From Gemmatimonadota bacterium (lineage in GTDB: Bacteria > Gemmatimonadota > Gemmatimonadetes > Gemmatimonadales > GWC2-71-9): a stretch of DNA of 39,833 nucleotides. Where the stretch lies: contig QHUC01000118.1 in assembly GCA_003221045.1 (NCBI GenBank), positions 1 through 39,833 of the forward strand. Reading direction: 5' to 3'. Position numbers and translations under genes: made by a program. Positions within the stretch are counted from its first letter, which is position 1; every line of letters starts with the position of its first letter. This document shows, one piece after another, positions 1 to 39,833 of the stretch. The notes beneath the pieces are model-generated. The model made no database searches. It was not told the origin of the DNA and was given only the letters and a program-made list of their open reading frames with translations.

Positions 1-6
1 CCTTTG

Positions 7-25
7 TATATAACCATATGGTTAT
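7..25 (+). promoter_or_regulatory. Probable ArsR operator palindrome and -10 element at the start codon
   Basis: Positions 10-25 read ATAACCATATGGTTAT, a perfect 16-bp palindrome. It contains the ATG (18-20) of the ArsR gene. TATATA at 7-12 looks like a -10 box, which would put transcription start at or next to the ATG, so the mRNA may be leaderless. No Shine-Dalgarno sequence is visible in the 17 bases present. Binding by the ArsR product (autorepression) is inferred from position and symmetry. Bases upstream of 1 are outside the window. Confidence 0.55.
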
Positions 26-374
26 TAACCAGCGGAGCCTCGACGCGACGTTCGCCGCGCTCGCCGATCCCACGCGGCGCGCGATCCTGGCGCGGCTCGC
101 CTCGGGGGAGGCGTCGGTCGCGGAGCTGGCGCAGCCGTTCGCCATCAGCCAACCCGCGATCTCGAAGCACCTGAAGGTCCTCGAGCGCGCCGGCCTCGTA
201 CGGCGCGGCCGGGACGCACAGCGGCGGCCACGGCGGCTCGTGCCGCAGCCGCTCGCCGACGCCACCAAGTGGCTCGAGCGCTATCGCCGGCTGTGGGTGG
301 GCCGATACGAGCGTCTCGACGCCCTGCTCGACCAGCTGAAAACAAAGAAAACCAAACCGGGAGATCACCGATGA
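18..374 (+). CDS. ArsR/SmtB-type winged-helix transcriptional regulator
   Basis: 118 residues, the usual ArsR length. The winged helix covers about residues 8-65: a family-typical DPTRRAILARL helix, then the recognition region SQPAISKHLKVLERAGLV and a basic wing (RGRDAQRR). There is no metal-binding Cys cluster such as CxC, so a metal sensor is unlikely. This subgroup is usually paired with AHSA1/SRPBCC genes, as here: the stop overlaps the next start as ATGA (371-374). The start at 18 lies inside a palindrome that is probably its own operator. Likely an autorepressor of this three-gene operon; the ligand is unknown. Confidence 0.9.
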   Translation: MVINQRSLDATFAALADPTRRAILARLASGEASVAELAQPFAISQPAISKHLKVLERAGLVRRGRDAQRRPRRLVPQPLADATKWLERYRRLWVGRYERLDALLDQLKTKKTKPGDHR

Positions 375-859
375 AAACCGCTGAAACGTTGACCGTGACG
401 ACGCCATCGGATCGCGAGATCGTGATGACACGCGTGTTCAATGCCCCGCGCCGACTGGTGTTCGACGCGCACACGAAGCCCGAGCTCGTCAAGCGCTGGC
501 TGTTGGGACCCCCCGGCTGGTCGATGCCCGTCTGCGAGATCGACCTGCGCGTGGGCGGCAAGTATCGCTACGTCTGGCGCCGCGACTCGGACGGGACCCA
601 AATGGGGATGGGCGGCGTCTACCGGGAGGTCCTGGCACCCGAGCGCATCGTCACCACCGAGCGCTTCGACGAGGCCTGGTACCCGGGCGAGGGCGTCGGG
701 ACCCTCCTGCTGGTGGAGCGGGGTGGCAAGACGACGCTCACCAACACCATGCGCTACGAGTCGCGAGCAGCGCGCGACGGGGTCCTCAAGTCCGGCATGG
801 AGAAGGGCGTGGCGGAGAGCTACGACCGGTTGGCCGAGTTGCTGGCGTCGACAACGTGA
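371..859 (+). CDS. SRPBCC / AHSA1 family protein
   Basis: 162 residues starting at the ATG of the ATGA overlap with arsR. Upstream in-frame starts would lie inside arsR and were not used. It shows the AHSA1 (activator of Hsp90 ATPase homologue 1-like) START/Bet v1 fold pattern: an N-terminal strand ending in [19 protein letters not shown], then a [10 protein letters not shown] loop, [11 protein letters not shown], and a C-terminal helix with [17 protein letters not shown]. The fold encloses a hydrophobic ligand cavity; the ligand is not known for these bacterial members. Coupling to ArsR and a VOC protein is a common arrangement. Confidence 0.88.
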
Positions 860-879
860 GAGACAAGGAGATGGCCGGT

Positions 880-1353
880 ATGCAAAAGATCGTTCCGTTC
901 CTCTGGTTCGACGGCAAGGCCGAGGAGGCCGCGAACTTCTATGTGTCGATCTTCAAGAATTCAAAAGTGCTCAGCGTCACGCGCTACGGGGAGGCGGGCC
1001 CGGGCCCCAAAGGGAGCGTGATGTCGGTGACCTTCCAGCTCGAGGGACAGCAGTTCTACGCCCTGAACGGCGGCCCGCAGTTCAAGTTCACGCCGGCGAT
1101 CTCGCTGTTCGTGAACTGCGAGACGCAGCAGGAAGTGGACGAGCTCTGGAAAAAGCTTTCCGCGGGTGGGAGAGAAGATCAGTGCGGGTGGCTGCAGGAC
1201 AAATATGGCCTCTCCTGGCAGATCATTCCCACGGCCCTGGGGAAGCTGTTGGGAGACAAGGACGCCAACAAGGCGAATCGGGCCATGCAGGCGATGCAGC
1301 AAATGAAAAAGATCGACATCAAGGGCCTGCAGCAGGCGTTCGACCGGGGCTGA
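880..1353 (+). CDS. VOC family protein (PhnB-like)
   Basis: 157 residues from ATG 880, chosen because AAGGAG at 865-870 sits 9 nt upstream and the protein then begins in the family style ([21 protein letters not shown]). A GTG at 856 and an ATG at 871 are in-frame alternatives. The pattern fits the PhnB / 3-demethylubiquinone-9 3-methyltransferase-like VOC subgroup: N-terminal [12 protein letters not shown], a middle FYALNGGP strand, and C-terminal [14 protein letters not shown]. Family members are often over-annotated as methyltransferases; enzymatic function is unknown. Third gene of the ArsR operon; its 3' end overlaps the convergent downstream gene by 35 bp. Confidence 0.88.
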
Positions 1354-1876
1354 CCAGCGCGGCATCGACCTCGGTGCCGGCGATGAGGTTGAAGTAGTTC
1401 CGAAACACGTTCAACGCCACCGCCCCGATCACCTCGACGATTTCCTCGTCGCTGAATCCGGCGCGTCGCAGGACCTCCACTTCCGCGGGAGGCACGCGAC
1501 CGCGCTCCCGCACCGCCGTGCGGGCGAAGCGGAGGGCCGTAGCGGTCTTGGTGTCACCGGCCTCGCCGCGCCGGGCGCGGTCGAAGTCGTCCTCGGTCAG
1601 ACCCTCACGGCGGCCCAACGCGAGGGCGGTGGAGAGAGTGTACTCGCAGCCGTTGAGCTCCGACACGGCGACGGTGATGAGGCCGCGCAGCTTCGGCGTC
1701 ATCCGCGTGTGCTCGAATGCTTCATTGAACTGCAGGTAGGCGCCGAGGATGGCGGGGGAATTGGCCATCAGGCGCAGCATGTTGGGCACGCGCTTGAGTC
1801 GCCCCTCTACGGCGTCGAACGATTGCTTAACGCTGCCAGTGGCGGCGCCGGGATCGATCGGGTTCAAGACTTGCAT
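1319..1876 (-). CDS. Carboxymuconolactone decarboxylase / AhpD-like protein with incomplete CXXC
   Basis: 185 residues with the all-helical AhpD/CMD fold: [15 protein letters not shown], then [31 protein letters not shown]. Peroxidase-type members carry CxxC and a nearby His at this point. Here Cys77 is kept, but the second Cys is Thr80 and the usual SAH is STA, so AhpD-type thiol peroxidase chemistry is doubtful. Last gene of the leftward DoxX-DUF4345-CMD operon; it starts 3 nt after the DUF4345 stop. CMD-like genes are known partners of ECF41 sigma factors, and one lies divergently next door, so regulation by that sigma factor is likely. Confidence 0.85.
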
Positions 1877-1879
1877 TCT

Positions 1880-2317
1880 TCATGCCTCCCGCCGGCGTCG
1901 TTCGAGAACAAGGCTGACGCTCGAGAGTGCCAACAGCACCACTTCCGGTCGCAGCACCATCAGGCTCTCCCTGGCTGGACCGTCGACTACGATCCCGAGA
2001 ATGCGCGCGGCCGTGGCGACGCCGAAGATGGTCACGATGAACCACAGGCCCGTGAGGCGCCGACGTGCGGAGATCAGGCAGCCCAACGTGATGAGGGAAA
2101 ATCCGAGGGGCAACGCGCCGAAGCCCACACGCATGTTGGTGACGGCCGCGGCCGACCCAAGGGAGATCTTGAACTCGGCCGCGGTGCGCACGGGATCAGC
2201 CAAGTATTTCACGGCGATCGCAGAGAAAATGACCGTCGCCGCCAGCAGCACGAAGCGGCTGAGCCAGGGCACGAAACGCCACCTGTTGTCGACTATCGCT
2301 TCTGCGTTGGTTGTCAT
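1880..2317 (-). CDS. DUF4345-like four-helix membrane protein
   Basis: 145 residues with about four hydrophobic helices (FVLLAATVIFSAIAVKYLADP; MRVGFGALPLGFSLITLG; LWFIVTIFGVATAARILGIVV; EVVLLALSSVSLVL). The motif ADPVRTAAEFKI followed by NMRVGFGALPLG resembles DUF4345. I chose ATG 2317, which overlaps the stop of the upstream DoxX-like gene as ATGA; an earlier in-frame start at 2359 would intrude further into that gene. Inner-membrane protein of unknown function, in the operon facing the ECF41 sigma factor. Confidence 0.75.
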   Translation of the reverse strand: MTTNAEAIVDNRWRFVPWLSRFVLLAATVIFSAIAVKYLADPVRTAAEFKISLGSAAAVTNMRVGFGALPLGFSLITLGCLISARRRLTGLWFIVTIFGVATAARILGIVVDGPARESLMVLRPEVVLLALSSVSLVLERRRREA

Positions 2318-2700
2318 GTGCGAACGACGCTCCACAGTGTTTCGGGGTGACGGAGCCACGCGCCGAGCCAGAGCAGCCCCAGCACGATGGCGGGTTGCAG
2401 GACTGACTGACCGTGCTGCAGGTGCGTGGCGATGGCGCCCCCCAGAAACGCCGATACGAGGAGCAGCCCTGCCGAGCGCGTTTGCCGAACCAGGAACAGC
2501 GCGGCGCTGACGAACTCGGCGATTGCGATCAAGGTCAAGCGGCCGCCGGTGAAGCCAAAGGCGCCGAGCTGGGCGGCGACCTGAGGCACGAGGGCGAACT
2601 TCGCCGCGGCGCTCGCCAATAGCACCAGGCTGCCCAATGCGATCAGCACGGTGCCGGCGACATGCCGCGTGCTGCGCGGTGATCGTTGACTCGTCCCCAT
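2314..2700 (-). CDS. DoxX-like small membrane protein
   Basis: 128 residues with four hydrophobic segments. The first (VLIALGSLVLLASAAAKFALVP) and second (LIAIAEFVSAALFLV) match the DoxX-like pattern, in which a helix-1 Ala-Lys-Phe turn and a helix-2 glutamate are common. GAGGAGA lies 8 nt before ATG 2700. First gene of the operon continuing to DUF4345 and the CMD-like gene. An ECF41-like promoter lies about 85-110 bp upstream on the same strand. Role unknown; DoxX-like proteins are often linked to redox or envelope stress. Confidence 0.72.
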   Translation of the reverse strand: MGTSQRSPRSTRHVAGTVLIALGSLVLLASAAAKFALVPQVAAQLGAFGFTGGRLTLIAIAEFVSAALFLVRQTRSAGLLLVSAFLGGAIATHLQHGQSVLQPAIVLGLLWLGAWLRHPETLWSVVRT

Positions 2701-2784
2701 GCCCTGCTCTCCTCGCGATCGGCTGGAACCGGCTAGGCCGCGCGGCGCTTACTAGTACCAGCGCGGCTCGCTTTCACATCCTGA

Positions 2785-2811
2785 GACAAGAGAGACAACC
2801 GGTTTGTGACA
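2785..2811 (-). promoter_or_regulatory. Candidate ECF41-type promoter for the DoxX-DUF4345-CMD operon
   Basis: On the minus strand TGTCACA (2811-2805) is followed after 16 nt by TGTC (2788-2785). The ECF41 promoter as I recall it has TGTCACA at -35 and CGTC at -10, so this differs in one base. Transcription would start near 2778, giving a leader of about 78 nt before ATG 2700. The -35 box overlaps the GTG start codon (2806) of the divergent ECF41 gene. The sequences are seen directly; promoter function is inferred. Confidence 0.5.
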
Positions 2812-3738
2812 GGCGCATTCCTGCTGGACCGATCGGCGGAGGTTTTCGCGGGACTTCGCCCCCTGCTCTATTCGATTACGTACCGCATGCTCGGCAGCGC
2901 CATGGACGCGGAGGACGTGGTGCAGGACGCGTATCTCCGGTGGCAGGAAGCCTCCGACGCCGAGGTGCGCTCCCCGCGGGCCTATCTGATCACGATCGTC
3001 ACGCGGCTCGCCATCAATCACCTGCACTCGGCGCGCGTGCGGCGAGAATCCTACGTCGGGCCCTGGCTGCCGGAGCCCCTCGTGACCGAGCACGTGCCGG
3101 ACGCTTCGGGAGAGGTGGACCGCTCCGAATCGCTCTCGATGGCATTCCTCGTGCTGCTCGAGCGTCTGTCGCCGGTGGAACGAGCGGTCGTGCTTCTGCA
3201 TGAGGTATTCGACTTCGGGTACGCCGACATCGCGCGGATCGTGAGCAAGAGCGAAGCGAACTGTCGCCAGCTCCTCGGCCGCGCGAAGAAGCGTCTCGGG
3301 GGCGTCGCCTCGGGGTCGCGGTTCGCGGCCGCGCCAGAGCATGCCGGGCGGATGCTCGAGCGCTTCAACCGAGCGACCACGACCGGCGACATGGACGGGC
3401 TGCTCGCCCTCCTGGCGGAGGACATCACGCTCTGGTCGGACGGCGGCGGCAAGGCCGCGGCCGCCCTGAACCCCATCCACGGCGCCGACCACGTGGCACG
3501 CTTTATCTTCGGCGCGCTCCGCAAGTTCGTGCCCGCGGACCACGTGGTCCGGCCGGCCGAGCTCAACGGCCAACCTGGGCTGATCTCCTACTGGAGGGGC
3601 AAGCCCCGGACCGCCCTGGCGTTCGACGTCGTGGGGGATCGGATCCAGACGATCTACATCATTGCCAATCCCGACAAGCTGAGGGCGCTGCCGGACGCGG
3701 CCATCGAACGCCCCTCCCTCACGCGCCGAGCACCTTGA
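2806..3738 (+). CDS. ECF41-group RNA polymerase sigma factor with SnoaL-like C-terminal domain
   Basis: 310 residues. Sigma region 2 spans about residues 12-80 (LLYSITYRMLGSAMDAEDVVQDAYLRW), region 4 about 115-165 (LSPVERAVVLLHEVFDFGYADIARIV, then SEANCRQLLGRAKKRL), and a SnoaL-like extension about 180-300. ECF41 hallmarks are present: WLPEPL in the linker (87-92), DGGGK (212-216) and a terminal NPDKL (288-292). In this group the fused extension controls sigma activity in place of a separate anti-sigma factor. GTG 2806 is the only usable start: an in-frame stop lies at 2782-2784 and no other N-terminal start fits. The divergent neighbour is a CMD-type operon, the classical ECF41 context. Confidence 0.93.
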   Translation: MTGAFLLDRSAEVFAGLRPLLYSITYRMLGSAMDAEDVVQDAYLRWQEASDAEVRSPRAYLITIVTRLAINHLHSARVRRESYVGPWLPEPLVTEHVPDASGEVDRSESLSMAFLVLLERLSPVERAVVLLHEVFDFGYADIARIVSKSEANCRQLLGRAKKRLGGVASGSRFAAAPEHAGRMLERFNRATTTGDMDGLLALLAEDITLWSDGGGKAAAALNPIHGADHVARFIFGALRKFVPADHVVRPAELNGQPGLISYWRGKPRTALAFDVVGDRIQTIYIIANPDKLRALPDAAIERPSLTRRAP

Positions 3739-4216
3739 TGAGCTGTATCTGTCCGGCGTGGTAGACCGCGTGGCACGTGATACCAAGCACCAGATCGAAC
3801 CGCTCGGCCTCGCCGAGCGGCGAGCGCAGCTGGTGCGAGCCGATTTGGGAGAGGACGGTCGCGAGCCGGCGTTGCTCCCGCTCGAGCGTCGTCACGATCG
3901 CGGACCAGGCGAGCTCACGTTCGCTCGACAGCGCAAACCAGTCGGCCCCAGGGAGCGGGAACGGCTCTCCCTCGCCGCCGGCGAGCTGGTTGGCGACCGA
4001 GCGGACGCACCAGGCGTGGTGCATGGCGATCTCGGCGATGTTGTGCCGGCCCGGCCCGGGGCGACGGAATGCGGTCGCCGCGGAACCGTCGGCCAGGGCC
4101 GCCTTCAGATCGGGCCCGTGCCACGCACCCGGCCCATATCCTTCCTCCAGAACCCGCGCGAGCACGTGCGGGTCGACGTTCGCGACCTCGGTCTTGACCG
4201 TGGTTGCTGCGCTCAT
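3719..4216 (-). CDS. DinB family four-helix-bundle protein
   Basis: 165 residues. The DinB fold is indicated by MHHAWCVRSVANQLAG in helix 2 and CHAVYHAGQIQLIK in the last helix, which supply the His residues of the usual metal triad. The long polar linker matches the family. ATG 4216 follows an AGGAGG-like run (GAGGTCCC). The 3' end overlaps the convergent ECF41 gene by 20 bp. DinB-fold proteins include thiol transferases and metal hydrolases; the substrate here is not predictable. Start region divergent from an AraC regulator. Confidence 0.85.
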   Translation of the reverse strand: MSAATTVKTEVANVDPHVLARVLEEGYGPGAWHGPDLKAALADGSAATAFRRPGPGRHNIAEIAMHHAWCVRSVANQLAGGEGEPFPLPGADWFALSSERELAWSAIVTTLEREQRRLATVLSQIGSHQLRSPLGEAERFDLVLGITCHAVYHAGQIQLIKVLGA

Positions 4217-4266
4217 GGGACCTCCTCAGTATTCGCGTTGTGGATGGCACAACCGTGACCGGACCG

Positions 4267-5187
4267 ATGGTACCGCACGATCGGGCGTCCGTCTTGGGGA
4301 AAATTGCGCTCGACGTGGAGCGCGCGTTGACGCTCCGGAAGAAGACCGGAGCGCCAGGTCGCACGATCCCCACCCCGCTCGCTCAGGGCGCGGGTTGGTC
4401 CGTCGAAGACGTGATCTGCACCTCCGGCCCAACCGACCGGCCCTTCGAGGAGCAGCACCGGTGGGTATCCGTCGCCGTCGTGGTGTCGGGGACGTTCGAG
4501 TACCGGGCGTCGGCCGCCCGTGAGCTGATGACTCCGGGCTCGCTGCTGCTGGGGAATCCTGGCCAGTTCTTCGAGTGCGGGCATGCGCACGCCGCCGGCG
4601 ACCGTTGCGTCGCGTTTCGATACGCACCCGAGTGGTTCGAGCGCCTCGCGGCGGAGGCCGGCGTTCCGCGCGGGGCGCGCCGGTTTCGGGCCTCGCGCGT
4701 GCCACCGATCAAGGACTCCGCGGCTATCGTGGCGCGGGCCTCGGTGGGGGTGTCGGTGCCGGCGCGCGAGTCATGGGAGGAGATCGCCCAGCGCGTCGCG
4801 GTGGCGGCGGTGGGCCTCTCGGCGGGCGCACCCCTCCGGCCGGGCCACCCGCCTGCTGGCGCCCTGGCCCGGACGACCGACAGCGTGCGCCGCATCGAGC
4901 GGGATCCCGCAGCACCGTGGACGCTGAACCGGTTGGCCGCTGAGGCGGCGTTAAGTCCCTTCCATTATCTACGCACATTCCAGCGGGTGACGGGCGTGAC
5001 GCCGCATCAGTTCATCCTGCGCGCCCGTCTGCGTGCGGCGGCTCTGCACCTCGCGGCGAATCATGCGAAGGTCGTCGACGTGGCCAGCGATGCGGGATTT
5101 CAGGACCTCTCGAATTTCAATCACTCGTTCCGCGCCGAGTTCGGTGTTGCGCCTCGCGCGTACCGGAAGGCGGTAGGCCGGCGATAG
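4267..5187 (+). CDS. AraC family transcriptional regulator
   Basis: 306 residues from ATG 4267; upstream TTG/GTG starts would overlap the divergent DinB gene. The N-terminal half (about 30-130) looks like a cupin sensor (HRWVSVAVVVSGTFEYR, then MTPGSLLLGNPGQFFECGH). The C-terminal 100 residues contain two HTH motifs: LNRLAAEAALSPFHYLRTFQRVTGVTPHQF and VVDVASDAGFQDLSNFNHSFRAEFGVAPRAYR. Likely activator of the DinB gene or of the hydrolase operon downstream (94 bp away, same strand). The effector is unknown. Confidence 0.92.
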   Translation: MVPHDRASVLGKIALDVERALTLRKKTGAPGRTIPTPLAQGAGWSVEDVICTSGPTDRPFEEQHRWVSVAVVVSGTFEYRASAARELMTPGSLLLGNPGQFFECGHAHAAGDRCVAFRYAPEWFERLAAEAGVPRGARRFRASRVPPIKDSAAIVARASVGVSVPARESWEEIAQRVAVAAVGLSAGAPLRPGHPPAGALARTTDSVRRIERDPAAPWTLNRLAAEAALSPFHYLRTFQRVTGVTPHQFILRARLRAAALHLAANHAKVVDVASDAGFQDLSNFNHSFRAEFGVAPRAYRKAVGRR

Positions 5188-5281
5188 GGCGCAGTATTCC
5201 CCTTCCCTATCGGGCCCTTCCCCGCAAGGCTATCTCTCTGGAGGGGGAGGATCCACCTGTTCGAAGAGAGGAAGGGGCAAA

Positions 5282-6082
5282 ATGGGGGCAAGGGCAAGGA
5301 CTCCGGTCGTCTTCATTCACGGCCTGTGGATGCACCCCGACTCCTGGAGCAATTGGGTGGCTCTGTTCCGCGAGGCCGGGTACGACGCGATGGCGCCCGG
5401 CTGGCCGGGCGACTCAGCCACGGTCGCCGAGTCCAACGCGCACCCCGAGCGCGTCGCCAACGTGGGGATCGATGCGGCTGTCGCGCACTTCGCCACGGTC
5501 ATCCGTGCGCTCGATTCCAAGCCGATCGTCGTGGGGCACTCGTTCGGGGGCTTGATCGCGCAGAAGCTGCTGGGAATGGGGCTTGCCTCGGCGGCGGTCG
5601 CGATCGCGCCCGCGCAGATGCGGGGCGTGTTGCCTCTGCCCATCGCCCAGCTGAAGAGCGCATTTCCGATTTTGGGCAATCCCCTCAACTACCGGCGCGC
5701 CGTGCCCCAGACGGCGAAGCAGTTCTATTACGGCTTCGGGAACGCGCTCTCGGAGCAAGAGTCCGATGAGCTGTTCGCCAGATATGCCATCCCGGCGCCG
5801 GGCCGGCCGCTCTTCGAGGCGGCTTTCGCCAACGTCTTCCCGAACTCGCCAGCCAAGGTGAACCGGACCGCCGACCGTGGTCCGTTGCTGATCATCGGCG
5901 GCGGTAAGGATCACACCGTGCCCGAGGTGGTGGCCCGCGCGGCCTACAACCTGTATCGCAACGCGAAGACCGTCAACGAGTACAAGGTGTTTCCGGACCG
6001 CGGCCATTCGGTCACCGTCGATCGGGGGTGGAAAGAAGTCGCCGACGCGTCGCTCGCCTGGCTCCGCGGCAAGGGGCTCTAA
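5282..6082 (+). CDS. Alpha/beta-hydrolase
   Basis: 266 residues without signal peptide. The fold is clear: VVFIHGLWMHPDSW forms the oxyanion region, GHSFGG carries nucleophile Ser87, LLIIGGGKDHTVP carries the acid-strand Asp, and FPDRGHSVTVDRGW carries the catalytic His. Members of this subgroup act on small esters, lactones or related substrates; the substrate cannot be predicted. GGAAGGGG at 5270-5277 precedes ATG 5282. First gene of a four-gene run; the next gene starts 9 nt after its stop. Confidence 0.9.
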   Translation: MGARARTPVVFIHGLWMHPDSWSNWVALFREAGYDAMAPGWPGDSATVAESNAHPERVANVGIDAAVAHFATVIRALDSKPIVVGHSFGGLIAQKLLGMGLASAAVAIAPAQMRGVLPLPIAQLKSAFPILGNPLNYRRAVPQTAKQFYYGFGNALSEQESDELFARYAIPAPGRPLFEAAFANVFPNSPAKVNRTADRGPLLIIGGGKDHTVPEVVARAAYNLYRNAKTVNEYKVFPDRGHSVTVDRGWKEVADASLAWLRGKGL

Positions 6083-6091
6083 CACACCGCC

Positions 6092-6379
6092 ATGAAGCAG
6101 ACCTGCGCACATCTCGACCAGGTTCGCGACGTGAAACCGCGCACGCCCGATGGGTGCGAGGAATGTCTGAAGATGGGCAGCTGGTGGGTGCACCTGCGCC
6201 TCTGCCTCGCCTGCGGGCACGTCGGCTGCTGTGACCAGTCGCCGAACAAGCACGCGACCAAACACTACCACGGCTCGCATCACGCGATCATCCGCAGCCT
6301 GGAGCCCGGGGAAGACTGGGGCTGGTGCTACGTGGACGAGCTCATGATGGAGCCCGCCCCGACGCCCGCACGCCGATGA
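6092..6379 (+). CDS. UBP-type zinc-finger protein
   Basis: 95 residues, almost entirely a zf-UBP (ubiquitin C-terminal-hydrolase type) zinc finger. Candidate ligands follow the family order: C5, H7, C22, C25, C38, C41, H43, C46, H54, H58 and H63/H64, including the signature CLACGHVGCCD. In eukaryotes this finger binds the free C-terminal Gly-Gly of ubiquitin; in bacteria it occurs as small stand-alone proteins or fused to other domains, with unknown targets. It overlaps the DUF5996 start as ATGA (6376-6379), implying coupled translation. Confidence 0.92.
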   Translation: MKQTCAHLDQVRDVKPRTPDGCEECLKMGSWWVHLRLCLACGHVGCCDQSPNKHATKHYHGSHHAIIRSLEPGEDWGWCYVDELMMEPAPTPARR

Positions 6380-7302
6380 TGGACGACGCGTGGCCGGCCC
6401 TGCCGTTGGACGCGTGGCGGGACACCTACGCTACCCTTCACATGTGGACTCAGATCGTCGGGAAGACGCGGCTCGCGCTCGCGCCGATGGAGAACCACTG
6501 GTGGCAGGTCGCGCTCTACGTCACGCCGCGCGGCCTTACGACCTCCGCGATGCCCTACGGCATGCGTACGCTCGAGGCGGACTTCGACTTCCTCGACCAC
6601 CAGCTGTACGTGCGAACGAGCGACGGCGTCACTCAGGCGGTGCCCCTGGTCCCGCAGTCGGTGGCCGATTTCTACGCGGCCTACCGGACGGCGCTCCGCT
6701 CGCTCGATGTCGACGTGCACATCATGCCCCGCCCCGTGGAGGTCGTCACGGCGATTCCCTTCGCGCAGGACCGCGAGCACGCGTCGTACGACGGGGAGGC
6801 CGCCCGCCGCTGCTGGCGCGTCCTGATGCAGGCGGATCGCGTGCTCAAGCGCTTCCGCGGCCGCTTCCTCGGCAAAGCCAGTCCCGTCCACTTCTTCTGG
6901 GGGAGCTTTGACCTCGCCGCGACCCGGTTCTCCGGGCGCCCCGCGCCCCGCCATCCGGGCGGCGCGCCCAACTGCCCCGACTACGTGATGGTCGAGGCCT
7001 ACTCCCACGAGTGCGCGAGCTGCGGGTTCTGGCCGGGGAACTGGGCGGGAGGGACGGGGGGGCTCCAGGAACCCGCTTTCTACGCGTACGCGTATCCCGA
7101 GCCCGAGGGGTACGCGGATTGCCCCATCCGCCCGGACGGGGCGCAGTACAACAAGGAGATGCGCGAGTTCATCCTGCCGTACGATGCCCTGCGCCGCGCG
7201 CCCAAGCCGGACGAGGCCCTGCTCGCCTTCGTGCAATCGACCTACGAGTCGGCCGCCAACCTCGGGCACTGGGACCGCGCAGCGCTCGAGCGCCGAACCT
7301 AG
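6376..7302 (+). CDS. DUF5996 family protein
   Basis: 308 residues from ATG 6376, which overlaps the preceding stop as ATGA. Features I associate with DUF5996: WPALPLDAWRDTYATLHMWTQIVGK at the N terminus, NHWWQVALYVTPRGLTT, FWGSFDLAATRFSGRPAP, and CGFWPGNWAGG followed by FYAYAYPEP. Trp-rich and without signal peptide or membrane helix, so probably cytoplasmic. Function unknown. It sits between a UBP zinc finger and a DsbA-like protein and shares one base with the latter's GTG start. Confidence 0.88.
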   Translation: MMDDAWPALPLDAWRDTYATLHMWTQIVGKTRLALAPMENHWWQVALYVTPRGLTTSAMPYGMRTLEADFDFLDHQLYVRTSDGVTQAVPLVPQSVADFYAAYRTALRSLDVDVHIMPRPVEVVTAIPFAQDREHASYDGEAARRCWRVLMQADRVLKRFRGRFLGKASPVHFFWGSFDLAATRFSGRPAPRHPGGAPNCPDYVMVEAYSHECASCGFWPGNWAGGTGGLQEPAFYAYAYPEPEGYADCPIRPDGAQYNKEMREFILPYDALRRAPKPDEALLAFVQSTYESAANLGHWDRAALERRT

Positions 7303-7823
7303 TGACACTCCTCACTCCGACCGTCGGCCCTCGCGACCACGCCAGGGGACCGGCGAACGCCCCCGTGACCCTCGTCGAGTACGGCGACTTCGAGTGCCCA
7401 TTCTGCGGGCGGGCCTACCCGGAGCTGAAGCGCGTCCTAAAGAAGCTCGGTCCCAAGGTCCGGTTTGTGTTCCGGCATTTTCCCCTGATCGCGGAGCACC
7501 CGCATGCCCAGCACGCCGCCGAAGTGGCCGAGGCCGCCGCCGCGCAGGGCAAGTTCTGGGAGATGCACGATCTCCTGTACGCGCATCAGGGCGCCCTCGA
7601 AGACGACGATCTGCTGGAGTACGCGCGCGAGCTGGGGCTCGACGTGCCGCTGGTGCAGCGCGAGCTGAGCGGCCACGTACACGCGGCGCGAGTGGAGGAA
7701 GACGTTGCCAGCGGCGAGCAGAGCGGCGTGACCGGCACGCCCAGATTCTTCATCAACGGCCGTCCCCACCAGGAGCCGGGCGACGCGAGGACGCTCGCGG
7801 CGGCGCTGCGGCGCACGCTTTAG
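7302..7823 (+). CDS. DsbA-like thioredoxin-fold oxidoreductase
   Basis: 173 residues from GTG 7302, the last base of the previous TAG. Thioredoxin/DsbA fold: VTLVEYGDFECPFCGRAYPELK contains the active-site pair C32-P-F-C35; a helical insert with FWEMHDLLYAHQGAL follows; GTPRFFING carries the cis-Pro. No signal peptide is present, so it probably works in the cytoplasm, unlike classical DsbA. Similar domains are found fused to NhaA antiporters. Its stop overlaps the convergent DUF2214 gene by 4 bp. Last gene of the 5282-7823 run. Confidence 0.9.
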   Translation: MTLLTPTVGPRDHARGPANAPVTLVEYGDFECPFCGRAYPELKRVLKKLGPKVRFVFRHFPLIAEHPHAQHAAEVAEAAAAQGKFWEMHDLLYAHQGALEDDDLLEYARELGLDVPLVQRELSGHVHAARVEEDVASGEQSGVTGTPRFFINGRPHQEPGDARTLAAALRRTL

Positions 7824-8274
7824 CGAGGCACGCCGTACCCGCGCGCCATGCCCGTGGCCGCGAGCACCATCAACACCACCAGCCCCGCCTGGACGAAGCT
7901 GACCACGGCCATCCCGCTCGCTGCCCGCGTGTCCGGCAGCTCGCCACGCGCGACCCGCGACCGCCACCTGATCAACGTGATCATGGGCCCGATTTCCAGG
8001 GCGAGGATCACTCCGAGCAGCACCATCTTTGCCCAGAAGAAATGGTTGTGGAGATAGTAAAACGATCCCTTTTCGTAGCCCCCGAACGCGCGAATCACGC
8101 CGGTGCTGATCCATACCAGGGCAGCCACGCCCCACCAGCTGTCGGCATAAAACGCGCGGCGCAGCCCAGGCGCGTCGAGGGTGCCGCGCAGCGCGCGCCC
8201 CCGGGCCCACACCGCGCCCAGGCCGACACCCAAAGCGAGCAAGTGGAACGCGGCCAAGAGCCACCGGATGACCA

Positions 8275-8275
<1 letters not shown>
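7820..8275 (-). CDS. DUF2214 family membrane protein
   Basis: 151 residues with four hydrophobic helices. Typical DUF2214 landmarks: an N-terminal AFHLLALGVGLGAVWARGRAL, then ADSWWGVAALVWISTGVIRAFGGYEKG, NHFFWAKMVLLGVILALEI, and a last helix before GMARGYGVPR. Inner-membrane protein of unknown function. Its ATG overlaps the diguanylate cyclase stop by one base (TGATG), so the two are likely cotranscribed and coupled. Confidence 0.88.
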
Positions 8276-9939
<1,664 letters not shown>

Positions 9940-10035
9940 GCCCAGTAGTCCTTTCGGGATGCCGCAAAATTCACGTTCCGCCGATTCCCGCAAGTCCGGG
10001 GCTGTTCCGGAAGGGTCGGCCGGGCCTGACGCGCC

Positions 10036-11268
10036 TTACGGGGCGACCGTCTCGGGTGTGGGGGCGCCCGTCACCCGCTCCCGCGTTACGCCCCAATAGA
10101 TGGCGTAGCACGTGGCGGTGAGGGCGGCGGCCGCGAAGAACGCCGCTCCCGGCAGGTGCACCGGCGCCGTGGACGCCGAGAAGCGGCCGAACAGCTGGCT
10201 CATCAGGGGCGGTCCGAGAATGGAGCTGAGGGAAAAGAGGCTCGCCACCGCGCCCTGGAGCTCGCCCTGCGCGTCCGCGGTCACGCGGTGCGACATGAGG
10301 GCGTTGGTCGTGGGCATGACCGTCGCCCCGAAGAACCACGTCAGCAACCAGGCGAGCATCATCCAGCTCGCGGTTGCCGTCCCGTACCCGACATAGCCGA
10401 CCCCAGCGATGGCGATGCCCATCAGTGCCGCCCGGCGCTCGCCCAAGCGCGGCACGAGCAGGCGCAGGAGGGTGGCCTGGCTCACCGCCATGATGAGGCC
10501 CACGAGCGCGAGGGAGCCCCCGATCCCTCGTGCCGACCAGCCGAAGCGGTACGTCGTGTAGAAAGACCAGGTCGCGGGCATCACCTGCTGCGCGAGCATC
10601 CAGAGGAGCAGTGCCCCGAGGAGCCCGAGGACCACCGGATGCCGGCGCATCTGGGTCAGTGTGCCGAGCGGGTTCGCGCGCTTCCAGTCGAAGGGTCGCC
10701 GCTGCGTGGTCGCGAGCGTCTCCGGAAGCACCAGGAAACCGTACACGAAGTTGACCAGGCTCAGGCCGGCGGCGGCGAAGAACGGCGCGCGCGGCCCCAG
10801 CCCGCCCAGCAGGCCGCCGAGCGCCGGGCCCAGAATGAATCCCAGGCCAAACGCCGCGCCGAGCACGCCGAAATTCTGCGCGCGCCGCTCTGGTGGGCTC
10901 ACGTCGGCGACATAGGCGTAGGCCGGCGTGAACGACGCGCCGGCCATCCCGGAGATCGTGCGGCCGAGGAACAGCCACCCCAGCGTCGGCGCCAGGCCCA
11001 TGATGAGGTAGTCCACGCCGAGCGCGCCGACGGCGTACAGCAGCACCGGACGGCGGCCGAACCTGTCGGACAGGTTCCCCAGCACCGGCGCGCAGAGAAA
11101 CTGCGCGATCGCGTATACGAACGTGAGCCAGCCGCCGTAGATCGCCGCCTGGCTCACGCCCGCGCCCGTGAGGCTCATGAGCAGGGCGGGCAACACCGGG
11201 AGGATCAGCCCGAAGCCGATCACGTCGAGCAGGACGGTGATCGCGATGAAGACGAGGGCGCGGGTCAT
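10036..11268 (-). CDS. MFS drug/metabolite exporter, TetA-like (DHA1) group
   Basis: 410 residues and about 12 hydrophobic helices. MFS motif A is GNLSDRFGRRPVLL after TM2; motif C-like GFGLGFILGPALGG lies in TM5; the N terminus LLDVIGFGLILPVLP matches the tetracycline-resistance (TCR/Tet) subfamily. Likely a proton-driven efflux pump of the inner membrane; the substrate is unknown and resistance should not be assumed from similarity alone. Divergent from the coiled-coil gene across about 100 bp holding an inverted repeat. Confidence 0.92.
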   Translation of the reverse strand: MTRALVFIAITVLLDVIGFGLILPVLPALLMSLTGAGVSQAAIYGGWLTFVYAIAQFLCAPVLGNLSDRFGRRPVLLYAVGALGVDYLIMGLAPTLGWLFLGRTISGMAGASFTPAYAYVADVSPPERRAQNFGVLGAAFGLGFILGPALGGLLGGLGPRAPFFAAAGLSLVNFVYGFLVLPETLATTQRRPFDWKRANPLGTLTQMRRHPVVLGLLGALLLWMLAQQVMPATWSFYTTYRFGWSARGIGGSLALVGLIMAVSQATLLRLLVPRLGERRAALMGIAIAGVGYVGYGTATASWMMLAWLLTWFFGATVMPTTNALMSHRVTADAQGELQGAVASLFSLSSILGPPLMSQLFGRFSASTAPVHLPGAAFFAAAALTATCYAIYWGVTRERVTGAPTPETVAP

Positions 11269-11324
11269 GGTGCGGCCGCTAACCTCGCCCGAGTCCGAGC
11301 GGGATGCAATGGAGCGCTGTCCAG

Positions 11325-11338
11325 GTGACGTTTGTCAC
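11325..11338. promoter_or_regulatory. Inverted repeat GTGAC-N4-GTCAC between divergent genes
   Basis: GTGACGTTTGTCAC has perfect 5-bp arms. It lies 57 bp upstream of the MFS start (11268, minus strand) and about 33 bp upstream of the coiled-coil start (11371), so it could control either gene. No regulator gene is adjacent. Confidence 0.3.
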
Positions 11339-11370
11339 GCCAAACGCCACGTTCCTTCTCGAGGACCGAC

Positions 11371-13614
11371 ATGGGCTGGAAGCTTTTCGGGCATGGGACG
11401 AGCCCCGCGCAGCTCCCCGCCGAGCTTCGCTCCATTCTCGCCCAGATGCAACGCGAGCGCGTGGCGTTCGAGACGCTGACCACCGGAGCGCGCGAATCCG
11501 CCCAACAGCTGAGCCAGCTTTCCCAACCGATCGCCGAAGCACAAAAGGTCGTGACCGAGCTGCAGGGCCGCGTCAAGGCGCTGGAGCGGCTCGTGCCGGT
11601 GCTCGCGACGCTCGATGAGCAGACGGAAGCCGTCTCCCGCACCCAGCGGCGCACCGAAACACAGGTGGACCACACCGCGGAAGAGCTGAAGCATCTGCGG
11701 GGGGACATCGAGCAGCTGCGCGCCAGCTTCGACGCGGCGCTGGCCCTGAAGGGGGATCTGACGAGCCTGCTCGACTCGGCGGGCGGCCTCAAGTCGCTCC
11801 GCGCGGACGCCGACACGCTCGTCGGCCAGGTGCGCGACCTCTCCAACACGTTCGAGCGCGCGCGGCAGCGGCAGGACGAGTTGAACGGCTCCGGCCAAGC
11901 GGCCGCCGCACGCCTGCAAGCGTTCGAACAGCGGCAGCAGCAGGTGCAGGGAGGCATTGCCGCGGCGCAGACGCGGGTGACCGCCCTGGAGCAGGCGCTG
12001 GCCCCTCTCGGCCAGGCCGCGGCAAATGCTGCCGAAGAGAACGCGAAGACCCTGGGTGCGCTCGAGAGCAGAGTCGCGGAGCTGCGGGCGGTGCACGACG
12101 ATCTCCTCGCGCGTACACGAGAAGTGAGCACGCGTCACGACCAGGTCGCGCAGGCAGACCAGGAGCTCCGCGGCCGACTGGACGGGCTGCGAGACGAGGT
12201 GTCACGAGCCGTGAAACGCTTGGAGCTCGAGAACCAGGGCCTCGATGCCGCAGGACAGCGGATCCTCGATCTGCGAGGAGGGCTCACGGACATCGAGGCA
12301 CGCTGCCGCTCGCTGGAGGAGGCCACCCGCGCCATCGGGGACGTCCAGTCGCAGGCCAACGGACTCGTGACGCAGCTCGGCGGACTCACCGAGACGGTGG
12401 CACACCTCGAGACCCACGCCGAGCAGCTCGGAAGAGTTCAGGCGGAAGCAGAACGGCTCACGCACACCGTCGCGGAGATGACGCAGCGTGTGGCGCGTCT
12501 CGAACGGGCGCAGCCGGCGGTCGACGCCGCACTGCGCGACTTCTCGAGCCTCAAGGGGACACACGAGGAAGTGAAGGAAGCGCTCGAGCGCATGCGGGTC
12601 GCCGAGGGTGAGATCGCGCGCGCACGGGAGGGGCAGGCCGGCACGAAGGCCTGGCTCGGAGAGGTGAGCAGTGCGGTCGAGTCGCTGCGTGCCGAGCTGG
12701 CGGCGGTGGAGGAAATACGGCCGACGGTCGAGTCGGTACTGAGCGACGCCGACCGGCTGTCGCAGGCCATGGCGCAGATCGAGTCGCGCCGCCAGCTGGT
12801 GGATCAGGTGAGCGCGCGGCTGTCTGAGCTCTCGACCCTGACGGAACAGGTGGACGAGCGCAGCGGCGGGCTGGTCACGCGCCTAGACGCGACCGACGAA
12901 CAATTCCAGGCCCTGGTGGCGCACGCCGCGGAAGCGGCGCGCATCGAGAAGCTCGTGCCGGCCGTGGTTGGGAACGTGGAGCGCGCCGAACGGCGGATGA
13001 CCCAGGTCGACGCCGCCGTGACGGCGCTCGAGACGCGGGCGCAGAGCCTCGAGGGATTCGCCGAGCAGACCCGGGCGTTAGGACACGAGCTGCAGCGGCA
13101 CCAGGCAACCCTCGATTCCGCGACCGAGCATCTCGAGCGGGCATCACAGCTGCGGGCGGAGGCGGCGACGATCGCGCAGCAGCTCGAAGAGCGCGCCGGC
13201 CAGCTGAGCGGTGCCCTCACCGGGGCGAACGACCGCACCGTCGCCCTGACGAAGACGCTCGACGACCTGGAGAGCCGTGCGGGCAATCTGCGGTTCGTCC
13301 AGAAGCGCATGGCCCAGTTCGAGGAGCGACTCGCCAAGTGGCATGCGACCGAGGAGCAGCTGATGCGGGCGCTGGAGCAGGCCGCGCAGCGTCAGGCGAC
13401 CGTGGACGCGCTTCGGGCCGACCTGTACCGCCTGTTCGAGGTGGCGCAGCACACCGTGGACAACGTGCGCGCGATCGGCGGCGCCAAGGAACAGGTCACC
13501 GAGACCCGGGCTCTGGAGGAGCGGCTCGCCCGAGTGGAAGCTCTGCTCGCCGGCACCGGCGTCGAGCGCCCACAGGGAGGTGGCGCGACTCCTCGAGTGG
13601 TGAAGAGCGCCTGA
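11371..13614 (+). CDS. Large cytoplasmic coiled-coil protein of unknown function
   Basis: 747 residues from ATG 11371 with GAGGA about 5 nt upstream; TTG 11332 is an alternative. A short head (MGWKLFGHGTSP) is followed by near-continuous heptad-rich helix from about residue 20 to 735, rich in Glu, Gln, Arg, Ala and Leu, with few prolines and no membrane segment or signal peptide. Degenerate repeats with ALE or RVA-E cores recur (VTALEQAL; VARLERAQ; VTALETRAQSLE). No ATPase motif was found, so it is not an SMC protein. A structural, tether-like or cytoskeletal role fits the shape but is not shown. Monocistronic. Confidence 0.8.
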   Translation: MGWKLFGHGTSPAQLPAELRSILAQMQRERVAFETLTTGARESAQQLSQLSQPIAEAQKVVTELQGRVKALERLVPVLATLDEQTEAVSRTQRRTETQVDHTAEELKHLRGDIEQLRASFDAALALKGDLTSLLDSAGGLKSLRADADTLVGQVRDLSNTFERARQRQDELNGSGQAAAARLQAFEQRQQQVQGGIAAAQTRVTALEQALAPLGQAAANAAEENAKTLGALESRVAELRAVHDDLLARTREVSTRHDQVAQADQELRGRLDGLRDEVSRAVKRLELENQGLDAAGQRILDLRGGLTDIEARCRSLEEATRAIGDVQSQANGLVTQLGGLTETVAHLETHAEQLGRVQAEAERLTHTVAEMTQRVARLERAQPAVDAALRDFSSLKGTHEEVKEALERMRVAEGEIARAREGQAGTKAWLGEVSSAVESLRAELAAVEEIRPTVESVLSDADRLSQAMAQIESRRQLVDQVSARLSELSTLTEQVDERSGGLVTRLDATDEQFQALVAHAAEAARIEKLVPAVVGNVERAERRMTQVDAAVTALETRAQSLEGFAEQTRALGHELQRHQATLDSATEHLERASQLRAEAATIAQQLEERAGQLSGALTGANDRTVALTKTLDDLESRAGNLRFVQKRMAQFEERLAKWHATEEQLMRALEQAAQRQATVDALRADLYRLFEVAQHTVDNVRAIGGAKEQVTETRALEERLARVEALLAGTGVERPQGGGATPRVVKSA

Positions 13615-13696
13615 ACCGGCTACCCACCCGGGAACTTCACGATCGACGGCCCCGTTCTCAGTATCGTCAGGTCACGGGGAATCTCCAGGAGACACG

Positions 13697-14608
13697 ATGT
13701 CCATCCGGCCGATCAAGTCCATCGTACAGTCACAGCCGACCATCGAGGGTGCGGGCGTGAAGCTGCGCCGAGCGTTCGGCTTCGGAAAGACGAGCGAGTT
13801 CGATCCCTTCCTCTTGCTCGACGACTTTCGCAACGAGCACCCTGAGGATTACCTCGCGGGATTCCCGTGGCACCCCCATCGGGGAATCGAGACGATCACG
13901 TACGTCCTGAGCGGGACCGTGCAGCACGGCGACAGTCTGGGGAACCGCGGCTCACTTGGCTCCGGGGACGTCCAATGGATGACGGCGGGCTCGGGGATTC
14001 TCCACCAGGAGATGCCGCGCGGCGACGAGCGCGGCCGGATGCACGGATTCCAGCTCTGGGCCAATCTTCCCCGGTCGCTCAAGATGACCGATCCGCGCTA
14101 CCAGGACATCCTGGGGAAGGACATCCCGGAAGTCGTGGACGACGACGGCACGCGGGTGCGGGTGGTCGCCGGAAGCTTCTGGGGCAAGACCGGTCCTGTC
14201 GAAGGGATTGCCGCCGAGCCGCGCTATCTCGACGTGTGGGTGCCACCGGGTGTGCGCAAGACCTTGCCCGTCGAGTCGTCGCGCCACGCGTTCGCCTACG
14301 TGTTCGAGGGGAGCGGGACCTTCCGGGACGCCTCGGCGCCCCGCGGCGTCCTCACGGAACGGGTTGGGGAAGGGGGCGGCGACGCCCTGGTGCGGGACGA
14401 GAGCGGCAACCGGTCCCTCATCCTGTTCGACTCGGGCGACGAGATCACGGTCCGGGCCGGCGACCAGGGGATCCGGTTCCTGCTCGTCTCGGGCCGGCCG
14501 CTCGAGGAGCCGGTCGCGTGGGCCGGACCGATCGTGATGAATACCGAGGCGGAGCTCAAGCGGGCCTACGTCGAGCTGCGCGACGGAACGTTCATCAAGC
14601 ACCCCTGA
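13697..14608 (+). CDS. Pirin family bicupin protein
   Basis: 303 residues; AGGAGA lies 4 nt before the ATG. The N-terminal pirin cupin carries FPWHPHRGIETITYVLSG, whose His residues and Glu bind the metal, and GSGILHQEMP with the fourth His. MHGFQLWANLP is also family-typical. The C-terminal cupin (about 175-290) includes LDVWVPPGVRKTLPV and FAYVFEGSG. Pirins are non-heme iron proteins; some act as quercetinases, others in regulation. Its 3' end overlaps the convergent small gene by 43 bp. Confidence 0.93.
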   Translation: MSIRPIKSIVQSQPTIEGAGVKLRRAFGFGKTSEFDPFLLLDDFRNEHPEDYLAGFPWHPHRGIETITYVLSGTVQHGDSLGNRGSLGSGDVQWMTAGSGILHQEMPRGDERGRMHGFQLWANLPRSLKMTDPRYQDILGKDIPEVVDDDGTRVRVVAGSFWGKTGPVEGIAAEPRYLDVWVPPGVRKTLPVESSRHAFAYVFEGSGTFRDASAPRGVLTERVGEGGGDALVRDESGNRSLILFDSGDEITVRAGDQGIRFLLVSGRPLEEPVAWAGPIVMNTEAELKRAYVELRDGTFIKHP

Positions 14609-14910
14609 CGAATGCCCTGACGAACCTTCGAGCGTCCACCCGTCACGGCGAGCCAGCGCCGCCGCATCGCCGTCAGATCATCGAGCTGCTGGCGCAGCCT
14701 TGCGACGTCGGCATCCACCAGCTGGATCCGCCAGTCGATGTACTGCTCCGCCTGGTCCGGCGTCCAGTCCGCCGGACCGGTAAAGATCAGGCGCTCCTTG
14801 GCAGCGCTGTCCTGCCTGACTTGCACCTGCAGCTCCTGCCCTTCGAGCACGTCCACTTTCTCCAGCACATCAATCACCTTGCGGCCCATCAGGTCCAGCT
14901 TCCGGCCCAT
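14566..14910 (-). CDS. Small hypothetical protein with C-terminal helical region
   Basis: 114 residues. A strong GGAGGAGGA ribosome-binding site (minus strand) lies just before ATG 14910, which argues that this is a real gene. An N-terminal basic, VLEKVDVLEGQELQVQV-containing segment is followed by ADWTPDQAEQYIDWRIQLVD and a helix (ARLRQQLDDLTAMRRRWL) that may form a coiled coil. No Cys, membrane segment or known domain was recognised. Its last 14 codons overlap the end of the pirin gene. Function unknown. Confidence 0.6.
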   Translation of the reverse strand: MGRKLDLMGRKVIDVLEKVDVLEGQELQVQVRQDSAAKERLIFTGPADWTPDQAEQYIDWRIQLVDADVARLRQQLDDLTAMRRRWLAVTGGRSKVRQGIRQGCLMNVPSRSST

Positions 14911-14983
14911 GCGGTCCTCCTCCTACCAGCGGTGCGAACGGGTTTCCTCTAGGGCGCGTTGAGATTGCTATGTAATCTATATG

Positions 14984-15027
14984 TGTTATAATATTTGACA
15001 GTGTATCATTTATCTACTTGTTATAAT
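14984..15027 (+). promoter_or_regulatory. Tandem extended -10 promoters upstream of the XRE gene
   Basis: TGTTATAAT occurs twice, at 14984-14992 and 15019-15027. Each is a perfect extended -10 element (TGN-TATAAT) inside an 11-bp direct repeat (TGTTATAATAT), starts 35 bp apart. TTGACA is present at 14995-15000 but 21 nt from the second -10, longer than the usual spacer. The segment from about 14960 to 15035 is strongly AT-rich against a GC-rich background. The downstream start would give a leader of about 26 nt with an AAGGAGGGGG ribosome-binding site. The repeats could also be operators. Confidence 0.6.
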
Positions 15028-15060
15028 ATCTACCATTGGGTCTCACCGCAAGGAGGGGGA

Positions 15061-15318
15061 ATGCCTCGGTATCGGGGTCGGGTCGTCCGCTACCGTCGTA
15101 GGGGTTTGCTGCGTTTACGGTTGCGCCAACTGCTGGAAACACGGAAGCTGTCACCGTACGCGCTCAGCAAGTTCACGGGCCTCAGCCTGAACACCATCTA
15201 CCGGCTCACGAGACCGAGCGGGCGCTTCCGCCTCATCCGGGCCGATACGATCGAGCGCCTCTGTGGGGCGCTGCGGGTGAAGCCAAGCGAGCTATTTGAC
15301 TACCAGAAGCCGTCCTGA
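15061..15318 (+). CDS. Small XRE/Cro-C1-type HTH regulator
   Basis: 85 residues from ATG 15061, directly after AAGGAGGGGGA. A very basic N terminus (MPRYRGRVVRYRRRG) precedes a Cro/C1 helix-turn-helix: LRQLLETRKLSPYALSKFTGLSLNTIYRLTR (about 22-52), then DTIERLCGALRVKPSELFDY, the usual final helix and DLFxY-like end. Stand-alone small XRE proteins often regulate themselves; here two perfect extended -10 elements with direct repeats sit just upstream. Target genes are not evident; the next gene (DoxX) begins about 112 bp downstream. That gap holds GGTCTC-GT-GAGACC (15327-15340) and nothing else recognisable. Confidence 0.85.
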   Translation: MPRYRGRVVRYRRRGLLRLRLRQLLETRKLSPYALSKFTGLSLNTIYRLTRPSGRFRLIRADTIERLCGALRVKPSELFDYQKPS

Positions 15319-15430
15319 GTAGAGTCGGTCTCGTGAGACCTGCCCTGGCGCTCGCGGGAGCCCACGAGGCGATCGAGGCGGCGCGGGACGAGCTGAGCTA
15401 GACTACGGCGGCGACCCCCGAGAGGTGAAC

Positions 15431-15823
15431 ATGCACCTCACATTCCCCGCGCTGCTGCAATTCTCGGACGTCGGCCTACTGCTCTTGCGTCTCATGGTCG
15501 CCGTCGTGTTCCTGGATAGCGGATGGAACCACCTCAAGAACCCCGTCGAGCGGGCGACGAGCATCGGAGCCAGTCCCCGCTTCACGGTGTTTCTCGGCAC
15601 CGCGGAGGTAGCCGGGAGCATCGGGGTGGCGCTCGGCATCCTGACGCAGCTCGCCGCGACCGGCCTCGTCTTGATCATGCTCGGCGCCATCCAGAAGAAA
15701 ATTTTCGTCTGGAAGACTGGCTTCTGGGGTGGCCGAGCCTACGGCTGGCACTACGACCTGATGCTGGTCGTGATGAATCTCGTCATCATCACGACCGGCG
15801 GCGGGAAGCTCGTTCTACTCTAG
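15431..15823 (+). CDS. DoxX family membrane protein
   Basis: 130 residues from ATG 15431, preceded by GAGAGGTG. Four hydrophobic helices: LLLLRLMVAVVFLDSGWNHLKNP, typical of DoxX helix 1; VFLGTAEVAGSIGVALGIL; ATGLVLIMLGAIQKKIF; and LMLVVMNLVIITTGGG. The Glu in helix 2 (GTAEVAGS) and the GWHYDL motif before helix 4 match the family. Inner-membrane protein, probably redox- or quinone-associated. The S15 hydrolase gene begins 9 nt after its stop, so they are likely cotranscribed. Confidence 0.9.
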   Translation: MHLTFPALLQFSDVGLLLLRLMVAVVFLDSGWNHLKNPVERATSIGASPRFTVFLGTAEVAGSIGVALGILTQLAATGLVLIMLGAIQKKIFVWKTGFWGGRAYGWHYDLMLVVMNLVIITTGGGKLVLL

Positions 15824-15832
15824 GAGGATCGG

Positions 15833-17701
15833 ATGCGCCACCGCGTCTCGGTCGTCGCCGCGCTGTTACTCGCCGCTCACGCGTCGGCGCAGCAACCGTC
15901 GCAGCCCGCCTTCACCTTCCAGGAGGTGATGATCCCGGTGCGTGACGGCGTGCATCTGCAGACCGTGATCCTCACGCCCACCGACAAGACCGGCCCGCTG
16001 CCGATCCTGTTTCGGCGCACGCCGTATGGCGTGCCGGACGGACCGCTCCCGACGGTACCGACCAGCTTCAAGGAGCTGGCGCAGGACGGCTACATCCTCG
16101 TGTTCCAGAACCTGCGGGGCCGCTTCAAGTCCGAAGGCGTCTTCGGCCTGACGTCGCAGGTGAATCTGGCCGACTCCACCTCGACCAACGAGACCACCGA
16201 CGCTTACGACAGCATCGACTGGCTGGTGAAGCACGTGCCGAACAACGGCACCGTCGGCATGATGGGGGTCTCGTACGACGGACTGACGACGGCGATGACG
16301 CTCCTGCACCCGCATCCGGCGCTCAAAGCGATCAGCGAGCAGGCATCCCCGGTGGACCAATGGATGAACGACGACATGCACCGGTATGGAGCGCTCCGCG
16401 AGAGCTACGCGTTCGAGTACTCGGTGCTCGAGCAGGCGGACAAGTATAAGAACACAAATTTCACGTTCGAGACCTACGACACCTACGCGTGGTACCTGGC
16501 GCTCGGGCCACTCTCGAACATCAACGCGCGCTACCTCCACGGCTCCATCCCGTTCTGGAATGATGTGGTCGCGCACCCCGATTACGATGGCTTCTGGAAG
16601 AGAGAAGCATGGGTCAGCCAACTCCACGCGTCGACGGTCCCGAACCTGAACGTGGCAGGGTTCTGGGATCAGGAAGACCCATGGGGACCGTGGCAGATCT
16701 TTCGGCACGCCGCGGAGCATGACCCCGATCATACGAATTTCATGGTCGCGGGTCCGTGGTTTCACGGCCAGTGGAGGACGGCCAAGGCGGACAGCATCGG
16801 GCTGATCGCGCTGGGCGGTCACGAGACGGCGCGGGAGTACCGCGAGACGATCGAGGCCCCGTTCTTCCGCTACTATCTCCACGGGCAGGGGGAAAAGCCG
16901 AGCTGGCGCGCGACCACGTTTCAGTCGGGCGCCAACCGCTGGCGGACCTATACCGAATGGCCGCCCAAGGACGCCAGAGCGACCAACCTGTATCTCCGCG
17001 CCGACGGGACGCTATCGCTCGACGCCCCGACACCGAAGGCTCGCGGCGCCACCTACCGCGAGTACGTCTCCGACCCGGCCCACCCAGTACCGTACCGGAG
17101 ACGCCCCATCTCGCCCACCTACCCGGCCGGCGACTGGCGCACGTGGGAAGTCCAGGATCAGCGCTACGTCGACGGACGCGCGGACGTGCTGACGTTCGTG
17201 AGCGCCCCCCTCGACCACGACCTCACGATCACCGGCGAGTTGGGGGCCGACTTGTTCGCCTCGACCTCCGGCACCGATGCCGATTTCGTGGTCAAACTGA
17301 TTGACGTCTATCCCGAAGACGCGCAGCCGAACGCCTGGGACCCAGAGGCCGGCCCGGCGCCCGGCCAGTACGCCCGCTCTATCAACGGATATGAGCTACC
17401 GATCGCCATGGAGGTCCGGCGCGGCCGCTATCTCGCGAGCGACGAGCATCCAAGGCCGCTCACGCCGAACAAACCGCTCGAGTGGAAGATCCCCCTCCGC
17501 GACCGGGACCACGTCTTCTTGAAGGGTCACCGCCTGATGGTGCAGGTGCAATCGACCTGGTTCCCGCTGATCGACCGCAACCCGCAGAGGTTTGTCCCGA
17601 GCATCTACCGCGCGACGGCCGCCGACTACGTGAAGGCCACGCAGCGGGTGTACTGCTCCGCGGCCCTGCCGTCGCACATCGTATTGCCGGTGATGCCTTA
17701 G
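15833..17701 (+). CDS. Secreted CocE/NonD family hydrolase (X-Pro dipeptidyl-peptidase S15-like)
   Basis: 622 residues, starting after a strong AGGAGG site. A Sec signal peptide (VSVVAALLLAAHASAQ, cut near residue 20) exports it. The alpha/beta-hydrolase core has GVSYDG with nucleophile Ser147; Asp in the VAGFWDQEDPWG region and His in AGPWFHGQW complete the likely triad. The C-terminal third (about 400-622) is the jelly-roll domain of CocE-type enzymes (TFVSAPLDHDLTITGELGADLF; SLYR-like PSIYRAT). Family members hydrolyse peptides, esters or beta-lactam side chains; the substrate here is unknown. Confidence 0.92.
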   Translation: MRHRVSVVAALLLAAHASAQQPSQPAFTFQEVMIPVRDGVHLQTVILTPTDKTGPLPILFRRTPYGVPDGPLPTVPTSFKELAQDGYILVFQNLRGRFKSEGVFGLTSQVNLADSTSTNETTDAYDSIDWLVKHVPNNGTVGMMGVSYDGLTTAMTLLHPHPALKAISEQASPVDQWMNDDMHRYGALRESYAFEYSVLEQADKYKNTNFTFETYDTYAWYLALGPLSNINARYLHGSIPFWNDVVAHPDYDGFWKREAWVSQLHASTVPNLNVAGFWDQEDPWGPWQIFRHAAEHDPDHTNFMVAGPWFHGQWRTAKADSIGLIALGGHETAREYRETIEAPFFRYYLHGQGEKPSWRATTFQSGANRWRTYTEWPPKDARATNLYLRADGTLSLDAPTPKARGATYREYVSDPAHPVPYRRRPISPTYPAGDWRTWEVQDQRYVDGRADVLTFVSAPLDHDLTITGELGADLFASTSGTDADFVVKLIDVYPEDAQPNAWDPEAGPAPGQYARSINGYELPIAMEVRRGRYLASDEHPRPLTPNKPLEWKIPLRDRDHVFLKGHRLMVQVQSTWFPLIDRNPQRFVPSIYRATAADYVKATQRVYCSAALPSHIVLPVMP

Positions 17702-17708
17702 GTTGCGT

Positions 17709-18776
17709 TTAGAATCGTCGGAAGGTCGCGGCCACCGTCGATCGGCAGTCGCTTCGTAACACGGGCTCGAGCGCCGCGCAGAGCTCGAGTGCCTGGGCAT
17801 CCGAGTGATAAAAGTAGAGAAAGTCCAGGGCTGCGCCCTTGACGCAGTTCAATCGTTGCTCGCGGCCAGTGCCCAGGTTGCACATGGCGACCGTGGCGGG
17901 CACCCGGTTCAGGCTCACGGCGGCCGCGTCCCGCCCCAGACTCTGGTAGCAGGTAGCGCGAAACGGGGCCGCGACGCCGGCGCACAGCGCGAACACCTTG
18001 GCGAAATCGCCGCGCGTCGCCCCGAGCGCGTAGGAGGTCTGGTTCTCGAAGCACGACACCTTGTATCGCTTATCCACCGCGGTGCACGGATAGAGCGGCT
18101 CCTCGGGCTTAAGGTACTTGCTGAAGTGTCCGCCGTGCTCGCCGTCCACAATCAGGTTTTCCATGAAGACCCCGTTGTGGCAGGCATCCTGCTCCACGGT
18201 GCCCGTGAGCCCGTCGCAATCCCGCAGCGCCTCGAACAGCGAGTCACCGGTCATCGCCATGATGCCGTGCCCGAGCCCGTGAACGCAGTTGTAATACTCG
18301 AGTGAGTGGCGCTCCTTGCCGGGCACCGCCGCACACACCCCGTCGAGATTCGCGAGCAACGAGGCGCGCCCGGCTCCCGACGTGAATCCCTGGAGCACGC
18401 CGTGATAGTAGCCCGACGCGCAGAAGTCGTCGCCGTGCGCAAACGCCTCGGGGATCCCTGAGTACTTGACGAACGCCGCCTGACCGATGTGGTGGGTGAT
18501 GGCGTGGCACAGCGTCTCGACTCGCGGATCCGTGGGGTAATGCGCCTTCAGGTCGGCGAAGGCCGCGGACACGCCGGCGCGAGCGACGATCGCGCTGTAA
18601 TACGCTTCGTAACACCCGAACGACGGATCGTGTCGCTCCTGACACGTGCGCTGACGGGAACAGCCGAGGAGGCCCCCGGCCACGGCGACCACGACCAGCA
18701 CGCCGAGGCGCTCCGTCCAGTACTGCTTGAAGCGCGTCGCCGCCGCATGGTCCGGCAGCTTGCCGTCGCTCATCAT
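17709..18776 (-). CDS. Cys/His-rich putative lipoprotein of unknown function
   Basis: 355 residues from ATG 18776 (ATG 18773 also possible). Upstream reading frame to 19157 is a shadow of the DinB gene. A hydrophobic segment ends in GLLGC, a plausible lipobox, after a long 24-residue n-region. The mature part carries recurring Cys and His-Gly motifs: CHAITHHIGQAAF, CASGYYHGVLQGF, NCVHGLGHGIMAM, ACHNGVFMEN, CFENQTSYALG, CYQSLGRD, CNLG and NCVKGAALDF. The spacing suggests a repeated helical unit stabilised by disulfides, or metal or heme binding. I do not recognise a named domain. Probably in an operon with the upstream DinB gene (67 nt gap). Confidence 0.75.
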   Translation of the reverse strand: MMSDGKLPDHAAATRFKQYWTERLGVLVVVAVAGGLLGCSRQRTCQERHDPSFGCYEAYYSAIVARAGVSAAFADLKAHYPTDPRVETLCHAITHHIGQAAFVKYSGIPEAFAHGDDFCASGYYHGVLQGFTSGAGRASLLANLDGVCAAVPGKERHSLEYYNCVHGLGHGIMAMTGDSLFEALRDCDGLTGTVEQDACHNGVFMENLIVDGEHGGHFSKYLKPEEPLYPCTAVDKRYKVSCFENQTSYALGATRGDFAKVFALCAGVAAPFRATCYQSLGRDAAAVSLNRVPATVAMCNLGTGREQRLNCVKGAALDFLYFYHSDAQALELCAALEPVLRSDCRSTVAATFRRF

Positions 18777-18843
18777 CCCGGCGAGTTGGGCGTAATCCAC
18801 GCGCCGTGGAGTCGGGCTTGGAGCGGGCGGCGAAGCAAGTCCG

Positions 18844-19371
18844 CTACTTCCAGCCCATGCGATCCCGGAGCGCCGTGATGTGTGCCGTGTGGTGGCGGCC
18901 ATGCCAGGCGTATTGTGCCAGCAGGAAATCGACCGTGGGGCTGCCCCATTCCGGGTGTCGTACCGTCCGGGCGAAGTCGTCCGGGCCGAGCAACCGGAGG
19001 AACAATACCCACCGCCGGTGCAGGGCCGTGAGCAGGTCGAGCGAGACGTCGATCGGCGCTGTGCGAGCCTCCGGGAGCTCGGCCCAGCGCGCCTCCTCGT
19101 ACGTCTTGATGGTGGGCGAGTCCTCGGTGCAGGCCAGCTTGAACCGCGTGTAGGCATTCAGGTGACTGTCCGGGACGTGGTGGACCACCTGGCGCACCGT
19201 CCACCCACCGGGGCGATACGGTGTATCGAGCTGACGGTCGTCGAGACCCGTGACGGCGCGGCGCAGCCCGTCGGGCATCGCGGCAATCTGGTCGATACAC
19301 GTAACGCGCTGGGCGGGCGCGAGCGAGGTCACGGGCTGGAAACGACCGATCGGGTAACGCAGGTCACTCAT
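18844..19371 (-). CDS. DinB/YfiT-type putative metal-dependent hydrolase
   Basis: 175 residues from ATG 19371. Matches the YfiT/BstA subgroup of the DinB superfamily: LRYPIGRFQPVTSLAPAQR at the N terminus, GGWTVRQVVHHVPDSHLNAYTRFKL with the first metal His, and QYAWHGRHHTAHITALRDRMGW with the C-terminal His pair. YfiT is a nickel- or zinc-binding protein; some relatives are bacillithiol transferases. The substrate here is unknown. It lies 22 bp downstream of the histidine kinase stop on the same strand, so it could be cotranscribed with it. Confidence 0.9.
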   Translation of the reverse strand: MSDLRYPIGRFQPVTSLAPAQRVTCIDQIAAMPDGLRRAVTGLDDRQLDTPYRPGGWTVRQVVHHVPDSHLNAYTRFKLACTEDSPTIKTYEEARWAELPEARTAPIDVSLDLLTALHRRWVLFLRLLGPDDFARTVRHPEWGSPTVDFLLAQYAWHGRHHTAHITALRDRMGWK

Positions 19372-19393
19372 GCACGACAATCTAGCGCGGAGT

Positions 19394-20605
19394 TCAACGC
19401 GAGCGGGGCATCCGCTGTGGCGGAATCGTGAGGTTGACGGTGAATGTGGTGCCGCGACGCACGGCCGAGTCCACTTCCACCGTGCCGCCGAACATCTCCT
19501 CGGTAATCTGGCGGACAACGGTGAGACCCGTGCCCGATCCCGAGCCGAACGCGCGCGTTGTGAAGCCGGGCTCAAAGATCCGCTCCAGCAGCTCGGGGGC
19601 GATCCCGACGCCGTTGTCGCGGACCGTCAGGCGCAGGGCGTCGCCGGTCTGACCGAGCGTGACGACGACCGGGGTCTTCCGCTCCTGCGACGCGGAGACC
19701 GCGTTGCGGATCAGGTTGGTGAGCACCTGGTAGAGGGCGTTGGGATCGCCCTGCAAGAAGACATCGCTGACCGTGATGATGCCCTGGAGGGCGATGCCGC
19801 GCTTGCGCGCAAGCGGTCGCTCGAGCGCCACGCAGGACCGCGCGACCTGCGCGGCATCGAAACGCTCCGAGCGCGCCAACCCACCTCGGGCGCGATCCTG
19901 GATCGAGCGGAGGAACTCAATCGCCTGCTCCATGCCCTCCCCCACGCCGGCCAGCTCCTCCAGCAGCTCGCCGCGAAACGTGGACTCGAGCGAATCGGCC
20001 GCTCGGACCAGCTCCACGGACAGATCGAGGCTCGCCAGCGCCGCGGTGAGTGGGTTGGCCACCTCGTGTGCGATGACGCTGGGTTGGCGGATCAGCTCGG
20101 CCAGCGCATCGGGCTCGGTGAGACGGGGCCGGCTGGCGGGGGCCGACGGGGGCTGGGGGGGCTGGGGGGGCTGGTCCACGAGGCCCAGGCAGAGACCGGC
20201 AAGTTCCAGCGTAATCCGCTCGCGACTGCGGCGCTCCACGCCGTCAGGCGGAGGCGCGGCCGGCCGTTTGCGCACGGGTGCCACACACCACTGCGCCCCC
20301 TCGCTCGCCCTGCCCCCGTCCAGGCGGCAGCCGACCCAGCTACTCCCCTCGATAATCGGAGCGCCCCAATGGTGCAGGGTGCGATCCACGTCCAGGGCCG
20401 TCTCCTCGGGCGCCGGGCTCGGCGCGCTCGTGAGGACGGGCGCCACTTCCGCCCGTGGGGAAACTTGCCAAAGCGTGACCGTGCGTCCCTGCAAGGCGAC
20501 GCTGGCCTGGCGTAACACTTCGCGACGGCGCGCCTGCACCGAATCCGGAACCGTAAGGGTCTCCGTCCGAGGGGGAGCAGAACGCACCCGCTCAAAGCTG
20601 CACAT
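19394..20605 (-). CDS. Soluble sensor histidine kinase
   Basis: 403 residues, no membrane helix. N-terminal region (about 15-145) is probably a degenerate GAF-type sensor; a proline stretch PPQPPQPP follows, encoded by a G-rich minisatellite. HisKA: VIAHEVANPLTAA with phospho-His180. HATPase: NLIRNAVSAS (N box), DNGVGI (G1), PGFTTRAFGSGSGTGLTVV (F and G2). Cytoplasmic input is likely. No receiver with an intact Asp is adjacent; the nearest receiver (22226-23230) has Glu at that site and is transcribed away from it. GCGGAG precedes ATG 20605. The 120-bp upstream gap (20606-20725) contains a repeated TGCGGCACG and nothing else recognised. Confidence 0.9.
   Translation of the reverse strand: MCSFERVRSAPPRTETLTVPDSVQARRREVLRQASVALQGRTVTLWQVSPRAEVAPVLTSAPSPAPEETALDVDRTLHHWGAPIIEGSSWVGCRLDGGRASEGAQWCVAPVRKRPAAPPPDGVERRSRERITLELAGLCLGLVDQPPQPPQPPSAPASRPRLTEPDALAELIRQPSVIAHEVANPLTAALASLDLSVELVRAADSLESTFRGELLEELAGVGEGMEQAIEFLRSIQDRARGGLARSERFDAAQVARSCVALERPLARKRGIALQGIITVSDVFLQGDPNALYQVLTNLIRNAVSASQERKTPVVVTLGQTGDALRLTVRDNGVGIAPELLERIFEPGFTTRAFGSGSGTGLTVVRQITEEMFGGTVEVDSAVRRGTTFTVNLTIPPQRMPRSR
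20148..20172 (+). repeat. G-rich minisatellite (GGGGGGGCT units) in the histidine kinase gene
   Basis: G5-CT-G7-CT-G7-CT on the plus strand, a 9-bp unit. On the coding (minus) strand it gives PPQPPQPP, a linker between sensor and kinase core. Because the unit is 9 bp, copy changes keep the frame. Confidence 0.8.
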
Positions 20606-20725
20606 TCTGCACTCCGCTTCTAGGTTAGGCCCGGCGGGAGCCGTTCGATAGGGCGTTTTTGCGGCACGAACGGGTGGGAATGCGGCACGTCCACACCGGT
20701 CGAGGACCGAAAGGCGGGTCCGCCA

Positions 20726-22057
20726 TCACGTCGGGTCCACACACTGCCCCGCGAGCCGCGCGCGCTGCTCGGCGGTGGCCGCACCGAGGGCATCGCGCAG
20801 CAGTGCACAACCCTCTCCCTGGATCGGACCGATGGTTACGGCCGCCTCGAACATCCGCAGCGCACGGGCAGGGTCGCCGTTCGCGAGATACGCGCGCGGC
20901 TCATAGAAGGCGAGCCACACGAACACGCGCGCGAGCTGGCGGCGAGCACTCGCTGCCTCGAGTGAGTCCCCGCGTTCGACGGTCTTCTGGAGATCGGCGA
21001 TGTGCAGCTTGCGGTTCAAGCTCTCGAGCGTCGATAGCTCGCGCTCGGCCCGCTCGCGCTCGAGGGTCTTTTGGAGCTCCAGCCCCTGGCGCTGATCGCG
21101 CTCCGCCAGCTTATGGGCTTCGGCCTCGTACCGGATGACGCTCGCGTCCCCCCGCAACGCCGTGGTCCGTTCGACGGCCGCGCGCGCCTCGGGCCAGCGA
21201 GCGTAATCGCGCGCGATCGCGTCGTTCAGTCGCAACGCTTCCGCCGACCGCCCCTGCGCCTCGAGCTCCACTGCGCGCGCCAGCTCGACCGTGAGGTGCG
21301 TCCGCACCCAGCCGGAGTCGAGCGACCGCAGTCCGCCCGCCATGGCCCGCAGCTCGAGCCACTCGAGCGCGTCCCTGCACACGCTCGCCGGCGGCCAGCT
21401 GTGGGGTCCGTCGAACCCGACCACACGAAACGGCACGCGCGTCGTCCGAAATCGCTCGCCCAGAGCGAAAACCTCTTCGTAGTTGAAATCCCGCGTGCCG
21501 GCGGCGCCAAACACCCCGAACGTGGAATCTCCTGCGAAGGCGGTCTCCGGACCCCCCAGCTCGAACCCCACGGCTCCGCCGACCGCGATCACTCCGGCCA
21601 CGTGGCCGCGCAACGCAACGGCAAACCGCAATGACACTCTGGCCGTGCCCGAGAACCCGGCGAGGTACACGCGACCGGGGTCGATCGCCAAACGCTGGGC
21701 CGACGCGAGCATCGCGTTCATGGCGTTGACGTTGGGCTCCGGGGGACCGTCGCTGAGCGTGTTGTAGGAGCTCATCACCACCCAGCCGAGCCGGGCGGCC
21801 GCGTCCTCGAACAGCTTCTCCGCGAGAAGGGCGCGACCGCGTGGGTCGAGCACGAAGAGCACTGGCCAGGTGCGGGAGGTCATGTAGCGCGGCGGCAGAT
21901 ACAGCGCGTAGCTCTGCGATGTGTCGCTGGCGGCCGTGACGCGCTGCTCGAGGCGACCGGCCGAGTCCTGCGCGGCGATCGGACCGGGTAGCGCGCCGAT
22001 CGCCACGCCTGCAGCGAGCGCGATTCTCCAGGTGCAGTGCAGTCGGCGCCCGTTCAA
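20726..22057 (-). CDS. Secreted esterase-like protein with helical C-terminal region
   Basis: About 443 residues if TTG 22057 is the start, which gives a good signal peptide (WRIALAAGVAIGALPGPIAAQ). No ATG or GTG exists nearby, and the earlier ORF start at 22369 would run antisense into the next gene. Residues about 30-260 resemble an esterase/phospholipase-type alpha/beta-hydrolase: YALYLPPRYMTSRTWPVLFVLDPRG, VYLAGFSGTARVS with a candidate nucleophile Ser, and VGFDGPHSWPP with a candidate His. The rest is helical and TPR-like, with a charged segment (LQKTLERERAERELSTLE). Export is likely; the substrate is unknown. A GC hairpin (22076-22091) lies about 20 nt before the start. Confidence 0.72.
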   Translation of the reverse strand: MNGRRLHCTWRIALAAGVAIGALPGPIAAQDSAGRLEQRVTAASDTSQSYALYLPPRYMTSRTWPVLFVLDPRGRALLAEKLFEDAAARLGWVVMSSYNTLSDGPPEPNVNAMNAMLASAQRLAIDPGRVYLAGFSGTARVSLRFAVALRGHVAGVIAVGGAVGFELGGPETAFAGDSTFGVFGAAGTRDFNYEEVFALGERFRTTRVPFRVVGFDGPHSWPPASVCRDALEWLELRAMAGGLRSLDSGWVRTHLTVELARAVELEAQGRSAEALRLNDAIARDYARWPEARAAVERTTALRGDASVIRYEAEAHKLAERDQRQGLELQKTLERERAERELSTLESLNRKLHIADLQKTVERGDSLEAASARRQLARVFVWLAFYEPRAYLANGDPARALRMFEAAVTIGPIQGEGCALLRDALGAATAEQRARLAGQCVDPT

Positions 22058-22225
22058 CAGGACCCCGACTTTGCCGTGGCGTCGGCGCCACAGGTGAAAA
22101 TTGTTACGCGCTCGGACCTCTTCATCCCAAGAATCTGCGCAGGCGTGAGTTACCACGCACGTCTCAGACGTTCGGAAACGGTCAATTCGCTCGGCGCGAT
22201 TGTTGCGACCTATCGACACGAGTCC

Positions 22226-23230
22226 ATGGACCCCGACCCCGCTGCCCGCGCCGCCCCGGCCGCCCGCACCGACTCCGCGGCGCCGCCCGTGGTGCTGCTC
22301 ATCCTCGCAAAAGAGCAGTGGATCGCGAAGGCCCTGCCCGGGGATCGGTTTACCGTCGTGCAGATTCACACGGCGACCCTGGCGCGTGAGTTGGCCCGCG
22401 ACCTACGGCCGGATGTCATCATCCTCGAAAGCGATCTTCCCGACATGTCGGGACTCGAGGCGTGCCGGTTGCTTCGCGCCGACCTGGACGTCGGCCATTG
22501 CGTGCCGATCCTCATGGTGGGGCGCGACAAACCGACCCCCGAAGAGCGGGTGACCGCGCTTCGGGCCGGCGTCTGGGAGTTTCTCAAGTCTCCCGAGGAC
22601 GCGAAAGAGCTGCCTCTGGCGCTCGAGGCGCACATCCGCGCGAAGCGGAGCATCGATGCCGCGCTCCTAGAGAGTGCGCTCGACCCGGCTGGGGTTCTTC
22701 ACGGTCGAGCGGTGCTGGCACGCCGCGCGCGCGAGCTCGGCGGGTTGATGGCACGAAAGCACAGCGGGCTCGCCTGCGTAGTCTTGGCCGCCGACGCGGC
22801 ATCCGCCGACGCGATGCTCGGAAGCCGAGTCGTCCGGGCCTTGCGGATTTCCGACGTCGTCGGTGCCTTGAGTGCCACGGGCATCGCGGTCCTCGCCCCC
22901 GGGACCGATCAGCAGGGCGCTGCCGGGCTCGCGCGGCGCCTCGTGGCGGCCCTCAGCGGCGCGTCGGCAGGCGGTGCCAAGCTGGTGCCAGGCACCACCC
23001 TTCGCGTCGGTTACGACGCCGTCGCCAATCTCAAGTACTCGCCGATCGATCCGGTCGACCTGCTGGTGCGCGCCGATGCGGCCGTGCAGGCCGGCGTGCC
23101 CGAGCCCGGCTCGCCCTGGATCCGCCGGTTTGAAGCCACCGTGACGGTGCGGCCGAGCGGCCCGACATCGCTGCGCGCGGCGTCCGGCCCGCCGGGAGAG
23201 GGATCCGCTGAGAGGACGGCATCGGCATGA
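22226..23230 (+). CDS. Pseudo-receiver domain fused to degenerate GGDEF domain
   Basis: 334 residues from ATG 22226. The receiver-like domain (about 20-140) keeps Lys121 (EFLKSPED) and the DxPDMSG turn, but the phospho-acceptor position is Glu68 (IILESDLPDMSG) and the acidic pair at the N terminus is gone (VVLLILAKE). The second half (about 145-260) follows GGDEF topology (ARRARELGGLMARKHSGLACVVL, then RISDVVGALSATGIAVLAPGTD), but the GGDEF signature itself is lost. It is therefore probably a phosphorylation-independent c-di-GMP or protein-interaction module. The stop overlaps the next start (ATGA). Confidence 0.82.
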   Translation: MDPDPAARAAPAARTDSAAPPVVLLILAKEQWIAKALPGDRFTVVQIHTATLARELARDLRPDVIILESDLPDMSGLEACRLLRADLDVGHCVPILMVGRDKPTPEERVTALRAGVWEFLKSPEDAKELPLALEAHIRAKRSIDAALLESALDPAGVLHGRAVLARRARELGGLMARKHSGLACVVLAADAASADAMLGSRVVRALRISDVVGALSATGIAVLAPGTDQQGAAGLARRLVAALSGASAGGAKLVPGTTLRVGYDAVANLKYSPIDPVDLLVRADAAVQAGVPEPGSPWIRRFEATVTVRPSGPTSLRAASGPPGEGSAERTASA

Positions 23231-23754
23231 TCGCGACCCGGTTCCTGCGCCACCTGCTCGTAACAGGCGGCGTAGTGGCCGTGCTGAGCTGCGGGCGCTC
23301 CGTGTCGCTCGCCCCCGACTCCGGAGGGGGGGCGCCGAACGGGGGACTACTGGACGGGTCGCCGCAGGTGGGGTTGCTCCGCTGTTCGCCCCTCGCCTAC
23401 GACTCGGTGACGCAGACGATCGGCCCGGAGGGCGGCACGCTGTCCGTCGGGCCGTACAGCCTCTCGATCCCGGCCGGTGCGCTGCCCGCGGCGGTGACCA
23501 TCACCGCGGTCGCTCCCTCGGACACGGTCAATCAGGTCCGCCTCTTCCCAGAGGGCCTCACGTTCGCGAGTCCCGCGTCGCTCACGATGAGCTACGCGAA
23601 TTGTGACGCGCTCTCCCAGCTCGAACCGAAGCAGATCGCGTACACGACGAACGCCCTCGCCATTCTCGCGCTTCTCCCGTCGGTCGACGTGCTCTCGCAG
23701 CAGCAGGTCACGGGTCAGCTACAACACTTCTCGACCTATGCCGTCGCCTGGTGA
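23227..23754 (+). CDS. Putative lipoprotein with ZU5-like domain
   Basis: 175 residues. The signal peptide ends in VLSC (Cys22), a lipobox. Residues about 60-115 resemble a ZU5 domain: TIGPEGGTLSVGPYSLSIPAGALPAAVTITA, the pattern found in many secreted proteins. The remainder is beta-rich and ends in an HFSTYAVAW strand. It starts in an ATGA overlap with the pseudo-receiver gene and ends 17 bp inside the HD-GYP gene, so all three are translated from one message. Possibly an extracytoplasmic partner of the c-di-GMP module; function unproven. Confidence 0.78.
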   Translation: MIATRFLRHLLVTGGVVAVLSCGRSVSLAPDSGGGAPNGGLLDGSPQVGLLRCSPLAYDSVTQTIGPEGGTLSVGPYSLSIPAGALPAAVTITAVAPSDTVNQVRLFPEGLTFASPASLTMSYANCDALSQLEPKQIAYTTNALAILALLPSVDVLSQQQVTGQLQHFSTYAVAW

Positions 23755-25204
23755 CACGCAGGCGCCCGAGCTCGCCGGTCCACCCAGCGCCGGTCCGCGA
23801 AGTGCTGCCGAGTTGCTGCAGGACGCGCGTGAACAGGAGCGTGGCGGCCGCTTCGCTCAAGCGATGGTCTGCTACGAGGCGGCGATCGCCACCGCAGAGG
23901 GCGGCGGGGAACTGGCCGTCCTGGCGGAGGCGCTGCGTCTCACCACCGGATCTCCCGTCGAGGCGCGGCACGCGTTTGTGCGGGCGCTCGAGCTCGGCGG
24001 GTCGCGCCGGGACCTGAATGCGCGAGTGCACCAGAACCTCGGCATCCTCGCGAACATTCAGGGGGACCTGGAGGAGGCCGTCGCGCGCTACCAGCGATCG
24101 CTCGCGGCGTACCGCGACTGCGGCGACGAGCACGGGTGCGCCATCACGTACCATAATCTCGGCATGTTGAGCGTGGACCGCGGCATGTTCGCGGCGGCCG
24201 ACACCTACTTTCGGGAGAGCCGCGTGCTGGCCGAGCGCACCGGCGACGCGTACCTGCAGGGCCTGTGTCTGGTGAACCGTGCCGAGATGGACGTGGCGCG
24301 CCAGCGCTTCGAGGATGCGCGACAGGATGCGGAAGCGTCCCTGGCGCTGTTCGACCGGCTCGGCGCCCGGGGCCCCAAGGCGGACGCCTATCGGGTGATC
24401 GGCACCGTGTATCGCGAGACCGGCCGGCCCGCGCTCGCCGAATCGCGGCTCCGCGCGGCCATGGATCTCGCGGCGACCACTGGGTCCGTGTTGGGCGAGG
24501 CGGAGGCCTCCCGCGAGCTCGCGCTGTTGTACCAGAGCATGGGGCGCAATCAGGAAGCGCTTACCTTCCTCAACCGTGCGTACCGCCTGTTCCGCCGGCT
24601 CGACGCCCGGGTCGATCTCGTCCACGTGGGCGGCAAGGTGGCGGAGCTCGAAGGCGCCTACCGCGCCGTCGTGCGGGAATGGGGCCGGTCGATCGAATCG
24701 GCCGACGCGAGCACGTTCACACATTGCGAGCGGGTAGCACGCTCCGCCGTAGCCGTGGCGCGCGAACTGGGCCTGGATGACCAGGCGGAGACGACCATTC
24801 TGCTCGGCGCCTACCTCCACGACGTGGGCAAGGTGCGTGTGCCGCACGAGCTGCTCCACAAGCCCGGGCCGCTCTCCGCCGCGGAGATCGAGGTGATGCA
24901 GACGCACCCGGTCTGGGGCGTCGAGCTCCTCGCGGACGTCGAATTCCCCTGGGACCTGAAGCCCATCATCCGTTGGCACCACGAGCGCTGCGACGGCACC
25001 GGCTATCCCGACCGGCTGGAGGGAGACGAGATTCCGCTCTCCGCACAGATCGTGGGGATCGTCGACACGTACGATCTCCTCACGCGCCAAACGTCCGACG
25101 GTCGCAACTGCACGCCGGCCCAGGCCCTCGAGCAGATGTCGCGACGCTGGTGGTCTGACCGGGTGTTCGAGGCTTTTATCGCCGCAGTACCGCCACGAGG
25201 CTGA
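23738..25204 (+). CDS. TPR-containing HD-GYP c-di-GMP phosphodiesterase
   Basis: 488 residues from ATG 23738, overlapping the lipoprotein gene by 17 bp. Residues about 25-310 are tetratricopeptide repeats (NLGILANIQGDLEEAVARYQRSL; NLGMLSVDRGMFAAADTYFRES; LALLYQSMGRNQEALTFLNRAY). The HD-GYP domain fills about 315-488: THCERVARSAVAVA, the catalytic HD in LLGAYLHDVGKVRVP (361-362), THPVWG, and HHERCDGTGYPDRL with the GYP loop (422-424). All metal-binding residues expected in HD-GYP enzymes appear present, so it should hydrolyse c-di-GMP. TPRs suggest protein-regulated activity. Overlaps convergent DUF456 by 29 bp. Confidence 0.92.
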   Translation: MPSPGDTQAPELAGPPSAGPRSAAELLQDAREQERGGRFAQAMVCYEAAIATAEGGGELAVLAEALRLTTGSPVEARHAFVRALELGGSRRDLNARVHQNLGILANIQGDLEEAVARYQRSLAAYRDCGDEHGCAITYHNLGMLSVDRGMFAAADTYFRESRVLAERTGDAYLQGLCLVNRAEMDVARQRFEDARQDAEASLALFDRLGARGPKADAYRVIGTVYRETGRPALAESRLRAAMDLAATTGSVLGEAEASRELALLYQSMGRNQEALTFLNRAYRLFRRLDARVDLVHVGGKVAELEGAYRAVVREWGRSIESADASTFTHCERVARSAVAVARELGLDDQAETTILLGAYLHDVGKVRVPHELLHKPGPLSAAEIEVMQTHPVWGVELLADVEFPWDLKPIIRWHHERCDGTGYPDRLEGDEIPLSAQIVGIVDTYDLLTRQTSDGRNCTPAQALEQMSRRWWSDRVFEAFIAAVPPRG

Positions 25205-25682
25205 ACACTCCGATCACGAGCCCGAGGGCGATCTTCGCGGCCGCCGCCGCCGCCCGCCCCACGACCGCTCCCCAGCCCGCACCCACCGCCACGTCCGCCC
25301 GGCGCGAATAGGCGTACTCAAACAACGCCGCGCCGCCGAACGAGCCGACGAAGGCGCCGATCACACTCCCCACCACCGGGACCGGAACGCCCACCACTGC
25401 CCCCACCACCCCACCGACCAACGCCCCCCAGCCAGCACGGCGCGAGCCGCCGTACCGGCGGGCGAAACGGAAGCCCAGCCAGCTCTCGATGAGCTCACCG
25501 GCGAACGCGAGAGAGAGCACGATCGCGATCGTCGCCACACTCTCGGAACGGAACTGTGTGAGCCAGCCGAACAGGAGAAAACCCAGCACCATCACCCACA
25601 GGCCGGGGAGGCCCAAGGGGATGAGGAGGAGGCCCCCGATGCCGCAGGCCGCGAGCGCGAGCACTCCGATCACGTCGCTCAT
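25176..25682 (-). CDS. DUF456 family membrane protein
   Basis: 168 residues, Gly- and Ala-rich, with about five hydrophobic stretches. The N terminus LIPLGLPGLWVMVLGFLLFGWLT and the middle GELIESWLGFRFARRYGGSRRAGWGALVGGVVGAVVG match DUF456; glycine-zipper-like spacing (GxxxG) dominates the second half. Inner-membrane protein of unknown function. Overlaps the convergent HD-GYP gene at its 3' end. Confidence 0.9.
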   Translation of the reverse strand: MSDVIGVLALAACGIGGLLLIPLGLPGLWVMVLGFLLFGWLTQFRSESVATIAIVLSLAFAGELIESWLGFRFARRYGGSRRAGWGALVGGVVGAVVGVPVPVVGSVIGAFVGSFGGAALFEYAYSRRADVAVGAGWGAVVGRAAAAAAKIALGLVIGVFSLVAVLRR

Positions 25683-25750
25683 GGGGGATGGAGGACTTAC
25701 GCGGCTGCCCCGACGGCGTCAAGCGCGAGAGCCATCAGGTGAGACGAGCG

Positions 25751-25764
25751 TGAGAACCTTCTCA
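25751..25764. promoter_or_regulatory. Inverted repeat TGAGAA-CC-TTCTCA upstream of the beta-propeller gene
   Basis: Perfect 6-bp arms with a 2-bp centre, in the 173-bp gap between divergent DUF456 (starts 25682) and the beta-propeller lipoprotein (starts 25856). Suitable as a dimeric regulator site for either gene. No adjacent regulator is clearly linked; the nearest is the OmpR-type system 2.6 kb downstream. Confidence 0.3.
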
Positions 25765-25855
25765 TGAACGTCCCGGCGTGCATCCCATGCCCTCTGTCGG
25801 AGCGAACTTGTCGTGACAGCAGGACACGTTCTTCACTCTCTCGGAGTTCGCGCCC

Positions 25856-26986
25856 ATGAAGAAGCAGATCGCTTTGACGGTCCTGGCGGGTCTCGCCGCT
25901 TGCTCGCAGGAACGTAGCGTTACCGGCCCGCCCGCAGCGCGTGCTGTCGCACTCGCGGCGAGCGTGCAGGCCGTGGACGGCGCTCAGCGCGCGGTATACA
26001 CCCTCATGAACCAGGTTTCGGGGAATGCTGTCGCGATCTTCCAGCGCGCCGCCGACGGCACGCTCACCGCGGTGGGCACGGTGGCGACCGGTGGCACAGG
26101 AACAGGAAGCGGACTGGGATCGCAGGGCGCGCTGGCATTGAGCGACGATGGGCGTTGGTTGTTCGCCGTCAACGCCGGCAGCAACGACGTCTCGATCCTT
26201 CGGGTGACGCCGGCGGGACTCGTGCTGACGAGTCGGGTTCCGTCTGACGGGACGCTGCCGATCAGCCTGACGGTTCACGGCAACCTGCTGTATGTCCTGA
26301 ACGGCGGCGGCAGCGGCAACATCGCCGGATTCGCGCTCGACAACGGGGGCGGGGCGACGTCCATTCCGGGAGCCATCCGTCCGCTGAGTGGCCCGAACGT
26401 CGGCCCCGCGGAGGTGGCCTTCAGTCCGAACGGACGCTGGCTGATCGTGACTGAGAAGAACACCAATGCGTTCGACATCTACGCCGTCGGACCCGACGGC
26501 GTGGCGGGTGCCCCGACACTCGAGGCGTCCGCTGGGATCCAGCCATTCGGGTTCACGTTTGGCCTGCGCAACGAGCTGTTCATTACCGAGGCCGCTAGCG
26601 GCAGTGTGTCGTCCTACGTCATCGGCTCGAGCGGCACGCCGGTGCTCGTCAGTGGCGCCGTGCCGACGGACCAGGCCGCGCCTTGCTGGGCCGCAGTGAC
26701 AAAGGACGGCCGCTTCGTCTACACGGCGAACGCCCACGCTGGGACGATCTCCGGATTCGCCGTGGGCACGGACGGCACACTTAGGGCGCTCGACGCGAAC
26801 GGCGTCACAGCGACCGTGGGCGCGGGCAACCTCGATCTGGCCATCAGCGAGAACGGCCGGTACTTGTATCAGCTGCGTGGCAATGGGCCGATCACGGCGT
26901 TGCGGGTGGAGGACGATGGACACCTGACCATCCTCGGCGTGGTGGGTGCGATGCCCGGCTCTGTTGCTGGGCTGGCGGCGCGCTAG
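25856..26986 (+). CDS. Beta-propeller lipoprotein, lactonase-like
   Basis: 376 residues. The signal peptide ends in GLAAC (Cys16), a lipobox. The rest is a seven-bladed propeller of the YVTN/6-phosphogluconolactonase-like (Lactonase, COG2706) type: repeated units such as LALSDDGRWLFAVNAGSNDVSILRV, VAFSPNGRWLIVTEKNTNAFDIYAV, AVTKDGRFVYTANAHAGTISGFAV and LAISENGRYLYQL. Surface-anchored location argues against a cytosolic pentose-phosphate role; a binding function or secreted lactonase is more likely. Monocistronic. Confidence 0.88.
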   Translation: MKKQIALTVLAGLAACSQERSVTGPPAARAVALAASVQAVDGAQRAVYTLMNQVSGNAVAIFQRAADGTLTAVGTVATGGTGTGSGLGSQGALALSDDGRWLFAVNAGSNDVSILRVTPAGLVLTSRVPSDGTLPISLTVHGNLLYVLNGGGSGNIAGFALDNGGGATSIPGAIRPLSGPNVGPAEVAFSPNGRWLIVTEKNTNAFDIYAVGPDGVAGAPTLEASAGIQPFGFTFGLRNELFITEAASGSVSSYVIGSSGTPVLVSGAVPTDQAAPCWAAVTKDGRFVYTANAHAGTISGFAVGTDGTLRALDANGVTATVGAGNLDLAISENGRYLYQLRGNGPITALRVEDDGHLTILGVVGAMPGSVAGLAAR

Positions 26987-27011
26987 CCGAGGACATGACA
27001 CGAGGGGCACG

Positions 27012-28433
27012 TCACCCTCCCGCGGCCCGGCCGGCCGCGGGCAGCCAGAGGGTGAACGTGCTGCCCTTCCCCGGCGCGCTCTCGACCGCGATAGTGCCCC
27101 CCTGGAGCTCGGCCAGCAAACGGGCGATCGCGAGCCCCAGACCCGTGCCGCCCAGCGAGCGGCTGCGCGACTGGTCGACGCGGAAGAACCGGTCGAAGAT
27201 CCGCTCCACGTGCTCCGCCGCGATGCCGGGGCCGGTATCGTGGACGCTCACCCCCACACGGGTCCCGTCCCGGTGTAGCGCGAAGGTGATCTGCCCACTC
27301 GGCGTGTAGCGCACCGCGTTCGACGCCAGGTTCAGCAGGACATGGCGAGTCCGCTCGCCATCCCCCACAGCCCACAGCGCTTCGACCGGGGCGAGCCGGA
27401 CGTCGATGTCTCGGTCCAGGGCCATCGCTTCGGTAATCTCTTTCACTTCACTCACCACCGAGCCCAGGTCGAACGGCGCGTGCGCCAGTGCCAGTCGCCG
27501 ATTCTCGCCGCGGGCGATAAGCAGCAACTCGTCGACCAGCTTCGCCGTTCGGTCGAGCTCACGTTCCATCGCCATCAACGCTTCCCGCATCTCCGACTCC
27601 GAGCGTCCGTCCGCCAGTGCCCACTGGACCTGCGCACGGAGGTGTGTGAGCGGCGTTCGCAGCTCATGGCTAGCGTCCGCGGTGAAGGACTCGAGGGCGC
27701 GGTGCGCGCGCTCGACGCGCTCGAGCATGCGATTGATGTTGTCGGCGAGCGCCGTCACCTCACTCTGGCCCGTCGGGGTCCTGATGCGCTTGTCGAGCTC
27801 CGCCGGACCGATCGCCTGCGTTTCGACCGCGACGCGTTCCAGCGGGCGCAGCGCCGCCACGACGGCACGGCGGGCGCCCCGGCCGCTACCGAGGGCAGCC
27901 CCGGGAAGCAACAGCGCGGCGCCGGCTGCCAGGGCGCCGAGGGCGACGAGGTACGGCTGTCGACTGGCGACGATGTAGATGTCGAAGACGCCCACCGCGC
28001 GGTGCAGAACGCGGAACCGCCACCGCGCGCGCTGTGCGATCATGGCGAGCAGGACCTGGGGCACGTCGTTCGGGGAAGCCGTGGTCGGCAAGCCCTCGAG
28101 CCGCCGGGCCGGCATCCCAGGCGACAAGAAGTAGACCTCCGGCTTGCCGCCGACCCCGACGGTGGTGCGTGTGATCACCACCTGCCCGCCCATACCGAGG
28201 AGCCGATCGGCGAGCGCCGCGGGCATCACCCCGCCCGGTCCGCCCGTGGTATCGGCGTACGTCGCGAGCAGCGATTGGATCACATCCGCCGAGTGCTCGA
28301 GGGAGCGGCGCAGGACCGCCTCCGCCGCCACGGCGAAGGCGAGGACGACCAGCAGCGCGTAGCCCGCTATGGTCGTCCAGGCAACCTGAGCGAAGCGCCG
28401 CGTGAGCACGCCCGCGAGCCCGCGCTCGGTCAT
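27012..28433 (-). CDS. OmpR-type partner sensor histidine kinase
   Basis: 473 residues from ATG 28433, overlapping the response regulator stop (TGATG); GTG 28436 is an alternative. TM1 about 21-42, periplasmic region about 43-158, TM2 about 160-182, HAMP about 190-242 (LRPLERVAVETQAIG), HisKA with FTADASHELRTPLTHLR (His257), then HATPase: NLASNAVRYTPSGQ, DTGPGI, FFRVDQSRSRSLGGTGLGLAI. Classical membrane-bound HK of the class often paired with OmpR/PhoB regulators for envelope or metal stress. The signal is not predictable. Confidence 0.95.
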   Translation of the reverse strand: MTERGLAGVLTRRFAQVAWTTIAGYALLVVLAFAVAAEAVLRRSLEHSADVIQSLLATYADTTGGPGGVMPAALADRLLGMGGQVVITRTTVGVGGKPEVYFLSPGMPARRLEGLPTTASPNDVPQVLLAMIAQRARWRFRVLHRAVGVFDIYIVASRQPYLVALGALAAGAALLLPGAALGSGRGARRAVVAALRPLERVAVETQAIGPAELDKRIRTPTGQSEVTALADNINRMLERVERAHRALESFTADASHELRTPLTHLRAQVQWALADGRSESEMREALMAMERELDRTAKLVDELLLIARGENRRLALAHAPFDLGSVVSEVKEITEAMALDRDIDVRLAPVEALWAVGDGERTRHVLLNLASNAVRYTPSGQITFALHRDGTRVGVSVHDTGPGIAAEHVERIFDRFFRVDQSRSRSLGGTGLGLAIARLLAELQGGTIAVESAPGKGSTFTLWLPAAGRAAGG

Positions 28434-29104
28434 CACGCCTCGAGGCGGTAGCCGGTGCCACGCACGGTACGGATCGGCGGACTCTGACCGGCGAAGGTGA
28501 GCTTCTTCCGCAAGTAATTGACATACACGTCGACGACGTTGGTCTCGGGATCGAACTTATAGTTCCAGACCGCTTCGGCGATGCGGGACCGGGACACCGT
28601 GCGACCGGCGTTCCGCATCAGGTACTCGAGAAGCGCGAATTCCCGCGGGCTCAGATCGACCAGCCGGCCGTTCTGCGTGACCCGACGCGTCAGAGGGTCG
28701 AGCGTCATGCTGCCGACCGCGAGCATCGCGTCCTTGTGGCGCAGGCCCGCCCGGCGGATGAGCGCGTGCACTCGCGCGATCAGCTCGGGCAGGTCGAACG
28801 GCTTCGTGAGATAATCGTCCGCGCCGCCCTCGAGCCCGCGGACCCTCGCGTCCAGCTCGTCTTTTGCCGTGAGCAGCAACACCGGCGTGAACACGCCCCG
28901 CCGGCGCAGCTCTTCGACTACACTGAAGCCGTCCCGTCCGGGGAGCATGACGTCGAGAACGACGCAGTCGTACGCGCCGTCGAGGGCGCGTTCCAGCGCG
29001 CGATCCCCCGACTCGGCCTCGACCACGCCGTAGCCCTCCTCGCGGAAGGCCTTGCTCAGGAAGCGCCGCAGATCGCGGTCGTCCTCGACGACGAGAATCT
29101 GCAC
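28433..29104 (-). CDS. OmpR/PhoB family response regulator
   Basis: 223 residues from GTG 29104, which places the receiver start (VQILVVEDDRDLRRFL) correctly; the longer frame to 29179 adds residues with no family counterpart. The receiver has the acidic pair, VVLDVMLPGRDG with phospho-Asp, LLLTAK and YLTKPFD with the conserved Lys. The C-terminal winged helix (about 125-220) includes LSPREFALLEYLMRNAGRTVSRSRIAEAVW and NVVDVYVNYLRKKL ending in RTVRGTGYRL. Upstream gene of the pair. Divergent from the exported MsrB across 110 bp, so MsrB is a candidate target (inference). Confidence 0.95.
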   Translation of the reverse strand: MQILVVEDDRDLRRFLSKAFREEGYGVVEAESGDRALERALDGAYDCVVLDVMLPGRDGFSVVEELRRRGVFTPVLLLTAKDELDARVRGLEGGADDYLTKPFDLPELIARVHALIRRAGLRHKDAMLAVGSMTLDPLTRRVTQNGRLVDLSPREFALLEYLMRNAGRTVSRSRIAEAVWNYKFDPETNVVDVYVNYLRKKLTFAGQSPPIRTVRGTGYRLEA

Positions 29105-29214
29105 GCCGCAAAGTACGGCGAGCCGCGGCACGCCGGCAATGAGCGCAACGTGATAATGCTCTAATCCGGCGGCCACCACTTCCTATTCCCCCCGCCGACC
29201 GTCACATTGCATCC

Positions 29215-29802
29215 ATGAATCTGCCGCTGATTCACGCGAGGTTCGGGCTGGTGCTCGGGCTGGCCGCGACGCTCGCGTCCTTCGCTCGGATCGGCGCCGC
29301 GCAGAGCGGCACAAGAGGATGGAATCCGATGGCCTTCAAAAAGTTGAGTGACGCGGAGCTCAAGAACACGCTCACGCCACTGCAGTACCAGGTGACCCAG
29401 CATGAGGGGACGGAGCCACCGTTCCGCAACGACTACTGGGACAACCATCAGGCAGGCATCTACGTGGACGTCGTGTCGGGCGAGCCGCTCTTCAGCTCGC
29501 TCGACAAGTACGAATCGGGCACGGGATGGCCGAGCTTTACCAAGCCACTCGAGGCCGGCAACGTGCGCGAGAAGGTGGATCGCTCGCTGCTCATGGTGCG
29601 CACGGAGGTGCGGTCGGCGCACGGCGACTCTCACCTCGGGCACGTGTTCGACGACGGCCCGCCCCCGACCGGCTTGCGATACTGCATGAACTCCGCCGCG
29701 CTCCGGTTCATTCCGGTCGATCGCCTGGTCGCGGAGGGGTACGGACAGTACCTCCCGTTGTTCCAGCACGCCGCCGCGAAGGACTCGGCGAAGGGCCACT
29801 AG
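29215..29802 (+). CDS. msrB: Exported peptide-methionine (R)-S-oxide reductase
   Basis: 195 residues with an N-terminal signal sequence ([19 protein letters not shown]), so it acts outside the cytoplasm on oxidised methionines of envelope proteins. MsrB landmarks: [38 protein letters not shown] and [11 protein letters not shown] with catalytic Cys157. The zinc-binding CxxC pairs of many MsrBs are absent ([13 protein letters not shown]), and Cys157 is the only cysteine, so no intramolecular resolving Cys exists. Regeneration must use an external thiol or thioredoxin-like partner. Divergent from the OmpR-type regulator. Confidence 0.95.
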
Positions 29803-29823
29803 CCCCCCGCCCCCCGCCCCCCG
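29803..29823 (+). repeat. (CCCCCCG)x3 tandem repeat between convergent genes
   Basis: Three exact copies of the 7-bp unit fill the 23-bp gap between the msrB stop (29800-29802) and the methyltransferase stop (29826). No terminator hairpin with a T run is visible here. Confidence 0.85.
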
Positions 29824-29825
29824 CC

Positions 29826-30590
29826 TCACACCCGACCGACGCGGAGGGCGAGCGGCCAGCGGATGGTGCGGACCCGTTCTGCCGGCCCCCACGCGTGGGC
29901 CAGCGCCCTCCGGAACGCCTCGAGCGACGCCTGCCCCGCCGCACGCGTAAGGGCCCAGATTGCGGACCACGTGCCCACGTATCCCACGACGTTCTCGAGC
30001 CGCCACTCGTGCCGGATTTCGAGGGACGGAACCGCCAGCTCGTCGAACGGGAACGACAGCGAGCGATAGCCCTCATTGACGTGCCGTCGCTCGGGCGGCC
30101 AGTACGAGCCGAGGACGTCGTGGTAGAACGGTCGGATGATCGCGTCGAGCCCGGGATCCACGGTCATCACGCCATAGCTGATCAGTGCCACGATTCCGCC
30201 GGGTCGCGCCACACGTCGCACTTCGGCGTAGTACGCCGGGAGATCGAACCAATGGGCGGCCTGCGCCGCGGTGGCCAGGTCCACGACACCATCCGCGAGG
30301 CCGCTTGCCTGGGCGGGCGCGCAGCTGTAGGTCACCTTGTGGTGCGGCGTCGCGCGTGCGAGCTGCTCGGTGCTCGCATCCGTCGCCCAGACACGCGCGA
30401 ACGGACCGGCCAGGAGCGCGGACAGCTGCCCCGAGCCACAGCCCGCGTCCCACGCGAGGCGCCGCGCGGGTGCGAGCCGGGCGAACAGGTCGACCAGTGC
30501 CGCGGGGTACGTCGGGCGATGCGCCGCATAGGCGGCCGCGACCTCCGAGAAGTGATCCTTGAAGTCCCCCTCTCCCCCCGGCGCGGTCAT
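29826..30590 (-). CDS. Class I SAM-dependent methyltransferase
   Basis: 254 residues from ATG 30590, overlapping the upstream gene stop (ATGA). N-terminal FKDHFSEVAAAYAAHRPTYP is typical of the trans-aconitate methyltransferase-like group; motif I is LAWDAGCGSGQLS (about 45-57), motif II-like VWATDAS, then DLATAAQAAHWFDLPAYYAEVRRVARPGG. A Rossmann methyltransferase acting on a small molecule is likely; no substrate can be named. Cotranscribed with the MarR-GNAT gene. Confidence 0.88.
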   Translation of the reverse strand: MTAPGGEGDFKDHFSEVAAAYAAHRPTYPAALVDLFARLAPARRLAWDAGCGSGQLSALLAGPFARVWATDASTEQLARATPHHKVTYSCAPAQASGLADGVVDLATAAQAAHWFDLPAYYAEVRRVARPGGIVALISYGVMTVDPGLDAIIRPFYHDVLGSYWPPERRHVNEGYRSLSFPFDELAVPSLEIRHEWRLENVVGYVGTWSAIWALTRAAGQASLEAFRRALAHAWGPAERVRTIRWPLALRVGRV

Positions 30591-31522
30591 AGCTCGAGCT
30601 CCCAGATCTCGGCCACCAAGGCCTTCCCGAAGCGGTGGTGCCGTTCGGTGCGCCTCAGACGGAACCCGGCCGCTTCGTATAGGCGCCGCGCCGCCTCGAG
30701 CTCGCTCTGAGTCCAGAGAACGAGCTTCCGGTAGCCGACCTGGCGCGCGAAGCGCACGCACTCTCCCACAAGCCGGGTGCCGAGCCCCCCTCCTCGCGCC
30801 GACGGCTCCACCAGGAGGAGGCGCAGCTGCGCGACCGCCCTGGATTTCTTGACCAGGAACACGCAGCCGACGATGTCCCCATCCCGTTCAGCGATCCAGC
30901 AGCGCTCCCGCTTGGCGTCGAAGCGCCGGACGAACCGCGCCACGATCTCGGCCACGAGGCCCTCGAACTCCTGGTCGTAGCCGTATTCCCGGGCATACAA
31001 TGCGCCATGGCGGTGGACCACCCAGCCCAGGTCGCCCGGCTGGGGTGAGCGGACGACGAACGCAGCCGGCGGCCTGGATGCGTCGCGCTCGCCGACCAGC
31101 TCTTGAACGGTGTGCATCGCGGCGACCACCCGGCCCTGCTCGTCTCCGGAGAGACCGGAGAGCATCGCCGCAACTTCGTCATGCGAGCGGGCGTCGAGTG
31201 GTGCGAACGCCTTCCTGCCCTGGGCCGTGAGCGCGAGATGAGTGCGCCGGCCATCGGTCGCCGAGCGTGTCTTGGCGACCAGGCCACGCTTCTCGAAGCC
31301 CCGCAGGATACGGCTCAGGTACCCGGCGTCGAGGCCCAGATCGCGGCCCAGCTCGGTGGCGGTCGGCCGGTCACGGTGCGCGAGCTCATACAACACGCGC
31401 ACCTGAGTCAGCGAGAAGGAACTCCGATACGCGCCCTCCCGCAGTACGCCGATTTTCCGCGTGTAGAATCGATTGAAGCGGCGTACCGCTCCCACCCGCC
31501 GCTCCAGCCCGCGCGCGTCCAT
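30587..31522 (-). CDS. MarR-type regulator fused to GNAT acetyltransferase
   Basis: 311 residues. The MarR winged helix covers about 5-150 (FSLTQVRVLYELAHRDRPTATELGRDLGLDAGYLSRILRGFEKRGLV, wing SATDGRRTHLALT). The GNAT domain covers about 156-311, with acetyl-CoA pyrophosphate loop ARGGGLGTRL and C-terminal ARRLYEAAGFRLRRTERHHRFGKALVAEIWEL. This two-domain architecture recurs in bacteria. The enzyme half may acetylate the molecule sensed by the regulator half. A perfect palindrome 19-37 bp upstream is its likely operator, shared with the divergent ABC exporter. Confidence 0.93.
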   Translation of the reverse strand: MDARGLERRVGAVRRFNRFYTRKIGVLREGAYRSSFSLTQVRVLYELAHRDRPTATELGRDLGLDAGYLSRILRGFEKRGLVAKTRSATDGRRTHLALTAQGRKAFAPLDARSHDEVAAMLSGLSGDEQGRVVAAMHTVQELVGERDASRPPAAFVVRSPQPGDLGWVVHRHGALYAREYGYDQEFEGLVAEIVARFVRRFDAKRERCWIAERDGDIVGCVFLVKKSRAVAQLRLLLVEPSARGGGLGTRLVGECVRFARQVGYRKLVLWTQSELEAARRLYEAAGFRLRRTERHHRFGKALVAEIWELEL

Positions 31523-31540
31523 TCGCCAATGTTCCGGATA

Positions 31541-31559
31541 TACTTGACTCTGTCAAGTA
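31541..31559. promoter_or_regulatory. Likely MarR operator between MarR-GNAT and ABC exporter genes
   Basis: TACTTGAC-TCT-GTCAAGTA is a perfect inverted repeat with 8-bp arms. It is located 18 bp upstream of the MarR-GNAT start (31522) and 42 bp before the ABC gene start (31602). TTGACA on the minus strand lies within it and could be a -35 box, so binding would block transcription. Function is inferred from symmetry, length and position. Confidence 0.6.
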
Positions 31560-31601
31560 CTTCTTTGGGCCCCGCCCCTGTTTAGATTTCCGCTCACTCT
31601 C

Positions 31602-33312
31602 ATGGCCGACCACACCAGCGCGACCCGACCGCCCAAGAAGACCATCACCCCAGGCGCCTGGCAGGAAGCGCGCAGCCTGGTCTACGCCCACCGCCACCGG
31701 CTGGCCCTGGGCCTCGCGCTCCTGCTCCTCAACCGCATGGCGGGGCTCGTCCTCCCCTCGTCGTCCAAGTGGGTGATCGACCGCGTGATCAACCAGCACC
31801 ACCCCGAGCTCCTCCTGCCGCTGGCGATCTTGGTGGGCGGGGCCACACTGATTCAGGCGATCACCGGATTCGGTATCTCGCAGGTGCTCGGCGTCGCTGC
31901 CCAGCGGGCCATCACCGACATGCGCCGCACCGTGCAGGCGTATGTGTTGCGACTCCCGATCAGCTACTTCGATTCGACGAAGAGCGGAATCCTCATCTCC
32001 CGTATCATGACGGACGCCGAGGGCATCCGGAACCTCGTGGGCACGGGCTTGGTGCAGCTCGTGGGCGGGCTCGTGACGGGGGCGATCGCGCTCGGGGTGC
32101 TGTTTTATCTCAACTGGCGGCTCACGCTGACGCGCGGAGCGGAGCGAGCGGCTCGTGTTCACCCGTGGCGCGAACACCCTGTTCCGGAACATCGCCACGA
32201 CCATGACCGGCATTTCGGGAGTCGGGGCCTTCGCGACCATCATCATTGGCGCGATCGGCATCCTGATGATCCTCGAGGGCGGGCACGCGATCATCTCCGG
32301 TGCCATGACACTGGGGGACTTCGTCATGTACCTCATGTTCGTCGGCCTCGTCGCGCTGCCGTTGATCAACATCGCGTCGATCGGGACGCAGATCACCGAA
32401 GCCTTCGCGGGACTCGACCGCATCCGCGAGATCCGCCGGCTGGTGACCGAGGATGCGGACGACGGCGCGCGCGCCACGCTCGACGGCGTGCGGGGGGATA
32501 TCGCCTTCGAGAACGTCAGCTTCGAGTACACGACCGGACACGACGTGCTGAAGGGCGTCTCCTTCCGGGCCCCCGCCGGCTCGACCACCGCCCTGGTCGG
32601 CTCGTCGGGGGCGGGCAAGAGCACGCTGATCAGCCTCGTGCTGACGTTCAACCAGCCAAAGTCGGGCAGGATCCTCGTGGACGGCCGCGATCTCGCGTCG
32701 CTCCGGCTCGCCGACTACCGCCGCCAGCTCGGCGTCGTGCTCCAGGACAACTTTCTGTTCGACGGGACCGTGGCCGAGAACATCGCGTTCGCGCGGCCGC
32801 ACGCGACGCGCGAGGAGATCGAGGAAGCGGCCCGGATTGCCCATTGCGACGAGTTCGTGCGTCGCTTCGAGAACGGCTACGACACGGTGGTGGGGGAGCG
32901 AGGCGTGAAGCTGTCGGGCGGCGAACGCCAGCGGGTCTCGATCGCCCGGGCGATCCTGGCCGATCCGCGCATCCTCATCCTCGACGAGGCCACGTCCAGC
33001 CTCGACTCGGAGAGCGAAGCCGCGATCCAGGACGGGCTGCGCACGCTGCGGCACGGCCGCACGACTTTCGTGATCGCCCACCGCCTCTCGACGATCCGTA
33101 GCGCCGACCAGATCCTGGTGCTCGAGGGCGGCGAGATCGTCGAGCGCGGAACGCACGCGGAGCTCCTCGCCAGGCAGGGCCGCTACCGCCAGCTCTACGA
33201 CAAGCAGTACCACTTCGAGCAGGACCTCTTCGTGAACCCCGGCGAGGACTTCACGCCCGAGCCCGAAGCCATCGCGCCGCCCGCGCCGCTCACGCCACCG
33301 GGCCGGCTGTAG
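31602..33312 (+). pseudogene. ABC exporter half-transporter (TMD-NBD), broken by an out-of-frame deletion
   Basis: Two frames together make one ABC half-exporter. Frame 1 (31602 to about 32130) gives the first three membrane helices, ending LNWRLTLT. The second frame (readable from about 32131, after a TGA at 32128-32130) begins RAERSERLVFTRG and continues through the last helices and an intact nucleotide-binding domain: GSSGAGKST (Walker A), KLSGGERQRVS (signature), ILILDEATSSLD (Walker B), VIAHRLST (H loop). Compared with family members about 50 residues are missing between LTLT and the RAERSERL segment, and the frame changes there. Either a real deletion or an assembly error. Confidence 0.8.
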
Positions 33313-33371
33313 GTCGGGAGCGCGTTCAGCGCCGCTCTAGCGCCGGTGCCCGGATCGGCCTACACTAGCAC

Positions 33372-34361
33372 ATGCCGTTGATCGACACGAATCACGGACG
33401 GGCGGCTGTGGTGGTGTTGCTGCTCGGTGCCGCGCTGATCATCGCGCTCGCGCCGTACGCCACCGGGATTATCGGAATTCCCGTATTGTACGCCATCTTC
33501 TCCCCTGTACACGACTGGCTGGGCATGCGGATGCGGCCCCGACTCTCCGCGGTGCTCGTGGTCGTGCTCGCGCTGTTCCTGATCGTGGTCCCCGGAGTCT
33601 CCTTCGCGGGCCTCATCGTCGGCCAGGCCCAGGAGATCGCCGGCAGCGTGATTCGCAACCCACTGCTCGGCCGTCTCCGGGAGCTCAAGCTCGGCGGCAT
33701 CGACCTGGGACCTCGCCTGGCCGATCTGGGCACCCAGGTAGTGGCCTGGATCGGCTCATCGGCGTTCGGCTTGGTCGGCACTGCCACCCGCCTCGCGCTC
33801 AACCTCACGATCTCTTTGTTCGGACTGTTTTACCTGCTGCTTCAACCGCAAGACACCTGGGAGGCCGTCCGGCCATACATCCCGTTCTCGGCGAAGAACA
33901 CCGAGAAGCTGCGCCAGCGATTCCGCGACGTCACAAGCGCGACCATCATCGGCACCGGCCTCACCGCGGCGGTTCAGGGCCTGCTCGTCGGGATCGGCTT
34001 CTGGGTGACCGGCCTGCCGAACGCCGTGTTCTGGGGCGTGGTCACGATGGTGTTTGCCATCCTGCCCGTGGTCGGGAGCGGCCTCGTGTGGGGGCCCGGT
34101 GCGATCGCGTTGATGCTGAGCGGTCGCGCGGGACCGGGCGTGCTACTGGCAATCTGGGGCGCCGTGGTCGTCGGAAACGTGGACTACGTCGTCCGACCGA
34201 GAATCTTCAGGCGGTGGGCCAACATCCATCCCCTTGTCACGCTGCTCGGCGCGCTCGCGGGCGTACCGTTCTTCGGTATTCTGGGGCTGCTGATAGGACC
34301 GTTGGCGCTGTCGTACTTCTTTGAGCTGGTAAAGATGTACAGGGAAGAGTACCTCAGCTGA
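33372..34361 (+). CDS. AI-2E family transporter
   Basis: 329 residues with about eight hydrophobic helices. AI-2E (PerM/TqsA-like, UPF0118) pattern: an N-terminal helix pair, a soluble loop of about 70 residues, then QGLLVGIGFWVTGLPNAVFWGVVTMVFAILPVVGSGLVWGPG and a terminal HPLVTLLGALAGVPFFGILGLLIGPLAL. Members export AI-2 or other solutes, or act as antiporters; AI-2 transport should not be assumed. A nested hairpin element starts 4 nt after its stop and supplies a candidate terminator. Confidence 0.92.
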   Translation: MPLIDTNHGRAAVVVLLLGAALIIALAPYATGIIGIPVLYAIFSPVHDWLGMRMRPRLSAVLVVVLALFLIVVPGVSFAGLIVGQAQEIAGSVIRNPLLGRLRELKLGGIDLGPRLADLGTQVVAWIGSSAFGLVGTATRLALNLTISLFGLFYLLLQPQDTWEAVRPYIPFSAKNTEKLRQRFRDVTSATIIGTGLTAAVQGLLVGIGFWVTGLPNAVFWGVVTMVFAILPVVGSGLVWGPGAIALMLSGRAGPGVLLAIWGAVVVGNVDYVVRPRIFRRWANIHPLVTLLGALAGVPFFGILGLLIGPLALSYFFELVKMYREEYLS

Positions 34362-34365
34362 AAGG

Positions 34366-34471
34366 CTAGACGCACAGACGCGCAGACGCACAGGGGTGAA
34401 CAGTTTGAGTGAACAGGATTACCTGCTCACTAACTCCTGCTTACCGCTGTGCGTCTGTGCGTCTAGTTTTT
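34366..34471. repeat. Nested hairpin element with tandem 8-bp repeats, followed by a T run
   Basis: Left arm: CTAGACGCACAGACGC (34366-34381), continuing as ACGCRCAG units (34370-34377, 34378-34385, 34386-34393). Right arm: GCGTCTGTGCGTCTAG (34451-34466), perfectly complementary over 16 bp, preceded by another CTGTGCGT copy. Inside lies a second hairpin: GTGAACAGG (34409-34417), ATTA loop, CCTGCTCAC (34422-34430). TTTTT follows at 34467-34471, so it may terminate the AI-2E transcript. Base composition is lower in GC than the surroundings. The right arm also encodes the last residues of the M23 peptidase on the minus strand. Confidence 0.85.
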
Positions 34472-35235
34472 GCATGTCCTGTTGCTCGCCACTCGAGACT
34501 CGGCACTAGCCTGAGGAGATCCAGCGGATCCACTGTGATCTCTCCGTACGTTCCCCACCAGTGCAGATGCGGCCGTGTGACTCGTCCCGTTGCTCCCACG
34601 TGGCCGATCACCTGGCCGCGCTCGACCGTGTCGCCGGGCACGACGAAAACGCGACTGAGGTGAAAGTAGCCGGTGACAAGACCGGCCCCGTGATCGATGA
34701 GCACGGTCGTACCGCTGTAGTAGAGATCGGCCACCAGGGCCACGACGCCGCGGTTTGTTGCGTGGACCGGCGCACCCCACTGTCCCGCGAAGTCCACGCC
34801 ATAGTGCCGGCTTCGCACCGCCCCGTTGAAGATGCGAGGGATACCGAAGCCGCTGGTGATCACGCTCGTTCTCGGCCGCTCGAACGGCTCGTGCCACAGT
34901 CGCGGGGTCTCGTGCGCCCGCTCCCTGACACCGTCCACGAGCTCGCTTTCGAGGCGGATGCGCTCCTTCAACGAGTCGGGCGGCCGCGCGAACTCCGGAG
35001 CGACGCGCAGCCGCTCGCCCGGCAGGCGACGGCGCCGTACCGGGAGGGGGACGGTGGCCGTATCGACCACGCCATCCGCGTAGGACCGCACGACCCGCGC
35101 GACCGCGCTGTCGGACCCGAACGGCACGCCGCCGAGCGCGTGGAAGCCATCCGCCTCACGCTCGAAGTGCAGTGCCTGGCCCGCGAGTGTGCCCTGCACG
35201 TCCACGACGCTGTCCGAGCGGACGGCCAGGATCAC
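34441..35235 (-). CDS. Exported M23 family metallopeptidase (LytM-type)
   Basis: 264 residues from GTG 35235, the first ordinary start. The same frame stays open upstream to a CTG at 35334 and there encodes a convincing signal segment (LTISALALAAFLLGLG), so the true protein probably has 33 more residues. The M23 catalytic domain is at the C terminus: HYGVDFAGQWG with the first Zn ligands (HxxxD), and RPHLHWW with the HxH motif. Expected to cut peptidoglycan crosslinks. The last nine residues (TRRTDAQR) come from the hairpin arm. Follows the TPR lipoprotein gene directly; CTG 35334 would overlap its TGA. Confidence 0.9.
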   Translation of the reverse strand: MILAVRSDSVVDVQGTLAGQALHFEREADGFHALGGVPFGSDSAVARVVRSYADGVVDTATVPLPVRRRRLPGERLRVAPEFARPPDSLKERIRLESELVDGVRERAHETPRLWHEPFERPRTSVITSGFGIPRIFNGAVRSRHYGVDFAGQWGAPVHATNRGVVALVADLYYSGTTVLIDHGAGLVTGYFHLSRVFVVPGDTVERGQVIGHVGATGRVTRPHLHWWGTYGEITVDPLDLLRLVPSLEWRATGHAKTRRTDAQR

Positions 35236-35330
35236 GAGCGAGCCCTCGAGCGGCGCGTGGGGGCTCCAGGTGATCCCGGGCGGCCGCCCGAGACCGAGCA
35301 GGAAAGCGGCGAGTGCGAGCGCGGAGATGG

Positions 35331-36959
35331 TCAGAGTCGAACCAGGGCGCGACGCGCGGTCTCGACGGCCGGGCGGCCGCCGTCGCCCCCTTGCATCTGT
35401 GCCAGATACTCCGTGTACCGGGCCCGCGCGGTGGACCGATCGCCCGCGAGCTCCGCCGCCCGGGCGACGCCGAACAGGCTGCGCGATCGCCGGCGCTCGC
35501 GGCAGAGGGTGGACTCGTACGCCACCCGCGCCTCGCCGTAGCGACCCGCGGCGAGCAGGAGGTCGCCCTCGAGCTCGCGCGCCGGCAGGAGCTCCCCGGG
35601 CGTGACGGGATGTTTCTCGGTCACATCCTCCAGATCGGCCGCGGCCTTGGCCTCACGGAGCGCACCCGCGGTGTCGCCGGCGGCGAACAACGTCCACGCC
35701 GTCACCGCCTGCTTCTTGATGCCGACGATGCGCGACCAGTTGTAGCCGCTCTGTCCCGCGAGCGACGCCTCGATGGCGGCCAGCGCCGCGACCTCGGCAC
35801 GCGCTTGCGCGGTGTTCCCGCTCCGGGCCGCGCCGATGCCGCGCGCGAAGTGCGCCAGCGCCTCACCGATGTCGCCCTTCCCCGCCGCGCGGACGGGAAG
35901 GCGCGCGGCGGCGGCCCAGTCGCCGCGCTCGAGCGGTAGCCGCGCCTCCATCGCGACGCGGTTGTAGTTTGTGACCAGGGCGTCGCTCGTGAGCACGGTG
36001 GTGAGGGCCAGCCCCTCGTCTACGGTCCGACGCGCCGTCGAGTCCCGGCCCTCCTGCAGGTAGCCGTACACCATGTAATCGATCGCGTGGAATTGCTCGG
36101 GCGCGACGCCACCCAGGTTTTGCGTGCGCGCGTACGCGACGGCGGCAGCGAGCGAGCGCTGGTTCGCGGCGATCGTCTCGTCCCACAGGCCGAGCCGAAT
36201 GAAGATATGCGACGGCATGTGCTGGGCGTGGGGCGCCGACGGCGCGATTTCCGCGTAGCGACGCGCGGCGTCGAGCCCGAGGGGAGCGAGCTGCGGCGAG
36301 TCGTTGGCGTGAATGAGGTAGTGGGCGAGTCCCGGATGCTGGGGAAAACGACGGAAGAGCGGATTCAGGATCGCCGCGGCCTGTTTCTGCCGGACGAATG
36401 TCGTCTCGGTCGCGGACGCCGTAGCGACGAGGGACAGGGCGTAGTAGATCGCCACCTCGGGGTCGTCGGGGACATCACGGGAGAGACGCGCCAGCGTATC
36501 CGAGTACGCCTGGAGCCGCTTGGCGTTCGGAACGGATTCGTAATCGCGGTAGAGCGCGCCGACAGCGGCGATGAATCCCCGCTCCCGCACGGTCGGTGTC
36601 GGGATCGCCTGCGCGCGTATGGCCGCGGCGGCACCCTTACGCAGATGGTCGCCCGACGGACCGCCGACGAAGGGATTGCCCCATGCGTTCAGGGCCAGGC
36701 CCCAATAGGCCATGGCGCACGTGGTATCCGCCACCGCCACGGCCTTGAATGCGCGGGCGCCCTCTTCCCACCAGAAGGAATGCAGCAGCGCCATCGCGCG
36801 CTCGAAGCGCGCCTGCGCTTCGGGATTGCAGGAGACGGGGAACATGACGTGCCCGAGGGTCTCCTGCTGGTGATCGTGGTCGTCCTGAGCGGGGAGCCGA
36901 CTGGCGCAGGCGGCGCCGACGAGCGCGGTCACCAGGAGAAGACGGGTCGTGTGCGGCAT
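35331..36959 (-). CDS. TPR-repeat putative lipoprotein
   Basis: 542 residues. Signal peptide LLLVTALVGAAC with Cys18 as lipobox. A conserved N-terminal part (GHVMFPVSCNPEAQARFERAMALLHSFWWEEGARAF, AYWGLALNAWGNPF) precedes helical TPR-like repeats; a His-rich stretch PHAQHMPSHIFIRLG is notable and could bind metal. Full-length compared with similar proteins of about 540-600 residues. Envelope-anchored protein of unknown function, probably cotranscribed with the M23 peptidase and possibly recruiting it to the cell wall (inference). Confidence 0.82.
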   Translation of the reverse strand: MPHTTRLLLVTALVGAACASRLPAQDDHDHQQETLGHVMFPVSCNPEAQARFERAMALLHSFWWEEGARAFKAVAVADTTCAMAYWGLALNAWGNPFVGGPSGDHLRKGAAAAIRAQAIPTPTVRERGFIAAVGALYRDYESVPNAKRLQAYSDTLARLSRDVPDDPEVAIYYALSLVATASATETTFVRQKQAAAILNPLFRRFPQHPGLAHYLIHANDSPQLAPLGLDAARRYAEIAPSAPHAQHMPSHIFIRLGLWDETIAANQRSLAAAVAYARTQNLGGVAPEQFHAIDYMVYGYLQEGRDSTARRTVDEGLALTTVLTSDALVTNYNRVAMEARLPLERGDWAAAARLPVRAAGKGDIGEALAHFARGIGAARSGNTAQARAEVAALAAIEASLAGQSGYNWSRIVGIKKQAVTAWTLFAAGDTAGALREAKAAADLEDVTEKHPVTPGELLPARELEGDLLLAAGRYGEARVAYESTLCRERRRSRSLFGVARAAELAGDRSTARARYTEYLAQMQGGDGGRPAVETARRALVRL

Positions 36960-37036
36960 GGCAGGCTCCGGCCGGGATCCTACTAATTTGGGTCGCCGGG
37001 GTTTTCTTGCCCAGTGGGCGCGCTATCTTGCGTTTC

Positions 37037-39298
37037 ATGCGGCTGTCGCTGCGGTTCATCATCCCGCTATTTCTCGCGCTCGGTGCCATCGCGTACGCGG
37101 TGGTCCCGCTCGTCGACAAGCTGACCTTGCAATGGTTCGAGCGGGATCTGGACAGCCGCGCCAGCCTGATCGCCAACACCGTCCAGGAACCGTTGCGGGA
37201 CGCGATCCGCGCCGGGACCCGCTCCCGTCTCGAGGGGTTCTTCACGCGGCTCACGCAGGACGAGCGCCTGTTCGCGGTGGGGTTCTGCCCCACGGGCGGG
37301 GGCGAGGCGGTCGCGACCCCGACGCTCCCGACCGAAATCACCTGCGCCACGCTGGAGCAGTACTCGGGTGACGCGGGGCACGTCTTGAAGAGCGCCGACG
37401 GCCCGCTGCTGGTATCGGTCCGCCCGGTCGTGCTGGCGGGCGCGCCGGCCGGGACGCTGGTGCTGGTGCACGACCTGAGCTTCGTGGCGCGCCGCAGCGC
37501 GGAGACCCGAAAGTACCTCTTCTATTTCTTCGTCGGCCTCGGCGCCACGGTCGCGCTGATCACCGTCGTCATCGCGCAATTGAGCTGGCGCGGCTGGGTG
37601 CAGGGCCTCAGCGCGCTGCTGCGCGGCGAGGGGTTGGTACGCCCGGACAAGCCCGACGCACCCGAGCTGCGCCCCATCGCCCGCGACCTGCGCGCGCTGA
37701 TCAGCGACCTCCAGGCCGAGCACGGCTCGCGCGACGACGAACAGCTGGCGTGGACGCCAGACACGTTGCGCGCGATCCTGCACGGCGAGCTGCGCGGCCA
37801 GGAAGTCATCGTCGTTTCAAACCGGGAGCCGTACATCCACGTGCGCGAGGGCGAAAACATCGCCGTCTGGCGGCCCGCGAGCGGCTTGGTCACGGCGCTG
37901 GAGCCGATCATGCGCGCCTGCTCGGGCACGTGGATCGCTCACGGCGGCGGCTCCGCCGACCGTGAGGTCGTGGACCGCCACGACCGGGTCGGCGTGCCAC
38001 CGGAGCACCCGCTGTATCAACTGCGGCGGGTGTGGCTGACGCCCAAGGAGGAGGCCGGCTACTACTACGGATTCGCGAACGAGGGCCTGTGGCCGCTCTG
38101 CCACATCGCTCACGTCCGCCCCACGTTCCGCAGCGCCGACTGGGAGCAATATGTCGCGGTGAACCACGCGTTCGCCGGCGCCGTCGTGGACGAGGCGACA
38201 TCCCCCGACCCGATTGTGCTGGTACACGACTACCACTTCGCGCTGGTCCCCCGGATGATTCAAGAGGCGCTCCCCGCCGCGACGATCATCGCGTTCTGGC
38301 ACATCCCTTGGCCCAACCCGGAGGCGTTCGGCATCTGCCCATGGCGGGAGGAGCTGCTCGACGGCATGCTGGGGTCCACCATCCTCGGGTTTCACACCCA
38401 GTTCCATTGCAACAACTTCGTCGACACCGTCGACCGCCTGCTGGAGGCGCGGGTCGACCGGGAGATGTTCACCGTTTCGTATCGGGGGAAGCTCACGGCG
38501 GTGAAGCGCTACCCCATTTCGATCGAATGGCCGCCGTCAGCCGAGTTGGTGGGGAAGCCGGTGGAGCAGTGCCGCGAAGATGTGCGGCGGCGCCACGACC
38601 TGCCTCCGGATCAAGCGATCGGTGTCGGCGTCGATCGCCTCGACTATACGAAGGGGATCGAGGAACGATTGCGAGCGGTCGAGCGCCTGCTGGAGACGCA
38701 CCCGGAATGGGCTGGCCGGTTCACGTTCATCCAGATCGCGGCTCCCACGCGCTCGAAAATCGAGGAGTATCAGGCCTACGAGGGGCGCGTACGCGCGATG
38801 GTGGCCCGTATCAACGACCGGTTCGCGTCCGCCCGGCGCCCGCCCATCGAGCTCAAGATCGCGCACCATCAGCCCGACGAGGTCTACGAATACTATCGGG
38901 CGGCCGAGGTGTGCATGGTCACGAGCCTTCACGATGGCATGAACCTCGTGGCCAAGGAGTTCATCTCGTCGCGCACGGATGAGCGCGGTGTACTGATCCT
39001 CAGCCGGTTCACGGGCGCCGCGCGCGAGCTGCCCGAAGCCTTGATTGTGAACCCATACGATACGGATGAGTGCGCGGCCGCACTCCATCTGGCGTTGTCG
39101 ATGCCCGCCGGGGAGCAGCGCGCCCGCATCCGGCTGATGCGGGGCCTGATTCAGGACTTCAACGTGTACCGCTGGGCGGGGCGCATGTTGATCGATGCCG
39201 CCGCCATGCGCCGTCGCGGCCGCCTGCTGGAGCGGGCCACCGCGCCGGAGGCGCGGCGCCGCCCGGTCGTCCGAACGGGTGCAGGCCACCGCCGATGA
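37037..39298 (+). CDS. otsA: Trehalose-6-phosphate synthase (GT20) with N-terminal membrane sensor module
   Basis: 753 residues from ATG 37037, about 270 longer than standard OtsA. N-terminal module: TM1 about 7-25, extracytoplasmic region about 26-158, TM2 about 160-182, a HAMP-like helix region about 185-230. The GT20 domain starts near 255 (EVIVVSNREPY) and has WHIPWPNPEAFG, VDRLDYTKGIEERL, SLHDGMNLVAKEF and EALIVNPYD. It should make trehalose-6-phosphate from UDP-glucose (or another NDP-glucose) and glucose-6-phosphate, at the inner membrane. The architecture suggests synthesis controlled by an outside signal. Followed by the phosphatase gene with an ATGA overlap. Confidence 0.92.
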   Translation: MRLSLRFIIPLFLALGAIAYAVVPLVDKLTLQWFERDLDSRASLIANTVQEPLRDAIRAGTRSRLEGFFTRLTQDERLFAVGFCPTGGGEAVATPTLPTEITCATLEQYSGDAGHVLKSADGPLLVSVRPVVLAGAPAGTLVLVHDLSFVARRSAETRKYLFYFFVGLGATVALITVVIAQLSWRGWVQGLSALLRGEGLVRPDKPDAPELRPIARDLRALISDLQAEHGSRDDEQLAWTPDTLRAILHGELRGQEVIVVSNREPYIHVREGENIAVWRPASGLVTALEPIMRACSGTWIAHGGGSADREVVDRHDRVGVPPEHPLYQLRRVWLTPKEEAGYYYGFANEGLWPLCHIAHVRPTFRSADWEQYVAVNHAFAGAVVDEATSPDPIVLVHDYHFALVPRMIQEALPAATIIAFWHIPWPNPEAFGICPWREELLDGMLGSTILGFHTQFHCNNFVDTVDRLLEARVDREMFTVSYRGKLTAVKRYPISIEWPPSAELVGKPVEQCREDVRRRHDLPPDQAIGVGVDRLDYTKGIEERLRAVERLLETHPEWAGRFTFIQIAAPTRSKIEEYQAYEGRVRAMVARINDRFASARRPPIELKIAHHQPDEVYEYYRAAEVCMVTSLHDGMNLVAKEFISSRTDERGVLILSRFTGAARELPEALIVNPYDTDECAAALHLALSMPAGEQRARIRLMRGLIQDFNVYRWAGRMLIDAAAMRRRGRLLERATAPEARRRPVVRTGAGHRR

Positions 39299-39833
39299 CC
39301 CGCGCGGCCGGCCCACTGCCGGCGCCACGCCTGGACTGGGCGTATTTCTTCGACATCGACGGCACGCTCGTCGATTTCACGGACGCGCCCCGCGCCGCCC
39401 GCCTCGACGGCGATCTCCGCGGGATCATCGAGCGGCTCCATGGAGCGACCGGCGGCGCCGTGGCGTTGATCAGCGGTCGCGCCATCGCCGACATCGATGT
39501 CCTGCTTTCCGGGACGCGCTTTCCCGCCGCCGGCCAGCACGGTACCGAGCGTCGCGACGCCTCCGGTACGGTCACGCACCACGCGCGCCCGTCGCCCGAG
39601 CTCGACCGCGCGCGCCTGACGCTCTCCAGAGCCGCGGCGGCGCATCACGGGCTCCTGCTGGAGGACAAGGGCCTGTCCCTGGCGGTGCACTATCGCCGGG
39701 CGCCCCGGCTGGGGGGCTACGCGCACCGCCTGGTTCGCTCGCTGCTCGCCGGGACCGGGGGGACCGGGGGGGGGACTCGATATGCGGTGCAAACCGGAAA
39801 GCGGGTGGTCGAGCTGAAGCCGGCCGGCCGGGA
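39295..39833 (+). CDS. otsB: Trehalose-phosphatase, 5' part (cut by window end)
   Basis: About 179 codons visible, no stop before the window ends. ATG 39295 overlaps the otsA stop (ATGA), indicating translational coupling. HAD-superfamily motif I is FFDIDGTLVDF, with nucleophile Asp and general acid Asp; motif II-like LISGR follows about 40 residues later, and AAGQHGTERR and LSLAVHYRRAP are typical of OtsB. It dephosphorylates trehalose-6-phosphate to trehalose. A Gly stretch (GTGGTGGG) is encoded by a G-rich repeat at 39751-39774. The C-terminal third lies outside. Confidence 0.93.
   Translation, partial: MTRAAGPLPAPRLDWAYFFDIDGTLVDFTDAPRAARLDGDLRGIIERLHGATGGAVALISGRAIADIDVLLSGTRFPAAGQHGTERRDASGTVTHHARPSPELDRARLTLSRAAAAHHGLLLEDKGLSLAVHYRRAPRLGGYAHRLVRSLLAGTGGTGGGTRYAVQTGKRVVELKPAGR
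39751..39774 (+). repeat. G-tract repeat (GGACC with G6 to G9) in otsB
   Basis: GGGACC-G6-ACC-G9, in frame as GTGGTGGG within otsB. Similar in kind to the C/G tracts at 9341, 20148 and 29803; here the run lengths are not multiples of a fixed unit, so single-base slippage would shift the frame. Confidence 0.75.

Follow-up and report, generated by a model that had tools for sequence, protein, structure and literature searches.

Bacterial membrane receptors drive kinases, chemotaxis and second-messenger enzymes. Receptors of the Cache type such as WalK, CitA and Mlp24 share with the protein described here both the fold of the ectodomain and the layout of transmembrane segment (TM), Cache domain, TM and HAMP, whereas the output of our protein is a biosynthetic glycosyltransferase. 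A survey reports that Cache proteins have known signal-transduction outputs, in a set that was built from proteins with such outputs (PMC4822843), and a biosynthetic enzyme under receptor input would therefore extend the known receptors. On the enzyme side, the closest described systems are E. coli OtsA (1GZ5/1UQU), M. thermoresistibile OtsA (5JIJ) and CAZy family GT20, which have the same fold, active-site residues and otsB operon. The solved trehalose-6-phosphate (T6P) synthases of GT20 are mostly chains of about 455-535 residues, with one of 693, and E. coli OtsA has no front end comparable to the one described below. To our knowledge, no solved GT20 T6P synthase carries a two-TM sensor.

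A sensor role for the enzyme itself has been proposed in Arthrobacter A3, where OtsA would act as an osmotic stress sensor through self-assembly promoted by its product T6P, but the abstract of that study describes no membrane receptor (PMC5685639). In the Thermoproteus tenax TPSP operon, trehalose synthesis genes likewise stand with extra operon partners, but TPS is fused to TPP and not to a receptor, according to the abstract (PMC3634074). In the examined text of a review on the alpha-glucan enzymes of prokaryotes, OtsA is named 36 times and the word 'transmembrane' never appears (PMC11046441). Within the open-access literature, outside which most subscription journals fall, we found no description of OtsA as a membrane protein or as part of a receptor fusion.

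Here we describe such a fusion in a 39,833-base stretch of DNA from a soil bacterium of the Gemmatimonadota (hereafter, the window), which is one complete contig of a 2.8-Mb, 281-contig assembly with an estimated completeness of 85%. A stop-free frame at 37037-39298 of the forward strand forms a single ATG-started ORF of 753 aa, and the encoded chain begins with TM1, a predicted extracytoplasmic domain of ~130 aa and TM2, and continues through a HAMP-like linker into a full-length GT20 domain. A preliminary description of the locus had proposed that about 250 residues of two-TM extracytoplasmic front end precede OtsA; ORF analysis, hydropathy and Pfam bore out the fusion, its coordinates and its architecture, and we count ~255 residues N-terminal to GT20. 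The features, all on the forward strand, are as follows.

37037..39298 (+): receptor-OtsA fusion gene, ATG start, 753 aa; start and frame kept in the 73 full-length homologues among the best 80 of 131 loci
37058..37114 (+): TM1, residues about 8-26 (hydropathy; long helix 2-59 in the AlphaFold model)
37118..37510 (+): predicted Cache/PDC-type extracytoplasmic domain, residues about 28-158 (AlphaFold, Foldseek, conservation, dN/dS)
37286-37288 and 37343-37345 (+): invariant C84 and C103, within the Cache/PDC-type domain (conservation)
37514..37576 (+): TM2, residues about 160-180 (hydropathy; model helix 148-195)
37583..37726 (+): HAMP-like signal linker, residues about 183-230 (hhalign against PF00672-bearing histidine kinases; conservation)
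37727..37801 (+): connector, containing a short helix (241-250) immediately ahead of the GT20 domain's first strand (AlphaFold; conserved W239, L244, L248 and G254)
37802..39190 (+): GT20 trehalose-6-phosphate synthase domain, residues 256-718 (Pfam, PDB sequence matches, Foldseek, active-site columns)
39295..39833 (+): otsB, trehalose-6-phosphate phosphatase, 179 codons present (PF02358, E=3e-16; TIGR00685 above its cut-off)

We scanned named genomes with an alignment of the front end and obtained 131 confirmed loci, of which the best 80 were kept and 79 examined. Among these best 80 of 131, 73 are full-length fusions with the same TM placement, and an MRLSLRF-type start, both TM positions and the two extracytoplasmic cysteines are kept in the 79 loci examined. 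The MRLSLRF sequence that begins at 37037 is kept in about 80 homologues, confirming the start first assigned to the gene. No credible internal start precedes GT20 in the window, where the one candidate is a TTG that lacks a Shine-Dalgarno-like site, and no internal start codon position is conserved across all homologues. With the frame intact, the start conserved and no plausible internal start, the N-terminal part does not appear to be the separate gene product that the preliminary description had envisaged as grounds for rejection. That two genes were joined by an assembly error, or that a soluble OtsA is translated independently, is extremely improbable: the genome is fragmented and another gene on the contig looks frameshifted, but the fusion also occurs in isolates and on large or complete contigs (Geothrix fuzhouensis, Sulfurisoma sediminicola and Ca. 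Desulfobacillus denitrificans), and a free OtsA would have neither a common internal start nor a plausible one in the window. We therefore rejected an assembly fusion or split gene on the basis of conservation in isolates and long contigs.

Two further observations concern the contig itself. An ABC transporter (permease and ATPase) at 31602-33312 (+) is split into overlapping frames (31602-33101 and 32155-33312), and a near relative (L031) has an intact 620-aa ORF for the same transporter; the split is probably an indel in the assembly. Directly 5' of the fusion start codon lies a TATCTTGCG motif (37024-37036), which also occurs upstream of the fusion in four other loci (L031, L032, L035 and L037). 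Several species of the genus have this motif and mostly no clear Shine-Dalgarno site, and the motif is possibly the -10 box of a leaderless transcript.

The enzyme domain is full-length, matching PF00982 over residues 256-718 with E=1.8e-117 (393 bits against a cut-off of 32.5), and its model resembles known OtsA/Tps1 structures with a Foldseek TM of about 0.9 (target-normalised). When aligned with E. coli OtsA, all of the residues that we take to make up its active site (R9, G22, Y76, W85, D130, H154, R262, K267, R300, D361 and E369) sit in invariant columns. The domain did not reach the cut-off of the NCBIfam OtsA equivalog TIGR02400 (408 bits vs 565); it is therefore divergent, and the case for a T6P synthase is made by its active site and by otsB, not by this curated model. 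From the adjacent otsB, the fusion would be expected to make T6P with glucose-6-phosphate as acceptor. We found no further GT20 in the genome of the window (85% complete) or in five more fusion-bearing genomes, so in these six carriers the fusion could govern most OtsA-route trehalose synthesis.

The coupling to otsB proposed beforehand is present in the window as an ATGA overlap, with otsB starting at 39295, and otsB is directly downstream in 71 of the 73 full-length loci (best 80 of 131). Because the contig ends at 39833, the otsB of the window is incomplete. Further downstream, a same-strand GH15 gene is found in 54 of the 66 loci with enough sequence (best 80 of 131); one copy that we checked has matches to PF00723 and to PF19291, a trehalase-like N-terminal domain. 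These genes are the only recurrent neighbors, and no kinase, regulator or partner gene is common to most loci. The frequency of GH15 and the domains of this copy could suggest an internal signal, in which the key output is T6P or a cycle of trehalose turnover rather than osmoprotectant trehalose, with the GH15 of the operon removing trehalose. We consider this very unlikely, given that the GH15 substrate may be a different glucan and that we know of no T6P-binding regulator here, which counts against it.

At one locus (L144 2181-3113, G041:C33), a front end of ~212 residues continues in frame into an apparent GH15 C-terminal part, a pattern that would result from deletion of GT20, otsB and the beginning of GH15, or from a collapsed assembly. 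Upstream of an acidobacterial fusion (L095 895-4182) are a mechanosensitive-channel-type protein (PF05552) and an apparent glgC, an osmotic and sugar-storage context seen at this one locus only among those inspected.

Next, we examined the membrane front end. Hydropathy gave two clear TM segments, with peak windows beginning at residues 8 and 161. An AlphaFold model (built with 56 homologues; mean pLDDT 80.8) is confident over residues 1-190, which form a long TM1 helix extending out of the membrane, a mixed alpha/beta domain and the TM2 helix. AlphaFold, run for a monomer, gave low confidence to a large part of the proposed transmission segment (residues 190-236). Against the PDB, Foldseek matched the ectodomain to WalK-YycH, Mlp24, histidine-kinase ectodomains, CitA and WalK, all of Cache/PDC type (E 4e-7 to 9e-3), with a TM of 0.60-0.64 (target-normalised) for the CitA and WalK ectodomains. 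The two methods together place a Cache fold between the two TMs. No Pfam Cache model matched at E<=0.1 in 56 homologues, so we speak of a fold likeness to Cache and not of formal membership. A sequence search of the PDB with the front-end profile gave no match, and a Pfam match of the front end to Adeno_E3B was dismissed as a chance hit of hydrophobic sequence. TM2 has positive charges at either end, and the topology therefore rests mainly on the count of two TMs and on the cytoplasmic substrates of OtsA.

Pairwise BLAST between the front end of the window and a Gemmatimonadota histidine kinase (L140) gave no significant match, and we therefore turned to profile methods. A search with the front-end profile matched a histidine kinase of the same phylum (G256:C252) at 2.3e-8, whose layout is TM, ectodomain, TM, HAMP, HisKA and HATPase. 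When the fusion profile was aligned with such kinases by hhalign, the two were collinear over residues 1-231 (E=6e-11, score 78); by comparison, 60 draws in which the kinase columns were permuted with the TM columns kept in place gave a mean score of 28.8 and a maximum of 43.8. The parts scored modestly on their own (ectodomain against kinase ectodomain, E=0.003; linker against HAMP, E=6e-4), indicating that it is the collinear module as a whole that reaches significance. As the collinear alignment far exceeds the shuffles, the front end shares ancestry with kinase receptors, apparently with the HAMP position included. The kinases at L140 462-2480 and L036 798-2303 are like the fusion in that the whole front end is collinear (residues 1-230), but they carry HisKA/HATPase and a recognisable HAMP, whereas the fusion has no kinase part. 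The 'HAMP-like' label of the preliminary description calls for caution: the true HAMP of the kinases falls on residues ~183-228 of the fusion in the full profile alignment (a region of low model confidence), but PF00672 matched in 0 of 56 homologues. Judged by the structural model and these alignments, the front end is a genuine receptor module.

In one relative (L036 798-3690), the fusion is preceded by a histidine kinase and an NtrC-type response regulator, and otsB was not found at this locus. The kinase belongs to a family with a front end homologous to that of the fusion and is a possible donor lineage. This neighborhood, together with the WalK-YycH integrative model as top Foldseek match, speaks for sensing through a partner: in place of a free ligand, the ectodomain would read another protein of the envelope, as WalK is modelled with YycH, or would mix with histidine kinases related to it, with OtsA as output in either case. 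Such partner sensing seems quite unlikely, for no partner recurs widely among the neighbors, where only otsB and GH15 are common.

We then compared conservation along the chain. Mean majority identity is 0.88 in residues 183-200, just after TM2, 0.83 in GT20 and 0.66 in the ectodomain; the linker contains the near-invariant stretches S183-W-R-G-W and R196-G-E. In a comparison with the nearest homologue, dN is 0.130 and dS 0.553 for the ectodomain (dN/dS about 0.23, purifying selection), as against dN 0.051 and dS 0.696 for the GT20 domain. Of the 131 ectodomain positions, 14 are at least 98% conserved, including W33, D37, R41, C84, C103 and D146. A conserved transmission segment beneath a faster-evolving input domain would be the pattern expected of receptors. 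These data also bear on whether the front end merely tethers OtsA to the inner membrane, for localisation or channelling with OtsB, as a former receptor fallen silent. In favor of such an anchor, the front end has lost its match to the HAMP and Cache models of Pfam, and few folded parts are less conserved than the ectodomain; however, a bare anchor needs neither a 130-residue Cache fold under purifying selection with so many near-invariant positions nor a linker stretch conserved like the enzyme, and we regard anchoring alone as unlikely. The most divergent fusion (L143 943-3249, G072) has the same TM-sensor-TM-GT20 layout and otsB overlap and lacks the two conserved cysteines, which are thus inessential to the design.

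A taxonomic survey of the fusion, suggested at the outset, found carriers in Gemmatimonadota, Acidobacteriota and Betaproteobacteria. Among the best 80 of 131 loci these are Gemmatimonadetes, Acidobacteria (including Geothrix) and many Betaproteobacteria, such as Sulfuritalea, Sulfurisoma, Propionivibrio, Rhodoferax, Thiobacillus and others. Relatives of the window's bacterium at the level of genus, family and order carry the fusion at 49-88% identity. By our own count, the front end occurs in about 35 of the 395 genomes sampled from the phylum, where weaker matches cover no more than the opening residues of GT20. Of 250 genomes from the order to which a Sulfurisoma genome belongs, 17 carry the fusion, and in 17/17 the module sits within an open frame no shorter than 745 codons. 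All fused proteins (38/38) fell into one clade of a GT20 tree with a single change of state (SH-aLRT 99), in a quick tree made without bootstrap and with an unfused comparison set from Gemmatimonadota only. The Geothrix fusion and another acidobacterial one (L055, L086) nest in the betaproteobacterial clade; because acidobacterial Geothrix falls inside this group, the gene was likely transferred between phyla. We found no plasmid-borne copies of the fusion.

Taken together, we think it fairly likely that the fusion is a one-component transmembrane receptor-enzyme whose output is biosynthetic rather than a kinase or cyclase. This reading draws on the single chain, two TMs, receptor homology, catalytic residues, otsB operon and cross-phylum conservation. 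Input and output lie on one chain that, in a Pfam scan, has no phosphotransfer domains and GT20 as sole output; with no kinase or regulator domain on it, the kinase-free design suggested from the first reading stands. In the proposed mechanism, the Cache/PDC ectodomain, probably dimeric, would detect a small molecule or the state of the envelope, and the resulting change would pass through TM2 and the HAMP-like linker to the cytoplasmic GT20 domain, altering synthesis of T6P, which OtsB from the same operon would convert to trehalose. Topology, dimerisation, transmission, direction of the effect and ligand are all inferred. In the AlphaFold model, about six residues separate the end of the connector helix from the first GT20 strand. 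In E. coli OtsA, an N-terminal loop closes over the nucleotide sugar; the connector helix ends near that loop, and this closeness offers a plausible physical route from linker to enzyme. Osmolarity as the stimulus is only a guess. The conserved cysteine pair, missing in the L143 fusion, makes a redox-responsive or disulfide-stapled ectodomain another candidate.

Because the receptor-OtsA design recurs in three phyla, the making of a stress-protecting sugar may be under direct control of a signal from outside the cell. Chances seem evenly balanced that these proteins form a widespread and so far undescribed receptor class. In such a class the extracytoplasmic Cache domain would act as a direct gate on a primary biosynthetic glycosyltransferase, so that an outside signal would set trehalose synthesis post-translationally, with no kinase, second messenger or transcription. 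If so, wiring a receptor straight to a metabolic enzyme would shorten the path from the environment to the synthesis of osmolytes and stress sugars, and would offer a natural, transferable switch for trehalose production. It would also provide a simple one-protein system for studying how Cache and HAMP-like modules are coupled to new outputs, for which two assays would suffice.
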